From a bacterium (GTDB lineage: Bacteria; Auribacterota; Tritonobacteria; UBA1439): DNA of 64,000 bases. The number at the start of each line of letters is the position of its first letter. Position 1 is the first letter of the stretch. The notes under the pieces are model-generated. The model saw nothing but the letters and a program-made list of their open reading frames with translations, made no database searches and had not been told where the DNA came from. Shown here one piece after another: positions 1-64,000 of this stretch. A program made the position numbers and the translations under genes. Location of the stretch: assembly GCA_028716845.1 (NCBI GenBank), contig JAQUPF010000004.1, forward strand, positions 1-64,000, written 5' to 3'.

Positions 1-347
1 CCACCGTCTACGCGGGAGGGGCATTCCCCGGGGTCGGCGGCGCGGCGAGGAACTGCCTCCCGGCGCTCCACGCCGCCGGTTCCGGGACCGCGACCGACTG
101 GAATCCCGACCTCAACAGCACCGTGCGGGCCATCGCGGTCTGCGCCGGCACTGTCTACGCGGGGGGGGATTTCACGACCGTCGGCGGCGACTCCAGGTCG
201 CGCTTCGCTCGATTCGATCTGCCCGCTCTCAAACGGTACGACATCAATTTTCAGCCGGAAGGCATGGAGCCGCCGTTCGGCTTCATGCCGGCCCATGCCT
301 CGCCCTTCGGCGTGGGGCCGTCAGGCATCCAATTCGGCTGGAATTAG
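1..347 (+). CDS. Exported repeat (propeller-like) protein, 3' end, with C-terminal GW tail
   Basis: Only the last 114 codons lie in the window; the frame is open from base 3 to the edge, so the real start is upstream. Two units starting TVYAGG-F..VGG occur 49 residues apart, the spacing of blades in repeat propellers of the 'VYAGGxF' kind. The last ~35 residues (coding 243-344) read INFQP...FG...QFGWN and end at the stop. The same tail ends four other proteins here (27599, 28785, 31146 and 43075). An extracellular location is inferred from the repeat type; no signal peptide can be seen because the 5' end is missing. Confidence 0.75.
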   Translation, partial: TVYAGGAFPGVGGAARNCLPALHAAGSGTATDWNPDLNSTVRAIAVCAGTVYAGGDFTTVGGDSRSRFARFDLPALKRYDINFQPEGMEPPFGFMPAHASPFGVGPSGIQFGWN

Positions 348-515
348 CGTCATATCGCCCGCTCCCCTCTCTCCCGCGGCGCGGCCCGGCCGCCGCTGTC
401 ATCCGGGATGACCCGCCGCGCACGCCATCGCCCCGTCAGGAGACGCGTTCGCCTGATCGGGAATGCCCGCGGGGGGGGGCCGGCGGCGCGGAGGACGGGG
501 GCGACGGGGGCGGGC

Positions 516-1049
516 TCAGCCCTGGTACGGCTTCAGGTACCGCTTGATGAGCCTGAGGGCGAAGCGGTGGTCGGCCTCGGTGAGGCCGGCGACGCAGTCC
601 TCGGCGACCTCGACCTGGAAGCCGCGCATGCAGGCCTCCACCGCGGTGAAGAGGACGCAGATCTCCGTCACGACGCCGCTGATGACGATCTTCCGCGTGC
701 CGAGCTTCCTCAGGAGCTTCTCGAGCTTCGTCCGGTAGAAGGCCGAGTAGGTGGTCTTGTCGATGATGTAGTCGCTGCTCCGGGGCTTCAGCTCGGCGAC
801 GATCTCGGAGCCGGCGGAGCCGTTGACGGCGTGCTTCGGCCAGACCTTGAACTCGGGGTCCTCCTTCCGATGCTTGTCGCAGACGAAGATGACGGGGATG
901 TGCTCGCGGGAGGCGCGGGCGATCCGCCGCCTGATGTTGCGGATGACCTGCCGCGCCCGCGGGACCTCGAGGGGGGCGCCCTTGAGGACGAAGTCATTGA
1001 GCATGTCAATGACGAGGAGCGCGGTGGTGCTCTTGATTCGCTTCGGCAT
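516..1049 (-). CDS. pncA: Nicotinamidase-type cysteine hydrolase (isochorismatase superfamily)
   Basis: 177 aa. The cysteine-hydrolase triad is visible as D15 (LLVIDML), K98 (DKTTYSAF) and C131 (SGVVTEICV). D58, H60 and H73 in the DxH...WPKH segment match the metal site of true nicotinamidases, which favours nicotinamide deamidation to nicotinate over a generic isochorismatase activity. Start: the frame stays open to 1172, but homology begins at the ATG at 1049, where GGAG sits just upstream. The next gene upstream on this strand is nicotinate phosphoribosyltransferase, the following step of NAD salvage. The 231-bp gap between them carries a dispersed repeat, so co-transcription is likely but not shown. 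Confidence 0.88.
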   Translation of the reverse strand: MPKRIKSTTALLVIDMLNDFVLKGAPLEVPRARQVIRNIRRRIARASREHIPVIFVCDKHRKEDPEFKVWPKHAVNGSAGSEIVAELKPRSSDYIIDKTTYSAFYRTKLEKLLRKLGTRKIVISGVVTEICVLFTAVEACMRGFQVEVAEDCVAGLTEADHRFALRLIKRYLKPYQG

Positions 1050-1150
1050 CTCCAACCCTTTTCCCTTCGGGAGTGATAGCACGAACGGCCTAGGGGAAAC
1101 AAGAAAAAAAGTCGAACCTCGGAAGAAACAGTCGCAGCGGAGACGAGGGA

Positions 1151-1241
1151 CCAATCCACCACGGATTTCCACGGATCATTAACGGATAGTCACGGTTACT
1201 CCTTCGTGATTATCCGTGAATATCCGCAAGAATCCGTGGAG
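1151..1241 (-). repeat. Intergenic ATCCGTG/ATCCGCG repeat, copy 1
   Basis: Lies between pncB and pncA. On the minus strand it is a run of ATCCGTG-like heptamers spaced about 10-11 nt, ending in GGTGGATTGGT. About 42 nt can be aligned with 14715-14757 on the plus strand with roughly six mismatches. No open frame is conserved, so it is best read as a dispersed non-coding repeat. Confidence 0.7.
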
Positions 1242-1280
1242 ATCAGCGGCAAGTGGTTATTTAAAGTATCGCGCGGGGGG

Positions 1281-2471
1281 CTACAGCGCCACGCGCCGGA
1301 GGCCGGCGAGCGTCCGGGCGCGGATCTCGCGCGGCGCGGGGAGTTTCAGGGCGATCCGGCCGCCCCGCATGAAGGTCCGGTGGATGTCGGCCGTCGCGCC
1401 GCCGCACGCGCAGCGGGGCGGGCGCGCCCGGACGGGGACGTTCACCCGCGCGCCGCACCGCCGGCACCGGCAGAGTTTCTTCTCACCCGCCTCCTTCCCC
1501 CGCTTGGCGACGGGGCGGTCGTCGATCTCGACGATGTCGAGGGCGAAGTCCACCACCGGGGCGCTCGCGATCCGCGTCCCCACGCCGTAGCCGTCCGCCC
1601 ACGGGTTGAGCCCCGGGATCTTCTCCTCGTCGAGGCCGCCGCTCACGAAGAGCTTCACCCGGCGGAAGCCGTTCAGGTCGAGCTCCCAGCGGACCTCACG
1701 GAGGATGTCGGCCATGCTCCCTCTCCGGGAGGCGGGCGTGTCGAGCCGGACGGCGGCCAGGCCGCTGCCGAGGGCGCGGGCGACGCGGAGCGCCTCGACC
1801 TTCTCGTCGTTGAAGGTGTCGATGAGTGAGACGCACGGCGCCTTCCTGCCGATGATCCGGCGGAAGGCGCGCGTCGCCTCGACCGTGTCCCCGACGCAGA
1901 GGACGAGGGCGTGCGGCATGGTGCCCGACGGCTCGAGGCCCAGCCGCTTCGCCGACGCGACGGCGGAGACGCCGTCCGCCCCGCCGATGTAGGCGCTCCG
2001 GTCGATCATCGGGGCGATCGCCGGGTGCATCCGCCGGGCGCCGAAGCTCAGGATCGCGCGGTTCCCCGCCGCCTTCCGGCACCGGGCGGCGGCGGTGGCG
2101 ATCCCCGAGGCCTGGCAGAGGAGCCCGAGGAGCGGGGTCTCGTAGGCGCCGAAGAGGTTGTAGCGCCCCGCGATGGAGAAGACGACGTCGCCGGCGCCGA
2201 AGACCGTCCCCTCGTCGACGGCCCGCACCCCGACATCGATCCGGAGCCGCTCCAGGAGCCGGAGCGCCTCCTCGAGTCCCGCGAAGACGGCCCAGGGGAT
2301 CCGCCGCGGCAGCGCCTTCGCCCGCACCTCGGCGACGACCTTTCGGTCGATCCCCTCCGCCCCGAGGACACGGAGCGTCCGCTCGAAGTAGACGTCCGTC
2401 GTCCGCCCCGCGATTATCTCCTCCGGCGACGCGACGAAGAAAGGCCTGTCAGGCGACGCCTTCCGCGCCAT
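1281..2471 (-). CDS. pncB: Nicotinate phosphoribosyltransferase, archaeal-type with C-terminal zinc-binding domain
   Basis: 396 aa. Converts nicotinate and PRPP to nicotinate mononucleotide in NAD salvage. Recognisable family segments are the N-terminal TTDVYFERT, the central SFGARRMHP...GG-DGVSAV block, the SLIDTFNDE barrel strand and the KLFVSGGLDEE/GVGTRI phosphate-binding end of the barrel. The last ~70 residues hold five cysteines in a C-x-C-x2-C...C-x-C arrangement (around CRCRRCG and RCACGG), resembling the zinc-knuckle tail known from archaeal enzymes such as the Thermoplasma one. It precedes the nicotinamidase on the same strand, giving a two-step salvage module. Confidence 0.92.
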   Translation of the reverse strand: MARKASPDRPFFVASPEEIIAGRTTDVYFERTLRVLGAEGIDRKVVAEVRAKALPRRIPWAVFAGLEEALRLLERLRIDVGVRAVDEGTVFGAGDVVFSIAGRYNLFGAYETPLLGLLCQASGIATAAARCRKAAGNRAILSFGARRMHPAIAPMIDRSAYIGGADGVSAVASAKRLGLEPSGTMPHALVLCVGDTVEATRAFRRIIGRKAPCVSLIDTFNDEKVEALRVARALGSGLAAVRLDTPASRRGSMADILREVRWELDLNGFRRVKLFVSGGLDEEKIPGLNPWADGYGVGTRIASAPVVDFALDIVEIDDRPVAKRGKEAGEKKLCRCRRCGARVNVPVRARPPRCACGGATADIHRTFMRGGRIALKLPAPREIRARTLAGLRRVAL

Positions 2472-2580
2472 GGTAGTGCGGCTTATTGTCCGGTGCGGGA
2501 AACGGGCCGCATTCCCCGCACCCCCTTCCCACGACGGCGAACCCCCGCGGGGGACGGCCCATGACGGTCAACCGCGGGGC

Positions 2581-2600
2581 GGGCGGCATGGATGCCGCCC
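2581..2600 (-). terminator. Hairpin just downstream of hicA
   Basis: GGGCGGCA-TGGA-TGCCGCCC is a perfect 8-bp stem with a 4-nt loop, 10 bases past the hicA stop. No clear U-run follows, so it may be a weak terminator or an mRNA-stabilising hairpin that separates hicBA from pncB. Confidence 0.4.
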
Positions 2601-2610
2601 GATCGCTGTT

Positions 2611-2787
2611 TCAGCCGGCGAGTTTCCTGAGTATATGCCTGGCGAGGTAGTCCTTGATCTCGCGATGGCGGGCCACCGGCTGGCAAGCGCCGGTCCCTGG
2701 GTTCCTATACCAATCGTGACGACCACCATGCCGTATGAGAACGCATCCGCTCCTCTCGATCCGGCGGATCAGATCAACCCGCTTCAT
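2611..2787 (-). CDS. hicA: HicA-family mRNA interferase toxin
   Basis: 58 aa, short enough to be missed by length-filtered gene calling. It shows the whole HicA pattern: N-terminal MKRVDLIRRIERSGC, the glycine-histidine turn RHGGRHDWY with the catalytic-type His at position 24, then the NPGTG turn and the C-terminal VARHREIKDYLARHIL helix. HicA toxins are double-stranded-RNA-binding-fold ribonucleases that cleave translated mRNAs. Its ATG overlaps the hicB stop (ATGA at 2784-2787), so the antitoxin is translated first, the order in many hicBA pairs. Confidence 0.88.
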   Translation of the reverse strand: MKRVDLIRRIERSGCVLIRHGGRHDWYRNPGTGACQPVARHREIKDYLARHILRKLAG

Positions 2788-2975
2788 GCGATCTGGAGAT
2801 CGGAAACCTTCCGGATCCCCGGTATGTGTCCTCCGGTAAGATCCTCATAAAGATCCCTCAGGTTCTCCCGAAGTTCATCGTGGGTTTCACCCTGAGTCAT
2901 GTAGTCGGGATAATCTTCCAGATACCCCAGCCACATATCCCCATCCTGCCAGTGGACGTATCGGATCGTTTGCAT
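2784..2975 (-). CDS. hicB: HicB-family antitoxin
   Basis: 63 aa. It has the partially degraded RNase H-like fold signature of HicB/UPF0150: a strand with W-x-G-x-L-x-D-x-P, the MTQGETHDELRENL helix and a C-terminal helix. There is no separate DNA-binding extension, so autoregulation, if present, would need an unusually small protein. The start at 2975 gives the normal HicB N-terminus; the frame is open further upstream without similarity. An AAGGAAG sits about 17 nt upstream of the ATG, so the start is not certain. It is translationally coupled to hicA through ATGA. Confidence 0.85.
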   Translation of the reverse strand: MQTIRYVHWQDGDMWLGYLEDYPDYMTQGETHDELRENLRDLYEDLTGGHIPGIRKVSDLQIA

Positions 2976-3033
2976 GACATTATGATACGCTTCCTTGACC
3001 TGAAATTCAATCGGCGCTCGGGTGATGTGAAAA

Positions 3034-3504
3034 GCGCGCCCTACGGGGCGACCGTCGCGATGTTCGAGTTCTCCACGGGGCGGCCGTCGTCCCGCACGAA
3101 GCCCCCCGGCGGACCCTTCCGGACGAACGTCGTCGCGAACACCCAGTTGCCGTGGAACGAGGGGTCGGCCGGCACCGCGAGATCCAGCGTCCCCAGAAGC
3201 GGCGCCGGCGGGAACACCACGTCCCGCCAGCACGGCGCCTTCACCGTGCCGGCGTACCGGTACGACGTCTTCATCCCCTTCTCGAAGATCCAGACCTCCC
3301 CGCCCGCGAGGGCCTCCTCCACGCTCGAGGCGGCCCCGGCGACCTTCGGGTCCCTGATCGCCGCCAGGTACACGTCCACCGGCTGCCCCCCGTAGTTCCA
3401 GGGCGTGAATTCGCAGCGCCACGACAGCCCCGCCGTCCCGCCCGGCGGCACCCGCCCCGGCGCGAGCGACGGGTGGATGTAGCCCGGCGGCGGCGCGGGA
3501 GTGG
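3034..3504. repeat. 471-bp near-identical direct repeat, copy A
   Basis: Matches 6460-6930 at a constant offset of 3426 with a single mismatch (3390 C versus 6816 T). It covers the coding region of the C-terminal domain of the protein at 3041 and stops at the start of its Thr-Pro linker. Upstream of it the two genes are unrelated. Confidence 0.93.
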
Positions 3505-4660
3505 ACGTGGGCGCCGGCGCCGGTGTCCCGGTCGGTGTGGGGGCGGCCTCGATGCAATACACCCTGCGTGCGTCGTCCGAGCCGACCAGCACCCTGCCGT
3601 CGCCGGTGATGGCCGGCGACGATCGCACCTCGCCTCCGGTGTCGTAGCTCCACCGCAGCGCGCCGCGGGAGCCGATGGCGTAGAGCCTGTTGTCCAGAGA
3701 GCCGAAATAGACGGCGGTGCCGCTGCCGATGGCGGGGGAGGATTCCACATGCCCCGCGGTCCGGTAGCTCCATGCCAGTGCCCCGGTGCTCTCCAGGACG
3801 TACAGGTGGTTGTCGTTCGACCCGATGTAGACACGAGCATCCGTGCCGACGGCGGGAGATGATTGCACTCTCTCGCCCGTCTGGTATGACCACAGAAGAA
3901 CACCGGACCAATTCAGCGCCCAGATATTAGAATGATTGTTGCCCACGTACACCCTCCCGGGAACGATGGAGGGGGAGGAAAGGATGTAGCCGACCATGTG
4001 ATAGCTCCACACCAGGCCGCCGGCGCTGTCGATGGCGTACAGCCGGCCGTCGAGCGAACCCACGCACACGCTGTTCCCGATCCCGACGGCCGGTGTCGAG
4101 CCGATGTTTTCGTTTGCGTAATAGGTCCACAGGCGCGTCCCCGATGAATCGAGGCAGTAGAGCGCGTTGTCGTCCGACCCGATGTACACCCGCCCGTCAG
4201 CCGCGATTGCAGGGGAGCTGCGCACACCGCCGCCGGTCTGGTAACTCCAGGCAATCTTCCCCGCAGAATCGAATGCGTAGATCCGGTTATCGACCGCGCC
4301 GACATAGACGTTCCCGCCATCGGCTATGGCGGGAGAGGAATCCAGGGCGGCGCCGATACGGTACGACCAGGCCAGCCCCCCGGCGGAGTCGAACGCCCAG
4401 AAAGTCCCGCTGTAGGTCGCGATATGCGCCCTGCCGTCGCTCCCGACGCACGGGGAGGAGGAATATATCTCTTCCCCGGTGTAGTAACTCCACGAAAGCA
4501 TGCACAAGGGAGGCCCCTCGTGCTCGTCGCTCCTTCCGGTGTGGTTCGCGTTATGTCGGAACATCGGCCAGGGGGAGCCGGTCTGGGGCTGCGCGGGCGG
4601 CATGCCGGCAGTGAGGAGGACGATCGCCAGGACCATCGGCGGTACAAGGACGCGCCTCAT
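3041..4660 (-). CDS. Exported 8-unit PQQ-like propeller protein with C-terminal VDVYL domain
   Basis: 539 aa. A hydrophobic signal peptide covers residues 1 to about 25. Then comes W-PMFRH-N-NHTGRS, the usual entry to PQQ-like propellers, and eight tandem units of ~38-40 residues with consensus SSPAI..DG.VY.GS.DN.LYA..S.G.L.WSY.TG, enough for one closed 8-bladed propeller. A Thr-Pro linker (~residue 370-390) leads to a 150-residue domain with PVDVYLA, SYRYAG and G-WVFAT. GGAGGG lies 8 nt before the ATG. It follows the paralogue at 4710-6293 by 49 bp and is probably in the same operon. The ligand or substrate is unknown; classical quinoprotein dehydrogenase residues were not recognised. Confidence 0.85.
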   Translation of the reverse strand: MRRVLVPPMVLAIVLLTAGMPPAQPQTGSPWPMFRHNANHTGRSDEHEGPPLCMLSWSYYTGEEIYSSSPCVGSDGRAHIATYSGTFWAFDSAGGLAWSYRIGAALDSSPAIADGGNVYVGAVDNRIYAFDSAGKIAWSYQTGGGVRSSPAIAADGRVYIGSDDNALYCLDSSGTRLWTYYANENIGSTPAVGIGNSVCVGSLDGRLYAIDSAGGLVWSYHMVGYILSSPSIVPGRVYVGNNHSNIWALNWSGVLLWSYQTGERVQSSPAVGTDARVYIGSNDNHLYVLESTGALAWSYRTAGHVESSPAIGSGTAVYFGSLDNRLYAIGSRGALRWSYDTGGEVRSSPAITGDGRVLVGSDDARRVYCIEAAPTPTGTPAPAPTSTPAPPPGYIHPSLAPGRVPPGGTAGLSWRCEFTPWNYGGQPVDVYLAAIRDPKVAGAASSVEEALAGGEVWIFEKGMKTSYRYAGTVKAPCWRDVVFPPAPLLGTLDLAVPADPSFHGNWVFATTFVRKGPPGGFVRDDGRPVENSNIATVAP

Positions 4661-4709
4661 TGCGAATGCCCTCCGTGCGATTCCGCCACGCGTTCGGGCG
4701 CCCGCACGC

Positions 4710-6293
4710 CTACTCGACGATCCGGAACGGCGTCGTCGCCAGGAGGAACGCGTCCTCCGGCTTCGTGACCGGCTGCCCCGGCGTGAAGAAGCCCGCCATC
4801 ACCCGGCAGTTCCCCGCCGGCGCCCCCCCCGGGACGCTCAGGTCCATGAGCGGGTACGTGAACGGCGCATCGAGCCCCGGGACGTTCGTCGCCACCGGGA
4901 CGATCTTCGTCCCCAGCGTCAGGGCGTCCAGCATCGAACCGTCCGGGAGCTGCACGACCGCGTACGCGTCGAACGGCTGCGCGACGGACTCGTTCAGCCG
5001 GAACGACGCCGTGAAACGGTCCCCCTGCCTGAAGGACGTCCCGTTCAGCAGCACCTCCGCCTGCGGCACCGGCGGAAGCGTCGCCGTCGGCGCGATGGTC
5101 GGCGTCGGTGTCACTGTGGGCGTCGGTGTCGCCGCCGGGGTCATGGTCGGCGTCATGGTCGGCGCCGGCTCGGCCCCGATGCAGTAAAGGTTGTTGTCCC
5201 GCGAGGTGAACAGCACCCTGCCGTCGCCGGTGATGGGGGGCGACGATTGCACGTCGCCGCCGGTGACGTAGCTCCACAGCAGGGAGCCGGCGGAATCGAG
5301 GGCGTAGAGCGCGTTGTCCTGGGAGCCGAAATAGACGGCGCCGCCGCTCCCGATCGCGGGCGAGGAATGATGGATATATCCCGCCGTGGAGTAGCTCCAC
5401 ACCAGCGCCCCCGCGGACGTGAACGCGTACAGTCTCATATCCTGGGACCCGACGTAGAGATGGCCGCCCGTGCCGAGGGCGGGCGCGGTGGTTATGGTCC
5501 CCGTCTGGTAACTCCAGATCAGGCCGCTCGAATCAAGGGCATGGAACCGACCGTCGCGGGACCCCGCAAAGACCTTCCCGAGTATGTACAGGGGAGTGCC
5601 CACGGAGTCGGCCGTCTGGTAACTCCACGCCAGAGAGCCCGTGTTGGTGAGCACGTGGATGGCGTTATTCGCCTCCCCCGTCTCCCCCGAGGTGAAACAC
5701 ACGGCGCCGTTGCCGAGGACGGCCGGGGATGTATCGATGTCCTCGTCGGTAATGTAACTCCACGCGAGCGACCCGGAGGAACCGAAGGCGTAGAGCGTGT
5801 TGTCGTGCGAACCGATGTAGACACTGCCGTCGCTGCCGATCGCCGGGGAGCTGTTCTCTATGGCGTCCCCGGTCTGGTAACTCCAGACGAGCGTCCCGTC
5901 GGAACCGACCGCGCGCAACCTATTATCGTAGGAGCCGATATAGACCCTCCCCTCCTCGTCGATCGCGGGAGAGCCATACGCGGCAAGATTGGTATTGAAG
6001 CTCCAGGCCGGTCCCCCCGCCGAGTCGAACGCATACAGCCTCGAGAAGGGGTGCGCGATATACACCCGGCCGTCGCTGCCGACGGCCGGAGAGGAATCGG
6101 TCCAGAAGTCGTTCAGATTGTAGCTCCATGAAAGGCCGCACGACGGCGGCCCCTCGTGCTCGTCGCTCCTGCCGGTGTGGTTCGCGTCGTGCCGGTACAT
6201 GGGCCAGGGGGAACCGGTCTGCGGCTGCGCGATGGACGCCCCCGCGAAAAGCGAGAGGGAAAGGACGGTCAGGGGGATGAGAATGCGTTTCAT
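4710..6293 (-). CDS. Exported 8-unit PQQ-like propeller protein, tandem paralogue
   Basis: 527 aa. Signal peptide 1-22, the same propeller entry SPWPMYRHDANHTGRSDEH as the neighbour, then eight SSPAI/VY.GS/LYA..S.G/WSY units. Unit 4 carries an insertion (SGETGEANNA) and unit 5 is shortened. A Thr-Pro linker (MTPTMTPAATPTP type) separates it from a ~115-residue C-terminal beta-domain with F-x-QGDRF, FDAYAVVQLPDG and CRVMAGFF, which looks like a diverged version of the VDVYL domain. GGAGGGCCGCC precedes the ATG. Propeller identity with the 3041 protein is high, pointing to tandem duplication, while the C-terminal domains differ. Confidence 0.85.
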   Translation of the reverse strand: MKRILIPLTVLSLSLFAGASIAQPQTGSPWPMYRHDANHTGRSDEHEGPPSCGLSWSYNLNDFWTDSSPAVGSDGRVYIAHPFSRLYAFDSAGGPAWSFNTNLAAYGSPAIDEEGRVYIGSYDNRLRAVGSDGTLVWSYQTGDAIENSSPAIGSDGSVYIGSHDNTLYAFGSSGSLAWSYITDEDIDTSPAVLGNGAVCFTSGETGEANNAIHVLTNTGSLAWSYQTADSVGTPLYILGKVFAGSRDGRFHALDSSGLIWSYQTGTITTAPALGTGGHLYVGSQDMRLYAFTSAGALVWSYSTAGYIHHSSPAIGSGGAVYFGSQDNALYALDSAGSLLWSYVTGGDVQSSPPITGDGRVLFTSRDNNLYCIGAEPAPTMTPTMTPAATPTPTVTPTPTIAPTATLPPVPQAEVLLNGTSFRQGDRFTASFRLNESVAQPFDAYAVVQLPDGSMLDALTLGTKIVPVATNVPGLDAPFTYPLMDLSVPGGAPAGNCRVMAGFFTPGQPVTKPEDAFLLATTPFRIVE

Positions 6294-6459
6294 GGCGGCC
6301 CTCCGCGGGTTGGAGTTTCTGCTGCTGGCCGCCTCGAATCCTAGCGCGGGGACGGGCGGAGGGCAAGGGTTTTCTTAACGGGATTTCTTGACGGAAAGGC
6401 GTATCGCGTGAATCCTCCCGTCCATTACTGTCGTGACCTGAACGCCGGGGGCGCGGCGC

Positions 6460-6930
6460 GCGCGCCCTACGGGGCGACCGTCGCGATGTTCGAGTTCTCC
6501 ACGGGGCGGCCGTCGTCCCGCACGAAGCCCCCCGGCGGACCCTTCCGGACGAACGTCGTCGCGAACACCCAGTTGCCGTGGAACGAGGGGTCGGCCGGCA
6601 CCGCGAGATCCAGCGTCCCCAGAAGCGGCGCCGGCGGGAACACCACGTCCCGCCAGCACGGCGCCTTCACCGTGCCGGCGTACCGGTACGACGTCTTCAT
6701 CCCCTTCTCGAAGATCCAGACCTCCCCGCCCGCGAGGGCCTCCTCCACGCTCGAGGCGGCCCCGGCGACCTTCGGGTCCCTGATCGCCGCCAGGTACACG
6801 TCCACCGGCTGCCCCTCGTAGTTCCAGGGCGTGAATTCGCAGCGCCACGACAGCCCCGCCGTCCCGCCCGGCGGCACCCGCCCCGGCGCGAGCGACGGGT
6901 GGATGTAGCCCGGCGGCGGCGCGGGAGTGG
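6460..6930. repeat. 471-bp near-identical direct repeat, copy B
   Basis: Second copy of 3034-3504, encoding the C-terminal domain of the glycosidase-like protein at 6467. The one nucleotide difference changes Gly to Glu in the segment before QPVDVYL. Both edges coincide closely with the domain boundaries. Confidence 0.93.
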
Positions 6931-8530
6931 CCGTGGGCGCGGGCACCGGCGTCACCGTCGCCGTCGGTGTAGGGGACACCGGCGGCGTGGGCGTGGGCGT
7001 CGCCGGCGGCGTCGGCGTCGGCGTGAGCGTCTGGTCGACGTCGAACGGCCCGGTCGTGCCGTACGATCCGTCCCCCTCCTCCGGCAGCGGCTGCGCGCGG
7101 AACAGGACGCCGTTCGCGCCTCCCGGCAGGTCCGTCGCGGAATCCCAGACGAACGTGTGCGGCTCGCCCCCGATCCCCGCATCGAGGTCGTATCTCCCGT
7201 CGCCGCCGCTCCCCATGGAGGCGGAGAGATAGTCGACGCCGTTCGTGCTGTAGGCGAATTCCACCTCGGGGCAATTCTCCGCCTCCCAGTGGTACAGCCT
7301 GTAGGCAAGGGGTATGTCCCCGCCCGAGGGGCTCGGCGGCGTCTCGACCTCCGCGGACATGTTCCCCTTCCTGACGGCCGCGCCGAGCGTGTACAGCTCG
7401 GCCGCGCTCCTCCCGGAGCGCAGAAAGAAGTAGCTCTCGCCGAGGCGGACGGCGTCGAGGCCGTAATTCCTCTCGTAATTCCAGGCACTCGCATTTTCGC
7501 TCGTCTGCCCGATGGCGTTGATCGGCTCCTCCCTGCACAGCCAGTTGACGCCGTCCGGAGAGTAGAACGAGAGTATCTTCTTTGAATCATTCTCCGTCCA
7601 GAGCATGAACCCCTTCCGTTCGCCGTTCTCGAACACCTCTTCAAACGTATCCATGTGCTGGATGGTCGAGGAAAGCACACTCCCCTGAAAGGTCAATATC
7701 TCGTGGATCTCAGGCGTCGGGACGGGGGTCGGCGCGTATGTCTCCCAGCGGGTCTGGCACTCCTGGTCCCATGCGTAGAGCACCCATTCGAGGCCGTTGT
7801 GCGAGATGTACATCTCGAAATAGCCGGGATTGCCCGTGCAGGTGTTCAGATGGCTGCTCCCGAGATACATGATGTAGCGGTTGTCCATGGGATTGTCGGT
7901 GTCGAGCGTCGGCGAGCCGCCGGGCCTGTAGAGGACGTCGGGCTTGATCATGATCCTCGTCGTCCCGCATTCCCCGGGATTGACGTCGGACTGCTTGTAG
8001 TACGGCGGGCAATGGACACCGTCGAGGGAGGCGGGGGCTTTCCATGTGACGCCGTCGGCGGATTCGGCATAGCGGAAAAAGGAGTTGGTCATGTACTGGG
8101 CGAACCACAGCTTGAACTTGATGTCCGTGTCCCCGTCCATCGTGTCGGAGGAGGGGAACCCGTTCGGATCATGGGCGAGGGCGTGGTGGCCGATGTGCCA
8201 GCTCCGCGGGATGTCCAGGGGCGTGGGCGTGCCCCATACCCTGCCGTCGGACGAACAGGCCATCCACAGTGACCTGGGCGTGGGTGTCGGGTGGACGAAA
8301 TACTCGTGGATGCTGATAAATTGCGCCCCGTCCCAGATCATCCTGCTGTCGTAGTGGCGGTGCGGTAATGTCGCGGCGATCGCGGGCTCGACGCCGTCGT
8401 TCCAGTCGGTGTAGGTGAAATCCGTCCATGCGGGGGGCGTCGGGGTCGGTGTCTGTGAATGGGACGGCGTCGCGGCGAAGGGGAGAACGGCCAGCAGAAA
8501 AAGCGGCAGGGAACAGGAGCGGGTTTGCAT
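6467..8530 (-). CDS. Exported glycosidase-like propeller protein with VDVYL C-terminal domain
   Basis: 687 aa with a signal peptide (residues 1-26). Residues ~35-400 look like a five-bladed glycosidase-type propeller: repeated strands ending in SSDGRVWG, SADGVTWKAP, SHNGLEWVLY and SPDGVNWLC, plus H-x-D-P-N-G and KPDVLYRPGG segments reminiscent of GH43/GH117-like folds. Catalytic acids cannot be assigned by eye. A ~110-residue Ig-like segment, a long Thr-Pro linker (~residues 505-545) and the VDVYL domain follow; the last is nearly identical in DNA to that of the 3041 protein. A sigma70-like promoter and GGAGGG precede the start. Likely secreted and carbohydrate-directed, by inference. Confidence 0.75.
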   Translation of the reverse strand: MQTRSCSLPLFLLAVLPFAATPSHSQTPTPTPPAWTDFTYTDWNDGVEPAIAATLPHRHYDSRMIWDGAQFISIHEYFVHPTPTPRSLWMACSSDGRVWGTPTPLDIPRSWHIGHHALAHDPNGFPSSDTMDGDTDIKFKLWFAQYMTNSFFRYAESADGVTWKAPASLDGVHCPPYYKQSDVNPGECGTTRIMIKPDVLYRPGGSPTLDTDNPMDNRYIMYLGSSHLNTCTGNPGYFEMYISHNGLEWVLYAWDQECQTRWETYAPTPVPTPEIHEILTFQGSVLSSTIQHMDTFEEVFENGERKGFMLWTENDSKKILSFYSPDGVNWLCREEPINAIGQTSENASAWNYERNYGLDAVRLGESYFFLRSGRSAAELYTLGAAVRKGNMSAEVETPPSPSGGDIPLAYRLYHWEAENCPEVEFAYSTNGVDYLSASMGSGGDGRYDLDAGIGGEPHTFVWDSATDLPGGANGVLFRAQPLPEEGDGSYGTTGPFDVDQTLTPTPTPPATPTPTPPVSPTPTATVTPVPAPTATPAPPPGYIHPSLAPGRVPPGGTAGLSWRCEFTPWNYEGQPVDVYLAAIRDPKVAGAASSVEEALAGGEVWIFEKGMKTSYRYAGTVKAPCWRDVVFPPAPLLGTLDLAVPADPSFHGNWVFATTFVRKGPPGGFVRDDGRPVENSNIATVAP

Positions 8531-8559
8531 TGATTCCCTCCGGCACCTTTCTTATTTAT

Positions 8560-8588
8560 ATTGTATATGGATCTTCCCATCCCGTCAA
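8560..8588 (-). promoter_or_regulatory. Sigma70-type promoter for the glycosidase-like gene
   Basis: On the minus strand: TTGACG (8583-8588), 17-bp spacer, TACAAT (8560-8565), about 30 bp before the ATG at 8530. Close to the E. coli consensus. Confidence 0.7.
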
Positions 8589-8601
8589 ATAAAGACGCGC
8601 A

Positions 8602-8630
8602 TTGATTCCATCCTCCCGGGAGTATATGAT
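8602..8630 (+). promoter_or_regulatory. Divergent sigma70-type promoter for the Asp-box protein
   Basis: TTGATT (8602-8607), 17-bp spacer, TATGAT (8625-8630). It is back to back with the minus-strand promoter; the two -35 boxes are 13 bp apart, so one regulator could act on both genes. Confidence 0.6.
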
Positions 8631-8666
8631 TGGTGTGTCGGGAGGTGATCACCCGGAGGTCCGCCG

Positions 8667-11429
8667 ATGCGCCGGGCGCCGTCGATCCCCGCCGCCTTCC
8701 TTTTCGCGGCCGCCTTGCTCCTGCCCGCCGGACGGGCCCTGGGCCTGGAGTGCGTGACCTGGCGGTTCGACGAGCCGTCGGCCTTCACCGGCAGCCATGT
8801 CGTCTTCGGCGACGGCGCCGTCTCGCTCGAGAAGAGCCGTCAGATCGGCGACGAGTGGGAGGACGTGTCCATCCCCTACCCTGCCGGCCAGGTGCGGGAC
8901 ATCGAGGCGCTCTCCGACGGGTGCCTCCATGCATCCACCATGAGGCCCGGCATCGGCGGCCCCGACTTCGGGATGATGTGCAAGTCCTGCGACGGCGGCG
9001 CCGCCTGGAATTGCGCCGTCATGGAGATACCGGGCGTCCGGCGGTGCATGCGGATCGGCGGCTTCACGCAGGCCGCGGACGGCGCCATCTACGCGGGAGG
9101 GTACGACTACTCCTTCACCCCCGACAACTCCGGCGTCTGGAAGAGCGTCGACGACGGGGCGACGTGGACCTTCGTGCACGCCCTCCCCGGGACGGGGTGC
9201 ACGAGCATCGTCGAGGCCGCCGACGGGAGCCTCGTCGCCTCCACCCGCGGCGACGGGACCGTGTGGCGCTGCGCGGACCCGGCCGGCGCTCCGACGGTGT
9301 GGACGGCGGTCTTCGAGACGCCCTCCATCCCGTGGGGCGGCGCGCCCGCCACCTATCCCCCGTACCCCCCTCCCGTGCTCCCCGCATGCGATTACCTCGC
9401 CGTCAACTACGGCGAGCATTGCGGCGGCTTCCCGTACACCTCCTACCCCGACCCCTACAGGCCGGACAGGACCCAGTCCCTGTTCCGCGCGGACGACGGG
9501 ACGCTGTTCGTGTCGACCAACACCGGCGGCGCGAGCGTCTGGTCGGGAGGCGTCGCGGTGCGGAACTTCGCCCACATCTACATGTCCCTCGACAACGGCC
9601 TCACCTGGCAGGACAGCGGTTCGTGGAACCCTCCCCCGACGACCGAGCTGTACTACTGGGGGTACTGGGACGGCTCCTCGTGGGTCCAGCACCACCATCT
9701 CGACGCCTCCCCTGCCGCCGATCCGGTCCCCACGATGCAGTCGTTCCCGACGTGGGTGGACCACATCTGGCAGGACCGGAGCGGGACGATCCACGCCGTC
9801 ACCTCGAGCGGCGACCCGCTCCGCTCATGGATACTCGATCCGCGCCGGGACGGTATCGTCTTCGCGTACGACCCCGCGGGGATGACCTGGGACGCGCTGG
9901 GCAACCTGCCGGGGCTGGGGATCCCGCCCGGCTCCGATACCTACAGCCAGCACAACGTCCTCTACTGCCACGACATCGGCGAGGACGCCGTCTCCGGGCA
10001 TCTCTACGCCGTCACCAGCCCGCAGGCCCTCGTCGTCCGCTCGACCGACGGCGGCGCGACGTGGGACTGGATGATGTCGCCCCGGACGCTGTTCGGCAAG
10101 AAGGCGGAGGGCGATTTCTACTGCATGGAGATCGTGTGCGACTCATGCCTCTACGTCGGATTCCACCAGAACGGGGAGGTCTACGCCTCGCGGTCCGCCT
10201 ACCACGACGACGGCTGGGTCGGGAACGCCGCCGGCTTCGCCTACGGCGAGCCGCTCTCGCAATTCGTCGAGACCGCCGCGGACGACAGTTTCGGGACGGT
10301 CACCTACTGGCTGTCGAACGACGGCTCGACCTGGTACTGGTGGAACGGGAGCGGCTGGGCGGCGACGGCGGACCCCGCCGAGAGCAACCCGGCCTCGGAG
10401 GTGAACGCGCACATCGGGTCCTTTCCCGTCCCGGGGAATTTCTTCTTCCGCGCCTTCCTGCATCCGACCACGGTGAACGGCTGCCCCAAGTCGCCGCGGC
10501 TCGCTTCGCTCGAGGTGTGCGCCGGGGCCCCCACGCCCACGCCCACAGTGACACCGACGCCGACCGTCACCCCCTCCCCCACGCCGACGCCGACGGCCAC
10601 GCCGACGCCGTGCAACACGCCGCTCGAGATCGCGAACGTCGAGTGGGTGCACATAGCGGTGACGCGGTCGGCGCACCCGGAGGGATTCTACTACATAGTG
10701 ATCCGGGCCGATGATCTTGGGCAGTACGGGATGATCCATGACAACACCAACATATACGACGGCTGGGAGGACTGGCCGGAGCCGAAGGCCGTGGCGGTGT
10801 ACGTGGGAGCGGACAACGACATCATACTCACGGAGGGGGGCGACTTCATCGAGGTGACGTACGACGGGGGGGCGGTCGCGCGGATCTACTTCCCCGAGCT
10901 CATGGCGTGGGCGGACACGACCCTGTACGTCGCCGCGGACGGCTCGACGTACTGGGACAGGGGACTCTGCGACCCCGCCTGGCCGGCCCCGACGCCCACC
11001 CCGACGCCGACGCCCGCAACAACCCCGACCCCGACCCCGACGCCGACTCCCTTCGACTGCGACGACACCGTGCTCGAACTGAGCGACACCGTCCTGGGAC
11101 CGGGGGATGTGGTGACGTTTTTCGGCTGCATCCCGGCGATGCCGGGCATCCGCGTCGACATCTACCTCGTGGTGATCGACCCCGCGGGCACCATGTACTC
11201 GCTGCTCCCCGGCGGCGGCGTCCGGCCGGGGGCGGTGCCGTATTACAGGAACGTCCACAACCCGGACGGCTGCACCTGCGCGGAACTCTTCACGAGCAAG
11301 GTCTGCCCCACGCCGCCGGCGGGCATCTGGACGGCGGCGCTCGCCGTGCTGCCGGCGGGGGCCGAGGCGAAGGCCTCGAACGCGCTCTACCTCACAACGG
11401 TCAGCGTCGAGATGCGAGGGGCCCCGTAA
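8667..11429 (+). CDS. Exported Asp-box (BNR) repeat protein with Thr-Pro linkers and VDVYL-type C-terminus
   Basis: 920 aa with signal peptide 1-26. Four or more Asp-box-like motifs (CKSCDGGAAW, KSVDDGATW, MSLDNGLTW, RSTDGGATW) mark a sialidase-type beta-propeller over residues ~30-560. After a Thr-Pro linker near 620-650 comes a ~120-residue domain (LEIANVEWVHIAV...AVYVGADNDI). A second linker near 775-795 is followed by a C-terminal beta-domain with VDIYLVVIDPAG and G-WTAALAVLPAG, related in layout to the other VDVYL tails. GGAGGT sits 7 nt before the ATG. Enzyme activity is not evident: the arginine triad of sialidases was not identified, so a binding or photosynthesis-assembly-like propeller is equally possible. 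Confidence 0.8.
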   Translation: MRRAPSIPAAFLFAAALLLPAGRALGLECVTWRFDEPSAFTGSHVVFGDGAVSLEKSRQIGDEWEDVSIPYPAGQVRDIEALSDGCLHASTMRPGIGGPDFGMMCKSCDGGAAWNCAVMEIPGVRRCMRIGGFTQAADGAIYAGGYDYSFTPDNSGVWKSVDDGATWTFVHALPGTGCTSIVEAADGSLVASTRGDGTVWRCADPAGAPTVWTAVFETPSIPWGGAPATYPPYPPPVLPACDYLAVNYGEHCGGFPYTSYPDPYRPDRTQSLFRADDGTLFVSTNTGGASVWSGGVAVRNFAHIYMSLDNGLTWQDSGSWNPPPTTELYYWGYWDGSSWVQHHHLDASPAADPVPTMQSFPTWVDHIWQDRSGTIHAVTSSGDPLRSWILDPRRDGIVFAYDPAGMTWDALGNLPGLGIPPGSDTYSQHNVLYCHDIGEDAVSGHLYAVTSPQALVVRSTDGGATWDWMMSPRTLFGKKAEGDFYCMEIVCDSCLYVGFHQNGEVYASRSAYHDDGWVGNAAGFAYGEPLSQFVETAADDSFGTVTYWLSNDGSTWYWWNGSGWAATADPAESNPASEVNAHIGSFPVPGNFFFRAFLHPTTVNGCPKSPRLASLEVCAGAPTPTPTVTPTPTVTPSPTPTPTATPTPCNTPLEIANVEWVHIAVTRSAHPEGFYYIVIRADDLGQYGMIHDNTNIYDGWEDWPEPKAVAVYVGADNDIILTEGGDFIEVTYDGGAVARIYFPELMAWADTTLYVAADGSTYWDRGLCDPAWPAPTPTPTPTPATTPTPTPTPTPFDCDDTVLELSDTVLGPGDVVTFFGCIPAMPGIRVDIYLVVIDPAGTMYSLLPGGGVRPGAVPYYRNVHNPDGCTCAELFTSKVCPTPPAGIWTAALAVLPAGAEAKASNALYLTTVSVEMRGAP

Positions 11430-11451
11430 CAGGCATCCGCGGGCGCCTGTT
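11428..11451 (+). terminator. Possible terminator after the Asp-box gene
   Basis: AACAGGC, 10-nt loop, GCCTGTT: a 7-bp stem overlapping the stop codon. No U-run follows, so it is weak. Confidence 0.35.
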
Positions 11452-11550
11452 CCTCACACGCCCAACTTCCGGCTTTCCGCCTCGGCCTGCTGTGGAATCC
11501 GTGGAGATTCGTGGCGCGTGGTTCCTCTTCCCGCCGCGGGGGGGTGGCCG

Positions 11551-13464
11551 CTACGGGATGAGAACAAAGGTGTTTGAGACGGCGATGTTGGGCGCCGGCT
11601 CGGGGACGATGAAGCGGCCGCTGTTGTGATGGAGGAAAGCGGCGACGAACGCCCAGTCCCCGGCGGCCTTCTCCGGCACCCTGAAGAGGAGCGTCCCCGA
11701 AAGGCCGTCTCCGCCGTCCCTGAGCGGGAAGACGGCGTACCGGTAGGTCGGATTCACGTTCTTCGGGTCGTACTCCACCGGTTCCAGACGCGAATTGAAC
11801 AGATAGAGCGGGCTCGTCCCGGGGATCAGCTCGTCGAGTGTCGCCATCCCCCGCCCCGGCGGATTCATCTTCGCCCCGAGGTAGACGTCGACGGGGACGC
11901 CCCTGAAGCCGTCCTCGTCCGGATACACATCCCATTCGAGAACGACAATGTCGCGCGGGACGAAGGCGTGAGGCGTGACCGTCGGCGAAGGGATCGGCGC
12001 CGCCCGCTCGAGGACCTCGAGTTCCAGGTATCCCAGTGCCGTGGAAGTCGGCGTCGGCGTCGGAGTGGGCGTCGGCGTGTTCTCCGACTTGATCGCGTAG
12101 AGCGTGTGGTCGTTGGACCCGAAGTAGACCCTCCCCTCGGTCCCGAACGCCGGCGAGGACTCGATCCCGCCGCCGGTAATGTAGCTCCAGAAGAGGGCGC
12201 CGTCCCCTGAGAGGATCGTGAAGGAGCTGTCCTCCGAGCCGAAGTAGATCATCTCATCGGCGTCGACGGCGGGGGAGGACGAGATCCTGCCGGCCGTGGC
12301 GTAGGACCATACGAGGGCACCGTCGCTGTTTACGGCGTACAGGTTCCTGTCATCCGAACCGACATAGATGATCCCGTCGGCACCGATGGCGGGGGAGGAG
12401 TAGATGTCGCCGCCGGTTCTATATGACCATAGAAGGGCCGCATCCGAATCGATGGAGTAAAGGTTGTTGTCCTCTGAGCCGACATGGACAGTTCCGTCGC
12501 TTCCGATCGCGGGCGAGGACCATGTCCACTGGGAACCGATCGCGTACGTCCAGGAGAGCGTCCCGTCCGATTCGAGCACGTACAGGTCGCCGCGGAGCGT
12601 GACCGCGTGTATCTTCCCCTCTTCTCCCAGCGCGGGAGAGGATATTGTCCCCTGGGTCCCCATCTCGTACGACCATGCGAGCGTACCGTCCGATTCGAAC
12701 GCGTAGAGATTCCTGTCCAGGGAGGCGACATGGATGCGCCCGTCGGGCCATTGTACGGGCGATGATTTCACGTCATCACCGGTGACATACGTCCAACCCA
12801 TGCCGCCGTCGTCGGACTTCCTCGCATGCAACAGGTTGTCGTCGGAACCGAAGAGCAGCTCGCCGGCGCTCGATATGCAGGGCGACGAGACTATCGCACC
12901 CCCCGCGCCGGGCGAACTGTTCCATTTGTAGCTCCCGTCGGAATTGACCGCGTAGATCCTGCCGTCGTCGGAGGCGAAATAGACGTCGCCGTCCCCGTCG
13001 ACCGCCGGCGAGGACTTCACCGGCCCGCCCGTCACGTACGACCATTCGAGGACCGGGAGGATCATCCCGCCGTACACGCTCCTCCGCGTCCGCCGCATGT
13101 CGCGTCCGAACATCGGCCACGGGAGAGGCGTCGGCGTGTACGTCGGCTCCGGCGTGAAAGTCGGCGTCTCGGTCGGCGTATCGGTCGGCGTGGGCGTCTC
13201 CGTGGGCGTCTCGGTGGGCGTCCCAGTCGGCGTGGGCGTATAGGCGTCGCACTCCCCGCAGTCATCCACCGGATAGCTCTGCGGCACCGGCGTGTATCCG
13301 AACGGCAGCAGGTAGCAGATCCCGAGCGGCCCGTAGCAGTAGGTCTCCGGTGTCGGCGTCTCGGTCGGCGTGGGCGTTTCGGTGGGGGTGGGCGTTTCCG
13401 TCTGGCCGCGGCACGGGAGGACGGCGAGGAGGGTCAGCACGACGGCGAGCAGCGCGGTTTTCAT
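11551..13464 (-). CDS. Exported 8-unit PQQ-like propeller protein with VDVYL domain (third paralogue)
   Basis: 637 aa from the ATG at 13464, which has a G-rich Shine-Dalgarno just upstream; an in-frame ATG at 13485 lacks one. Signal peptide 1-21 is followed at once by Thr-Pro repeats, a Cys-containing segment (CYGPLGICYLLPFGY), more Thr-Pro linker, then WPMFGRDMRRTRRS and eight SSPAV/VYF.S.D/LYA..SDG/WSY units. A linker near residue 450 leads to the C-terminal domain with PVDVYLG, TYRYAVFP and GDWAFVAAFL, clearly homologous to but diverged from the 3041/6467 domain. Convergent with the Asp-box gene; function unknown. Confidence 0.83.
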   Translation of the reverse strand: MKTALLAVVLTLLAVLPCRGQTETPTPTETPTPTETPTPETYCYGPLGICYLLPFGYTPVPQSYPVDDCGECDAYTPTPTGTPTETPTETPTPTDTPTETPTFTPEPTYTPTPLPWPMFGRDMRRTRRSVYGGMILPVLEWSYVTGGPVKSSPAVDGDGDVYFASDDGRIYAVNSDGSYKWNSSPGAGGAIVSSPCISSAGELLFGSDDNLLHARKSDDGGMGWTYVTGDDVKSSPVQWPDGRIHVASLDRNLYAFESDGTLAWSYEMGTQGTISSPALGEEGKIHAVTLRGDLYVLESDGTLSWTYAIGSQWTWSSPAIGSDGTVHVGSEDNNLYSIDSDAALLWSYRTGGDIYSSPAIGADGIIYVGSDDRNLYAVNSDGALVWSYATAGRISSSPAVDADEMIYFGSEDSSFTILSGDGALFWSYITGGGIESSPAFGTEGRVYFGSNDHTLYAIKSENTPTPTPTPTPTSTALGYLELEVLERAAPIPSPTVTPHAFVPRDIVVLEWDVYPDEDGFRGVPVDVYLGAKMNPPGRGMATLDELIPGTSPLYLFNSRLEPVEYDPKNVNPTYRYAVFPLRDGGDGLSGTLLFRVPEKAAGDWAFVAAFLHHNSGRFIVPEPAPNIAVSNTFVLIP

Positions 13465-13522
13465 CCGGTCCCCCCCTTCTTCCACCGCATGCCCCGCCCC
13501 GGCAAGCTGTCAGGCACGCCGC

Positions 13523-14431
13523 CTACTCCGGGTTCTTCTCGATGCAGGTGACAACCTGGCCGCTCTTGAAGATGTAGACGTCGCCGGTGGACTGCGAGAT
13601 GGCGATGGCGACCGCGCCCGTCGCCGCCGTGATCGCGGCGGCGCTGTAGTGCCGGGCGCCGAGCCCCTGGGGGAGGGCCGCCGGCACCATCTTGGCGGAT
13701 ATGAAGGCGCCGGCGGTCTCGATGACGCCGTTCGGCCTGATGATGAACGCCCCGTCGAGCTGGGCCATCTCCTTGATCGTGTCCTGGACGCCGGGGTTGA
13801 GGATCTGCCTGTCCTCCTCCGCGTGCCCCTTGAACGGGTTGATGATCATCTGCTCGACGTGCCTGAGCACCTCCTTCGTGTCGCCGAGGACGAAGATGGT
13901 GCCCACCGGGTGCCCCTCGCGCCCCTCGTTGGCGATCCCGATGGCGAGCCGGACGAGCTGCTCGAAGATGCTGTGGTCGACGCCCTCCGGGAATATCATC
14001 ATGCCCTGCGAGGCGAGGAGCCCGAACTCCTGCCCCAGGTCGATGACGACGGCGGCGTCGAGCGCCTCCCTGCCGGGCCCGCCGGTGAGGAAGACGATCC
14101 TGTCGGCCGGGCTCACGAGCTTCCCCGAGATCGCCATGATGATGCTCACCTTGATCTGGGCGACGCGCGACAGCGGGTTGGGCGGGATCTGGAGGGCGTG
14201 GGCGAAGAGCTGCCTCCCGCGCGCGACGACCTGCGGGTCGGCGGAGACGAGGATGACGCTGCACGGCGGCTTTTTCCCGTGGATCTGCTCGAGTTTGATC
14301 GGGACGTCGCCGTAGACGAACAGCGCGCGCGCCCCCGTCTTCTGCGCGATCCGGATGCCCGCGCGCACGAGCTCGGACGTGACCGTCGTCGGCTTCGACT
14401 TCTTCGTCATTCCCGTTCCCTTCCGCGCCAT
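13523..14431 (-). CDS. Diadenylate cyclase (DAC domain) with pyruvate-kinase-C-like N-domain, DacZ-like
   Basis: 302 aa. Makes c-di-AMP from two ATP. The C-terminal DAC domain shows the DGA motif (residues 226-228, LDGAFIIRPNG) and GARHYS at 258-263, where most DACs have RHR. Residues ~15-140 resemble the pyruvate-kinase C-terminal-like domain found in the archaeal DacZ/CdaZ type, with no DisA helix-hairpin-helix and no CdaA membrane segments, so the enzyme is cytosolic. ATG 14431 has GGGAGGGG 6 nt upstream; ATG 14410 also has a good site and could be used. It stands alone between an exported-protein gene and dnaJ. A c-di-AMP receptor or riboswitch was not seen. Confidence 0.85.
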   Translation of the reverse strand: MARKGTGMTKKSKPTTVTSELVRAGIRIAQKTGARALFVYGDVPIKLEQIHGKKPPCSVILVSADPQVVARGRQLFAHALQIPPNPLSRVAQIKVSIIMAISGKLVSPADRIVFLTGGPGREALDAAVVIDLGQEFGLLASQGMMIFPEGVDHSIFEQLVRLAIGIANEGREGHPVGTIFVLGDTKEVLRHVEQMIINPFKGHAEEDRQILNPGVQDTIKEMAQLDGAFIIRPNGVIETAGAFISAKMVPAALPQGLGARHYSAAAITAATGAVAIAISQSTGDVYIFKSGQVVTCIEKNPE

Positions 14432-14464
14432 GTGCGTCCCCTCCCGCAAGGCACCACCTGCCAC

Positions 14465-14783
14465 GGACCTGCACGGATTATAGACGGATTCAACAACAGC
14501 CCAAAGCTCAAAGTGGAAAGTTCAAAGATCGCTCCGCCGCAGGCTCGCGCGGATACGCGCGGACTGAATGAAGCGGAATTCGCGGGTATCCGTACGCATC
14601 CGTGCAGATCCGCGGTCGATTGGTGCTTCTTCCCCGCGGCCGATACAATGAACGCCGCGCCACGGATGTCCGCGGATCATTGACGGACCTTCACGGATCA
14701 TTCTGAAACGGCATCCGTGGTTATCCGTAATCATCCGTGAAAATCCGCGGTGGATTGGTGCTTCTTCTCCGCGGCCGGCGCCG
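14465..14783 (+). repeat. Intergenic repeat array (ATCCGCG/ATCCGTG family), copy 2
   Basis: The 319 bp between dnaJ and the cyclase hold no gene. The left half (14484-14580) is one arm of a 95-bp inverted pair whose other arm is 16091-16185. The right half repeats ATCCGTG/ATCCGCG heptamers and contains two copies of ATTGGTGCTTCTT (14619 and 14755 regions), each followed by CGCGGCCG. The 42-nt element shared with 1151-1192 is at 14715-14757. Confidence 0.75.
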
Positions 14784-15878
14784 TCAGTGCCTGAGGCCCG
14801 CCTCGCGCGCGAACTCCTCCATCGCCTTCCGAGCCCGGGGGCTCAGGCCGGCGGGGGTGTCCACCCGTATCTTCACGTGGAGATCGCCCGTCTGACCGCC
14901 GGGGCCCGCGACGCCGCGCCCCTTCAGCCGGAGCGCGGTCCCCGACTGCACCCCGGGCGGGATCCGCACCATCGCCGCCCCGTCCATCGTGCGCACCCGC
15001 ATCCGGGAACCGAGCGCCGCCTGGGCGATGTTGACGGGCACCTCGCAGTGGAGGTTCAGCCCCCGACGCTCGAAGAAGCGGTGCCGGCCGAGCCGGACGA
15101 CGAGGATGAGGTCGCCCGGCGGACCGCCCGCCGTCCCCGCCTCGCCCTGGCCCGCGATCCGTATCTTGGACCCGTTGTCCACGCCGCGGGGGATCCGGAC
15201 GGTGATCCTCCTCCGGCCGCCGACCGTGCCCGAACCGCCGCACGACGGGCACGGTTTCTGGATGATCCTCCCCCTCCCGTAGCAGCGGGGGCACGGCCGG
15301 CTGAAGGCGAACCCCCCCTGGGCGATCGAGACGGTGCCCCCGCCGCCGCACTCCGGGCAGGCGGTCGTCTTCGATCCGGGCGCGGCCCCCGCCCCCCCGC
15401 ACGAGGCGCACGGCTCGTCCCGCGGGACGGTGATCGTCCGGCGTCCGCCGCGGACCGCCTCGTCGAACGGCACCTCGATCTCGAAGGTGAGGTCGTCGCC
15501 GCGGCGGGGCCCCCAGCGCTCGCGCCGGGCGCGGCTCCCACGGTCGAAGAAGGAGCTGAAGAGGTCTCCCAGGTCGCCGAATCCTCCGGCGTCCCCGAAC
15601 GAGAACTCCTGCCCGGCCGCGCCCCGCCCGAAGCCCTCGGGCCCGAACCGGAAGGAGGAGGCGGCATCCCGCATCCGGTCGTACTGCGACCGCTTGCCCG
15701 GGTCCGAGAGGACGTCGTAGGCCTGGGAGATTTCCTTGAACTTCTCCTCGGCGACCTTGTTGCCGGGGTTGGCGTCGGGGTGGTACTTCTTCGCGAGGCG
15801 GCGGTACGCCTTCTTTATCTCGTCCGCCTTCGCGCCCTTCCCGACCCCCAGGATCTCATAGAAATCTTTCTGCGCCAT
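14784..15878 (-). CDS. dnaJ: Chaperone protein DnaJ (type I Hsp40)
   Basis: 364 aa. J domain at residues 1-70 with HPD at 33-35, a Gly/Phe-rich stretch ([20 protein letters not shown]) around 80-115, then four zinc-binding CxxCxGxG-type repeats ([32 protein letters not shown]) at ~140-205, and the C-terminal peptide-binding beta-domains with IPRGVDNG and IPPGVQSG. It stimulates DnaK ATPase and holds unfolded clients in the cytosol. No dnaK or grpE is in the window. The gene is bracketed by the two arms of an inverted intergenic repeat. Confidence 0.95.
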
Positions 15879-16233
15879 GGCGACCCGCCCGACCCGTCCC
15901 CGCCGCCCCGTGACAGCCCGCGCGACCGATCCATCTCAGCCGCGGAGGCACGCAAACGGAACAATGCACTCCCCGCCACGGATTCAATCACAGCCGAAAG
16001 TTGAAAGTCCAAAGTGGGAAGCGGCTGGTTTCCGCCGCGGATAGACGCGGATTATCGCTGATAGAACGCAGATGGAACAGCTCCCCATTCTTCCGCTTCA
16101 TTCAGTTCGCGCGTATCCGCGTGAATCTGCGGCAGAGTGATCTTTGAACCTTCTGCTTTGAATCTTGGACTGTTGTTGAATCCGTGCGCATCCGCGCCGG
16201 ATTGGCGCCTTCCCCCCCGGCCGGGGGGCGTGG
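15879..16233 (-). repeat. Intergenic repeat array (ATCCGCG family), copy 3
   Basis: 355 bp without a gene. 16091-16185 is the minus-strand arm of the inverted pair, 82 of 95 bases matching 14484-14580 by eye. A third, decayed plus-strand copy starts at about 15969 (GGATTCAATCACAGCC then AAAGTTGAAAGTCCAAAG). CGCGGAT heptamers fill the rest. Confidence 0.7.
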
Positions 16234-17901
16234 TCACATGATCGTGTATTTCGGCCCGCCGCCCCCCTCGGGGCATCGCCAGATGATGTTGCCGAACGGA
16301 TCCTTGATATCGCACGTCTTGCAGTGGAGGCAGTTGGAGAAGTTGACCTGGAGGGAACGCCCCTCCTCGCCCTCCACGAATTCGTACACCTTCGCGGGAC
16401 AGAAGTACTGGCACGGGTTGCCGTACTCCTCCGCGCAGCGGCCGAGGCAGACCGCGGTGTCCGGCACCTCGAGGTGGCACGGCTGGTCCTCCTCGTGCTC
16501 CGTGCCCGAGAAGAAGACATTGTCCTCCCGGCTGAAGGAGAGCGTGCCGTCGTACTTCATGGCCGCCTTCTCCGGCCGGGCGCCGGGACGGCGGGGGAGC
16601 GGCTCCATGGTCCTGGCGTCCTCCTCGACGCGGATCGGGTCCACGAGCCCCCGCCCTCGCGTCACGTACTGGAGGGCCGCCTGCGGCATCCCGCGCACGA
16701 GCCCCCGGTGGAACGCCTGGTGGAAGTTGCGGACGCGCCGGAGCTCCTTCCCCGCCCACGAATCCATGATCCGCCGCTCGTAGACGGAGAGGAAGCGGGC
16801 GGAGACGTCCCCCGCCGCGAGCGCCTCCCAGACCGTCTCCGCGGCCTCGATCCCCGATTTCATCGCGAGGTGGAGGCCCTTGATCCGCTGCGCGTTGACG
16901 AGGCCGGCGGCGTCCCCCGCGATGAGGCAGCCGTCCACGGCGAGCCGCGGGACGGCGTAGTAGCCCCCCTCGGGAATGGTCTTGGCGCCGTAGGCGACCC
17001 GTCCCCCCCCCTCGAGGAGCCGCCGGAGGAACGGGTGCCCCTTGAACCGCTGCATCATCTCGTACGGATCCATGAGAGCGTCCCGGTAGTCGAGCGAGAT
17101 GACGAGGCCCACCGAAACGTGGTTGTCGCCCATGTGGTAGATGAAGCCGCCGCCGAACGTCTTTCTCCCGAGCGGGAATCCCATCGTGTGGCTCACGTGG
17201 CCGGGACGGAACTTCTCCGGCCGCACCTTCCACACCTCCTTGATGCCGAGGGCGTATCCCTGCGGGTTCCTGTGGGCGAGGAGGGCATCCCGCTCGACGA
17301 GCGCCCGCGTGAGTGAGCCGCGCGTCCCCTCCGCGAGGACGGTCACGGGGGAGCGAATCTCCGCGCCGGGCTCGAAGTTCTCCTTCTCCCGGCCCGCCTT
17401 GTCCACTCCCCGGTCCCCGCAGCGGACGCCCGCGACGCGCCCCTCCTCCCGGATGAGTTCCCGGGCCGGGAAATGGTCGAAGATGTTCGCCCCCATCGCC
17501 TCGGCCTTCCCGCCGAGCCAGCGGGTGAAGCGGGAGAGGGAGACGATCGGGAATCCCTTGTTCGCGAGCGGCGGCGGGGTGATCGGCGCCCTGAGGCTGC
17601 GCCGCCGGAAGAGGTACCGGACCTCGTGCGAGGTCACCCAGGACTCGACCGGCGGGTCCTGCTCCCTCCAGTCCGGCATGAGCTCGTCGAGCGCCCGGGG
17701 GTCGAGGATGGCGCCCGAGAGGTTGTGCCTGCCGAGGCCGGACGATTTCTCGATGACGGCGACGAGGAGCTCCTTCTTCTCGGCGGCCGTTCTGTTGTGC
17801 TCCTCCTGGAGCTGCATAAGCCGGATGGCGCCGGCGAGCGACGCGGGGCCCGCCCCCACGAAGAGGGCGTCGACTCCCAGGACCTCTCTCTCCTTCGGCA
17901 T
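16234..17901 (-). CDS. Electron transfer flavoprotein:quinone oxidoreductase (ETF-QO)
   Basis: 555 aa, the normal family length. Near the N-terminus VGAGPASLAGAIRL is the FAD dinucleotide-binding loop; LGRHNLSGAILDPRAL and FPIVSLSRFTRWLG are typical ETF-QO segments; GDAAGLVNAQRIKGLHLAMKSG is the second FAD contact. The C-terminus has the ferredoxin-like 4Fe-4S loop NCLHCKTCDIKDP...WRCPEGGGGPKY with all four cysteines. It passes electrons from reduced ETF to membrane quinone. The ATG at 17901 with GGAGGGG upstream is preferred over the longer frame to 18024. No etfAB is visible here. Confidence 0.93.
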   Translation of the reverse strand: MPKEREVLGVDALFVGAGPASLAGAIRLMQLQEEHNRTAAEKKELLVAVIEKSSGLGRHNLSGAILDPRALDELMPDWREQDPPVESWVTSHEVRYLFRRRSLRAPITPPPLANKGFPIVSLSRFTRWLGGKAEAMGANIFDHFPARELIREEGRVAGVRCGDRGVDKAGREKENFEPGAEIRSPVTVLAEGTRGSLTRALVERDALLAHRNPQGYALGIKEVWKVRPEKFRPGHVSHTMGFPLGRKTFGGGFIYHMGDNHVSVGLVISLDYRDALMDPYEMMQRFKGHPFLRRLLEGGGRVAYGAKTIPEGGYYAVPRLAVDGCLIAGDAAGLVNAQRIKGLHLAMKSGIEAAETVWEALAAGDVSARFLSVYERRIMDSWAGKELRRVRNFHQAFHRGLVRGMPQAALQYVTRGRGLVDPIRVEEDARTMEPLPRRPGARPEKAAMKYDGTLSFSREDNVFFSGTEHEEDQPCHLEVPDTAVCLGRCAEEYGNPCQYFCPAKVYEFVEGEEGRSLQVNFSNCLHCKTCDIKDPFGNIIWRCPEGGGGPKYTIM

Positions 17902-18020
17902 CGTCCACCCCTCCGATCGACGGCGCGCGCGGCCGGCGCGGTCACCGAATTGTAGTACAGCTTCGGCGGCATGACAAGCGGCGGACGACGACAGCGGCGG
18001 ACGACGACAGGCGCGGCGGA

Positions 18021-18128
18021 GCAATGAACCACAAGCCGCGGATCATCGCGGATAATATGCGGCCTATGGGAAGCTCCCCTTTTTTCTTCCCATCCAATCC
18101 GCGTGCATCCGCGTTCATCCGCCGCAGA
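18021..18128. repeat. Intergenic ATCCGCG repeat, copy 4
   Basis: CCGCGGATCATCGCGGATAA on the left and AATCCGCGTGCATCCGCGTTCATCCGCCGC on the right (quoted in part) flank a short unrelated core, forming an imperfect palindrome between ETF-QO and the next gene. Confidence 0.6.
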
Positions 18129-18131
18129 ACC

Positions 18132-18169
18132 ATAAGAGAAAAGGGCCGGGGAGATCTCCTCCCCGGCCC
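18132..18169 (-). terminator. Rho-independent terminator of the exported hypothetical gene
   Basis: Perfect 11-bp stem (18143-18153 with 18159-18169, GGGCCGGGGAG), 5-nt loop, followed on the minus strand by TTTTCTCTT. It lies 26 bp past the stop at 18196. Confidence 0.88.
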
Positions 18170-18195
18170 CTGTACAACCGGATGCCGATCTCGTC

Positions 18196-19281
18196 CTATT
18201 CCCCCACCTCCACGTCCGTGGACGTCAGGAGGAAGGCGTCCGCCTCGCTCCGGATCGGCTCCGCGGGGTCGAAGAAGCCCGCCTTGAGCGTGTAGGTGCC
18301 CTCCGCGAGGGCGACGCCGCCGTCAAAGATCGTGACGTCCGCCCCCAGCGGAATCGTCTGCGCCGTCCCTCCCGCGATCGGCTCCAGGCCGGCCACGGGG
18401 ACGCACGGGATGGTCAGTTCCTGGCTCCGCAGGGCCCTCTTCGCCGTCGCGGGCACGAACGACCGGATCGTGTCGTCGGGCAGGAAGGCCACCACGTAGG
18501 CCACGAAGTCCTGGTCGACCGGCGGGACGCGGATGCTGATCCTGATATTCACCAGGCCGGGGTCGAACTTCGACGGGTCGACGACGAGGGTGAACGGGTT
18601 CAGCTCGAAGGCGAGGTTGAGGGGCTTCCCTTCGTGCGGGTGGTCAGGGGGATAGACGCCCACCGTCCATGTAGCCCCGTCGTCAAAGGACTCGACCGCG
18701 TCATCGATGAGGCCGTCGGACGGCTCCGTCGTGAGCCAATTCCACTGGTTCGGCGAGTCCTCCTCGTACACGGCCTTGATGTCGAGCCAGTACACCTTCC
18801 CCTTCTCCTGCTCCCAGGGCGCGGGGAGTTTCGCCTCGTACCGGAAGACGTGGATGTAGCGCACGTCCGCCTCGGTGAGTTCGAGCCTGACGGAGGTGAC
18901 GTAGGTCTCGCTGACATCGGCGAGGAGCAGCTCCTCGTCCGCGATCATGTCTCCCGGCTCGCCGCCGGGGTCGGCCTCGTGCCAGCTCAGGATGAAATGC
19001 CTCGGCCGGATCTCGGGCGGCCCGTCGATCTCGGGGTCGTCCATCTTGTAGCCGTGGTACTCGCCCCACCAGCGCACGCTCGTGACGGCCACCCCGTCCT
19101 CGCACTCCCAGTCGTCCGCGGCGACGGTATCGATGATCGAGTCCTTCGTCGCCGAAAGGCTCCACGGGGCTTCCAGGTCGGGCGGCTGCGACACTTTCGT
19201 CAACTTCTGCCGCGCCCAGGCGGGCGCGCACAGGCAGAGCCCGATGACGACGCACGACGCGATACACACTGTTCTCTTCAT
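18196..19281 (-). CDS. Exported protein of unknown function (planctomycete-type DDWxC domain)
   Basis: 361 aa from the ATG at 19281, preceded by GAGGAG. Signal peptide 1-24 ending AWA. Residues ~30-215 carry ADDWECEDG...VRWWGEYHGYK, FILSWHEADPGG and YWLDIKAVYE...W-W-TTEPSD, a pattern I associate with exported proteins of unknown function in Planctomycetes-like bacteria (DUF7901-like, from memory). Residues ~235-361 form a beta-domain with DFVAYVVAFLPDD and YTLKAGFFDPAEP that parallels the C-terminal domain of the 4710 protein, but without a Thr-Pro linker. A strong terminator follows. No enzymatic motif is seen. Confidence 0.72.
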   Translation of the reverse strand: MKRTVCIASCVVIGLCLCAPAWARQKLTKVSQPPDLEAPWSLSATKDSIIDTVAADDWECEDGVAVTSVRWWGEYHGYKMDDPEIDGPPEIRPRHFILSWHEADPGGEPGDMIADEELLLADVSETYVTSVRLELTEADVRYIHVFRYEAKLPAPWEQEKGKVYWLDIKAVYEEDSPNQWNWLTTEPSDGLIDDAVESFDDGATWTVGVYPPDHPHEGKPLNLAFELNPFTLVVDPSKFDPGLVNIRISIRVPPVDQDFVAYVVAFLPDDTIRSFVPATAKRALRSQELTIPCVPVAGLEPIAGGTAQTIPLGADVTIFDGGVALAEGTYTLKAGFFDPAEPIRSEADAFLLTSTDVEVGE

Positions 19282-19659
19282 GCGCTCCTCCTCTCTCACG
19301 TTCCGGTTCTCTATGTCGACCGCCGGATCCGACGGGGAGCGTTCAAAACTCCGGGTTCATGATAGGACGCGACGTGGCGGGAAGGCAAGCATTGAATCTC
19401 CCGCCGGTGCCATCCCGCCGGAGCGGACAGACTGCCCGCCGCGGATCTCCACGGATTCCGCTCGGAACGCGCCCGCGGTGATCCGTCCCCATCCGCGCCC
19501 ACCCGCGCCGATTCCGCTTTACGAAGGCCGGCAATCCCTCATAAAATACCGTTGCTGCGGCGGGGGGATGCCGGTCGCCGCCGTTTCCTCGGCCGGCACG
19601 ATCTCAGCCTCGACACACGGGCGCGCCACCGCCGCCGGCCCGGATCGGGGCGGACAACG
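19282..19659. other. Gene-free gap with degenerate ATCCGCG repeat
   Basis: 378 bp between two divergent genes. 19436-19517 holds a decayed ATCCGCG/ATCCGTC repeat. TTTACG (from ~19518), 18 bp, TAAAAT (~19542) could be the histidine kinase promoter, but both boxes are imperfect. Nothing else was recognised. Confidence 0.5.
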
Positions 19660-21732
19660 ATGAAGAAGAGGGCGCGGGCGGCCGCGGCGGGAAGGGTTCT
19701 CCGGGGCGCGGCCGCGAGGCGGTCCAAACGGCCTCCCTCCCCCCGTCGGGCGGCGTCCGCCCGGCTCGCCGCCCGGTACCGCGCGCTGGTGGAGCAGATC
19801 CCCGCCATCACCTACATCGCCGCCCTCGACGAGGCGAGCACCACCCTCTTCGTGAGCCCCCAGATACGACTGCTCGGCCTCACGCAGGAGGAGTGTCGGG
19901 CGGATCCCGACTTCTGGCGGAGGCACCTGCACCCCGACGACAGGGAGCGGGTCCTGCAACAGCTCAAGCGCAACTGCACCGGCGGCCGGCCTTTCTCCAC
20001 GGAGTACCGGATGGTGGCGAAGGACGGCGGGGTGGTGTGGATTCGCGACAATGCCGTGGTGGTGGGGGACCGGGCTGGCAGACCGCTCTTCCTCCAGGGC
20101 GTCATGTTCGACATCACGAAGGACAAGAAGACGGAGGCCGAACTCTCGGATCTTCAGAAGCGGATCGAGGAGGAGCTGAACGAGCACCGGGAGCGCCTCG
20201 AGGAGACGGTGCTCCGGCGCACCATCCGCCTCGAGGAGGCGAACAGGCAGCTCCTCGAGGAGATCGCCGACCGGAAGCGGGCCGAGCGGGAGATCGAGGC
20301 GGCGGGGCGCTTCCTGTCGAGCGTCTTCGCGAGCATCCAGGACGGCATCAGCGTCCTCGACCGCTCCCTGCGGATCGTCCGCGTCAACCCCGCCATTGAG
20401 CGCTGGTACGCCCACGCCATGCCGCTCGTCGGCAGGAAATGCTACGCCGCCTATCACGGGAGGAGCCGCCGCTGTGCAGTCTGCCCCACCGCCCGGACGC
20501 TCGCGAACGGGAAGGTCGCCTACGAGATCGTCCCGCGCCGCGGCCGCGGCGGCATCGTCACCGGCTGGCTCGGCCTCTACAGCTTCCCGCTCATCGACGA
20601 GCGGACCGGCGGGATGACGGGCGTCATCGAGTACGTCCGCGACATCACCGATGAGCGGTTCGCGGCCGAATCGCTCCGTGAATCCGAGGGGAAATACCGG
20701 GCCCTCATGGAGGACGCCGGCGACGCGATCCTGATCGCGGACACGGACGGGAACCTGATCGAGGCGAACAGGAAGGCGGAGGAGATGCTCGGCTATTCGA
20801 GGGGCGAACTCGCGGGGATGCATCTCACGCGCCTCCAACCCCCCGCCGCGCGGGCGCGGGCGAAGACCGAGTTCGAGCGCATCATGCGGCGGGGAGAGGG
20901 CGTTGCCGTTGACATCCCTGTCGCGCGGAAGGACGGCGCGGTCATCCCCGTGGACATCAGCGGGAGCGTCGTCGCGTACGGCGGCCGGAAGGTCCTCCAC
21001 GCCTCCCTCAGGGACATTTCGGACCGGAAGCAGGTCGAGGCGATGAAGGACAGCCTTGTTCGGAACGTCTCCCACGAGCTGAAGGCGCCGATCGCCATGA
21101 TGGAGATGGCCCTCGCCGCGGGCGGGCGGGCGCTCGCCGCGGGGGACGCCGCCGCCGCGACCGACGCCTGGCGCATCGCCGAGCGGAACCTGAAGACGCT
21201 CGGCAGGGACGTGCGCACCATCCTCCAGTCGTTCGCGCTGTCGGCGCGGCGGCCGGCGCTCAGGAAGGCCCGCCTCTCCCTCCGCGCGGCGGCCAGGGGG
21301 ATCATCGCCGACCTCCGGCCCGCGATCGACGAGCGGCGGCTCGCCGTGCGTGTCCGCATCGCCCCGGGCGCGGACTCGATTTGCGCCGATCGGGGGCTCA
21401 TCCACACGCTCCTCTTCAACATCCTCGACAACGCGGTGAAGTTCACGAGGCGCGGTCGTATCGCGCTCTCGGCGCGGGCGGGCCCGGAATGGCTCGTCCT
21501 GACCGTCAGGGACACCGGCCGCGGCATCGCCGCCGAACACACGGGGGCCCTGTTCGAACGGTTCTACAAGGAGGACCCGGGGACGCGGGGCACCGGTCTC
21601 GGCCTGCCGATCTGCAGGGAGATCGCCGCGCTCTACGGCGGGGAGGTCGCGGTCGCGTCGCGGGGCCCCGGGAAGGGGACAACCGTGACCGTGCGGCTCC
21701 CGGCCCGGCTGCTCGGGAGGAAGCGGCGGTGA
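19660..21732 (+). CDS. Cytosolic PAS-domain sensor histidine kinase
   Basis: 690 aa starting at ATG 19660. There is no membrane segment. The basic N-terminus (~50 residues) leads to a first PAS domain (PAS_3-like with FWRRHLHPDDRERV), a coiled-coil (KRIEEELNEHRERLEETVLRR is part of it), a second PAS with a Cys-containing loop (GRKCYAAYHGRSRRCAVCPTA), a third PAS (DAILIADTDGNLIEANRKAEEMLG), then the H-box VRNVSHELKAPI and an ATPase domain with N-box LFNILDNAVKF, G1 DTGRGI and G2 GTGLGL. The CPTA cysteine pair is typical of redox- or metal-responsive PAS domains. GTGA overlap with the response regulator shows they form a pair. Confidence 0.9.
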   Translation: MKKRARAAAAGRVLRGAAARRSKRPPSPRRAASARLAARYRALVEQIPAITYIAALDEASTTLFVSPQIRLLGLTQEECRADPDFWRRHLHPDDRERVLQQLKRNCTGGRPFSTEYRMVAKDGGVVWIRDNAVVVGDRAGRPLFLQGVMFDITKDKKTEAELSDLQKRIEEELNEHRERLEETVLRRTIRLEEANRQLLEEIADRKRAEREIEAAGRFLSSVFASIQDGISVLDRSLRIVRVNPAIERWYAHAMPLVGRKCYAAYHGRSRRCAVCPTARTLANGKVAYEIVPRRGRGGIVTGWLGLYSFPLIDERTGGMTGVIEYVRDITDERFAAESLRESEGKYRALMEDAGDAILIADTDGNLIEANRKAEEMLGYSRGELAGMHLTRLQPPAARARAKTEFERIMRRGEGVAVDIPVARKDGAVIPVDISGSVVAYGGRKVLHASLRDISDRKQVEAMKDSLVRNVSHELKAPIAMMEMALAAGGRALAAGDAAAATDAWRIAERNLKTLGRDVRTILQSFALSARRPALRKARLSLRAAARGIIADLRPAIDERRLAVRVRIAPGADSICADRGLIHTLLFNILDNAVKFTRRGRIALSARAGPEWLVLTVRDTGRGIAAEHTGALFERFYKEDPGTRGTGLGLPICREIAALYGGEVAVASRGPGKGTTVTVRLPARLLGRKRR

Positions 21733-22133
21733 AGCGCATCCTCGTCGTGGACGACGATCCGGACATGCGCGCGCTCTACCGCCACATGCTCGGCGGGAGG
21801 GGCCGCCGCTTCGCCGTCAGCGCCGCCGCCCATCCGGCGGCCGCCGTCGGGATGCTCCGTCGGGAGAGGTTCGACCTCGTCATCTCGGACATCATCATGG
21901 AGCGGACGTCCGGAGAATCGTTCGTCGCCCGCCTGCGCCGCGACAGGCCGCACGGGGGCATTCCGATCCTCATCGTCACCGTCCTCGGGAGGGAAACGCT
22001 CCCCCGCATGGGTGATATCCGCGGCATCCACTACCTCCAGAAACCGGTGACGAGGGAGGCGCTCCGCCGGAAGATCTCGGCCATTCTCCGGGCGGGCGGA
22101 CGCGGGGGGGAGGCCCGGACGCGGCGCCGGTGA
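21729..22133 (+). CDS. Single-domain response regulator
   Basis: 134 aa, GTG start overlapping the kinase stop (GTGA, 21729-21732). Receiver features: acidic pair VVDDDPD, phosphoacceptor Asp in DLVISDIIM, Thr in ILIVTV and Lys in LQKPV. After the receiver only a basic tail ([10 protein letters not shown]) remains, so there is no DNA-binding output; it probably signals by protein contact or in a phosphorelay. Its stop overlaps an in-frame upstream ATG of the next gene, but the likely ComM start is 69 bp further on. Confidence 0.9.
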
Positions 22134-22201
22134 ATTTTTCCGGAATAATTCTCCCGCCCGCCTCGTCTTATATGGTGAGGGGACGAGCGGAGGGAGACCC
22201 G

Positions 22202-23734
22202 GTGCTCGCGAAGGTGTATTCAGGCGCCGTCCACGGTGTGGAGGCGTACCCGGTCGAGGCGGAGATCGACGTCGGCGGAGGCCTCCCCGCCGTCGTCGTC
22301 GTGGGGCTCCCTGACGCGGCGGTGCGGGAGTCGCGCGACCGGGTCAGGGCCGCGCTCCAGAACTCCGGCTTCCTCTTTCCCGAGGGCCGCCTCACCGTCA
22401 ACCTCGCCCCGGCAGAGTTGAAGAAGGAGGGCCCGGGCTTCGACCTCCCCATCGCCCTCGGGATCCTCGCCGCCGCCGGCCAGCTCCCGGCGGGCCGCCT
22501 GGACGATTTCTCGATCCTCGGCGAACTGGCGCTCGACGGGAGCGTCCGCGGCGTCCGCGGCGTCCTCCCGATCGCCCTCGCGGCGCGGGGCGGGGGGAGG
22601 AAGGGGATCATCGTCCCCGCGGACAACGCCTCCGAGGCGGCGGTCGTGGCGGGACTCGACGTCCGCCCGGTGGACTGCCTCGTCGCCGCCGTGCGGTTCC
22701 TGGCCGGGGAGGCGGAGATCGACCCGGTGCGGATCGACGTCGAGGAGGTGTTCGGGAACGCGGCGCCCGCCGCGGCGGATTTCGCGGACGTCCGGGGGCA
22801 GGCCTACGCCAAGCGGGCGCTCGAGGTCGCCGCCGCCGGCGGGCACAACATCCTCATGATCGGCCCCCCCGGCTCCGGCAAGACGATGCTCGCCCGCCGC
22901 CTGCCGACGATCATCCCCGAGATGTCGCTCGAGGAGGCGCTCGAGACGACGAAGATCCACTCCATCGCCGGCGTCCTCGAGCCCGGCATCCCGCTCGTGA
23001 CGGCCCGGCCGTTCCGGAACCCTCACCACTCCGTATCGGACGCGGGGCTCATCGGCGGGGGCGCCCACCCCCGCCCGGGCGAGGCGAGCCTCGCCCACAA
23101 CGGCACGCTCTTCCTCGACGAACTTCCCGAGTTCAGGCGCAACGTCCTCGAGCTCCTCCGGCAGCCGATCGAGGACGGCCGCGTGCACATCTCGCGTGCC
23201 ATCGGCACCATCACCTACCCCGCCCGGTTCATCCTCGCCGCCGCGATGAACCCGTGCCCGTGCGGATATTTCACGGACCCGCGGCGGTCGTGCCGCTGCA
23301 CGCCGGGCCTGATCCAGCGCTACATGTCGAGGATCTCCGGGCCGCTCCTCGACCGGATCGACATCCACGTGGAGGTCCCCGCCGTGCGGTACCGCGAGCT
23401 CGCCGGCGGGCCGACCGGCGAGACCTCCGCGGCGATGCGGGCACGTGTTTCCGCCGCCCGGCGGCGGCAGGCCGGGCGCTTCGCGGGCGAGCGGACATCC
23501 TGCAACGCCCGCATGACCCACCGGCAGATCCGCCGCCACTGCCTCCCCGACGAAACCGGCAGGGAGCTCCTCAAGTCGGCGATGACGGAGCTGGGCCTCT
23601 CCGCCCGGGCCTACGACCGCGTCCTCAAGGTCTCCCGCACCATCGCCGACCTCGAGGGAAAGGAGGATATCGAGCCGGCGCACATCTCCGAGGCGATCCA
23701 GTACCGCGCCCTCGACCGGCAGCTGTGGGCATAA
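22202..23734 (+). CDS. comM: ComM/YifB-family AAA+ ATPase (Mg-chelatase-like)
   Basis: 510 aa with a GTG start at 22202 (GGAGGGAG 6 nt upstream), matching the family N-terminus [18 protein letters not shown]; an ATG at 22130 would add an unrelated stretch. Residues 1-~175 are the LonB-protease-like ChlI N-domain ([17 protein letters not shown]), then Walker A GPPGSGKT, Walker [10 protein letters not shown], sensor-1 [10 protein letters not shown] with its Cys cluster (CPCG...CRC), and the Mg-chelatase C-domain. In naturally competent bacteria ComM is a hexameric helicase that extends branch migration during transformation. The family is widespread in non-competent bacteria, so competence should not be assumed. 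Confidence 0.93.
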
Positions 23735-23811
23735 GGCGCGGACGGAGCGGTGCCCGGCGGAGCGACCTGTCTGAGGCGGACAGATGGATTGAAGAATCGA
23801 CTGGACACACC

Positions 23812-23852
23812 TTGACGGACGAAAATCACATGTATATACTACGGGATATACT
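23812..23852 (+). promoter_or_regulatory. vapBC promoter with overlapping palindromic operator
   Basis: TTGACG (23812-23817), 17-bp spacer, TATACT (23835-23840). A perfect inverted repeat GTATAT-N8-ATATAC (23832-23837 and 23846-23851) covers the -10 box. VapB-type antitoxins commonly bind such palindromes to repress their own operon. Confidence 0.8.
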
Positions 23853-23870
23853 TTGGAAAGGGGGTGCGCA

Positions 23871-24098
23871 ATGAAGACCGCTCGCCTGTTCAGGAACGGC
23901 AGCAGCCAGGCGGTGCGCCTGCCGAAAGAGTGCCGATTCCGGGGCAGGGAGGTGTACATCCACAAGATCGAAGGCGCCGTCATGCTCATCGCCCGAGACG
24001 ATCCGTGGGCATCTCTGTTCGGCAGTCTGGAGCGCTTTTCCCATGATTTCATGGCCGAGAGGAACCAACCTCCGACGCAGGCGCGGAAGGGCCGCTGA
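23871..24098 (+). CDS. vapB: VapB-type antitoxin (AbrB/MazE-like swapped-hairpin)
   Basis: 75 aa from ATG 23871 (AAGGGGG upstream). The N-terminal LFRNGSSQAVRLPKECRF is the classical AbrB/SpoVT fold entry of VagC/VapB antitoxins, which binds DNA. The C-terminal half (PWASLFGSLERFSHDFMAER) is the toxin-wrapping region. The stop overlaps the vapC start (ATGA at 24095-24098 region), so the pair is translationally coupled. A palindrome over the promoter fits autoregulation. Confidence 0.9.
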   Translation: MKTARLFRNGSSQAVRLPKECRFRGREVYIHKIEGAVMLIARDDPWASLFGSLERFSHDFMAERNQPPTQARKGR

Positions 24099-24499
24099 TG
24101 AAGTACATGCTCGACACGGACATGTGCGTCCTGTTGATCAGGGAGAGACCGGAATGCGTCCTCCGGCGTCTCCGGCGCACGAGTGTGTCCGACCTGTGCA
24201 TATCGGCCATCACCCTGAGCGAACTCGAATACGGCGTCAGCAGGAGCTCCCGGCCCAAACAGAACACGATGGCGCTCGCGGCGTTTCTCGCCCCCCTCCA
24301 GGTGGCCCCGTATGATGACATGGCGGCCCGGGAGTACGGCAGCCTCCGGGCGTTCCTGGAGCGGCGGGGGACACCCATCGGTTCCCTCGACATGCTCATC
24401 GCCGCGCATGCGCGTGCGCTCGACTGCGCTCTTGTCACGCACAACGAGGGAGAGTTCAGCAGAGTGCCCCAGCTGCGCCTGCGGGACTGGTCGAGGTAA
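24098..24499 (+). CDS. vapC: VapC-type PIN-domain ribonuclease toxin
   Basis: 133 aa. PIN-domain acidic residues are visible: D6 in MLDTD, E in TLSELEYG, D in GSLDMLIAAHA, and the last N/E in VTHNEGEF. VapC toxins cleave tRNA or rRNA in a Mg-dependent way and are held by VapB. Full length, with no frameshift, so the module looks functional. Confidence 0.92.
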   Translation: MKYMLDTDMCVLLIRERPECVLRRLRRTSVSDLCISAITLSELEYGVSRSSRPKQNTMALAAFLAPLQVAPYDDMAAREYGSLRAFLERRGTPIGSLDMLIAAHARALDCALVTHNEGEFSRVPQLRLRDWSR

Positions 24500-24569
24500 T
24501 CCGTCGAAACGGGTGGGTTGTTGTTCCTCAAAGGGGCAGCCATATCGGACTGCACAAGCGGGAGGAACC

Positions 24570-25523
24570 ATGATTGCGACACGCGCGCACGCGTTTCTGT
24601 TGGCCGCCGTTCTCACCGCCACGGCCGCGGCGCCCGCCGGCGCGGCGGAGGCCGCGGACACGCTCTGTTTCGTCCAGTTCCACCACCCGGGCGACGAGCA
24701 CGAGCCGGACACCCCCACGGGGCGCACGTGGAACCGGGGGGACCACCGCAGGAAGTTCCTGCTCCAGCGCGCGGTCTCCCTCGCCGCCCCCGGCGCCGCG
24801 CCGACGGAGGGGGAGGTGGTCTTCTGGGCGGAGTGGGAGCCGCCCTCGCTGCTCCTCGGGAGGTTCGAGAAGCCCGCGGGGGACGAGCCCCGCTTCCTCT
24901 TCCGCCCCGTGCAGGGGGAGTTCAGGAAGGCCGATCCGCCGTACCAGAACACCGACCCGTTCGTGTTCGGGGGGCCGTTCCTCTACGGCAACTGCAAGCA
25001 GCACACGAGGAAGGGACGGCCGACCGACCTCCGGTCGCTGAAGGAGGGCTCGGTGATCCTCTTCGGCTCGAACAGGGGCGGGTCGCGCTTCGTCCTCGAC
25101 ACCGTCTTCGTCGTGGACGGCTGGACGCCCTACACCAACGCCGACTACGCCGGGACGCTCAAGGGAAAGGTGCCGCCGGAGTATTTCGACATCACCCTCC
25201 ACCCGATCGCGCACGACGCCGCCACCGGCGCGGAGCCCCCCCGATCCTACCGGCTCTACACGGGGGCGACGCCGGAGAGACCGTACCGGGGGATGTTCAG
25301 CTACTTCCCCTGCAGGCCGTTCCGGGAGGGGGATCCGCGCGGTTTCGCGAGGCCCGTGATCCGGCTCCCCGGCATCGTCGACGACGAGCTCAGGGGCTGG
25401 CAGCGGATGAACCCGCAGGAGGACATCGAATCGGTGGTGAAACTCTGGCACGAGGTCACGCGCCAGGTGCTGAAGCAGGGGCTCTCCCTGGGCGTCCGGG
25501 CTGAGATGCCGGGGAAGCCGTAG
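24570..25523 (+). CDS. Exported conserved hypothetical protein
   Basis: 317 aa. GGGAGGAACC directly before the ATG is a near-perfect ribosome binding site. Residues 1-26 form a signal peptide (LLAAVLTATAAAPAGA). The mature part starts CFVQFHHPGDEHEPD and has EWEPPSLLLGRF, YQNTDPFVFGG, GSVILFGSNRGG and LDTVFVVDGW. From memory this resembles a soluble hypothetical family that starts directly with the FQFHHPGDEH strand and has no signal peptide, so an exported version is odd. It has a single close cysteine pair and no recognised catalytic motif. It sits alone after vapBC. Confidence 0.7.
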   Translation: MIATRAHAFLLAAVLTATAAAPAGAAEAADTLCFVQFHHPGDEHEPDTPTGRTWNRGDHRRKFLLQRAVSLAAPGAAPTEGEVVFWAEWEPPSLLLGRFEKPAGDEPRFLFRPVQGEFRKADPPYQNTDPFVFGGPFLYGNCKQHTRKGRPTDLRSLKEGSVILFGSNRGGSRFVLDTVFVVDGWTPYTNADYAGTLKGKVPPEYFDITLHPIAHDAATGAEPPRSYRLYTGATPERPYRGMFSYFPCRPFREGDPRGFARPVIRLPGIVDDELRGWQRMNPQEDIESVVKLWHEVTRQVLKQGLSLGVRAEMPGKP

Positions 25524-25652
25524 CCGATCCGCCTCCGCGCTCCCTCGCGCGATCCGATTTCCCGTCGCGGCCGGGTTCTTCCTCCCCCGGGAAAGCGCGG
25601 CGCCCGCCGGGCAGTCGGGAGGGGATGTCGCCGTCTCAGAGTCTGATCATCT

Positions 25653-27389
25653 TTAGAAGGCCGCGGAGGGGAGAGAAGAACCGTGCGATTGCACCTCTGC
25701 TGGCACGGTATATCGGAATTGATGGTTCGGGGGGGCGGCATATTCCACTTTCAACGCCCGGGCGGCATAGGTATCGATCTTCTCAACACCCGACACACCC
25801 TCCTTGCCGGCGAGGAATTCCTCTATCCGGCCATAGTCAGGCAGGGATTGCTCGTAATCATACGCGTTCGATCCCGACAACAGGTACCACTGGGTGAAAG
25901 CGCCTCCGGAATCCTTTTCAGCGGCTCTGAAGGCGTCCTCGATCTCTTCCGGCCAGTTCTGCCTGTCAACCCAAATGACCAGATTGCCGAAGCGGATCCG
26001 GTGAGGCGGGATTCTCTCTCTCAGGGAGGGGGCGGAGAAGAAGTAATGATGCTTGAACACATAGCGTGTCTTCAGATCCGCATAGAGGTAGGCAGGGGTG
26101 GCGGAAGATGCAGACGCATTTTCGATCCGAGCCACGAGTCCGCGCACATCGGCTCTGTCGAATTTCACTGATCGCAGGCGGAGGATGCTCAAGAGGCTCG
26201 ATATGAGGAGGAAGGCAATGACGAGACCCGCCACGCGGCCCCTCCAGGAATCGGGTGTCGCTCCGGTGGCGGCAGCGGGACATCGAGCGCAGATTGCGAA
26301 CGAGAGGATGAGGAACGGGCTCAGGAAGATGTTCTGCCTGACCGGCCCCAGAGGGAAGAGGCCCTTGATCGAGAGGAACGAACATACGGTCATGAGGTAG
26401 ACGAAGCCCGACAGAACCCAGAGACGTGGGAGGTTTCTGTTTTTCCACTCCCGCACCAGCGCATGACAAACCAGAACAATGAAAAATAGGAACAGCACGG
26501 CGAGGATCACCCCCCGCGGAGTGCGGATATATACCGGCATTCCGGAAAGCTGCCAGGAGATCATGCCCGCGAGGAGCTCGACGAACCGCGCGGCGAATTC
26601 CCCCATCCCCCTCTCCCAAGAGGGCCTCAGATACGGGAGATACCAGATCATTGAGCCTCCCCGCTGAAAATGATTCTGCTGGTGCGTGAGCGCGAAGGCG
26701 ATTGCGAGAAGAGGGATAACGGCGAAGAACCAGAGCGTACCCGCCTTGCCGCGCCATCGCAGTCTTGTATCCGACAGTATGCGGAGGAAGATGGTGGCGT
26801 ACAGAAATGGCAGGAGGAGCCAGAAGCCATAGATCGAAAAGCATCCCGCGAACACGGCGGCGCACAGCGCCCCGTACCGCACGGTGCCGCCGTGCTTGTC
26901 TCTCAACATGCGGACTGTCAGGAAAATGACGAGCGACGTGCAGGCAAGATTGAGGGAGTACGCCTTCAGGTCGAGGGAATAGTATACCCATGGAAGAGAC
27001 AGGCTGCACAGTGCGGCCACGAGCAGGGCCCCCGCCCTCCGCAGACCGAGTGCGAGAGCACTCCCGTACATCAGCGACATTGCAACAATGCCCAGGAGGC
27101 ACGGGAGAAGCCGGAGCCATGCGATGGAGTCGCCGGCCTTCGACCAGTAGTGGAGCATGACTGTCATCAGCGGTGGTTCCAAATTCATCGGCTCGTTGAG
27201 TCGAATCGTGTCCATAAGGGGATGTGTGCTCATGGTCATGTCATGTATGGGGATTCCCTTTGCCACCCAGAATTGCTTCCCCTCGTCGTACCACAGGTCC
27301 CCCCCATCAAGTGAAACCAGCCTGAACAGGACCCCCCCGAGGATGGCGACCAGTAGAACGGCCCGCACGATTTTATCTTCATTCATCAT
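25653..27389 (-). CDS. GT39/PMT-like integral membrane glycosyltransferase
   Basis: 578 aa from the second of several clustered ATGs (27401 is an alternative start). The N-terminal membrane segment is followed by DGGDLWYDEGKQFW, the Asp-Glu motif of dolichyl- or polyprenyl-phosphate-sugar transferases of the GT39/ArnT class, then about ten hydrophobic segments. A soluble C-terminal region of ~170 residues follows (KTRYVFKHHYFF...VWVDRQNW-like). Such enzymes move a sugar from a lipid-phosphate carrier to proteins or lipids on the outer face of the membrane. It is immediately upstream, but divergent, of the block of exported GW-tail proteins, so O-glycosylation of their Ser/Thr-rich regions is an attractive but unproven role. 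Confidence 0.82.
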   Translation of the reverse strand: MMNEDKIVRAVLLVAILGGVLFRLVSLDGGDLWYDEGKQFWVAKGIPIHDMTMSTHPLMDTIRLNEPMNLEPPLMTVMLHYWSKAGDSIAWLRLLPCLLGIVAMSLMYGSALALGLRRAGALLVAALCSLSLPWVYYSLDLKAYSLNLACTSLVIFLTVRMLRDKHGGTVRYGALCAAVFAGCFSIYGFWLLLPFLYATIFLRILSDTRLRWRGKAGTLWFFAVIPLLAIAFALTHQQNHFQRGGSMIWYLPYLRPSWERGMGEFAARFVELLAGMISWQLSGMPVYIRTPRGVILAVLFLFFIVLVCHALVREWKNRNLPRLWVLSGFVYLMTVCSFLSIKGLFPLGPVRQNIFLSPFLILSFAICARCPAAATGATPDSWRGRVAGLVIAFLLISSLLSILRLRSVKFDRADVRGLVARIENASASSATPAYLYADLKTRYVFKHHYFFSAPSLRERIPPHRIRFGNLVIWVDRQNWPEEIEDAFRAAEKDSGGAFTQWYLLSGSNAYDYEQSLPDYGRIEEFLAGKEGVSGVEKIDTYAARALKVEYAAPPNHQFRYTVPAEVQSHGSSLPSAAF

Positions 27390-27598
27390 CGCCCCCGGCA
27401 TTCTTGAAGCGTCGTCGAACCTCGAGACACCATGACCGCCGCGAGGCGCGCAACGGGGGTCAATCCTCAGAAAGGATGTCGCACGCGTTTCCGGTTTTCT
27501 AATGTCACCCTCGGCGATTCCACGTCAGGACACACCCTGCAATATGGGCAAGCGCCTGATCCGGCATTATAGTCAGAGGCCTTGCTCGCTTGCAACAT

Positions 27599-28414
27599 AT
27601 GCCTGGAGGAGAACGGAATCCCGATCCGGCACGGGGCGACCTGGCGCGCGTTAAAGGCGACTCGCCGCCCTATCAGGCGGTGTCCCGCATTTTCACGCTC
27701 GAGCGCGGCGACCCCGGCGCCGGCGAGGCGGCGAACGTCACGATCGTGGGCAACGGCCACGGCTACGATCCCGCCCTGCAGGGGAGCCTGAAGATCACGG
27801 TAAGCGACGGCGGGTACAGCATTACCTTCTCAAACGAGGGGCCGAACACCAACAGCTTCATGTACGGCCCCTACGACACCGACGAGGGCGGCATATCGCG
27901 GCTCCTGAACGAGGATTTCGAGGGGACGTGGCCGCCCGCCGGCTGGACGATGAACTCCATCGAATGGTCCACCAGTTCATCCAACAGCCCGACGCACAGC
28001 GCCCTCATCAACGCGAACGGCGACTACCTCATCACGCCACTCCTCGCCGCCCCCGACACCATGACGTTCTGGTACCGGGGGACGAGCGGCAGCCTGAACG
28101 TGGAGTACTCGAGCTCGACGGGCGGGCCCTGGAGCCACGTCACGGGGAGCCCGTTCGCCGGCTCCGGCTCGTGGGAGCAGCACTCCGTCAACCTCTCCGC
28201 CCACTCGAACATCTACATCCGGTTCACGAGGGTGCCGTCGGCTGGCCTTCACTACATCGACGATGTCGTGGTCACGTCGAGGGGAACATCGTCCGGCGGT
28301 CCCGCCGAGAGGATCAACTACCAGCCCGCGGCGGTCCCGACGCCGTCAGGGTGGAAGGCCGATTTCGGGCTTTCCTACGGCCCCCGCGGCGGTTCGGATT
28401 ACTACGGCTGGTAG
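27599..28414 (+). CDS. MAM-like (choice-of-anchor J) protein with GW tail, apparently lacking its 5' end
   Basis: 271 aa from ATG 27599; the frame is closed by TGA at 27557. There is no ribosome binding site and no signal peptide, unlike every relative here, so the 5' end is probably lost. Residues ~105-235 match a MAM/choice-of-anchor-J domain (LLNEDFEGTWPPAGWT, LITPLL, YIDDVVVTSR), the same domain as in the protease at 31146. The last 33 residues (28313-28411) are the tail INYQP...GLSYGPRG...YYGW, ending exactly at the stop. It is either a decaying gene or a fragment of a larger exported protein. Confidence 0.55.
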   Translation: MPGGERNPDPARGDLARVKGDSPPYQAVSRIFTLERGDPGAGEAANVTIVGNGHGYDPALQGSLKITVSDGGYSITFSNEGPNTNSFMYGPYDTDEGGISRLLNEDFEGTWPPAGWTMNSIEWSTSSSNSPTHSALINANGDYLITPLLAAPDTMTFWYRGTSGSLNVEYSSSTGGPWSHVTGSPFAGSGSWEQHSVNLSAHSNIYIRFTRVPSAGLHYIDDVVVTSRGTSSGGPAERINYQPAAVPTPSGWKADFGLSYGPRGGSDYYGW

Positions 28415-28621
28415 CGACGGCCGATCCCCGCGAGCAGCTCATCCCTCCAGGGCGATCCATTGCGTATTGCTTCACTATTCTTTTACATTTGAATGACAAC
28501 TTCCCTCGTCCGCAGGATAGAATGTTGTCTTGAATGGGAGGGACCCGGCATCCGTCGGCTCCATGTGCGATTCAAGCGCGGATCCGGCGAGCAGGACAAA
28601 CAGGAATCTTTCCCGCATCCC

Positions 28622-28649
28622 TTGACAATGCATATATTACAGGTATACT
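28622..28649 (+). promoter_or_regulatory. Strong sigma70-type promoter
   Basis: TTGACA (28622-28627), 16-bp spacer, TATACT (28644-28649). Upstream of the secreted metallo-beta-lactamase-fold gene; gives a 5' leader of about 75-130 nt depending on the start codon used. Confidence 0.82.
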
Positions 28650-28784
28650 TAATTGAAGGGTTGTTCCCGGGGGCTGTTGTGTCGTGGAGGATTTTCACGC
28701 ATCGGCGTCTCCTCCGGAGGAACGGTGATGGCTGCTTTTCCGTCCGGATCCCATCCTCGCCCAGGATGCCGCAGGAAGGGATAT

Positions 28785-31064
28785 ATGCTTGCGATACCTA
28801 AGAGGGCGCTCGCCGCCCTCCTGCCCCTCCTGCTCGCCGCCGGCGTGTGCCACGGCCAGAACCTGCTGAAGATCCACCACCTCAACGTCAACTGGGGGGA
28901 CGCCTCCCTCATCGAGTTTCCGGACGGGACGACCTGGCTCATCGACATGGGCTACTCCGACTCCGACGGCTACAAGGTTTACTCCTATATCTATGACCTC
29001 GGCTACACGGGTTCCCTCAACTACATAACCGCGAGCCATTTCCATTCCGACCACGTCGGCGGCGTGGACATGGTCATCGGGAGCGGCCTGCTGACGTACA
29101 CGGCGGCCGCGTACCAGCACATCGGCCCGCAGGTGGGGGGCGACAGCGGCTACACGACGACCTGGCGGAACCGGACGAACGGCTCGTGGGGGCCCGCCGC
29201 GACGAGCCCGACGGCGGGGCAGACGTGGAACTTCGGCGGCGTCGAGGTCCAGTGCATCGCCGTCGGGGACACGAACAACAGCAGGACGAGGCTCGTCGAC
29301 GGGACATACGTCTCCCTCGGCTCGGACGAGAACTCCTACAGCCTCGGCTTCCGGATCTCCTGGAACGGCTTCGATTACTACACGGCGGGCGACCTCACCT
29401 CGAACGCGGAGGACGTCCTCGGCCCGAAGATCGCCTCGCACAACTTCGACGTCATCAAGGTCAGCCATCACGGCTCGACCTCCTCCACGAGCGCCTCGTT
29501 CCTCAACCAGATGAAGCCGGAGGTCGCCGTCATCTCCGTCGGGTCGAGCAACCCCTACGGCCACCCCGCCTCCTCGACGCTCTCGAACCTCGTGAACGCC
29601 GGCGTCTCCTGGATCTACGTCACCGCCCGCGGCTCGAGCTCGCCGAACCCGGTCTCGAAGATGACCTACTGCGAGGACAATATCGTCGTCACCTACAACA
29701 ACGTCACCAATCAGTACACCGTCGTCGGGGGCCCCCGGAACGACACCTACGCCGCCGACGAGGGAACGGGGGAGCCCACGGCGACGCCCACGCCGCCGGG
29801 GCCGACGGCGACCCCCACGATCACGCCGACGCCCACGCAGACGCCCTCCTCGGAGAACCTGCTCCAGAACCCCGGCTTCGAGGAGGGGGGGACGCCGCCC
29901 GCCTCATGGGCGAAATCCGGCGGGACGTTCGACACGAGCTCGGACCGGGCCCGAAGCGGCTCGTACTCGGGGAAATACACGGATGACAACACGACGCTGA
30001 GCTACGCCCACCAGGTCGTCGTGGGGGTGACCGGCGGGGCGCAGTACGACTGCTCCGGCTGGATCTATGACAACACCTCGGCCGCCTACGGCTACTTCAG
30101 CGTGTATTGGTACGCGCCCTCCGACGGATCGGGCCCCAACATCGGCAGCGAGCAGTTCGGCGCCGACTCGGAGAACTCCTCCTCCTGGCAGTACCGTGAG
30201 GGGACGGTCACGGCCCCCTCGGGCGCGGGGTCGGCCCGGTTCCGGTGCAACATCAAGGCCACCTCGGCGCCCGCGACGATTTACTTCGACGACGTGCGCA
30301 TGGCCCCGCACGTCGCCGGCCCGTCTCCGACGCCCACGCGCACGCCGACGCGCACGCCCACCCCGACCGTGACGCCCACCCCGACGCCGACGCCGACGCC
30401 GTACCCGGACCTCCTCTTCTCCGACGACTTCCCCTCCTCCGTCATCGACACGGAGAAGTGGCCGACGAACGTCGGCCCGGCAACGAGCGTCATGGACGGC
30501 GACCACCCCGGCTACTCGCTCAACCTCAACGGCATATCGGCCGGCGGCGACCGGATCGAGTCGAGGACGATCGACCTCTCGGGGCAGGCGGGAGCGACGC
30601 TCGGCTACTGGTGGGCGCGCGCCGGCTCCGGCGACTCGCCGGAGACGGGCGACGATCTCATCATCGAGTACTGGAACGAGTACTGGAACTCGTCGGGAAC
30701 CTGGATCGAACTGGGCCGCCACCTCGGCTCCGGCCCGGACATGGTCGAATACGAGTTCGCCTCGCTGGAACTGCCCGCGGGGGCGCCGCACGCCGCCTTC
30801 CAATTCCGCTTCCGGTCGATCGGACGCAACCATGTCCGCGACCGCGACGACTGGTTCGTGGACGACGTCGAGGTCAGGGGCGCGAGCACGCTCTCCCCGA
30901 CCGCCACGCCGACGCCGACGATCACGCCGACGCCGGTGCCGGCGGATTTCCCGCTGAAGCTCAGCTTCCAGCCCGCCGAGACCGATCCCGTCGACGGCTA
31001 CATGCCGGACGACGGCTCTGACTACGGCCCGCGCGGGCCCCACGAGTACGGCTGGCAGCAGTAG
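28785..31064 (+). CDS. Secreted metallo-beta-lactamase-fold hydrolase (ComEC-C-like) with CBM- and MAM-like domains and GW tail
   Basis: 759 aa. Signal peptide MLAIPKRALAALLPLLLAAG-VCHGQ. Residues 25-310 form a metallo-beta-lactamase fold like the ComEC/Rec2 C-terminal domain: GDASLIEFPDG, HxHxDH at 85-90 (SHFHSDHVGG), KVSHHGS and GHPA. After a Thr-Pro linker comes a CBM4/9-like domain (ENLLQNPGFEEG...IYFDDVRM), a second linker, a MAM-like domain (LLFSDDFPSS...WFVDDVEV), a third linker and the tail LSFQP...YGPRG...YGWQQ. ATG 28785 has GGAAGGG 4 nt away. ATG 28728 with GGAGG inside a perfect palindrome (28710-28721) is a rival start adding 19 residues. The substrate is unknown (nucleic acid or phosphoester possible). 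Confidence 0.85.
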   Translation: MLAIPKRALAALLPLLLAAGVCHGQNLLKIHHLNVNWGDASLIEFPDGTTWLIDMGYSDSDGYKVYSYIYDLGYTGSLNYITASHFHSDHVGGVDMVIGSGLLTYTAAAYQHIGPQVGGDSGYTTTWRNRTNGSWGPAATSPTAGQTWNFGGVEVQCIAVGDTNNSRTRLVDGTYVSLGSDENSYSLGFRISWNGFDYYTAGDLTSNAEDVLGPKIASHNFDVIKVSHHGSTSSTSASFLNQMKPEVAVISVGSSNPYGHPASSTLSNLVNAGVSWIYVTARGSSSPNPVSKMTYCEDNIVVTYNNVTNQYTVVGGPRNDTYAADEGTGEPTATPTPPGPTATPTITPTPTQTPSSENLLQNPGFEEGGTPPASWAKSGGTFDTSSDRARSGSYSGKYTDDNTTLSYAHQVVVGVTGGAQYDCSGWIYDNTSAAYGYFSVYWYAPSDGSGPNIGSEQFGADSENSSSWQYREGTVTAPSGAGSARFRCNIKATSAPATIYFDDVRMAPHVAGPSPTPTRTPTRTPTPTVTPTPTPTPTPYPDLLFSDDFPSSVIDTEKWPTNVGPATSVMDGDHPGYSLNLNGISAGGDRIESRTIDLSGQAGATLGYWWARAGSGDSPETGDDLIIEYWNEYWNSSGTWIELGRHLGSGPDMVEYEFASLELPAGAPHAAFQFRFRSIGRNHVRDRDDWFVDDVEVRGASTLSPTATPTPTITPTPVPADFPLKLSFQPAETDPVDGYMPDDGSDYGPRGPHEYGWQQ

Positions 31065-31145
31065 CGCCCCGTCGGCGTCCGGGTGGCAATCCAAACCCGA
31101 TAGCGAGCGCGGCGCCTCCGAAGCGCCCTCGATTCGCCCGCCGGA

Positions 31146-32681
31146 ATGGGGTATACTGATTTCGCGAAACCGCGCGCGGTGTTCCGCCTCGTCCTCCTCG
31201 CTGCCCTCCTTCCCGTCCTCGCCCTCGCCCAGCAGTTCGCCCCCGGGATGGCCGCCTTCGGGCCGGACGATTCCATCGAGGTCATCCGCGCCAAGATCAG
31301 GCACAACAACTACCGCTTCACCGTGGACAACAACTGGGTCTACGACATGCCGCCCGAGATGAAGGCGGACTTCCTCAGCCGCCGGATGGGCATCTCGCCG
31401 AGGGCGGACGGCGGCGGCGAGGAGATGGGCCCCCTCGAGGCGGAGCTCGGGAAGACCCTCCCCTCCTCCTTCGACTGGCGGAACCGGAACGGCCGCTCCT
31501 TCATCGGCGACGTCAAGAACCAGGGATCGTGCGGCTCCTGCTACGCCTTCGGGGCGCTCGCCGCCGCCGAGGGGACCTACAACTACGCGATGGGCCTCTT
31601 CGACGCGGCGTGCGCCGATTTCTCGGAGTCGTTCGTCATCTGGTGCCTCGGGCGGCTCTCGAGATATTCCAGCCACTTCTACGGCTGCTCGGGGGCGGAC
31701 TACGACTACTACGAGCTCGAGGCGCTCACCGTCGAGGGGGTGTGCACGGAGGCCGCCTTCCCGTACCGGCAGACGGACCCCGGATCGTGCGCCCACTGGG
31801 ACAAGGAGCGCACCGTCTTCGCCTCCTGGCACCGCATCCCCTGCAACGACATCGACGCCATCAAGACGGCCATCATGACGTACGGCGTCGTGGACGCCGC
31901 CGTCTACGCGGGGAGCGCCTTCCAGGCGTACTCAGGCGGCGTCTACAACGACACGAACACCTCCTGCTCCGCGACCCCGTGCTACTACGCGACGACGAAC
32001 CACGCCATCGCCCTCGTCGGATGGGACGACAGCCCGCCCGAGGGGGGCGGCGGGGTCTGGATCCTCCGGAACTCGTGGGGGGGCGGCTGGGGGGAGGGCG
32101 GCTACATGCGGCTCCGCTACACCGCCGCACGCGTCGCCTGCGCCGCCTGCTACCTCGTCTACGAGCACGAGCCGGCGGTCGTCCGGGAGGCGTTCGATGA
32201 CGCCTTCCCCGCATCCGGCTGGCAGCAGGCGAACTGCGACCGGACATCCACCTCCCGGTCGGGGCCCTACAGCGTGCGGTTCGACAACGCCGCCGACTCC
32301 CTCGTCACGCCGCTCCTCAGGGGCGCGGCGTCGCTGACCTACTGGATGCGCGCCTCGACGGGCACGTCGAGCTTCAACGTGCAGTACGCCTCCTCGCCCG
32401 CGGGGCCGTGGGACCACCTGCCCGGCTCCCCGACCATGACGAACTACGCGAACGCCTTCAAGGAGGAGACGTTCGACCTCACCGGTTACGGGGACATCCA
32501 CGTGCGGTTCAGCAGGAACGACACGAAGACCTACTACCTGGACGACGTCCTCGTCGCCGAGCGGCCCGCGCCGGGGGCGAGGGTGAACTACCAGCCGAAC
32601 ACGGCCACGGTCCCCGACGGCAACGCGAAGGACGCCGCGGCGCCGTTCGGCCCGCGCGGCTCGTACTCCTTCGGCTGGTGA
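31146..32681 (+). CDS. Secreted papain-like cysteine protease (C1) with MAM-like domain and GW tail
   Basis: 511 aa. Hydrophobic signal (FRLVLLAALLPVLALAQQ), a short pro-region with FTVDNNWVYDMPPEMK, then a C1 peptidase: FDWRNRNG, oxyanion Gln126 and nucleophile Cys132 in NQGSCGSCYAFG, His in NHAIALVGW, Asn in ILRNSWGGGWGEGGYMRL. A MAM/choice-of-anchor-J domain at ~350-475 resembles that of the 27599 protein. The tail VNYQP...FGPRG...FGW (32583-32678) ends at the stop. The start is uncertain: a TATACT box overlaps ATG 31146, so GTG 31179 (giving a compact signal peptide) is possible. All catalytic residues are present. Confidence 0.9.
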   Translation: MGYTDFAKPRAVFRLVLLAALLPVLALAQQFAPGMAAFGPDDSIEVIRAKIRHNNYRFTVDNNWVYDMPPEMKADFLSRRMGISPRADGGGEEMGPLEAELGKTLPSSFDWRNRNGRSFIGDVKNQGSCGSCYAFGALAAAEGTYNYAMGLFDAACADFSESFVIWCLGRLSRYSSHFYGCSGADYDYYELEALTVEGVCTEAAFPYRQTDPGSCAHWDKERTVFASWHRIPCNDIDAIKTAIMTYGVVDAAVYAGSAFQAYSGGVYNDTNTSCSATPCYYATTNHAIALVGWDDSPPEGGGGVWILRNSWGGGWGEGGYMRLRYTAARVACAACYLVYEHEPAVVREAFDDAFPASGWQQANCDRTSTSRSGPYSVRFDNAADSLVTPLLRGAASLTYWMRASTGTSSFNVQYASSPAGPWDHLPGSPTMTNYANAFKEETFDLTGYGDIHVRFSRNDTKTYYLDDVLVAERPAPGARVNYQPNTATVPDGNAKDAAAPFGPRGSYSFGW

Positions 32682-32834
32682 CCGAGGGGCGTCGCGCCCG
32701 AACCGTCGGGCAGAAGCCGGGGACGCCACGATTCTCACGTCGACGAGCCGGTGGGCTCGGCGTCGCGGGACAGCCCCTCGCCTGGAGCGCCTCCGCCACC
32801 TCGTATTCACGCGCTCGGTCACGCGCTCGTTCTG

Positions 32835-32861
32835 TTGCGCTGCGGCGCGGTGTGCTATACT
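32835..32861 (+). promoter_or_regulatory. Possible promoter for the epimerase gene
   Basis: TTGCGC (32835-32840), 15-bp spacer, TATACT (32856-32861), 40 bp before the ATG at 32902. The -10 matches others in the window; the spacer is short. Confidence 0.4.
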
Positions 32862-32901
32862 CCGCCGCGCGACTTCACCGTGCCGCGGCAGGGGGAAATA
32901 G

Positions 32902-33864
32902 ATGAAACGGACGATTGTCTGCGGGGCGGGCGGCTTCATCGGGGGCCACCTGGTGAAGCGCCTAAAAAGGGAGGGCTACTGGGTACGCGGGGTGGACATC
33001 AAGGAGCACGAGTACGCCCCGACCGCGGCGGACGAGTTTCTCCTCCTCGACCTCCGCAAGCTCGGAAACTGCGAGGCCGCCCTCGCACTCGGCCCCGGCG
33101 ATCCCCCGGAGATATACCAGCTCGCCGCGGACATGGGGGGGATGGGCTTCATCCACTACGCCGAGTGCGAGGTGATGCGGCACAACGTGCTCATCAATCT
33201 CAACATGACGCATGCGGCGGCGGCGGCGCGGGTCGCGCGGTACTTCTACTCCTCCTCCGCCTGCGTTTATCGCGATATGGCCCCCGGAGAGCCCGAGATG
33301 CCGGAGGAGGGCGCCTACCCCGCTATGCCGCACAACGAGTACGGGTGGGAGAAGCTCTACTCGGAGCGGGTGCTGCTCGCCTACGCCCGGCGCCACGGGA
33401 TGACGGCGCGGATCGCGCGCTTCCAGAACTGCTACGGCCCCGAGGGGACGTGGGACGGGGGGAGGGAGAAGGCCCCCGCCGCGCTCTGCCGGAAGATCGC
33501 GGAGGCGGAGGACGGCGGAACGATCGACGTCTGGGGCGACGGGACGGCGGTGCGTTCGTACACCTACGTCGACGACATGGTGGACGGCATCCTCCGGCTG
33601 ATGCGGTCGGACCTCGAGGGTGCAGTCAACATCGGGTGCCCCGAGTACGTGACCGTGGATGAACTCGCCGCGGCCATCGCGCGCGTCGCCGGGAAGAAGA
33701 TCTCCATCAGGCACGTCGAGGGGCCGGTGGGCGTGCAGTCCCGCAACTTCGCCAACGACCGCATCTACTCGACCGGCTGGCAATCGGCGTTCCCGCTGGC
33801 GCGCGGCCTCGCCCTCACCTACCCGTGGATCGAGGCCCAGGTGAGGGCCTCGCGGGGGAAGTGA
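32902..33864 (+). CDS. NAD-dependent epimerase, GDP-mannose 3,5-epimerase-like
   Basis: 320 aa extended SDR. GAGGFIGGHL is the NAD-binding loop; YQLAADMGGMGFI and FYSSSACVY are hallmarks of the GDP-mannose-3,5-epimerase group; the catalytic Tyr-x3-Lys pair is YGWEK. The C-terminal part (NIGCPEYVTVDELA, HVEGPVGVQSRNFAND) fits substrate binding. GGGGGAAA precedes the ATG. It opens the polysaccharide locus, facing the minus-strand radical SAM/glycosyltransferase operon. The precise sugar nucleotide cannot be read from the sequence. Confidence 0.85.
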   Translation: MKRTIVCGAGGFIGGHLVKRLKREGYWVRGVDIKEHEYAPTAADEFLLLDLRKLGNCEAALALGPGDPPEIYQLAADMGGMGFIHYAECEVMRHNVLINLNMTHAAAAARVARYFYSSSACVYRDMAPGEPEMPEEGAYPAMPHNEYGWEKLYSERVLLAYARRHGMTARIARFQNCYGPEGTWDGGREKAPAALCRKIAEAEDGGTIDVWGDGTAVRSYTYVDDMVDGILRLMRSDLEGAVNIGCPEYVTVDELAAAIARVAGKKISIRHVEGPVGVQSRNFANDRIYSTGWQSAFPLARGLALTYPWIEAQVRASRGK

Positions 33865-33887
33865 ACAGGCTGGCAGGGGTGGTGCGG

Positions 33888-34847
33888 CTATCGATGCCGT
33901 CGGCCTCTCGACGGCAGATACCTGTTCCCAATGTCGGAAACCTTCCTCTTCAACCACGCGGCGACGGTGATGTTCCGCCGGCCGAAAATCTCCTCCTCGG
34001 CATACCCCAGTCTCCTGCACTCGGCGGTGTACTCGGCGTGGTTGAAGACGTTGTAATTGCAGCCGCATGACGTGGCGGGACACCGCTTCATGTGCGGAGG
34101 GAAGAACGCCTCCCGATTCACCTCGAAGGGGTCGAGGAAATTGCCCGTCTTCCGGCTCTCCTCCCTGCACCAGAGATCGTAGTAGAAGGTGCCGTCGGGA
34201 TTGACGAAAAAATAGGTGTAGCCGAGAGAGCACCTCTTCCCGAGGGAGGGGACGAAATTCGCGTCCCGTATCTTCTGACTGTCTTCAACCTGCCCCTCCT
34301 TGGTCCACGGGGGCATGTACGTCTGGAACGCGATCGGCAGGCCGGTCTTCCGGCTGATGTGCCCGAGCACCCGCCTGTCCTCGAGACGCAAGTCGTGATC
34401 GACCTGGGTGAGCACGATCCTCGTGCTTCCTTTCGTGGCGTTGACCAGGTCCACCAGCGCGTCAATGCCGTTTGCGTCCCTGTACCGCACGTGGAGGCTG
34501 ATGATGACCTTGGACACCCCGGGGAGGAGATCGGCGACCTTTCCGGCCAGGAGATAGTTCGTTATCAGCTGGATATCGAGTCGCTCCGCTTCGCCGAGTA
34601 TCCCTATCACCTCCCGTATGTCACGGGCGAGGAGCGGCTCCCCCCCGGTAATGTTGACCGTTGTCCGGGTCACATGCCTGCTTGCCTCGACCAATCTGCC
34701 CGCGATGTCGATCTCGACGCCCGGAATATAGCGCATCCTGTCGGCGGCCTTCTGCGAGTACTCCCCCCTGTTGACGCAGTAGTCGCAATTCAGGTTGCAG
34801 TTGTCTATGACCACCCACTCGAAGAACAACGACTTCGGGCTTCTCAT
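33888..34847 (-). CDS. Radical SAM protein with SPASM/twitch-like C-terminus
   Basis: 319 aa. The 4Fe-4S/SAM motif is C17-x3-C21-x2-C24 (DNCNLNCDYC), with NITGGEPLL as the SAM-contact GGE motif. C-terminal cysteines (RCSLGYTYFFVNPDG...LWC, RCPATSCGCNYN) suggest at least one auxiliary cluster. The layout is matched by the plus-strand radical SAM at 36907 (NICNAGY...PSGD, RCPLSFCGC). ATGA overlap with the upstream GT2 makes it the third gene of a minus-strand operon. Such proteins are recurrent in surface-polysaccharide loci, but the reaction is unknown. Confidence 0.87.
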   Translation of the reverse strand: MRSPKSLFFEWVVIDNCNLNCDYCVNRGEYSQKAADRMRYIPGVEIDIAGRLVEASRHVTRTTVNITGGEPLLARDIREVIGILGEAERLDIQLITNYLLAGKVADLLPGVSKVIISLHVRYRDANGIDALVDLVNATKGSTRIVLTQVDHDLRLEDRRVLGHISRKTGLPIAFQTYMPPWTKEGQVEDSQKIRDANFVPSLGKRCSLGYTYFFVNPDGTFYYDLWCREESRKTGNFLDPFEVNREAFFPPHMKRCPATSCGCNYNVFNHAEYTAECRRLGYAEEEIFGRRNITVAAWLKRKVSDIGNRYLPSRGRRHR

Positions 34848-35677
34848 CGGCCATCTCCGGCGGCGCTCCCGCGGCCGCGGAGCGCGCGGACACGATTGCG
34901 CAGGGCGTTTTCCATTCGTATATACAGCCACCACCACTCCGCGGCACATCGCCGGCGGCGCGGCAAGGCGCGCAGATACCGCTCGGAGACCGCCGTCCAC
35001 TCGGGCATGAAGGCCTCCCAGCCGCGGGAGGAATGCGACGCGGAGTGGAACCGGTAGTTGGAGAATATCCGCGGGACGTAGAGGAACCGATACCCCGCCA
35101 GAAAAGCGCGGAGCCAGTAGTCATAGTCCATCGCATAGCGGAGCCCGGCATCGAGCAAGCCGATCCTCCCGATCATGTCCCAGTGGAAGAAGGTGGACGG
35201 CTGGCAGGGCATCGAGGTCCGTCCGCCGATGGAATGGATCCGGGGGTGGAGAAGGAGGCGATAGAAGGGCACTTTCCCTTTCGGAAGCGTCCGTATCTCC
35301 CGGCCGTCTTCGCCCACCAGCCGGACCCCTCCCGTCACGAGGCGACCGCGCCGCAGGGGAGCGATATCGCGCGCGACACGTTCGAACGCCCCAGGCTCGT
35401 AGTAGTCGTCGGAGTTGAGCCAAGCGACGATCTCCCCCCGCGCCTCCCGGAACCCCCTGTTGAGGTCCGCGCACTGCCCCCTGTCGTCCTGGTAAAAGTA
35501 GCGCACGTGGGGATAGCGGGCGCAGACGGCGCGCGTGTCGTCCGTCGAGCCGCCGTCCACGACGATGTGCTCGAACGACGGGAATCGCTGAGCCAGGACC
35601 GACTCGATGTTGTCCCGCAGGTAGCACCCCTGGTTGTGGCAGCAGGTCACCACGCTGAAGAGCGGCGGCGCGCTCAC
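34844..35677 (-). CDS. Family 2 glycosyltransferase
   Basis: 277 aa from a GTG at 35677 overlapping the preceding stop (GTGA). GT-A fold: FSVVTCCHNQGCYLRDNIESVLAQ, then HIVVDGGSTDDT, the DxD-type LNSDDYYEPG, and MDYDYWLRAF as the acceptor-side acidic motif. Its closest relative in the window is the protein at 39271 (IVIDGGSTDGS, WINSDDMYQPW). Middle gene of a three-gene minus-strand operon. Cytosolic, membrane-associated by inference. Confidence 0.88.
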   Translation of the reverse strand: MSAPPLFSVVTCCHNQGCYLRDNIESVLAQRFPSFEHIVVDGGSTDDTRAVCARYPHVRYFYQDDRGQCADLNRGFREARGEIVAWLNSDDYYEPGAFERVARDIAPLRRGRLVTGGVRLVGEDGREIRTLPKGKVPFYRLLLHPRIHSIGGRTSMPCQPSTFFHWDMIGRIGLLDAGLRYAMDYDYWLRAFLAGYRFLYVPRIFSNYRFHSASHSSRGWEAFMPEWTAVSERYLRALPRRRRCAAEWWWLYIRMENALRNRVRALRGRGSAAGDGR

Positions 35678-36561
35678 GCGGCGCCCCCCGTCGCAATGTA
35701 GGAGACGAGATCCTCCACCCGCTGCCGCCACTCGGCGGACTTCACCCGGACGGTCTCACGGGCGGCCCTGCCGATCTCCGCGTACCGCTCCAGGCCCACG
35801 GGGCCGATCTCCCGCATCAAAATCCCCGTCTTGCCGTGCGTGATGTACTCGTTCGCGGTGGGCCTGTCCAGGGCGACGACGCAATAACCCCGCCGCATCA
35901 TCTCCAACGTGGTCAGCCCGATCCCCTCGACCGCCCGCGAGGCGACGTTGATGTTGTGCGCAGCGAGGACCCGCCCGTACTCGTCGCCTGGGAGGAACGA
36001 ATCGCAGACCTCGATCCGCCACCGCCGCCGGTCGAGCGCGGGTATGGTGATCTTCTCATATCCCGGGTCGGGATTGTTCTTGATGAAGATTCGAGCGAGG
36101 GGGAAATCCCCGATGGCCGCCTTCACCCCCTCCCAGCCGATCGCGGGGGAGCGGTACCAGAAGAAGAGCGCCGGCTCGTCATAGCGCACCGGCGGGAGCG
36201 GGTCGGGCCAGTACTGGAAATACCGTGCCGGCAGGCCGTGCGCCGACACCTCCTCGTGGAGGCGCCTGCAGCAGCAGAGGTGCCGCACCCCCTCGATCCC
36301 GAGGGGATGGAACGCCCCCCGCCTGCTCAGGGCGACGGAGTCGTACATGGGCGCCCAGGTGAGGTTCGGGTGCGGCCGTCTCGGCGGGACCTGGAAGAAG
36401 AATGCCGCGTCGAAGTCGAGCAGATTCATCGGGGGGAGGTCCGATTCGTATGTGTTGTGATGGATCACCTCGACATCGTGCCGTGCCGCCAGCGGGCCGA
36501 GGACGAAATCGGCCGATCTCGTGACCGCGTGGTACGGATGGTCGACGACGATGATTCTCAT
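35674..36561 (-). CDS. GT-B type glycosyltransferase-like protein
   Basis: 295 aa, short for the class. VDHPYHAVTRSADFVLGPLA at the start and a C-terminal Rossmann part with NINVASRAVEGIGLTTLEMMRRGYCVVALDRPTANEYITHGKTGIL, the usual E-x7-E nucleotide-sugar region of GT4-like enzymes. The N-terminal domain is reduced. First gene of the operon with the GT2 and radical SAM genes. The donor sugar is unknown. Confidence 0.75.
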   Translation of the reverse strand: MRIIVVDHPYHAVTRSADFVLGPLAARHDVEVIHHNTYESDLPPMNLLDFDAAFFFQVPPRRPHPNLTWAPMYDSVALSRRGAFHPLGIEGVRHLCCCRRLHEEVSAHGLPARYFQYWPDPLPPVRYDEPALFFWYRSPAIGWEGVKAAIGDFPLARIFIKNNPDPGYEKITIPALDRRRWRIEVCDSFLPGDEYGRVLAAHNINVASRAVEGIGLTTLEMMRRGYCVVALDRPTANEYITHGKTGILMREIGPVGLERYAEIGRAARETVRVKSAEWRQRVEDLVSYIATGGAA

Positions 36562-36906
36562 GCGATCTCAGCAGGGCACACGTGTCCGCGGCCCCCGACG
36601 GCCTCCAGGACGCGCAGTATGCTCGCAGGATGCCGCCGTATGGTATCATATGGGGTGGAGCCCAACAATCGCTCCCCGCGTCGTGTGAGACTGCTCAGAC
36701 ACGGAGACTGCTCAGACTTGCTCTCAGACTATCAGACTCTCATCTCAGACTCTCAGACTCTCCTTCCCCCGTTCTGCTAAAATGCTTATAATTATCCATG
36801 TTGAGGCTGCTTTCCCAGGGGCAGGGGGTCACTGAGCTCAAGAGCGATATTCCGTCAGTTTGAGTCTGAAATACAGGGAGAACGCGGTTCGGCTATTCTG
36901 AAAGGC
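36562..36906. other. Divergent intergenic region with CAGACTCT-type microsatellite
   Basis: 345 bp between the minus-strand operon and the AT-rich radical SAM gene. 36687-36762 is a run of TCAGAC/TCAGACTCT units, including two direct copies of GAGACTGCTCAGAC (36687-36700 and 36704-36717). A reverse-complement echo, GAGTCTGA, occurs near 36864. TATAAT at 36787-36792 could be a -10 box, but no good -35 lies 17 bp upstream. Confidence 0.65.
36687..36762. repeat. TCAGAC/TCAGACTCT microsatellite
   Basis: At least eight CAGAC cores in 76 bp at 5-17 nt spacing, with two 14-nt direct copies and a CTCAGACTCTCAGACTCTC run at the right end. Such simple repeats can change length by slippage. It sits upstream of the AT-rich radical SAM gene. 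Confidence 0.7.
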
Positions 36907-37887
36907 ATGACTGAAGTGACCATGATAAACAAGGAGTATGACATCTGGCTGCAATGGACGGTTTCGCCTAAGTGCAATCTTGATTGCATCTATTGTTTTG
37001 ATTACAACCTAAGACATAACAGAAATAAAGAGTCAAAGTCCCGTTACCGTCCTTTCGTAAGAGCGATGCGGAAGGCGTTTATCATGGACCTTTCGTCTAT
37101 AAGGAGGATTCTCCGCTTTCGATCGCGTGAAGCAAATGAAGGCATGGCCGCGATCGATATTCCGGCATTGATGAAGGTCCTTAGCGCGACCAATAACACT
37201 TTTCTAATAGGTTTTACGGGGGGCGGAGAACCTTTTCTAATTCCGAACATAATCGAAGCCTGCGAGGAGATATCCAGAAGGCATCTTCTTGGTTTTAATA
37301 CCAATCTTACCATCCCCGCTATTCAGGAGTTTGCCAAAAGGATCGATCCCGGGAGGGTCTCCTGGATTATGGCGTCGTTGCATATTAAGCAACTGGAAAG
37401 AATGAATCTACTCGATCGATATATACGCAACTACTTGATCTGCAAAGAGCGCGGATTTGCCATCGCCGCCAACAGCGTAGCCTATCCGCCCCTTTTAGGC
37501 GAGGTCGACACATACAGGCGTTTTTTCCGCGAAAAGGGGATCAGCATAAGTTTTGCTCCTTTTGTCGGATCGTATAATGGTCGGGAGTATCCCAAGTCGT
37601 ATACGGAAGAAGAGGTGAAGGTTTTTGGACTAAAAGAATCCTGTCGCGATATCTTCTATCCACGGGGCAACATCTGTAATGCCGGTTACAATGTGGCAAT
37701 GGTTTTACCGTCGGGAGACGTAATTTCTTGTTTCCCGTTGCATGAAAGGATCGGCCATATATACAAAGGGGTTGTATTCAGAAAAACGTTGCTGAGATGC
37801 CCCCTGTCTTTTTGCGGATGCCCTGTATATGCCTACAACCCCCATTTATTTCAAAAGGCAAAACAGCAGGCGGATTGCAGCTCCTGA
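36907..37887 (+). CDS. Radical SAM protein, AT-rich and probably imported
   Basis: 326 aa. C23-x3-C27-x2-C30 (PKCNLDCIYC) binds the SAM cluster and FTGGGEPF is the GGE-type motif. C-terminal cysteines in SCRDIFYP-GNICNAGYNVAM...SCFPL and RCPLSFCGCPVYA suggest a SPASM/twitch auxiliary cluster, with the same spacing style as the protein at 33888. Codon use is strikingly different from neighbours: many A/T third positions (AAC CTA AGA CAT AAC AGA AAT), while flanking genes are almost all G/C-ending. An AAAGG stands close to the ATG. Likely acquired by transfer; the target (peptide or sugar) is unknown. Confidence 0.87.
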   Translation: MTEVTMINKEYDIWLQWTVSPKCNLDCIYCFDYNLRHNRNKESKSRYRPFVRAMRKAFIMDLSSIRRILRFRSREANEGMAAIDIPALMKVLSATNNTFLIGFTGGGEPFLIPNIIEACEEISRRHLLGFNTNLTIPAIQEFAKRIDPGRVSWIMASLHIKQLERMNLLDRYIRNYLICKERGFAIAANSVAYPPLLGEVDTYRRFFREKGISISFAPFVGSYNGREYPKSYTEEEVKVFGLKESCRDIFYPRGNICNAGYNVAMVLPSGDVISCFPLHERIGHIYKGVVFRKTLLRCPLSFCGCPVYAYNPHLFQKAKQQADCSS

Positions 37888-38106
37888 CGTTGTTACGGAT
37901 CACCCCGTCGGCACCCCAGATGCGGTTCGGACACGCGCGGACGGTGTCCGCGACCGCCGTAACGGTCATTTCTATATTCCCCTCGTGCGCGCCTTGTATT
38001 ATTATAGGTGCCTTTACTGGCGACGCGCGAGCACACCGGAGGACCGGTCCAGCAGCATTTCCGGTCCCCCACGCCGGTCGCGCCGGGCGAAAGAAGGAGG
38101 CAACGG

Positions 38107-39123
38107 ATGAACTGGAAGGGGCGGACGGCACTCGTCACGGGAGGGGCATCGTTCATCGGCAGCAACCTCGTCGACGCGCTCGTGGAGAAGGGCGCGAAGG
38201 TGCGGGTTGTCGACGATCTCACAAGCGGGAAGCTCGATAATATTCAGTCGCAGATAGATGCCGGCGCGGTCGAATTCACCCGCGCCGACCTGCGTGAGCC
38301 GGGCGTCGCCCGGGCGGCGGTGAAGGGGGTGGACGTCGTCTTCCACCTCGCGGCGGCCCACGGCGGACGAGGCTACGTTGATCTCCACCAGGCGGAGCCC
38401 GCGACCAATTTCTTTCTCGACGGCATCGTCTTCTGGGAGGCCCACAGGGCGGGGGTGGAGAAGATCGTCTTCGCCTCGTCCGGTTGCGTCTATCCGAACT
38501 TTCTCCAGGGGGACACGACGAAGGAAATCTACCTCACGGAAGACCTCGTCAAGCCGCCCTACGACGCCGACAATACGTACGGATGGGCGAAGCTCATGGG
38601 CGAACTGACGCTCAAGGCCTTCCACGACGAGTACGGGATGAAGACCGCCTCATGCCGGTATTTCACCGTCTACGGGCCCCGCGGCGTGGAGAACCACGCG
38701 GTCATCGCGATGATCGCCCGGGCGTTCGTGAAGCAGGACCCCTTCCTCGTGTGGGGCGACGGCACCCAGGTGCGCAACTGGACGTTCATAGACGACATCG
38801 TCCGGGGAACCATCCTGGCGGCCGAGAAGATCGACGACGGCGCCGCGGTCAACCTCGGAACGATGGAACGGATACGGGTGATCGACGCCGTGAAGATGGT
38901 GATGGAGTACTCCGGGCACCGGGCACCCCTGGAGTTTCAGAGGGACATGCCGACCGGCCCCCTCAACCGGGTCGCGGACAACTCCCTCGCGAAACGCCTG
39001 CTCGGATGGGAGCCGCAGGTCCCCTTCCGCGAGGGGTTGAAGCGGACGCTCGACTGGTACTTTTCCACGAGGAAACGGGATGCCGTGATGGCGACGCTCG
39101 AGAAGAGCCTCACCGCCCGGTAG
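38107..39123 (+). CDS. NAD-dependent sugar-nucleotide epimerase/dehydratase (extended SDR)
   Basis: 338 aa, start at ATG 38107 with GAAGGAGG 7 nt upstream. TGGASFIGSNLVDAL is the NAD loop; VFHLAAAHGG, FASSGCVYPN and the catalytic YGWAK follow; RYFTVYGPRG and VRNWTFIDDIVRG are typical of UDP-glucose-4-epimerase/dTDP-glucose-dehydratase relatives. First gene of a plus-strand run of glycosyltransferases. The exact sugar is not resolvable. Confidence 0.87.
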   Translation: MNWKGRTALVTGGASFIGSNLVDALVEKGAKVRVVDDLTSGKLDNIQSQIDAGAVEFTRADLREPGVARAAVKGVDVVFHLAAAHGGRGYVDLHQAEPATNFFLDGIVFWEAHRAGVEKIVFASSGCVYPNFLQGDTTKEIYLTEDLVKPPYDADNTYGWAKLMGELTLKAFHDEYGMKTASCRYFTVYGPRGVENHAVIAMIARAFVKQDPFLVWGDGTQVRNWTFIDDIVRGTILAAEKIDDGAAVNLGTMERIRVIDAVKMVMEYSGHRAPLEFQRDMPTGPLNRVADNSLAKRLLGWEPQVPFREGLKRTLDWYFSTRKRDAVMATLEKSLTAR

Positions 39124-39270
39124 GCCGAATGCCCCTCCCCTCTCCCGCGTTCGCCAGCGGGAGAGACATCGGAATGAAGCAGCGGGACGCCCGCGCATCG
39201 CGGCCGAATCGACGGGCGCGCGAAGTCCCCGCGCGCGAAAGGCCGCGGGCAGTTGCGGGTTGAAATAGCC

Positions 39271-40305
39271 ATGTGCCATCCCGACAGAGACGGATTCCCC
39301 CGCCCCCCCGAGGGGGCGTACGGCTGGCCGTGGATGGGGCCCTCACCCCGGTTCCCCGAGAAGATGCCGGACGGGAGGGTCTGGCCGAAGATAAGCATCG
39401 TCACGCCGAACTACAACTACTCCCGTTACCTTGAAGCAACCATCCGCTCCGTCCTGCTCCAGGGGTACCCCAATCTCGAGTACATCGTCATTGACGGCGG
39501 CAGCACCGACGGGAGCATTGAGATCATCAGGAAATACGAACCCTGGATCTCGTTCTGGACAAGCGGGCCTGACAGGGGTCAGTCGGAGGCGATCAATCGC
39601 GGCATGGCGAAAACCACCGGCGAGATCATGGCATGGATCAACAGCGATGACATGTACCAGCCATGGACATTCCGGACAGTTGCGGAGATCTTCAGCCTCC
39701 ACAGCGATGTAAACTGGCTCGTCGGATGTAATTCCTGGTGGGACGAGGAAGGCCGTCAGATCGCTGTCAAGCCGGTGTACAAGAACATCTACAACTACCT
39801 GCTCAATGATTACGGCTGGATCCAGCAGGAGTCCGTCTTCTGGCGGCGGCCGCTATGGGAGAAGGCGGGCGGCGGGCTTGACGAGAACTACATCCATCAG
39901 ATGGATGCGGAACTGTGGTGTCGGTTCTTTGTGTTGGACCACCTCTGGCACGTGGACGCCGTCATCGGAGGATTCAGGCGTCACGCGGCCAGCAAGACAA
40001 GGCAGAACCAGCAGGATACATTGGCGGCAATAGAGCACGCGATAGCGGCCATGAACCGTTCGGTGCCGGAATCGCTGCTGAAGAATGCACGGATCCTGAG
40101 GCGGATGCGAGCGGCAAAGAAGTTCCTCCCCTGGATCAACGTCGAGCGGATCGCCCGGTTGATTTTCCGTGGACTGTACCGCGAGGCCGATTACGGGCGG
40201 ATCAGCTTTATCGGCGGGGCGTGGGTCAAGAACACCGCGCCGTTCATGACCGGGGCATGGAAGCCCGGCACGCCGAACTTTCACGCGCGGAATGATGCCG
40301 ACTGA
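39271..40305 (+). CDS. Family 2 glycosyltransferase
   Basis: 344 aa from ATG 39271 (a TTG at 39253 is also in frame). After a ~45-residue N-terminal extension comes ISIVTPNYNYSRYLEATIRSVLLQ, YIVIDGGSTDGS, the metal-binding WINSDDMYQPW and an acidic MDAELWCRFF. The tail is basic and hydrophobic (RIARLIFRGLYR), probably membrane-associating. Resembles the GT2 at 34844. The ribosome binding site is weak. Confidence 0.88.
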   Translation: MCHPDRDGFPRPPEGAYGWPWMGPSPRFPEKMPDGRVWPKISIVTPNYNYSRYLEATIRSVLLQGYPNLEYIVIDGGSTDGSIEIIRKYEPWISFWTSGPDRGQSEAINRGMAKTTGEIMAWINSDDMYQPWTFRTVAEIFSLHSDVNWLVGCNSWWDEEGRQIAVKPVYKNIYNYLLNDYGWIQQESVFWRRPLWEKAGGGLDENYIHQMDAELWCRFFVLDHLWHVDAVIGGFRRHAASKTRQNQQDTLAAIEHAIAAMNRSVPESLLKNARILRRMRAAKKFLPWINVERIARLIFRGLYREADYGRISFIGGAWVKNTAPFMTGAWKPGTPNFHARNDAD

Positions 40306-40338
40306 TCCGGTCCGGCGGGACGTGAGAGTGTCGGTTCC

Positions 40339-41343
40339 ATGAGCATGTCTCGCACCGCAGCACGTTCGTCCGGCATCACCGTCGCCGTGCCCTGCCACAA
40401 CGCCGAGCGGTTCCTCGAGGGCTGCGTCCGCGCCATCATCAACCAGACCCTTCGACCGGTCGAGATCCTCGTCGTGGACGACGGTTCGACCGACCGGACG
40501 AGGGCGATCGCCGAGGGGCTCCCCGTGCGGATCGTCGGCCTCGACGGCCACCCCGGCCTCGCCGCCGCCCGGAACGCCGCCTTCGCCGCCGCCAGGACCG
40601 GCCTCGTCGCGGCGATCGACGTCGACTGCGTGGCGGACCCGACCTGGCTCGAGCGGCTCCTCGGGGCGCTCGAATCGTCGAAGGCGGCAGGCGCTGGCGG
40701 GCGGCTCGTCGAGGCGCATCGCACATCCCTCGGCGACCTCTGGCGCGCCGTCCACATGCGGCAGGACTGGGGATCGGCGCGGCTCGTCAACCCGCCGTTC
40801 CTCTTCGGCTGCAACACGCTCTTCCGGAAGGAGGCGGTCGAGGCCGTCGGCGGCTACGATCCCCGCTTCAGGACGAACGGCGAGGACGTCGACCTCTCGC
40901 GGCGGCTCATGCACGCGGGGCATACGCTCGTCTACGAGCCGTCCGCGATCGTGACGCACCTGAAGCGGGACACCGTCCTCTCCGTCCTCCGGGCCGACTG
41001 GCGCTGGGGCTACGCCGCCTCGGGCGAGACGATGAAGTACGAGCACAACGGCTTCATCGTCTACCACAACTGGCTGAACGCGCGTTACCGTGCAGGCAAG
41101 GACGTCGCCGCCCGGCGCTGGCGCCTCCTCCCGGTCGACCTCCTCCTCTTCTTCCGCCACACGTGCCTCGATCTCCGCCACGCCGCCGGGCTTCGGCGCT
41201 CGCGGGCGGTCCGCGTCGGCGCCTCGCGGCGCGAGACCTTCACCCGCTTCCTCCCGCACCTGGCGGAGCTGTCCCGAACGCTCTTCCTCAGGAACCCCGA
41301 CGAGGTAGCGGGCGCGCCGTCGCCGGGAGGCGACGCGCCATGA
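40339..41343 (+). CDS. Family 2 glycosyltransferase
   Basis: 334 aa. GT-A motifs ITVAVPCHNAERFLEGCVRA, ILVVDDGSTDRT, AAIDVDCVADPTW (metal-binding Asp pair) and YDPRFRTNGEDVDLSRRLMHAG. C-terminal ~90 residues are rich in Arg and hydrophobics (LLPVDLLLFFRHTCLDLRHAAG), suggesting membrane attachment. Its stop overlaps the start of the next glycosyltransferase (ATGA), so the two are co-translated. Confidence 0.9.
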   Translation: MSMSRTAARSSGITVAVPCHNAERFLEGCVRAIINQTLRPVEILVVDDGSTDRTRAIAEGLPVRIVGLDGHPGLAAARNAAFAAARTGLVAAIDVDCVADPTWLERLLGALESSKAAGAGGRLVEAHRTSLGDLWRAVHMRQDWGSARLVNPPFLFGCNTLFRKEAVEAVGGYDPRFRTNGEDVDLSRRLMHAGHTLVYEPSAIVTHLKRDTVLSVLRADWRWGYAASGETMKYEHNGFIVYHNWLNARYRAGKDVAARRWRLLPVDLLLFFRHTCLDLRHAAGLRRSRAVRVGASRRETFTRFLPHLAELSRTLFLRNPDEVAGAPSPGGDAP

Positions 41344-42365
41344 TCAGCGTCGTCATCCTCACGCACAACCGGCTCCCCATGCTCCGGGCCTGCGTGGAGA
41401 GCATCCGGGCGAACGATTTTCCCGATTACGAGATCGTCATCGTGGACAACGCATCCACGGACGGCACGCCGGAATATGCCGGCCGGCTCGCCGGCGCCCG
41501 CGTCGTCCGGTTCGAGGAGAACATGGACCTGGCAACCTCCCGGAACGCCGGGATCGACGCCGCCCGGGGCGACATCATCGCCTTTACCGACGACGACTGC
41601 GTCGTGGAGCGCGACTGGCTCGCGCGGATCGCCGCCGCCCTCGCCCGCCGCGACGCCGTCGGCGGCGTCGTGAAGCTCGGGAGCGACGTCCGGAAGCCGC
41701 GCTGGTGGGACGAGGAGCTGAACTGGATGCCGGGCCTCAGCGTGCCGGGCCTCTCCGGGCCGCTCGGGGGGGAGGTCTACCTTCCCCAGTCCGCGAACCT
41801 CGCCTACAGGGCGGACGTGCTGCGGCGGCTGCGGTTCCGGGAGGGGGTCGGCGGGATCGGCGCGAGAAACATGACGCGCGAGGACTCCGACCTGTGGGCG
41901 CGGACCCGGTCGGGCGGCTTCCGCACCTCCATCGACACGGGCCTTGTCGTGTACCACATGCTCCCCGCCCGCAGGTTCACCCTGCGGTTCTGCATCGGGA
42001 GGGCGTTCAGCGACGGCTACGCCGCCTATTTCCGGGAGGACGGGGCGGCGTCCTGGCGGGAGAAGCTCCGCTTCGTGGCCCGCCGGCCGTTCGACATCCT
42101 GCGGCGGCTGCTGCGCGGCGGGGATCGGCCGCGCGCGATCGAGTATTTCTGGGTCGTCCGGCAGGCCGGCTTCGTCTTCGCCCATCTTCGGGAGCATTGC
42201 CCGCTCCGCGGCCTCGGTTCCCACCTCGCCCGCGCGCTCGCGGGGATCAAAGGAGCGCTGTCGTGCGCCGCGGTGATCGTCACAGAGGGCGTCTGCCTGG
42301 CGGCCATCCGGATCGGCAATCGGCTCTCTGATCGCGACGGGCGGGGGACGCCGCGGCGGCCATGA
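41340..42365 (+). CDS. Family 2 glycosyltransferase
   Basis: 341 aa, starting in the ATGA overlap with the previous gene. ISVVILTHNRLPMLRACVESI, EIVIVDNASTDGT, IAFTDDDCVVERDW (DxD-type) and an acceptor segment with MTREDSDLWARTRSGG. C-terminal ~60 residues contain a hydrophobic helix (LSCAAVIVTEGVCLAAI). Its stop overlaps the start of an ECF sigma factor, an unusual partner. Confidence 0.9.
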   Translation: MISVVILTHNRLPMLRACVESIRANDFPDYEIVIVDNASTDGTPEYAGRLAGARVVRFEENMDLATSRNAGIDAARGDIIAFTDDDCVVERDWLARIAAALARRDAVGGVVKLGSDVRKPRWWDEELNWMPGLSVPGLSGPLGGEVYLPQSANLAYRADVLRRLRFREGVGGIGARNMTREDSDLWARTRSGGFRTSIDTGLVVYHMLPARRFTLRFCIGRAFSDGYAAYFREDGAASWREKLRFVARRPFDILRRLLRGGDRPRAIEYFWVVRQAGFVFAHLREHCPLRGLGSHLARALAGIKGALSCAAVIVTEGVCLAAIRIGNRLSDRDGRGTPRRP

Positions 42366-42961
42366 ACGCGGGCCCGCCGCACCATTCCGGGGGAGCGCGC
42401 GAGGAGGAGCTGCGCGCCATCGACGCCTGCATCCGGGGGGACGTCGAGCGCTTCGCGCCCATCTTCGAGGCCTACAGGGAGAGGGTATACTACCTGGCCC
42501 TGAGCATCGTGAAGGAGCAGTCGCTCGCCAAGGACGTGGCGCAGGCGAGTTTCATCAAGGCGTTCAAGGCGCTGAAATGGTTCAACCGGCGGTCGTCGTT
42601 CTCCACGTGGCTGTTCAGGATCACCTACAACGAGGCACTGGACGCCTTCCGGCGGAGGAAGAGACGCGAGGAGCGCGAACCGGCGGGGGAGGAAACGACC
42701 GCCCTCCTCCGGTCTCCCGGACCCGACCCCTTCCAGCGGCTCGCCGGCGACGAACTCCGGGAGCGGGTCGCCGCCGCGGTCCGGGCCCTCCCCGTGAAGC
42801 TCCGGACCTCCGTGGTGCTGCGGTACGGCGAGGGGCTCACCTTCAGCGAGATATGCAGCGTCATGGGCTGCGCGAGGGGGGTCCTCCAGCGGCGCCTCGC
42901 CCGGGCCCATGCCATTATAAGGGACATCCTGGGGCCGGAGTCTGAGGGGGCGGGAAAGTAG
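42362..42961 (+). CDS. ECF-family RNA polymerase sigma factor
   Basis: 199 aa, start in an ATGA overlap with the glycosyltransferase. Region 2: FAPIFEAYRERVYYLALSIV, DVAQASFIKAFKAL, and FSTWLFRITYNEALDAFRR for -10 recognition. Region 4: ALPVKLRTSVVLRYGEGLTFSEICSVMGC and RGVLQRRLARA as the -35 helix-turn-helix. It lacks region 3, as ECFs do. The next gene encodes a single-pass membrane protein in the position of an anti-sigma factor. Coupling to a glycosyltransferase suggests envelope-polysaccharide or exoprotein regulation. Confidence 0.93.
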   Translation: MNAGPPHHSGGAREEELRAIDACIRGDVERFAPIFEAYRERVYYLALSIVKEQSLAKDVAQASFIKAFKALKWFNRRSSFSTWLFRITYNEALDAFRRRKRREEREPAGEETTALLRSPGPDPFQRLAGDELRERVAAAVRALPVKLRTSVVLRYGEGLTFSEICSVMGCARGVLQRRLARAHAIIRDILGPESEGAGK

Positions 42962-43074
42962 CAAACCGTCGGGGGCACCCCTGGCCGGGGGCACCCCCGC
43001 CCGGAAACGTGAAAATCGCGCTCCGGGGGGTACAGGAAGGCGCCCCAGGCGTCAAAACGTTGAAGGGATTCGAT

Positions 43075-43578
43075 ATGCGCAGCGAAAAAAGCGCCCGCGT
43101 TCACCAGAAGGTCGAGGGTGTATTGCAGAACGTGTTGGCTTCCGACAGGAAGCGGCATGCTCCCGGACCGCCTTCCATTCCCACGTGGGCCGGGGTGCGT
43201 CCCGGCATCGAGCGCGACATCGCGCGCAGGGGCCGCAAGAGCGCATTCTTCAGGACGCTCGACGATTGGCGGGGGGGGCTCCGGGTGGCGATTCTGCCCG
43301 CGGCACGCCGGGGGGGCGCAGAGGCCGTCCACTGGGGCAAGATCGCAACCATTCCCGCGATAGGCCTGCTCCTCGTCCTGTTCGCCTCCGGCACATTCCA
43401 TCACCGCAGCCGGCAACCCGTTTCTCATCCCGCAACCGTGGCATCCGCCAGGGCATCCATCCAGGTCAACTTCCAGCCCGAGGGAGACGGGGCGCAGGTC
43501 GGCTATTTCAGGGACTCCGGGGAGGGATTTGACGTGTGCATGGGACAGAACGGCGAAAGGAGGTTCGGCTGGCGATAG
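43075..43578 (+). CDS. Single-pass membrane protein with periplasmic GW tail, in anti-sigma position
   Basis: 167 aa from ATG 43075 (AAGGGA 7 nt upstream; an in-frame GTG at 43009 would add 22 residues). Residues 1-87 are basic and cytosolic, with no HxxxCxxC zinc anti-sigma motif. 88-108 is one hydrophobic helix (IATIPAIGLLLVLFAS). A short linker then leads directly to the tail VNFQP...VGYFRDSGEGF...RRFGWR (residues 131-167), the only extracytoplasmic domain. The gene follows the ECF sigma factor by 113 bp. The arrangement recalls RsgI-type anti-sigma factors that display a copy of an exoprotein module; this role is inference. Confidence 0.75.
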   Translation: MRSEKSARVHQKVEGVLQNVLASDRKRHAPGPPSIPTWAGVRPGIERDIARRGRKSAFFRTLDDWRGGLRVAILPAARRGGAEAVHWGKIATIPAIGLLLVLFASGTFHHRSRQPVSHPATVASARASIQVNFQPEGDGAQVGYFRDSGEGFDVCMGQNGERRFGWR

Positions 43579-43659
43579 ACTGGGCGATGGCATTTGCCCA
43601 TTCACATATAGTATGATATTCTTTGTAGAAGTGATGTCTCATCAAAAGGAGGTCGTGCC

Positions 43660-45096
43660 ATGAAGGGCAGGATGTGGTGCGCGGTGCTCGCAATCATCAC
43701 GGTCGGATCGTTCGTGCCGGTCCACGCGGCGCTCACGACGGGCGGAGGGGCAAGCGTCAACCCGAACCCGGAATACGACACGTACGTCGAGAAGACGGCC
43801 GACAGCCCGGATGCGGCCGCGATCTGGGAGATCGCCCTCTCCACGGGCGGCCAGCCGAGCAAGACGTACTACGTCACGCTCGCCTGCGGGAACCCGTCCG
43901 CGGCTCGGGGCCCGCACCTGGTGCAGCTCTCGGGTGACGGGTCGAGTTACTCGACCGTGCTGAATACATCGACCACGGCCGACAACTACGTTTCGGTCAC
44001 AAACGCGGCGGTGAGCGTGACCGAGGCCTACGGGAAGCTCAGCCTGAAGCTCGGCGGCAACAGCGTCACGAACAACCTCAACTTCATCATCATCACGGAG
44101 GACCTGTTCACCCTGCCTCCCATTTCGGACTGCACCTCCTTCAGCCAGTACCAGAAGCTGGATCACTTCCGCTATACGTATTGGAACGGGGCCTCCTATC
44201 AGAATCTGTTTCTCAACGCTCCCACAAGAAGATGGACACTTGACGGGGAGGCAGCCGCCCCGCTTATTAACATAAACTCATTCCGCCCGGGTGGCACGAC
44301 GGCAGAACCTGCAATGCTCTGGACCGCGCCATTCGACGATACCATTAAGGTCCAGGGATGGACAACCAAGGTTGTCGATCCGCCGAACTACGGGGATGGC
44401 GTGTATGTACGGCTCGTGAAGAACGGAAACACTGCATCGCCGCTCTGGGAGCAGTTCATCACAGGTGATGATACCACCTTCTATCCCTTTGATGTATCTC
44501 CCATAACGATCGTCGCCGGAGATACGATCGCACTTCATCTGCATAAGAACGGTGACCACTTTTTTGATTCAACACAGCACAACATTGTCATCTCCAGCAT
44601 CTCTGATGGCAATGCGTGGAGCGCGAGCGGCGGATTCAGCAGGGAACAGGGGTACAACAATTGGTCCTATCGGCGGTGGAACGGAAGTCAGTATAACAAT
44701 CTGGTTCTCAATACCACCACCAGAACCTGGACAACAGATGGAAGCAATACACCCCCGAGGGTCAACATTAATGCCCAATTGCCCGGGGACAGCGAAGACT
44801 CCGTGAGGACATGGACAGCACCTTCAACCGGGACAATCAATGTAGTCGGCTGGGCAACAAGGGTTATTGATCCTCCCCCGCAGGGAGACGGTGTCTATGT
44901 GCGGATTGTCAAGAACTCTAATATCGGTTCGCCCCTGTGGGAACGGTTCCTCGATTACGACGACTATACGTTATATCGGATCAACCTGAACGGGATCGAG
45001 GTGAACGCGGGAGATACTATTAATTTCATTGTGAACAGAAACGGCAACCGTTTTTACGACTCTACCAAGGTTGACGCCGTTGTCATCTATCAGTAG
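43660..45096 (+). CDS. Exported protein with two tandem ~130-residue repeats, unknown function
   Basis: 478 aa with AAAAGGAGG 8 nt before the ATG. Signal peptide 1-23. Residues ~30-150 are a beta-rich module ending IIITEDLF. The rest is two copies of a unit: Y-WNG-QN-L-LN-TR-WT-DG, P-ININ...PG, TWTAPF-TI-V-GW-T, DPP-GDGVYVR-VKN, SPLWE-F...D-T-Y, GDTI...-NG-FFDST. The second repeat is richer in A/T third positions. No GW tail or VDVYL domain. Directly downstream of the sigma/membrane-protein pair, so it is a candidate target of that sigma factor, by inference. An adhesin or carbohydrate-binding role is possible. Confidence 0.75.
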   Translation: MKGRMWCAVLAIITVGSFVPVHAALTTGGGASVNPNPEYDTYVEKTADSPDAAAIWEIALSTGGQPSKTYYVTLACGNPSAARGPHLVQLSGDGSSYSTVLNTSTTADNYVSVTNAAVSVTEAYGKLSLKLGGNSVTNNLNFIIITEDLFTLPPISDCTSFSQYQKLDHFRYTYWNGASYQNLFLNAPTRRWTLDGEAAAPLININSFRPGGTTAEPAMLWTAPFDDTIKVQGWTTKVVDPPNYGDGVYVRLVKNGNTASPLWEQFITGDDTTFYPFDVSPITIVAGDTIALHLHKNGDHFFDSTQHNIVISSISDGNAWSASGGFSREQGYNNWSYRRWNGSQYNNLVLNTTTRTWTTDGSNTPPRVNINAQLPGDSEDSVRTWTAPSTGTINVVGWATRVIDPPPQGDGVYVRIVKNSNIGSPLWERFLDYDDYTLYRINLNGIEVNAGDTINFIVNRNGNRFYDSTKVDAVVIYQ

Positions 45097-45134
45097 GATT
45101 CTCGATTCAATCGGATTCGGTTGCCGGGCTGCGC

Positions 45135-45169
45135 GACGCTCCTGACGGTTGAGCACCGTCAGGAGCGTC
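45135..45169. terminator. Bidirectional hairpin between convergent genes
   Basis: Perfect 14-bp stem (45135-45148 with 45156-45169, GACGCTCCTGACGG) and 7-nt loop, 39 bp after the repeat-protein stop and 72 bp past the end of the minus-strand glycosyltransferase. It lacks a clean U-run on either strand. Confidence 0.75.
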
Positions 45170-45240
45170 CTCTGTCTGCTGCATCTCCTTTGATGAGCGG
45201 GAAGGGCCGGGAAGCCCGCCACTCGTCGCAGGGGAACGGT

Positions 45241-46413
45241 TCATGCGACACCGGTCGTCCGGCGGACGAACTCGAGCAATCTCCCCCCGAGCGCATTCCA
45301 CGACAACTCCTGCTCTGCAAACCTTCTTGCCGCCGCACCAAGCTCGTCCGCCATTTCCGGACGATCAAGCAAATAGATGAGCTTATCCACAAGATCAGAC
45401 TCCTCAGGCCGCGCGAGGATGCCCAATGGAGCCCTTTTAAAGAGCGTTTTCATCTCCCCAACGGCGCACGCAGCCGTCGCCCTCCCCGCGGCAATGTGCT
45501 CTCCGATCCTGTTCGGCCACCTCCCCTCGTTAATGGGGTTATCCCGCATGGGGAGCAGCATAACGTCGGCGCAGGCGAGATACTCGCCCACCTTCTCGTA
45601 GGGCTGAAACCCGGTCCAGATGATGCGCCCGTCCAAGCCCATCTCCCGAGCCATGGCACGGTGCCACCCCTCGTCGGGTCCGATGAACAGCAGCCCGACA
45701 TCCCTCCTCCTCGAGAACACCATCGCCATGCACCTCATGAGCATGTCGGCGTCGACAAGGCTCGCCGAAAGATAGCCGACCACCTTCATGTCCCTCGGGA
45801 TGGAATGGCGGTCCCTCATCGTCATCCTGTCGAGCGGCACGATGGTTTCCACATCAGCCCCCGACGGCAAGTGGAGGAGCCGTTGCGCCGGGATCCCGAG
45901 ACGGCGTGCCCTTCCGTAGAGCGCCGTGCTGATCACGGTCACCGCGTCGCTCAGCCGTTTTGCGTCCGATTCGAGGAAGCGCTCGACCCCGTACTGGAGG
46001 GGGAAATTCTTGGCGTAATCGAGATGCCCCCCGCCGCACCACCAATCCGCCCAGTCCGTGACAAGTGGGACCCCCTTGAGGTACCTCTGGCATAACGCCG
46101 GCAGTGCGACGTTCGGCCTGTGATCGAATGCGTAGACGATGTCGAATCGGCCGAACAGAAGTCGCGTCAGACGCGCAGCCATGTCGGCGAGGCCCCAGCC
46201 GCCGCCTTGGTAATACCCGCCGAGGCACGCCGGCGTCTGGATGATGCGAATACCGGACTTGACTGTCACCTCGGGGATCACCCGGCGGCGCGGGGATACC
46301 GTCACCAACGTTACTGCGTGACCGCGCGCCGTGCACTGCCGGCCGATGTTGTAACATCGTATAAACGTTCCGTGCCCATGCACATTATGGTTGAGAATAA
46401 GGAAATGTGCCAC
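45241..46413 (-). CDS. GT4-like glycosyltransferase (GT-B fold)
   Basis: 390 aa from a GTG at 46413 where homology starts (HFLILNHNVHGHGTFIRCYNIG); the frame is open to 46467. N-domain with RGHAVTLVTVSPRRR, linker VTVISTALYGRARRLGI, then KVVGYLSASLVDADML, LLFIGPDEG and the C-terminal CADVMLLPMRDNPINEGRWPNRIGEHIAAG. The usual E-x7-E is modified to N-P-I-N-E-G. Divergent from the glycosyltransferase at 46536. Confidence 0.88.
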   Translation of the reverse strand: MAHFLILNHNVHGHGTFIRCYNIGRQCTARGHAVTLVTVSPRRRVIPEVTVKSGIRIIQTPACLGGYYQGGGWGLADMAARLTRLLFGRFDIVYAFDHRPNVALPALCQRYLKGVPLVTDWADWWCGGGHLDYAKNFPLQYGVERFLESDAKRLSDAVTVISTALYGRARRLGIPAQRLLHLPSGADVETIVPLDRMTMRDRHSIPRDMKVVGYLSASLVDADMLMRCMAMVFSRRRDVGLLFIGPDEGWHRAMAREMGLDGRIIWTGFQPYEKVGEYLACADVMLLPMRDNPINEGRWPNRIGEHIAAGRATAACAVGEMKTLFKRAPLGILARPEESDLVDKLIYLLDRPEMADELGAAARRFAEQELSWNALGGRLLEFVRRTTGVA

Positions 46414-46535
46414 CGACGCACCTGCCGGACATGCTCCCTGCGGGCGGGAGCGGGTTCCACGGCGCATGATAACATCACGTCATGGATATGGCAATGGGCG
46501 GCCATGAGATGCAATAATAAGAAGGTTCATCTGAC

Positions 46536-47762
46536 ATGAAAATCGTCTACGTCACCTACGATGACTTCAATGGCGCAGGTGTGATCCACGCCTACCAGTT
46601 CGCGTGCGAGATGGCGGGCATGGGCCACGATGTTCTCTTCCTCATGCTCGGTGACCCCGAGACGATTGGCCTCATGGAACGGAGGCCACCATTCGAGGTC
46701 GACCCCATCCTGTTCGAGGGCCCGCTCCTCGCAACCGGCCTCCGGCGCAAGGTGGCGGCGTTCCGCCCCGATATCATCCATGCCTGGACTCCGCGGAGCA
46801 TCCCTGCGCGCGCGGCGCTCGAATTGAAGCTGCGGACGGGGGCACGGCTCATCGTCCACTACGAGGATGACGAGGATTCCATCTATCGCCACGAGTTCCC
46901 GGGCAGTCCCTCGCTGAGGCTCCGCTATGCACTCAAGATCCTCACGCAGCCGGTCTACGACCCGGACGAGCCGCTCTCCAACCTCTGGTACTGGAAGCAT
47001 CCCCTGATCTCATGGCTGGCGAACAATCTTGCAAACCGCTTCACCGCCCTCTCCCCCGCGCTTAGGGACATGCTGGTCAGGAAATGGGGGAAGGGAACGC
47101 ACCTCATCTACCCGGGCGTCGACCTCGGGCGGTTCAGGCCGGGCGCGGCGCCGCTGCCCGTCAGTGAGCGCTTCGGGATCCGCGGGGGGAAACTCATCAT
47201 CTATTCGGGAGCCATCGGCCGCATCCATGACTTCGATATTCTGCTGAACGCCATGACCCTGCTCGTGAAGGCCGGTGAGAGGGTCTGTCTTCTCCAGCTG
47301 GGAAGGCAAGAGTGGCGAGGGACCGGCGTGGAATCGCTGATCGCCTCGCTCGGCCTCAGGGACAATGTTATCCTGGGGGGCGCCGTCCCCCATAAGGACA
47401 TACCAGGCTATCTCGCCGCGGCCGATATCCTCGTCCACCCCTCACGGGACAACAGCTTCAACCGCTACCGTCTCCCCTCGAAGATTCCGGAATACCTCGC
47501 CATGGGCAAGCCCACGGTGCTGTCGCACACGGGGATCGGGGAGATGTTTCAGGACCGGTCCGAGGTATTGAAGACCTATAGCGACGATCCGTCGGAACTC
47601 GCCGAGCGGATACGGGAGCTCCTCGCGGACGGTTCCCTCAGGGCCCTCCTCGGCGCCAATGCACGGGCCTGCGCCGAGAGGATGTTCAATCTCAAGCGAA
47701 ATGCCGCCCTGCTGCGGGATATATACGAGGATTCAGCCCGTGCCTGCTGGAATCGTGGGTGA
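46536..47762 (+). CDS. GT4-like glycosyltransferase (GT-B fold)
   Basis: 408 aa. MKIVYVTYDDFNGAGVIHAYQFACEMAGMGHDV opens the acceptor domain (quoted in part below 20: YDDFNGAGVIHAYQF); IIHAWTPR, LIYPGVDLGRF, GGKLIIYSGAIGRIHDFDIL, VILGGAVPHKDIPGYLAAADILVHPS and FNRYRLPSKIPEYLAMGKPTV form the donor-binding half. An AAGAAGG lies about 10 nt before the ATG. Convergent with the phosphodiesterase-like gene downstream; a 12-bp palindrome GTGAGATCTCAC spans its stop. Confidence 0.88.
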   Translation: MKIVYVTYDDFNGAGVIHAYQFACEMAGMGHDVLFLMLGDPETIGLMERRPPFEVDPILFEGPLLATGLRRKVAAFRPDIIHAWTPRSIPARAALELKLRTGARLIVHYEDDEDSIYRHEFPGSPSLRLRYALKILTQPVYDPDEPLSNLWYWKHPLISWLANNLANRFTALSPALRDMLVRKWGKGTHLIYPGVDLGRFRPGAAPLPVSERFGIRGGKLIIYSGAIGRIHDFDILLNAMTLLVKAGERVCLLQLGRQEWRGTGVESLIASLGLRDNVILGGAVPHKDIPGYLAAADILVHPSRDNSFNRYRLPSKIPEYLAMGKPTVLSHTGIGEMFQDRSEVLKTYSDDPSELAERIRELLADGSLRALLGANARACAERMFNLKRNAALLRDIYEDSARACWNRG

Positions 47763-47811
47763 GATCTCACTCGGTCAGAATCCGCTCGCCTGGACGAAAG
47801 GGGTCTGTCCT

Positions 47812-49671
47812 TCATTGGATGTAGCCGAGGGCTTTCAGCTTGTCGCGCAGTTCCTTGCTGAATTGCTCCATCGTGTCCGGCGCAAGGTCCTTCTCCTCTT
47901 CGACAGGCGAGAGCCCTTCGTACGATGCTATCTTCTGTATGGGCGATCGGGATAGATACTCCTTATTCATGATTTCCGTCAGCACTCTCCCGGGCAAATC
48001 CTCCGCAACGGGGAGCCCCATGAGCGTGAGAGCGGTCGGCACGACATCAAGGACGTCCACGTCATTGATGATCACACCCGACCGGATATCGGGCCCCGCC
48101 ACAATGAAGGCGCCTTCCCGTTGATGATCTCCTGACCAGTGAAAGCTCTGCTTGAACTTGCGCACAGGAAATGTGCCGCCTTCAAGATTCACTTTGTCTT
48201 CTTCAACGAGCGCCTGATTGAACTCCGCCTTTATCATGGTGAAATCCTCGGTCGGAAAGGCGTGCTTTAATACCGCCTTGCCGTCGACGGTCTTAAGAGA
48301 CGTGAGCCTCGAGGTAGCGCTCTTCACAATGTCCTCTGCCGAAGGTTTGTCGGCGGCGTTATTCTCGATCCCGCTTGTCCGGACATAAAATGTCCGATGA
48401 GGCTGCCAGGGCATAAGGCCTTCATCATATAACCGCGTGCGCGCCTGATCAACGGCACCAGCTGCATCGAAAGACAGATATCCCAGCGCCGCCAAAAGCG
48501 CATTTGCCTTGTAAAAGTACTTATCCCTGGAAATCGATAACCCATGATCGGTGAGGACCATTATGTTCGCATCCGTCGGCATCCGCATGACGATTTGGCC
48601 GAGGAACGCGTCCATCAACTCGTAATACAGCGGAATGATTCTCCCGAACGCATCTCTCTCGGCGGCATTCACCTCAAAGCGCACGTGGCTTCCACCTGCC
48701 TGCCCCCACGGCTCATAATACTTCCAGAAGACGTGTGAGGCGGGATCAATCCCGAGATAGTATGAGAAGAGAAGATCCGGCGGCCGTTCTCTGACGATAT
48801 CCATCGTGAGGAGATGCACGAAAAGATCCCCTATCATGTGCAGTCTGAAAGAGCGTATGTTGGCATGCATGACTTCCGGCAGACTGAGATTGCGCATGGA
48901 GAAATCACCCAGCATGTCGAAACAATTCCGTGCCATCGCCTCCATGCGAGGTTGCGGGACCGCCCTCCGTATCGCATCGGCCAGCGCCGGCGGGTATGTC
49001 AGGCGTTTGTCATTTGCGACATCCGCATTTTCACTGCAGAGATCGATGAATCTCTGGGTAATGTTCACGCCGTTCACCTGTTCCGCAGGATAGCTCGCCC
49101 ACGGCCGCACAACCGCCACCTGCCTCCCCCGGCCGCTCGCCATCGCCCAGAGGGCATCGACCTTTCGCAGGGTGCTCATGGCGGGCTTGCTCGAATCCTC
49201 ACCCTTCACCCTGATGAAGAAATCCGTTATGCCGTGCTGCTCAGGTTTTTTCCCCGTGATAATGCTGGTCCAAATAACGGGAGATGAGGAACTGAAGCCG
49301 CAGCGAATGTTCCCAGAGGATCCTCGATCCATGAGTTCCCGAAAGTGCGGGAGTCTTCCGCTATTGATGAGCGGCAACATGACGTTCCAACTCGCCCCAT
49401 CGAATCCTATGAGGAATAACCTTGAATCCCCCTTTCGCCCGCCGGAGTCGGGCGAAACAGCATAATCCATTATCCTTAAACCGGACGCCTTCACAGTCTC
49501 TGAGAACTTCAGGACCTCATCTGCAACCTCCCGGGACCCGATATGCCGTTGCGCACGCCTGAACACTGAACCGAGGCGAAAAGGCGCGTAACTGGACGCA
49601 ATGCAAACCAAGGCCGCAATGGCAATGGCGGAGATGAAGTAGACGATAATCACGCTGCTGGATTTCTCCAT
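47812..49671 (-). CDS. Membrane-anchored alkaline-phosphatase-superfamily hydrolase (type I phosphodiesterase-like)
   Basis: 619 aa from ATG 49671 (GGGAGAAA upstream; an ATG at 49716 adds 15 residues). One N-terminal membrane helix (VIIVYFISAIAIAALVCIAS), then an AlkP fold: LIGFDGASW (metal Asp), SSSSPVIWTSIITGKKPEQHGI with the Ser/Thr nucleophile region, DHGLSI and HWSGDHQREGAFIVAGPDI for metal ligands. It ends KALGYIQ like the sulfatase-like proteins at 49725 and 60760. It probably acts outside the membrane on phosphoester-linked decorations. Same strand and 53 bp from the next AlkP-type gene, so likely one operon. Confidence 0.83.
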   Translation of the reverse strand: MEKSSSVIIVYFISAIAIAALVCIASSYAPFRLGSVFRRAQRHIGSREVADEVLKFSETVKASGLRIMDYAVSPDSGGRKGDSRLFLIGFDGASWNVMLPLINSGRLPHFRELMDRGSSGNIRCGFSSSSPVIWTSIITGKKPEQHGITDFFIRVKGEDSSKPAMSTLRKVDALWAMASGRGRQVAVVRPWASYPAEQVNGVNITQRFIDLCSENADVANDKRLTYPPALADAIRRAVPQPRMEAMARNCFDMLGDFSMRNLSLPEVMHANIRSFRLHMIGDLFVHLLTMDIVRERPPDLLFSYYLGIDPASHVFWKYYEPWGQAGGSHVRFEVNAAERDAFGRIIPLYYELMDAFLGQIVMRMPTDANIMVLTDHGLSISRDKYFYKANALLAALGYLSFDAAGAVDQARTRLYDEGLMPWQPHRTFYVRTSGIENNAADKPSAEDIVKSATSRLTSLKTVDGKAVLKHAFPTEDFTMIKAEFNQALVEEDKVNLEGGTFPVRKFKQSFHWSGDHQREGAFIVAGPDIRSGVIINDVDVLDVVPTALTLMGLPVAEDLPGRVLTEIMNKEYLSRSPIQKIASYEGLSPVEEEKDLAPDTMEQFSKELRDKLKALGYIQ

Positions 49672-49724
49672 GGCATTTCTCCCGGACTCATCATGTGCCT
49701 TCCGACTTCCTGCCATTGAAGGAA

Positions 49725-51062
49725 TTACTGAATATATCCCAATGCCTTCAGGGCCTCTCTGGTTCTCTCGTCGATCGTCACCTTTTGCGGGGCTATGCCC
49801 AGCCGATCACTCATCTTCCCCATTTCACCGATCCAATGCTCCATCATCGCGCGGTAATTGCCGGCAACCTGCAGCTCTGAGTCCGCGAGGTTCCTTTGTT
49901 CTCCCGGATCACGTTGAAGATCGAACAGGAGCTCCCGGCGGTTCGGCGTGCAAGGAAAGATATACTTGTAGTGCTCGTCCCTGATTGACTTGTCCAGATG
50001 TCTGCGCTCGGTATAGCACTCGGTTCTGACGGGACGCCCTCCCCGGATGAGCGGCATCAGATCGCGGCCGCATATGTCGTCCTTCCGGTACGGCACCCGC
50101 GCATACGAAAGGATCGTCGGGAACAGATCGATCAACTCAACGTGGCCGGAAATCCTCGCCGTCGCCGGCCCGCCCGCGGGGAAAGACATGATGAGCGGCA
50201 CTCGTATAACCTCGTCATATAATATGCCATGGCCGAGTCCCCCATGCTCGAGAAACTGCTCTCCATGATCTGCCAGGAGGATGACCATGCTGTTGTCCAT
50301 CATGCCTCGCCGCGCCAGCTGCTCGAACAGCTCCCGCACGCAGGCATCCGTGTAGTTGATGCATGCGTCGTAGCGGTCGATCATGAACTGCAGCTCGTCC
50401 GGGGTGATCTCCCTGTCTGGTATCCCGTCCACGTAGTAAGGAACCCCCTCCCGGGGGTTGTAGAGCGTATCGTACGGCGGCGGAGGATCATACGGGGCGT
50501 GAACGTCCATGTAGTGAAGGAAAAGGAACAGCGGCTTCCCGGAAACGCCCTCCACTTGGCTGAGGGCGACCTCGGTCAGGTCACGGGCGGGCAGGTAGTT
50601 CCGGAATATGAGTGTGTCGAATCCCTGATCGAATCCAAACTCAGCGGTAATATGGGGATTGGCGGTGATGCCGATGGTCGCATACCCCGCTTCCATGAGA
50701 ATCTCCGCGATCGTACGGACGGTGGATGGGAGGACATCTCCTTCGACGCCTTCGCTTCCGTGCGACAACGCGGTGTGCATGGTGGGGTAGAGGGAGGTGA
50801 AGAGGCTGCCCACGGACGCCTTCGTCCCCGGTGCCTGCGTGATCGCGGTTTCAAAAAGCACGGCCTTCTCCGCCATGCTATCGATGAAGGGGCTCGTGTC
50901 CCGATGGTATCCGTAACAGCCGAGATGATCTCGCCTGAGCGCGTCGATCAGGATGATAATGACGTTCGGGCGGGATGGCCGCAATCGCCCCGGAATGAGC
51001 ATGATGAGCACAACAAGCGCCCCGATCCCGTACACCGCCAGCACCTTAACGCGTCTCTTCAT
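49725..51062 (-). CDS. Membrane-anchored sulfatase-like protein with Thr in place of the formylglycine Cys
   Basis: 445 aa. N-terminal helix (residues 8-25), then RPNVIIILIDALRRDHLGCYGY. At the place of the CxPSR sulfatase signature it reads APGTKASVGSLFTSLYP: Thr80 replaces the Cys/Ser that becomes formylglycine and Val replaces the Arg. LADHGEQFLEHGGLGHG and DIFP-type LFDLQRDPGEQRNL complete the AlkP fold. A Thr nucleophile is the norm in phosphoethanolamine and phosphoglycerol transferases, so a phospho-transferase or hydrolase is likelier than sulfatase. A close paralogue is at 60760. Confidence 0.85.
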   Translation of the reverse strand: MKRRVKVLAVYGIGALVVLIMLIPGRLRPSRPNVIIILIDALRRDHLGCYGYHRDTSPFIDSMAEKAVLFETAITQAPGTKASVGSLFTSLYPTMHTALSHGSEGVEGDVLPSTVRTIAEILMEAGYATIGITANPHITAEFGFDQGFDTLIFRNYLPARDLTEVALSQVEGVSGKPLFLFLHYMDVHAPYDPPPPYDTLYNPREGVPYYVDGIPDREITPDELQFMIDRYDACINYTDACVRELFEQLARRGMMDNSMVILLADHGEQFLEHGGLGHGILYDEVIRVPLIMSFPAGGPATARISGHVELIDLFPTILSYARVPYRKDDICGRDLMPLIRGGRPVRTECYTERRHLDKSIRDEHYKYIFPCTPNRRELLFDLQRDPGEQRNLADSELQVAGNYRAMMEHWIGEMGKMSDRLGIAPQKVTIDERTREALKALGYIQ

Positions 51063-51133
51063 ACACTCGGCTATTCCCCCGCATACAGAGGTCCAGAGAC
51101 CTGGTTATCTTCACGAATAATAATCAGTATAGC

Positions 51134-53389
51134 TTAACCCCGTTTGCATATCCTATAGAAAAGACCCAGTTGAAGGCCCAGATGCCACATCACCTCTCGC
51201 AGGATGTCCAGGAGAGGGAAGGCAATGCACGACCACGAGCCACTCCCCTTCCGGCGGACGACGACGCCGACCAGGGCCTTCATATCGGATGCGGCCTTCC
51301 GGAAACTCAGCCCGAGTCCCATCCCCGGCCTCGGACGGAAACGCGCCGGGTACCTGTGGAGAAGCCGCGCCTCGCCCCAGCCGTACCGGATGAACTGCGT
51401 CATGAACGGCCGCAGCCGCGTCCGGTGCCTGTGGTAGACAACCGCATCACCGGCATACCTGACCATATAGTCCGTTCCCGTGAGCATCCGTATCACCATT
51501 TCCGAGTCGCCGCCCGATATCGCTCCCGCGTCGAAGGGGCCGCAGCGCTCAAACACCAGGCGGCGGAAGGCAAGGTTCGCCGTCATCGCCCGCGGGAGCG
51601 GTTCGTAGGCGAGCATTTCCCTGTGCGACATGTGGCCGACGGAGGCGAGGTATTCGTCCACCAATCCCCCCTTCTCGTACGGAAGGATCTCCCCCGCGCA
51701 GCAGCCGACCGCCGGGTCCTCGAAGCCCGCGACGAGCGCCCTGAGCCAGCCCCGCGTCGTGACGCAGTCGGAATCGGTGAAGGCGATGATCTCTCCCCGC
51801 GCGATATCGAGGCCCGCGTTGCGGCTCGCGTAGGAGCTCTTCCGCTCCTCCTGCCGGGCCGCGATGACGGGGAAGCGCCGGATGATCTCCCCCGTCCGGT
51901 CATTCGACCCGTTGTCGACGACGACGATATCGAGTTTCTCCCGCGGGTAGTCGAGATTGACGAGCGAGACCAGGCACTCCTCGAGCGTCCGCTCGGCGTC
52001 GCGGGCGGGGACAATGACGGAGACGGGGGGGAGATCCTCCTCGGGCCCGGGGGCGGTCCTGGCTGTGCCCCCTTTCTTGTGATGATTGAACTCCAGGTTG
52101 AGATACGACTCCAGCGCCCTGATCTCGCTCCGTTTCAACTGCTCCGTTTCGACGTCGAGGATCCTGTTCACCTCGCGGACGTACCATCGGTTCCGCTTCA
52201 CCTCGTCGTACAGCCGGCTCCTCGGATAGCCGACGTACGACTGGAAATAGGCCCAGAGCGGCTCGATCTCCACGGCGAGCGCGAGCGAGCGGAAGGCGTC
52301 CTCCATCGTCTCGCCCGGGACGCCCACCATGAACCCCGCCCCGATACCGAGGCCGATCTCATGCGCCCACGTATAGACGTTCCGCACCTGCTCGACGGTT
52401 ATGCCCTTCTGAAGGTACTCGAGGACGCGCGGCGAGCCCGATTCGATGCCGCACCACAAGCCGCGGCAGCCCGCCTCGTGCATCAGCTCCATGAGTTCGC
52501 GGTCGAGGGTGTCCACCCTCGCCTCGCACTCCCACCGTATGCCGGTCTTACGCGCGATGAGTTCCCGGCACAGCTCCTCGGTCCGCCGCCGGTTGACGGT
52601 GAAGCAGTCCTCGCGGAAAAAGATTCCGTCCGCCCGGTGCGCGGAGATGAGATGTTCGATCTCATCCGCGACGCTTGACGCGCACCTAAATCGGTACCTC
52701 TTCGGGAAATAGTGCTCGCTCGCGCAGAACGTGCACCGGAAGGGGCAGCCACGCGATGTCGACACGGTCGCGACCCTCCCGGCGTGGAACGTGTCCCCCC
52801 ACGAATGATAGCGCTCGAAAGCGACGAGGTCCCGCGCGGGCAGGGGGAGCGCATCGAGGTCCTCGACCCACGCGGGGGCCGGCGTGCTCCCGGCGCCCGC
52901 AACCCGGCCTTTGAAATGGAGCCCCGGAACCCCCTCTGGCGCGGCCTGCCCCCCGCGAAGGGCATCGAGGAGGAGCGGGAGGCTCCGCTCCCCCTCCCCC
53001 GCGATGACGTAGTCGACGCAGGGTTCCTCGATGAGATCGAGCGGCATGATCGTCGCCTGCGGCCCCCCGCATATCGTCCGTATCCTCCCGTCCGCCCGCT
53101 TGACGCGCCGCGCGATGTCGAGCGTATTCTCCTCGTTGGTGACCGTGACCGAAAAACCGACGAATTCCGGCCCGATCGCCGCGATCCGCCGGGCGACGTC
53201 ACGGTTCGGACTGCTGTCCAGGTAATTGTCGATGATCGACACGCGGTAGCTGGCTTCCCGCAGGCACGCCGCGAGATAGCAGAGGCCGAGCGGAACGCGG
53301 GGGGGCAGCTTCCGTACCGTTCGCGTACGGAAGACCGGATAGAGGTCGGCCGTATCGGCCATGACCAGGACGATGTCCGTCCCGCTCAT
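51134..53389 (-). CDS. Fusion of a B12-binding radical SAM protein with a family 2 glycosyltransferase
   Basis: 751 aa. Residues ~25-150 are a cobalamin-binding-like Rossmann domain (RVPLGLCYLAACLREASYRV, VGFSVTVTNEENTLDIA, TICGGPQAT, GEGERSLP). Residues ~205-400 are the radical SAM barrel with C215-x3-C219-x2-C222 (SRGCPFRCTFCA) and GIESGSPRVLEYLQKG. Residues ~453-751 are a GT-A glycosyltransferase (VSVIVPARDAERTLEECLVSL, IVVVDNGSNDRT, IIAFTDSDCVTTRGW, ISGGDSEMVIRML) with a hydrophobic C-terminus. The two parts share one uninterrupted frame with a short polar linker. ATGA overlap with the upstream GT2 fixes the start at 53389. Coupled modification and transfer of one sugar is plausible. Confidence 0.88.
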   Translation of the reverse strand: MSGTDIVLVMADTADLYPVFRTRTVRKLPPRVPLGLCYLAACLREASYRVSIIDNYLDSSPNRDVARRIAAIGPEFVGFSVTVTNEENTLDIARRVKRADGRIRTICGGPQATIMPLDLIEEPCVDYVIAGEGERSLPLLLDALRGGQAAPEGVPGLHFKGRVAGAGSTPAPAWVEDLDALPLPARDLVAFERYHSWGDTFHAGRVATVSTSRGCPFRCTFCASEHYFPKRYRFRCASSVADEIEHLISAHRADGIFFREDCFTVNRRRTEELCRELIARKTGIRWECEARVDTLDRELMELMHEAGCRGLWCGIESGSPRVLEYLQKGITVEQVRNVYTWAHEIGLGIGAGFMVGVPGETMEDAFRSLALAVEIEPLWAYFQSYVGYPRSRLYDEVKRNRWYVREVNRILDVETEQLKRSEIRALESYLNLEFNHHKKGGTARTAPGPEEDLPPVSVIVPARDAERTLEECLVSLVNLDYPREKLDIVVVDNGSNDRTGEIIRRFPVIAARQEERKSSYASRNAGLDIARGEIIAFTDSDCVTTRGWLRALVAGFEDPAVGCCAGEILPYEKGGLVDEYLASVGHMSHREMLAYEPLPRAMTANLAFRRLVFERCGPFDAGAISGGDSEMVIRMLTGTDYMVRYAGDAVVYHRHRTRLRPFMTQFIRYGWGEARLLHRYPARFRPRPGMGLGLSFRKAASDMKALVGVVVRRKGSGSWSCIAFPLLDILREVMWHLGLQLGLFYRICKRG

Positions 53390-54276
53390 CGCAGCACCGC
53401 CGCGGCGCACTGGCCTGCGTACTGCCCCATCCATCGCAGGGCATCGTAGAAGGCGAATCTGCTCTCCAGGGAGCCCCGGCGCCGGCTCACCGCGGTCACC
53501 AGCACGGAGAGGACTCTGCGCATGTTGCCCAGGTCGTCCGGGTACAGCCCGAGGAGCGGCCGCGGCCGTCCCCCGGCGAGGTGCGGGTACTTCCGGAGCA
53601 GGATCGTCCACGCGTGGCCGTACCGGTAATGCTGCCGGAACAGCTGCCGCGCGGACGATTTGTGCCTGTGCTCGACGCGCGCACCCGGCACGTATTTCAT
53701 CCGATAGCCCGCCCCGTGGATCCGCCAGCCGAGGTCCACGTCCTCGCCGCCGGCCATGGGGAAGCGCTCGTCGAAGAGCCCGACCTCGTCGAAGACGCGC
53801 CTTCGGAACATTGCGTTGGCCGTGATGGCATGGGGGACCGCATCCCGCTCGATCGTCTTCTCCTGCGAGATGGGGTTGGCCTGCGCCATGTACCGCTCCA
53901 GGGCGGAGAAGGCCGGGGGGGAGACGATCGCCCCGCCGACGCAGGCGACCGATTCATCCGTGAAACCCCCGCGCAGCTCATCGAGCCAGTCCCGATCGGC
54001 CAGGCAGTCCGCGTCGGTGAAAGCGACATAGGCGCCGCGCGCCTCCTGCACGCCCATGTTCCGCGCCGCCGCGGCCCCCCTCCTCGGCTGGCGGAGGTAG
54101 CGGACCGGGAACCGCCGGACGACCTCCGCCGTCCCGTCCCGCGACCGATTGTCGACCACGACAATTTCACAGCCCGACGGGGGGGGCCGCAGGTCGAGCA
54201 GGGATCGGATGCAGTCGCCTATCGTGCGTTCGCCATTGTGCACGGGGACGACGACGGTGACCGATTCATCCGGCAT
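53386..54276 (-). CDS. Family 2 glycosyltransferase
   Basis: 296 aa. VTVVVPVHNGERTIGDCIRSLL, EIVVVDNRSRDGT, VAFTDADCLADRDWL (DxD-type) and MAGGEDVDLGWRIHGAGYRM. Start at ATG 54276, which overlaps the end of the small YIDPG gene by 11 nt; an ATG at 54309 is also in frame. It is followed through ATGA by the radical SAM/GT2 fusion and shares sequence style with that protein's GT2 half, so one may derive from the other. Confidence 0.9.
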   Translation of the reverse strand: MPDESVTVVVPVHNGERTIGDCIRSLLDLRPPPSGCEIVVVDNRSRDGTAEVVRRFPVRYLRQPRRGAAAARNMGVQEARGAYVAFTDADCLADRDWLDELRGGFTDESVACVGGAIVSPPAFSALERYMAQANPISQEKTIERDAVPHAITANAMFRRRVFDEVGLFDERFPMAGGEDVDLGWRIHGAGYRMKYVPGARVEHRHKSSARQLFRQHYRYGHAWTILLRKYPHLAGGRPRPLLGLYPDDLGNMRRVLSVLVTAVSRRRGSLESRFAFYDALRWMGQYAGQCAAAVLR

Positions 54277-54481
54277 CGTGGTCCCGGGACTTCGGGCGGT
54301 GGAGGGCATCCCTGATCCGCTTCCAGTACAGCTTGAGCGCGAATCCCGAGCCGACGAGCGCGGCGATGACGATCTGCACCAGGTAGCTGCCGGCGCCGGG
54401 GTCGATATAGGCGTGGCCGCGGCCGGGGAGGGCGAAAAGGAGCAGGGCGAACACGATGGAGAGACGTCGCGCAGGATTCAT
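54266..54481 (-). CDS. Small YIDPG membrane protein
   Basis: 71 aa from ATG 54481. N-terminal hydrophobic signal (LSIVFALLLFALPGRGHA), then YIDPGAGSYLVQIVIAALVGSGFALKLYWKRI: a conserved YIDPG-GS motif, a second membrane helix and a basic tail. This short family recurs next to glycosyltransferase genes in many polysaccharide loci; its function is unknown to me. Overlaps the GT2 start downstream by 11 nt, so the two are translationally linked. Confidence 0.75.
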   Translation of the reverse strand: MNPARRLSIVFALLLFALPGRGHAYIDPGAGSYLVQIVIAALVGSGFALKLYWKRIRDALHRPKSRDHDAG

Positions 54482-54542
54482 GGCGCCATGATACCGCATG
54501 GAGACCGGCTGCGCAACCTCTCTCGTCGCGCGGGGGGACAGG

Positions 54543-55925
54543 TCATACCGCCCGCCGCTTCATGAGGTAGATCGCGCGTCGCGAACCGGGGACCGCCTCC
54601 CGGGCCTCCACGGTGAAATGCCTCCCGAACGCCTCCTCGAACCGCCGCTCGGTGTAGTCCGGAAAGATGTCCTCCCGGGTGGCGAGCATCCTTTGCACGT
54701 TCGAGTCCTCCTTCGGGACGAACTCGATGATGAGACCTCTCCCCAGTTCCCGGAAATACCGGGCAGCGGCGGCGAGGGGGACGTTGTTCGCGATCGCGAC
54801 ATGGTGGATGAGCGCGAGCGCCATGACCGCGTCGGCCGGGCCGCGCGCGGCGAGGGACATCCGCTCACGGTGGGCCCAGCCGAGGGACGGGCTCGGGTTC
54901 GTGAGGTCCATGACAAGCGGCAGGATCTTCCGTTCTCCCTCCTTCCGGCACGCGAGGTAGTTCATCTCGACGGCCGCGCGGTCGCCGTCGAGGGAGACCG
55001 TCGGAATGCCCTTCGCGGCCGCGACCCTGCTGAAGACGCCGGTGTTGGCGCCCATGTCCCACACGCTCCGGGGGGCGAGGACGTCGAGGAATGTCCCGAT
55101 TGTCCGCCGTTTGTGCTCGAACGCCTCCGGGGCGTAGGTCGTCGCCTCGTAGTAGGCGCTCCAGGCGGTTTTCGGGGGCCTCCAGGAGCACGCGGCGACC
55201 GCGCCCCGGAGATTGTCGATGAGGGCGAGGAGGCGGAAGCGCGAGAGGCGCGCCGTCACGGGTTTGCCGCTCCCCGCGCCGCGCCGCTGCGCCGCGGCGT
55301 GGAGATGGATGTGGCTGAGGAGGCGGAACGAGAAGCGGCTCCGGAGGGGGAGGAGGGCGCTCGCCAGGTCGAGGGGGACGCCGTCGATGTACACGCCGAG
55401 CAGGCACCCGAGCCGTGCGTCGGCGCGGGCCATGAGCGCGAGCGGCGCGAGGAAGTGCTGGCAGAACTGCCGATAGGCCGCCCAAGGCATCCCCTCGCGG
55501 TACCGCTCGAACGAGAGGGTGTCTATGAGGACTGGCCTCCCGCCGATGAACTGGATGTTGAAGGCGCTCGCGTCCTTCAGCGTCATCCCGCGCTCGAGGG
55601 CGCACCGCTGTATCTCGAGCGTGGCGAGCGCCGCGTCCTTCAGCCCGCTGAAGCACCACTCGTACGGGTAGGAAATGAACGGCACTACTTCAGGGCGAAT
55701 GATCTTATACGCCGTCTCCGGGTCCGCCGGCGGCGCGTCGACCTCCTCGTGGGGGATCATGAGGCCGGCATCGACGAGCTCGCGGCAGAGGCCCGATTCC
55801 GTCAGGCGGTCGTAGTCCTCCCGGTAGATCGAGTTGATCTGGCGATAGATTACCCCGTCCCGGGAGAAGAGGAAGCCGCTCGGGTCGCGGAAGGAGGAGG
55901 CCAGCCGCAGCGGATCTCCGCCCAT
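54543..55925 (-). CDS. Class I SAM-dependent methyltransferase of the polysaccharide locus
   Basis: 460 aa. The C-terminal half holds the SAM-binding motif VWDMGANTGVFSRVAAAKG, the acidic VSLDGDRAAVEMNYL and ALALIHHVAIANNV. The N-terminal ~220 residues (FRDPSGFLFSRDG, LKDASAFNIQFIGGRPVLIDTLSFE) are a separate conserved region seen in long methyltransferases near glycosyltransferases; it contains a kinase-like DASAFN-IQ segment that may bind a ligand. Likely methylates a sugar or lipid carrier; the substrate is unknown. It lies 61 bp upstream of the small YIDPG gene on the same strand. Confidence 0.82.
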   Translation of the reverse strand: MGGDPLRLASSFRDPSGFLFSRDGVIYRQINSIYREDYDRLTESGLCRELVDAGLMIPHEEVDAPPADPETAYKIIRPEVVPFISYPYEWCFSGLKDAALATLEIQRCALERGMTLKDASAFNIQFIGGRPVLIDTLSFERYREGMPWAAYRQFCQHFLAPLALMARADARLGCLLGVYIDGVPLDLASALLPLRSRFSFRLLSHIHLHAAAQRRGAGSGKPVTARLSRFRLLALIDNLRGAVAACSWRPPKTAWSAYYEATTYAPEAFEHKRRTIGTFLDVLAPRSVWDMGANTGVFSRVAAAKGIPTVSLDGDRAAVEMNYLACRKEGERKILPLVMDLTNPSPSLGWAHRERMSLAARGPADAVMALALIHHVAIANNVPLAAAARYFRELGRGLIIEFVPKEDSNVQRMLATREDIFPDYTERRFEEAFGRHFTVEAREAVPGSRRAIYLMKRRAV

Positions 55926-56033
55926 GGTCAGGATGCCTCGCCCGCCGGACCGGCACCGGGGAAGATGCGAATCGCGCCTTTCGCCTCCACGCGCGCATTA
56001 TACCGCCCCCCGCGCCGCCGCACAAGCGACCCG

Positions 56034-56243
56034 GACGCGATCCACCCGGTAAACGGCATTCTGCGGGGGGTGTTTGTGCCGCCGGGCGAGCACGAGGTGA
56101 CGCTGACATACCTCCCGGCGAGTTTCAGGATCGGCCTCGGCGGGACCGGCCTCGGTGTCCTGGTCGTCGCCTGGATCGCGATCGCCTCATTCCGGCGGAG
56201 GCGCCGGCCCGAGGAGGCGGTCAGCCGTCCACGGCGGTCCTGA
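56034..56243 (+). pseudogene. C-terminal remnant of a YfhO-like membrane protein
   Basis: The plus-strand frame reads NGILRGVFVPPGEHEVTLTY, then PASFRIGLGGTGLGV and a hydrophobic helix with a basic end, stopping at 56243. This is the well-known C-terminal signature of YfhO-type multi-pass membrane proteins (normally ~800 aa), but the rest of the gene is missing: upstream the minus-strand methyltransferase occupies the DNA. It lies antisense to its neighbours and overlaps the 3' end of the GT2 at 56221 by 23 bp. Confidence 0.65.
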
Positions 56244-57168
56244 AGCCGCGGCCGAGCGCCTGTCTCGACGCCGCGAGCATCATGCTCCCGAGTCCCCGGC
56301 AAGCCGCGGCGAGGTAATCGTACCGCCGCTCCCGGATGAACCGCAGGACGAAATCCCTCGGCCACCAGGAGAGGAGGGCCCTCGGGAAGAGACGCGGGTA
56401 GTGCTTCCCGAAGAAGAGGAGATAGTTCCGCGAGTAGTAGTAGACGTAGGACGGGTCCGTCGCCCCCTTCGTCACGGCCGAAACCTTGTGGTACACCACC
56501 GATCCGGGGACGTATTTCACCCGCCAGCCCCGCCGGCGCGCGCGCACGCACCAGTCCATGTCGTCGAAGTAGAAGACGTAATCCTCGTCCATGAGGCCGA
56601 TCTCCCGGATGGTCGCCGCCCGCGCGAGGAGGCTGCAGCCGGTCACGTAGTACACCTCCCGCACCTCGTCGAACTGCCCCTCGTCGCGCACGCCGTAGCC
56701 GATGTGGAAGAAGCGCCCGTCGCGCATGTCGAGGCCGGCGCCCGCGTGCTGGAGGATCGAGGGGCGGTCGTGGAAGAAGATCTTCGAGCCCGCGATGCCG
56801 CACCGCGCGTCCCGCTCCGCCTCCCCGACGAGGGCGGAGAGGGCGCCCGGCTCGACGGTTGTGTCGTTGTTGAGGAGCCAGACGTAGTCCGCCCCCTCCC
56901 GCAGCGCGACCCGCATCCCGGCGTTGCACCCCCCCATGAAGCCGGCGTTCCGCTCGAGGCGCATCGTGCGCGCCTGGGGGAACCGCGCCGCGACCTCGGG
57001 GATGCAGGAGCGCCGGGCGCCGTTGTCGACGACCACGACGACGTTGCGCGGGTAGTCGAGGGCGCGGAGGGAGGAGAGGCACTCGAGCGTGTCGGCGAGG
57101 CCGTCGTAGTCCAGAAGGATGGTGTAGACGAGGGGGGGGCGGACGGCGCCCGGGTCACCGCTGCTCAA
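56221..57168 (-). CDS. Family 2 glycosyltransferase, rhamnosyltransferase-like
   Basis: 315 aa with a probable TTG start at 57168 overlapping the upstream stop by 14 nt. VVVVVDNGARRSCIPEV, RLERNAGFMGGCNAGMRVAL, YVWLLNNDTTVEPG and FYFDDMDWCVRARRRGWRV are typical of the RfbN/WbbL-type group that often adds deoxysugars. Fits the neighbouring RfbF/RfbC deoxysugar genes. Hydrophobic C-terminal segments suggest membrane association. Confidence 0.88.
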   Translation of the reverse strand: MSSGDPGAVRPPLVYTILLDYDGLADTLECLSSLRALDYPRNVVVVVDNGARRSCIPEVAARFPQARTMRLERNAGFMGGCNAGMRVALREGADYVWLLNNDTTVEPGALSALVGEAERDARCGIAGSKIFFHDRPSILQHAGAGLDMRDGRFFHIGYGVRDEGQFDEVREVYYVTGCSLLARAATIREIGLMDEDYVFYFDDMDWCVRARRRGWRVKYVPGSVVYHKVSAVTKGATDPSYVYYYSRNYLLFFGKHYPRLFPRALLSWWPRDFVLRFIRERRYDYLAAACRGLGSMMLAASRQALGRGFRTAVDG

Positions 57169-58105
57169 GGTAGTGCGTCCTGTAGAATTCGGCCGCCTCG
57201 TCCCATGCCGCGCCCTCGTCCCACCCCGGGACGAGCGCGGCCGCCGGCTCCGTGTTGGTCCTGATCCTCGGCTCGGGGAATTCCGCCTGGGCCTTCAGCT
57301 CGAACCGGCAGGGGAGGCCGAGCCGCTTGCCCATCTCGCGCGCGAACCTGCGGGTGAACTCGCCCTGCGTCTCGGCGTAGCCGCTCGGGTTCAGCCGGAG
57401 GAGGCCGCGCCCCGCCGCCGCCGTTCTCCCTGCGAAGAGGACGTACGCCTTCGCGAGGAGACCGACGTGGATGTTGTCGCGGACGTAGTCCGGCGTCCTG
57501 ACGGCGGGTGTTTCGCCGCGCGCCCACCCCTTCACGAGCGAGGTGGTGAAGCGCTCCTCCTCGTACGGCCCGAACGGGTTGGGGATGACGAACTTCCCGA
57601 GGGCGAACCCCTCCCGCCCGCAGTGGAAGCGGAAGAGCTGGAAGGTGAGCCCCTTCGAGAGGCCGTACGGCGAGAAGGCGCGCGCGTCGCCGCCCCCCTC
57701 CCCCTCGTCGTTCTCAAAGACGCTCCCCGTGAGGAGCGCCGCGCGGCAGCCCCTCCCGGCAAGCTCCCGGAGGACGGCCGCGAGGTTGCGCGTGTTGCTC
57801 CCGAGCGCCGCGTGGACGTCGAAGTCGGGGCTCCGGTAGTCACGCACGTCGGCGGCGTGGTGGCAGAGCAGGTCCCACCGCGGCTCGCCGCGGACGAGCG
57901 CCATGAACGGCTCCTCGCCGAAGCGGCAGCCGAAGGCCGGGCGGCAGAGGGGGAGGAGCAGCCGGACCCGCTCGCCCCTGAGGCCCGCATAGGCGTCCGG
58001 GCCCGCCGCCGTGAACGTCGCGTGGACCTCGTGGCCGGCCGCGGCGAGCTCCCGGATGAAGCGGTGGCCCGTGAACGAGCTCCCGCCCGTGCAGAGAACC
58101 CTCAT
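57155..58105 (-). CDS. NAD-dependent sugar-nucleotide reductase/epimerase (SDR)
   Basis: 316 aa from ATG 58105 (AGAAGG 5 nt upstream). TGGSSFTGHRFIRELAAAGH is the cofactor loop, LTGSVFEN and SPYGLSK the catalytic Ser and Tyr-x3-Lys, VIPNPFGPYEEERF the substrate side. The NAD loop is TGGSSFTG rather than GxxGxxG, which some sugar reductases share. Belongs to the minus-strand deoxysugar operon ending in the GT2. Confidence 0.82.
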   Translation of the reverse strand: MRVLCTGGSSFTGHRFIRELAAAGHEVHATFTAAGPDAYAGLRGERVRLLLPLCRPAFGCRFGEEPFMALVRGEPRWDLLCHHAADVRDYRSPDFDVHAALGSNTRNLAAVLRELAGRGCRAALLTGSVFENDEGEGGGDARAFSPYGLSKGLTFQLFRFHCGREGFALGKFVIPNPFGPYEEERFTTSLVKGWARGETPAVRTPDYVRDNIHVGLLAKAYVLFAGRTAAAGRGLLRLNPSGYAETQGEFTRRFAREMGKRLGLPCRFELKAQAEFPEPRIRTNTEPAAALVPGWDEGAAWDEAAEFYRTHYLEQR

Positions 58106-58187
58106 CGGAACCTTCTGCCTCCGTGTTCTCTGCGCCCTCCGCGGCAACAACCATCCGCGCGTATCCGCGGCAACGCAACGCGCGCGT
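58106..58187. repeat. Short ATCCGCG repeat copy
   Basis: Contains CATCCGCGCGTATCCGCGGC near 58150-58170, the smallest copy of the dispersed intergenic family, inside an otherwise tightly packed operon. Confidence 0.5.
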
Positions 58188-58742
58188 TCAGGCGCGGGGG
58201 CCGAGGTGGTGGCCGGGGTCGAAATCGGGGTGGCCCCGGTCCTTCCCGGAGATGACCGCGGGGTCGCGGGGCCACTCGATGCCGAAGGCGGGGTCGTTCC
58301 AGCGGATGCCGCGCTCGTGCGCCCCGCTGTAGAACTCCGTGGAGAGGTAGAACGCCTCGGTATCGTCCTCGAGCGTCAGGATGCCGTGGGCGAAGCCCTT
58401 CGGGACGTAGATCGCCTTCCGGTTGTCCGCGCTCAGCGTCTCGCCGTACCATTTCCCGAAGGTCGGGGAGTCGCGCCGCAGGTCGATGACGGCGTCGAAG
58501 AACGAGCCGCGGATGCAGCGCACGATCTTCGTCTCGGCCTTCGGGGCGAGCTGGTAGTGCATTCCCCGGAGCGTCCCCGCGCGGATGCTGAGCGAGTTGT
58601 TGATCTGGACGATCCGGCAGTCCAGCCCCAGGTTCCCGAACTCCTCGACGCAGAAGGCCCGCGCGAAGAACCCGCGGTCGTCGTGCCTCTCCTCGAGGGC
58701 GATGATGTACGCCCCCCGGAGCGGCGTCTCGATGAATTTCAC
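58188..58742 (-). CDS. rfbC: dTDP-4-dehydrorhamnose 3,5-epimerase family protein
   Basis: 184 aa from a GTG at 58742 overlapping the upstream stop (GTGA). Cupin fold with RGFFARAFC, NNSLSIRAGTLRGMHYQ (catalytic His in GMHYQ), DAVIDLRRDSPTFGKW, IYVPKGFAHGILTLED and a Tyr in EAFYLST. Catalyses 3- and/or 5-epimerisation of a 4-keto-6-deoxy sugar nucleotide. Companion genes make a CDP-sugar start (RfbF), so the natural substrate could be a CDP- rather than dTDP-hexose. Confidence 0.93.
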   Translation of the reverse strand: MKFIETPLRGAYIIALEERHDDRGFFARAFCVEEFGNLGLDCRIVQINNSLSIRAGTLRGMHYQLAPKAETKIVRCIRGSFFDAVIDLRRDSPTFGKWYGETLSADNRKAIYVPKGFAHGILTLEDDTEAFYLSTEFYSGAHERGIRWNDPAFGIEWPRDPAVISGKDRGHPDFDPGHHLGPRA

Positions 58743-59761
58743 GCGTCCTCCCCGCGCCGAATGCGGTCCATCCGCCGCCGGAGCGTCCGGAGGCGCACGA
58801 ACCGCTCCCCCTCGAAGTCCGCCGCGCTGAAGCCGTGCTCGCCGAACTTCCGGCACAGCTCCTCCATGCCGGAGTCGAGGTCGTACTGCAGCTCGAAGCC
58901 GGGAAGGAGACGGCGGAGGAGGCCGAAGGCGACCCGGTAGTTCCGCGGATCGGCGCCCGTCTTCCCGGTGAAGACGATCTCCGCCTTCGGCACGAGCCGC
59001 TTCACCCTGTCGGCGACATCCTTCACCTGGTAGTTCTCGCCGTCGGCCCCGATGTTCGCGGCCGCGTTGTGGACGGTCTCGCGGGGCGCCTCCGCGAAGG
59101 CGAGGAAGGCGCGCGCGATGTCGCGGCAGTGCGTGAGCGGCCGCCAGGGGGTGCCGTCGCTGTCGATCCGGATGTCCCCCCGCGCGAAGGCGCAGGCGAG
59201 GAGGTTGTTCGCGACGAGGTCGATCCTGAGGTTCCTCGAGTGCCCGTACGCGGTGGCGTTCCGGAGGAAGGAGGGGGAGAAATCACGGTCCGCGAGCTCC
59301 CGCACCCGCTTCTCCGTCTCCACCTTCGAGACGGCGTAGGCGGAGAGCGGCCGGAGCTCGGACTCCTCGTCGAGGTCGAGCTTGACGCCCTTCCCGTATA
59401 TCGAGCAGCTGCTCGAGAAGAGCCAGCGGGGGACCCCCGCCTCCTTCGCGATCCGCGCGAGGCGGACCGAGCCGTGCAGGTTCACGCTGTAGGTCAGCGC
59501 CTCGTCGAGCTCCCCCATCGGGTCGTTGGAGATGGCGGCGAGGTGCATGACCGCGTCGTGCCCCTCGAGGTCTTGCGCCGTGAGGTCGCGGACGTCCTTC
59601 GTGAGTTCCCGGTCGGGGGGGACGAGCGGCTCCCACTCGCAGCCGTCGAAGAGGCCGAGGTCGCAGCCGGTCACCCGGTGCCCCGCCTCCTTCAGGAGCT
59701 CGACGAGGTGCGAGCCAATGTAGCCCCTGTGGCCCGTGACGAAGACGTTCAGACGGCCCAT
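58739..59761 (-). CDS. NAD-dependent epimerase/dehydratase (extended SDR)
   Basis: 340 aa. VFVTGHRGYIGSHLVELLKE is the NAD loop; MHLAAISNDPMGELD, FSSSCSIYG and the catalytic YAVSK follow; RNATAYGHSRNLRIDLVANNL matches the group often found next to CDP-glucose pathway genes. The ATG at 59761 overlaps the rfbF stop by 13 nt and its stop overlaps rfbC, so three genes are tightly coupled. No separate CDP-glucose 4,6-dehydratase (RfbG) is seen in the window, so the role of this SDR is open. Confidence 0.87.
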   Translation of the reverse strand: MGRLNVFVTGHRGYIGSHLVELLKEAGHRVTGCDLGLFDGCEWEPLVPPDRELTKDVRDLTAQDLEGHDAVMHLAAISNDPMGELDEALTYSVNLHGSVRLARIAKEAGVPRWLFSSSCSIYGKGVKLDLDEESELRPLSAYAVSKVETEKRVRELADRDFSPSFLRNATAYGHSRNLRIDLVANNLLACAFARGDIRIDSDGTPWRPLTHCRDIARAFLAFAEAPRETVHNAAANIGADGENYQVKDVADRVKRLVPKAEIVFTGKTGADPRNYRVAFGLLRRLLPGFELQYDLDSGMEELCRKFGEHGFSAADFEGERFVRLRTLRRRMDRIRRGEDA

Positions 59762-60543
59762 GGCGCCTTTCCGCCTTTCCAGAGCGCCTCGAGGTGCTCC
59801 CGCTCCCGCTGCGTGTCCATGCACTCCCAGAAGCCGCGGTGCCTGAAGATGTGCAGCTGCCCGTCCCGCGCGAGCCGCACGAGCGGCTCCCGCTCGAGGA
59901 CGCAGCCGTCGTCGGTCGAGAGGTAGTCCAGGAACTTCCGGCCGAAGAAGAAGTAGCCGCCGTTGATCCACTCGCCGCCGAAGTCGGGCTTCTCCTCGAA
60001 CCGGACGACGGCGTCCTCGCGCAGGACGATCCGGCCGAAGCGCGAGGGCGGGTTCACGCCGAGGACCGTGCCGATCTTCCCGTGTGAGAGGTGGAAGCGG
60101 TACTCCTCCGCGAGGTCCGCGTCGGTGAGGCCGTCGCCGTAGGTGACGGCGAACTGCGCGGCGTCGCCGAGGTACTTCGCCGCCGCCCGGGCGACCCGCG
60201 CCCCCGTCATCGCCGTTTCGCCGGTGTAGGCGAGGGTGACCTCCCAGTCGAGGTCGTGGTCGACGGAATGCACCGTGACGCCGTTCGCGGCGAGGTTCAC
60301 GGTGAAGTCGCTGTTCAGGGCGGAGTAGTTCAGGAAGTACTCCTTGATCACCTCCGACTTGAAGCCGAGGCAGAGGACGAACCGCCGGAAGCCGAACTTC
60401 CGGTAGGAGCGCATGATGTGCCAGAGCATCGGGTGGCTCCCGACCGGCACCATCGGCTTCGGCCGGAACTCGGTCTCCTCCTTCAGCCTCGTCCCCATGC
60501 CGCCGCAGAGGATGAAGACAGGGGCATTCTCGATGGCTTCCAT
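59749..60543 (-). CDS. rfbF: Glucose-1-phosphate cytidylyltransferase
   Basis: 264 aa. FILCGGMGTRLKEETEFRPKPMVPVG is the nucleotidyltransferase signature (G-G-x-GTR-L-E-T-RPKPMV typical of RfbF); YGDGLTDADL the metal site; EKPDFGGEWINGGYFFF the product side; FWECMDTQREREHLE the C-terminal end. Makes CDP-glucose from CTP and glucose-1-phosphate, the first step to CDP-deoxysugars such as abequose, tyvelose or paratose. GGGAGGGA precedes the ATG and a TATAAT box lies 34 bp upstream; first gene of the deoxysugar operon. Confidence 0.95.
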   Translation of the reverse strand: MEAIENAPVFILCGGMGTRLKEETEFRPKPMVPVGSHPMLWHIMRSYRKFGFRRFVLCLGFKSEVIKEYFLNYSALNSDFTVNLAANGVTVHSVDHDLDWEVTLAYTGETAMTGARVARAAAKYLGDAAQFAVTYGDGLTDADLAEEYRFHLSHGKIGTVLGVNPPSRFGRIVLREDAVVRFEEKPDFGGEWINGGYFFFGRKFLDYLSTDDGCVLEREPLVRLARDGQLHIFRHRGFWECMDTQREREHLEALWKGGKAPWAV

Positions 60544-60576
60544 GTGTGTCCGTCCCTCCCGGAACCGAGAGGAAAC

Positions 60577-60582
60577 ATTATA
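60577..60582 (-). promoter_or_regulatory. -10 box of the rfbF operon
   Basis: Perfect TATAAT on the minus strand 34 bp before the rfbF ATG. No convincing -35 hexamer at 16-18 bp, so an activator or alternative recognition may be involved. Confidence 0.5.
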
Positions 60583-60759
60583 GCCGCATGGCGGCGGAAC
60601 CGTGATCTATTTTCAACGGGAGTTTTTCGCCGGAGGCCGGTACGCCGGGAGGGATGCACTTCTCCCGGACGAAAAGGCGCACCGACAGCCGCCCGATCGA
60701 AATGCCCCCTTGGCCGACGAACGCGAGGAGGAGCGACAAACCGCGCGACTCCCGACCGA

Positions 60760-62163
60760 TCAATTGATATACCCCAGCGCCCGCAGGATTTCCCTCGTCC
60801 CCTCGCCGATGGCGACCGATTCACCCGCTATTCCGAGGCGGTTCCTCATTTCATCCAAATCCGCCGCCCGGCCTTCCACCATCGCCTTATAGTGTCCCAC
60901 AAGGTCGGCATGCACTGAAGCGATATTCCCGCACTCGCGCGGATCCGATTCGAGGTCGAAGAGCTGCTCCTTCACCGAGGACACGCGTGGATAGATATAC
61001 TTGTGACGGACGGTCCTCAGTGACCTGGCGAATTGATAGTGTTCGCTGTAGGCATCGCTTCTCACGGGTGTCCCGTCCTTGATGAGTCCCATAAGGCTGC
61101 GCCCGCATATATCGTCCGCATCGAAACCAACCCCCGCGTACTCGAGAATCGTCGGGAAGAGGTCGACGACCTCCACGATATCGAGGATTCTCCTCCCCGC
61201 GTGACGCCGTTGCGGCATGCGGAGAATCATCGGGATTCGAATGAGTTCGTCGTACAGCGTTCCCACATGCCCGATGTTGCCATGCTCAAGGAATTCCTCG
61301 CCATGGTCCGCGAGGAGCACGATGATCGTGTTCCGGAGCTTGTTCTCCCCCTCGAGCGTGGCGAGCAGCCGCCCGACGCACGCGTCCGTATAGGCAATCG
61401 TCCCGTCATACCGGTCGATGATCGGGGGGACATCTTCGGCGACCACATCGGTTCTCCTGTCTCCGGTCGCAAGGTAGGGGCACACCTTCATCCATTGCGA
61501 AAGGATCGCCGCCTCGGTCGGACTACCCTTCCGGGTATCGACGAACATGGAATCGTAGGGTGGCGGCAACGCGTAGGGGGCATGGGTGTTCATATAGTGC
61601 AGGTACAGGAAATACGGCCTCCCGGGATTGGAGAGAACGCTCTTCAGCGCGAGGTCGGTCAGCAAATCAGCGTTCACGCTCGCCTGATCACCGAAGTAGT
61701 CAACGCACTTGAACAGCATGAATCCCTGATCGAACCCGAATACCGGGCTCACATGCGGATTCCCGCTCACCCCGATCGTCATGTACCCATGGTCGCGGAG
61801 CACCTCGGCGAGCGTGCGCACGTTCGATGGGAGCACATCTCCCGTCATTCCATGTCCCTGATTCTCTATCGCGGTATGAACGGAGGGGTAGAGCGACGAA
61901 AAAAGGCTGCCGACGGACATCTTGGTGGACGTCGCCTGGGCGATTGCGGTGTCGAAAATGATGGAGCTGCGAGCAAGGTCATCGATGGAAGGGGTGATAT
62001 CCCGATGGTATCCATAGCATCCCACATGGTCTCTCCTGAGGGCATCGACGAGTATGATGATGATATTCGGCCTGGATGACCGCGCGCGCCACACGAGGAG
62101 GACGGCAAGGACGAGAGCCAGCCAGAAGGAATACGCAATGGACAGCCTCGCGGTGGCGCGCAT
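60760..62163 (-). CDS. Membrane-anchored sulfatase-like protein with Thr nucleophile, paralogue of 49725
   Basis: 467 aa from ATG 62163 (GGGGTGG upstream). N-terminal helix (FWLALVLAVLLVW), RPNIIIILVDALRRDHVGCYGY, then ATSTKMSVGSLFSSLYP with Thr80 at the same position as in the 49725 protein, LADHGEEFLEHGNIGH and C-terminal LRALGYIN. An insertion at ~residues 225-270 (MFVDTRKGSPTEAAIL) is longer than in the paralogue. Same inference: a Thr-dependent phospho-transferase or hydrolase acting outside the membrane on the polysaccharide. Confidence 0.85.
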   Translation of the reverse strand: MRATARLSIAYSFWLALVLAVLLVWRARSSRPNIIIILVDALRRDHVGCYGYHRDITPSIDDLARSSIIFDTAIAQATSTKMSVGSLFSSLYPSVHTAIENQGHGMTGDVLPSNVRTLAEVLRDHGYMTIGVSGNPHVSPVFGFDQGFMLFKCVDYFGDQASVNADLLTDLALKSVLSNPGRPYFLYLHYMNTHAPYALPPPYDSMFVDTRKGSPTEAAILSQWMKVCPYLATGDRRTDVVAEDVPPIIDRYDGTIAYTDACVGRLLATLEGENKLRNTIIVLLADHGEEFLEHGNIGHVGTLYDELIRIPMILRMPQRRHAGRRILDIVEVVDLFPTILEYAGVGFDADDICGRSLMGLIKDGTPVRSDAYSEHYQFARSLRTVRHKYIYPRVSSVKEQLFDLESDPRECGNIASVHADLVGHYKAMVEGRAADLDEMRNRLGIAGESVAIGEGTREILRALGYIN

Positions 62164-62540
62164 CAGGTCCACCCCGCGAGGGAGCCGATTCCGCGAACCC
62201 GCGCCACGGGTCGCTTCGGAGGATTCAAAAAGGAGCCCGGATCGAGACCGCTCATCCCCTCCACTCTTTCCGATTCGGCGCAAGTTCTTTATAGCACGGG
62301 GAGGGATCGATTTCCAGCTCTTTCCGCGCCTATCCCGGCGACCTCCCGAATGGAGGGACGTGCCAAACACCATTCCACGCCCCGGAACCAAACTGTCTTC
62401 AATCCCGGGGATCGGCAGATGGGATGTAACGGGACGGCGGGGCATCCGCGCCGGCGGCAACGCTCACTCTTTCCGTTCAAGACATCGCGGGGGTTGGAGA
62501 CGGTCGTGGAATGGGAGCGATCGTCGCTGGCGCCACGGCA
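62164..62540. other. Gene-free gap
   Basis: 377 bp between two minus-strand genes. Minus-strand TATAAA near 62290 could be a -10 box but has no good partner. No repeat, hairpin or small gene was recognised. Confidence 0.4.
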
Positions 62541-63770
62541 TTACGAACCCGCCGCGGGGCGGCCGCGCCCTCCGACCGGCGCTCCCGGGGCCAGGGACGC
62601 GTACACGCGCTCCATGGCCGGCGCGAGGATGCGGTAGTCGGAGGTGCGCCGGACGAACTCCAGCCCCGCCCTCCCGACGGCCTCCGCCTTCCCGCCGTCG
62701 CGGAAGAGGAGGGAGACGCACCGGGCGAAGTCCCGGTCGCCGTTCGCGACGAGGATGTCCGTCCCGGGCGCGAGGGGGTGCCCCTCGCACCCGATCGGGG
62801 TCGACACCACCGGCCTCCCCATCGCCATCGCCTCCAGGATCTTCACCCGCGTCCCCGCGCCCACGAGGAGCGGCACGACATAGACCGCGGCGCGCGCGAT
62901 GTACGGCCGCTGGTCCCCCTCGGTGTCGACGATCTCGATCCTCCGGTCCGACGCGAGGGCCGCGAGCGCCGCCGGCGCCCGAGGACCCACGACCGTGAAC
63001 GTCGCGTCGGGGAACTCCCTCCAGACGAGGGGGAGGACGCGCCGCGCGAAGCGGATCACCGCCTCCTGGTTGGGAGGCCAGAAGAGGCCGCCGGTGTAGA
63101 TCATCGAGCGGGGGCGGGGGGCGACGTCCATGGGCGAGAAGAAGGCGGTGTCGACGCCGTTCGGGACGACCGCGATGTCCTCCCGCCCCGTGAGCGCGCG
63201 GAGCGCCCGGCGCTCCTTCTCGGAGGGGACGACGAGGGAACGGAAGAGACCGCAGACCCGCCGCTCGTAGGCGCGCATCCGCATCCACTCGCGGAAGGCC
63301 CGCGCCCGCGCGGCGATCCCCCGCGCGGCGGCGAAAAGCCGCGCGTGGTAGAGGGATTTCACGTCGTAGAGGACGAGGACGGCGGGGAGCCGGACCCCCG
63401 ACCCGTCCAGCCAGACCGCGTTCGGGCTCTGCTCGACCTGGACGATGTCCGCGCCCTCCCCGACCGCCTCCCGAATCAGGCGCCGGGCGGTGCCCTGGAG
63501 GCGCCCCACCTCCCGCACCGCCCCGGGGAGCCGGGAATCGTCCGGGAACAGGAGGGGCCCCTCGGCGGCCGACTCCCCGCCCGGCGCCATGGGCACGACC
63601 CTGATGCCCATCGCCTCCAGGGCCGCCCGCTCCTCGGGGAAGCCCGTCTCCGACGTGAGGAGGGTGAAGGAGTGGCGGGCGCGGAGTTCCCGGAGGTAGC
63701 CGAAGCACCGGGTCTCGCCCCCCGGACCGGGGAGGCGCGGGAGCTGCGTGGAGAGCACGACGATGCGCAT
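62541..63770 (-). CDS. GT4-like glycosyltransferase (GT-B fold)
   Basis: 409 aa. VVLSTQLPRLPGPGGETRCFGYLREL at the N-terminus, VQVEQSPNAVWL, VVPNGVDTAFFSP, SMIYTGGLFWPPNQEAV, IVDTEGDQRPYIARAAVYVVPLLVGAGTRVKILEAMAMGRPVVS with the E-x7-E-like donor site. Belongs to the group that includes TuaC/sugar transferases of exopolysaccharide loci. The last ~20 residues are Gly/Pro-rich. 27 bp separate it from the truncated glycosyltransferase to the right. Confidence 0.9.
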   Translation of the reverse strand: MRIVVLSTQLPRLPGPGGETRCFGYLRELRARHSFTLLTSETGFPEERAALEAMGIRVVPMAPGGESAAEGPLLFPDDSRLPGAVREVGRLQGTARRLIREAVGEGADIVQVEQSPNAVWLDGSGVRLPAVLVLYDVKSLYHARLFAAARGIAARARAFREWMRMRAYERRVCGLFRSLVVPSEKERRALRALTGREDIAVVPNGVDTAFFSPMDVAPRPRSMIYTGGLFWPPNQEAVIRFARRVLPLVWREFPDATFTVVGPRAPAALAALASDRRIEIVDTEGDQRPYIARAAVYVVPLLVGAGTRVKILEAMAMGRPVVSTPIGCEGHPLAPGTDILVANGDRDFARCVSLLFRDGGKAEAVGRAGLEFVRRTSDYRILAPAMERVYASLAPGAPVGGRGRPAAGS

Positions 63771-63797
63771 GGTGCCGCCCCTTTCCCCGCCGGGCCG

Positions 63798-64000
63798 CTA
63801 GCCGGCGGCAACCGCCCGGTAGAACCGCCGCATGGCCGGGACGATCTCCCGCCAGTGGAAGGTGAGCGCCCTCGCCCGCGCCTTCCTTCCCATTTCCCGG
63901 CGGCGCGGATCGTCATGCACGAGATCGATGATCGCCCCGGCGATATCCCGGGGGTCCTCCCCCTTCCGGAAGAGGACCACGCAGGAGGGATCGACATAGT
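63798..64000 (-). CDS. Glycosyltransferase (GT4-like), C-terminal part cut by window edge
   Basis: The frame stays open from the stop at 63798 to the edge. YVDPSCVVLFRKGEDPRDIAGAI, then a C-terminal helix and FHWREIVPAMRRFYR, are the usual end of GT4 enzymes (the 'G-D-P-..lA..i..ll.d...r..mg..ar' region). It is the next upstream gene of the 62541 glycosyltransferase on the same strand. Confidence 0.75.
   Translation of the reverse strand, partial: YVDPSCVVLFRKGEDPRDIAGAIIDLVHDDPRRREMGRKARARALTFHWREIVPAMRRFYRAVAAG

Follow-up and report, generated by a model that had tools for sequence, protein, structure and literature searches.

A C-terminal GW tail in Candidatus Auribacterota: a proposed split-domain tag shared by cargo and an anti-sigma factor

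Introduction

Exported enzymes that bear a dockerin share one tag for a scaffold receptor, and the dockerin is a complete calcium-binding domain. Tags of the PEP-CTERM type combine a motif, a transmembrane helix and a basic cluster and are processed by a protease, and the C-terminal domains of the T9SS are larger, complete folds. In donor-strand complementation, as found in chaperone-usher pili, a short segment of one protein completes the unfinished beta-sandwich of another. To our knowledge, it is proteases or secretion machines that read the known C-terminal sorting tags, and we know of no RsgI protein that bears a dockerin tag.

The cellulosomal system of clostridia is, in the accounts given in PMC12203970 and PMC4711584, regulated through SigI/RsgI with polysaccharide-sensing membrane anti-sigma factors. 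In cell-surface signalling (FecI-FecR-FecA, PupR-PupB, FoxR-FoxA) the extracytoplasmic C-terminus of the anti-sigma factor contacts the N-domain of the receptor, as outlined in PMC7186176 and PMC11637429. PEP-CTERM/exosortase, GlyGly-CTERM/rhombosortase and MYXO-CTERM are presented in PMC3237569, PMC1569441 and PMC11980579 as many-to-one tags that were traced by phylogenetic profiling and gene adjacency.

Here we analyse a bacterial DNA window (the whole stretch studied, 64,000 nucleotides) for which an original prediction, made from the letters alone, claimed that five otherwise different proteins end in a common tail closing with GW. What appears to be new is a proposed split-domain tag together with a tagged anti-sigma factor. 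The open-access literature yielded neither a description of the Tritonobacteria tails nor anti-sigma factors linked with donor-strand docking.

Materials and Methods

The source belongs to the class Tritonobacteria of Candidatus Auribacterota (PVC group). The genome of the window, G000 (2.68 Mb, 36 contigs), was searched whole, and the comparison set consisted of 44 genomes of the phylum, including 7 of the class. An HMM built from the five window tails was run on G000 (round 1) and iterated once (round 2); this search reads through stop codons, so that a continuing domain would have shown. Signal peptides of the carrier proteins were called by a simple rule and compared with shuffled sequences. 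In addition, 84,980 named species were scanned for a DNA pattern (NFQP, 58-85 bases, [FY]GW, one codon, stop). All window features given below lie on the plus strand.

Results

Translation confirmed the five predicted tails, INFQPEGMEPPFGFMPAHASPFGVGPSGIQFGWN, INYQPAAVPTPSGWKADFGLSYGPRGGSDYYGW, LSFQPAETDPVDGYMPDDGSDYGPRGPHEYGWQQ, VNYQPNTATVPDGNAKDAAAPFGPRGSYSFGW and VNFQPEGDGAQVGYFRDSGEGFDVCMGQNGERRFGWR, each followed by a stop codon. As had been claimed, all five end 0-2 residues past GW, and their alignment has seven invariant columns. Tail 1 (243..344) is the C-terminus of a beta-propeller-repeat protein whose ORF (3-347) starts before the contig end, i.e. it begins outside the contig, because position 1 of the window is position 1 of the contig. 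Tail 2 (28313..28411) closes a MAM/choice-of-anchor-like fragment (27590..28414) with neither a recognisable signal peptide nor an in-frame continuation upstream; this ORF may be a gene fragment or remnant that has retained its tail. The carrier of tail 3 (30960..31061) is a secreted metallo-beta-lactamase-fold hydrolase with a CBM_4_9-like domain and Thr-Pro linkers (28785..31064), starting with MLAIPKRALAALLP inside ORF 28653-31064, and tail 4 (32583..32678) ends a secreted papain-family (C1) peptidase with a choice-of-anchor J-like domain (31146..32681). These last three genes are indeed consecutive (27590-32681). Tail 5 (43465..43575) is predicted to lie outside the cytoplasm. The view that the carriers are otherwise unrelated stood, with the correction that the fifth, taken for a generic 'membrane helix' protein, is an anti-sigma factor. 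The element [FY]GPRG, described as usual, is so within the window but is not typical across the four genomes that carry many tails, where the most constant parts are a P near the start and the GW at the end. The tails contain neither a hydrophobic helix nor a basic cluster, in line with the reported lack of a transmembrane helix and an Arg cluster. None of 21 single tails was matched by Pfam, and NCBIfam gave no tail match among the window carriers.

The tail recurs far above chance. Round 1 found 15 further tails in G000, so that 20 out of 20 stood at the end of a reading frame, and round 2 raised the number of confident tails to about 22. Tag-rich genomes were 4 of the 44, namely G000 (22 tails), G003 (about 21), G005 (about 12) and G006 (about 40), and no C-terminal tail was found in the other 40 genomes of the phylum. 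G001 and G004, members of the window's own family, had zero tail matches; G002 and G026 had one match each, both internal, in which NFQP..YGW opens a full domain of ~145 residues. The distance to the stop codon was at most 4 residues for 22/22 tails in G000, 18/21 in G003, 11/12 in G005 and 38/40 in G006. The exceptions include near-terminal variants (12, 15 or 8 residues before the stop) and one full-length domain copy within a receptor. The expected genome-wide C-terminal tag on exported proteins is thus borne out by the HMM in G000 and its relatives, and a predominance of internal matches, which the prediction had named as an argument against itself, did not occur, internal positions being almost absent from the tag-rich genomes. 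The DNA pattern scan, which misses tails not spelled NFQP..[FY]GWx-stop, gave 33 stretches among the 84,980 named species; in-frame tails were confined to Candidatus Tritonobacter lacicola, which shares contigs with G006, and the MAG ERR2113683_bin.0, which shares contigs with G005, the other stretches being chance matches.

Two unusual cases are worth recording. At L069 (G003:C6:52744) the reading frame runs on past the tail for 82 residues that bear no relation to the domain, perhaps through loss of a stop codon. At L101 (G006:C45) the tag sits not at the C-terminus but at the mature N-terminus, right after the signal peptide, and judging from this protein the tag seems to be position-independent.

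The carriers include papain-like, C25-type and subtilisin-like peptidases, metallo-beta-lactamase-fold hydrolases, phospholipase-D-like and lamin-tail-domain proteins, PQQ-type propellers and proteins with pre-peptidase C-terminal domains, and TSP3 or Thr-Pro linkers often stand immediately N-terminal to the tail. By the simple rule, a signal peptide or signal-anchor was present in 66 of 80 complete carriers, compared with 6.5 in shuffled sequences and 3/55 when the rule was applied to internal stretches. A row of four tagged secreted genes, three with TSP3 stalks, is found at L122 (G000:C1:328000-345000), in the order pre-peptidase C-terminal protein, C25 (gingipain-type) peptidase, metallo-beta-lactamase-fold protein and subtilase. 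No ECF-type motif was seen upstream of 64 tagged genes, where the best dyad was the housekeeping TTGAC..TATA, and control of the cargo genes by the sigma factor described below is therefore unsupported.

The origin of the tail can be read from profile comparison. In hhalign the tail profile falls on columns 1-36 of three full-length domains that are unrelated to one another's hosts here (E 2.2e-15), which bears out the claim that a similar segment opens a malectin-like domain in other bacteria. The full CBM35/malectin-like domain has ~148 residues and the tail ~33, and the positions conserved in the full domain remain conserved in diverged tails. Full-length domains with the same opening motif occur in a Chloroflexi MAG (VNFQPTSASVPTGYLVDGGQTFGSRGNGFTYGWN...), more distant ones in Paenibacillus and in two contigs labelled viral. 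The prediction that the tailed proteins stop where the domain would continue held for 88 of the 92 tails, for which the rest of the domain is absent downstream in any frame. A profile of the full domain hits the N-terminal domain of B. subtilis YxiM (PDB 2o14, E 8.7e-6, model positions 12-146), and Pfam PF21254 (AGA-YXIM_GBD) was matched under its cut-off. Judging by homology across the domain, tail and body together belong to the AGA-YXIM_GBD/CBM35-malectin-like family. A model of a full-length relative (pLDDT 65), in which residues 7-60 are poorly defined, had 2o14 as its top match (Z 7.8), tied with a pectate-lyase CBM and CBM36, all with Z <8; its nearness to 2o14, CBM36, CBM35 and plant malectin-like ectodomains (Z 7-8) is suggestive only. 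A full-length copy (VNFQCFNT..YGW...) also ends a multi-spanning membrane protein at L131 (G003:C44:76444), with a homologous fragment at L145 (G005:C86:239).

Where, then, is the remainder of the domain? A search with the full-length domain brought up, in addition to the tails, one protein per tag-rich genome whose match begins only at about position 21-47. The window's member is P0009 (43660..45096, 478 aa), the candidate receptor, with a signal peptide (MKGRMWCAVLAIITVGSFVPVHA) followed by ALTTGGGASVNPNPEYDTYVEK...WEIALS...YYVTLACGNP..., a truncated CBM35/malectin-like domain (43729..44103) that lacks the 34 tail-equivalent residues, and two repeats of another beta-rich domain. It has no Pfam match of any kind. 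The statement that the window holds no apparent processing enzyme overlooked this candidate partner, whose ORF lies directly downstream of tail 5. Counterparts exist in G003 (L134), G005 (L089) and G006 (L130), and in all receptors the truncated domain comes directly after the signal peptide. The receptor bodies align to columns 63-147 of the full-length domains (E 2.5e-15). Their mature N-termini correspond to about domain positions 35-41, counted back from a conserved [DR]T, and the tails end at W34; when tail 5 plus the window body is aligned with three full-length domains, the only large gap is at the linker and signal peptide. Read from the sequences, the putative acceptor domain is short of the very segment present on its proposed partner.

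With a profile built from the four bodies, each tag-rich genome gave a single N-truncated copy (E 1e-38 to 1e-57), and the other 40 genomes of the phylum gave none; G002 has a full-length copy only. The truncated domain is the part common to receptors of different genera. Beyond it, G000 and G003 have two repeats, G005 has further full-length copies, and G006 has one copy plus other beta-domains, and the receptors of G003 and G005 otherwise differ. A body lies within 900 bp downstream of 4 of the 92 tails, and these are exactly the four anti-sigma loci, one per tag-rich genome; the tail is therefore tied to the receptor. None of the receptor C-termini carries a tail, and self-polymerisation of the receptor through a tail of its own was accordingly rejected. 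Tail and body were also modelled by AlphaFold as one chain (mean pLDDT 46, pTM 0.39, only 4 sequences), an artificial fusion in which TAG was read as Q to bridge two stops, and the confidence of this model was too low to count either for or against docking.

The receptor gene is the third of a conserved unit. In the window it is preceded by an ECF sigma factor (Sigma70_r2, Sigma70_r4_2; 42362..42961) and by the anti-sigma factor that ends in tail 5 (43075..43578, likely start ATG 43075, one transmembrane helix). The order ECF sigma, tailed anti-sigma, receptor is the same in 4/4 tag-rich genomes, and the three-gene operon occurs in exactly these four genomes of the 44. The ECF sigma factors are 49-58% identical between the genomes. 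With a profile of the full-length anti-sigma factor, the four tag-rich genomes give E 1e-68 to 1e-95, and the rest of the seven-genome class gives only weak matches, through the zinc finger. A zf-HC2 zinc finger is present in 3/4 of the anti-sigma factors and absent from the window copy, for which none was readable in other upstream frames either; sigma binding in the window's species may differ. Anti-sigma tail and receptor share a reading frame at 3/4 loci, which is not significant.

Glycosyltransferase family 2 genes (39253..42365) lie directly upstream of the sigma unit, and in G000, G003 and G006 the unit is inside a polysaccharide-biosynthesis/glycosyltransferase cluster. In the window this cluster (34000-54500) holds glycosyltransferases, an epimerase, a sulfatase and a phosphodiesterase, and many of its glycosyltransferases recur in G003 and G006. 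As to the distribution of the operon, the tag-less G001, G002 and G004 are within the window's family and the tag-rich G006 is in another family, so tag and operon were gained or lost jointly at least once; since the four genomes share ancestry, the co-occurrence represents few independent events.

Components of known tag systems were also looked for. Exosortase (PF09721) is present in G005 and G006 (G005:C158:3229, G006:C39:15586), where a PEP-CTERM-type system may coexist, and absent from G000 and G003 (the control was positive). Because these two tag-rich genomes lack it, exosortase was rejected as the partner of the tail. The search for SprA/Sov (PF14349) gave no match, the control genomes being silent as well, so that a T9SS may still be present; no T9SS C-terminal domain was found on cargo with Pfam on 21 tails and NCBIfam on the window carriers, and no dockerin among the proteins scanned.

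Discussion

We propose that one domain has been split into a tag and a receptor, and that both the cargo and the anti-sigma factor dock by completing the receptor fold, a reading that we consider fairly probable. It builds on tail homology, C-terminal position, complementary truncation, the operon and co-occurrence, all of them features of sequence. In this mechanism, a CBM35/malectin-like beta-sandwich would exist as two secreted halves. The first ~34 residues, i.e. the NFQP strand and the loop to YGW, would be carried as a movable C-terminal tag by 12-40 exported proteins in each genome, and one secreted receptor, incomplete alone, would have the other ~120 residues as its mature N-terminus. 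From complementary truncation, conservation, adjacency and co-occurrence we infer that the tag docks non-covalently outside the cytoplasm and completes the receptor domain, a donor-strand-like event with dockerin-like logic. Docking would tether the cargo to the receptor, whose other domains are likely carbohydrate-binding; these domains and the polysaccharide gene neighbourhood suggest that the receptor might be held by surface polysaccharide, with the tagged proteins tethered there. Among the roles first suggested for the tail, namely sorting, anchoring or strand complementation, the evidence thus favours strand complementation, and anchoring would be its likely purpose. Points that speak against the proposal are the N-terminal tag of one G006 carrier, the zinc finger missing from the window's anti-sigma factor, the lack of an ECF-type motif upstream of the tagged genes and the common ancestry of the four tag-rich genomes.

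Docking of the anti-sigma factor would take place on this receptor too, but from the side of the membrane. Since its tag is that of the cargo, the two should compete for one site, and such competition would let the ECF sigma factor sense the occupancy of the receptor. This extension, by which competition would gauge the free sites and inform the sigma factor of them, is tentative, and we regard it as possible but doubtful.

Other readings have to be weighed against the split domain. The tail might be a linear sorting signal for some secretion or processing machine, the receptor/anti-sigma locus being only its evolutionary source, where a membrane-anchored full-domain gene was split and its 3' end reused as a tag. 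Such a signal would resemble known sorting tags in standing at the very C-terminal end of linker-bearing proteins that have a signal peptide, and the adjoining of tail and body at one locus is what gene fission predicts. However, the tail has no transmembrane helix or basic cluster, exosortase is missing from G000 and G003, diverged tails keep the conserved positions of the full domain, and a mere source locus does not explain why the truncation of the receptor is kept in four genomes; we find a sorting signal unlikely on these grounds. It is still less probable, in our judgement, that receptor and anti-sigma tail are a dedicated signalling pair of the FecR-FecA kind, with the cargo tails acting as secreted competitors or messengers and not as tethers. 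The tailed anti-sigma factor does adjoin the receptor in 4/4 genomes and its partner sigma factor is conserved, but the cargo is made up of large enzymes and of proteins on stalks, with TSP3 or Thr-Pro linkers right before the tail, for which tethering is the better fit.

A free-standing glycan-binding mini-module would agree with the descent of the tail from a carbohydrate-binding-type domain, but 33 residues are about a quarter of that domain and lack most of its strands, and the modelled full domain is itself poorly defined over residues 7-60, so we think this very improbable. Finally, relatives with a full-length domain could raise the suspicion of 3'-truncation by assembly errors or frameshifts, an outcome that the original prediction itself had named as fatal. 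It did not occur: the 92 tails, from four genomes that were assembled separately, end at one and the same point, and no continuation in another frame was seen except at the receptor locus. The 88 tails with no body downstream dispose of the artefact, to which we give practically no credence.

If the split-domain tag is real, it would be a new way of tethering secreted proteins with a built-in occupancy sensor, it would account for what becomes of dozens of exported enzymes in a phylum without cultured members, and it would offer a natural short-peptide/receptor pair usable for protein display. The recognition partner is readable from sequence because the candidate receptor holds the part of the domain that the tag leaves out. 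Tag and probable docking partner can thus both be named, and are testable with a peptide and one recombinant domain.

It is instructive to compare the proposed system with those described earlier. The likeness to cohesin-dockerin and SigI-RsgI is that many exported enzymes share one tag and that an anti-sigma factor is involved; the difference is that a dockerin is complete in itself, whereas the GW tail is a piece of its candidate partner. With chaperone-usher pili the proposal shares the completion of a beta-sandwich, but here it is the N-terminal strand and loop that are missing, from a CBM35/malectin-like fold, a single acceptor would serve dozens of unrelated cargo proteins, and the receptors, having no terminal tail, should not polymerise, unlike pili. 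As in cell-surface signalling, an ECF sigma factor and a membrane anti-sigma factor are encoded together. The receptor, on the other hand, has no TonB-dependent barrel (P0009, 478 aa, no Pfam match), the domain fold differs, and the putative contact element is also found on dozens of other secreted proteins. The suggested comparison with PEP-CTERM-type tags fails on architecture, as the tail has no such motif, helix or basic cluster and its candidate partner is a truncated domain, and also on the absence of exosortase from 2/4 tag-rich genomes. The domains of the T9SS are likewise C-terminal elements on exported proteins, but larger and complete. The closest relatives by descent are the YxiM N-domain, PF21254 and the malectin-like and CBM35 domains, which belong to the same family as the reassembled tail and body and are elsewhere one continuous domain.
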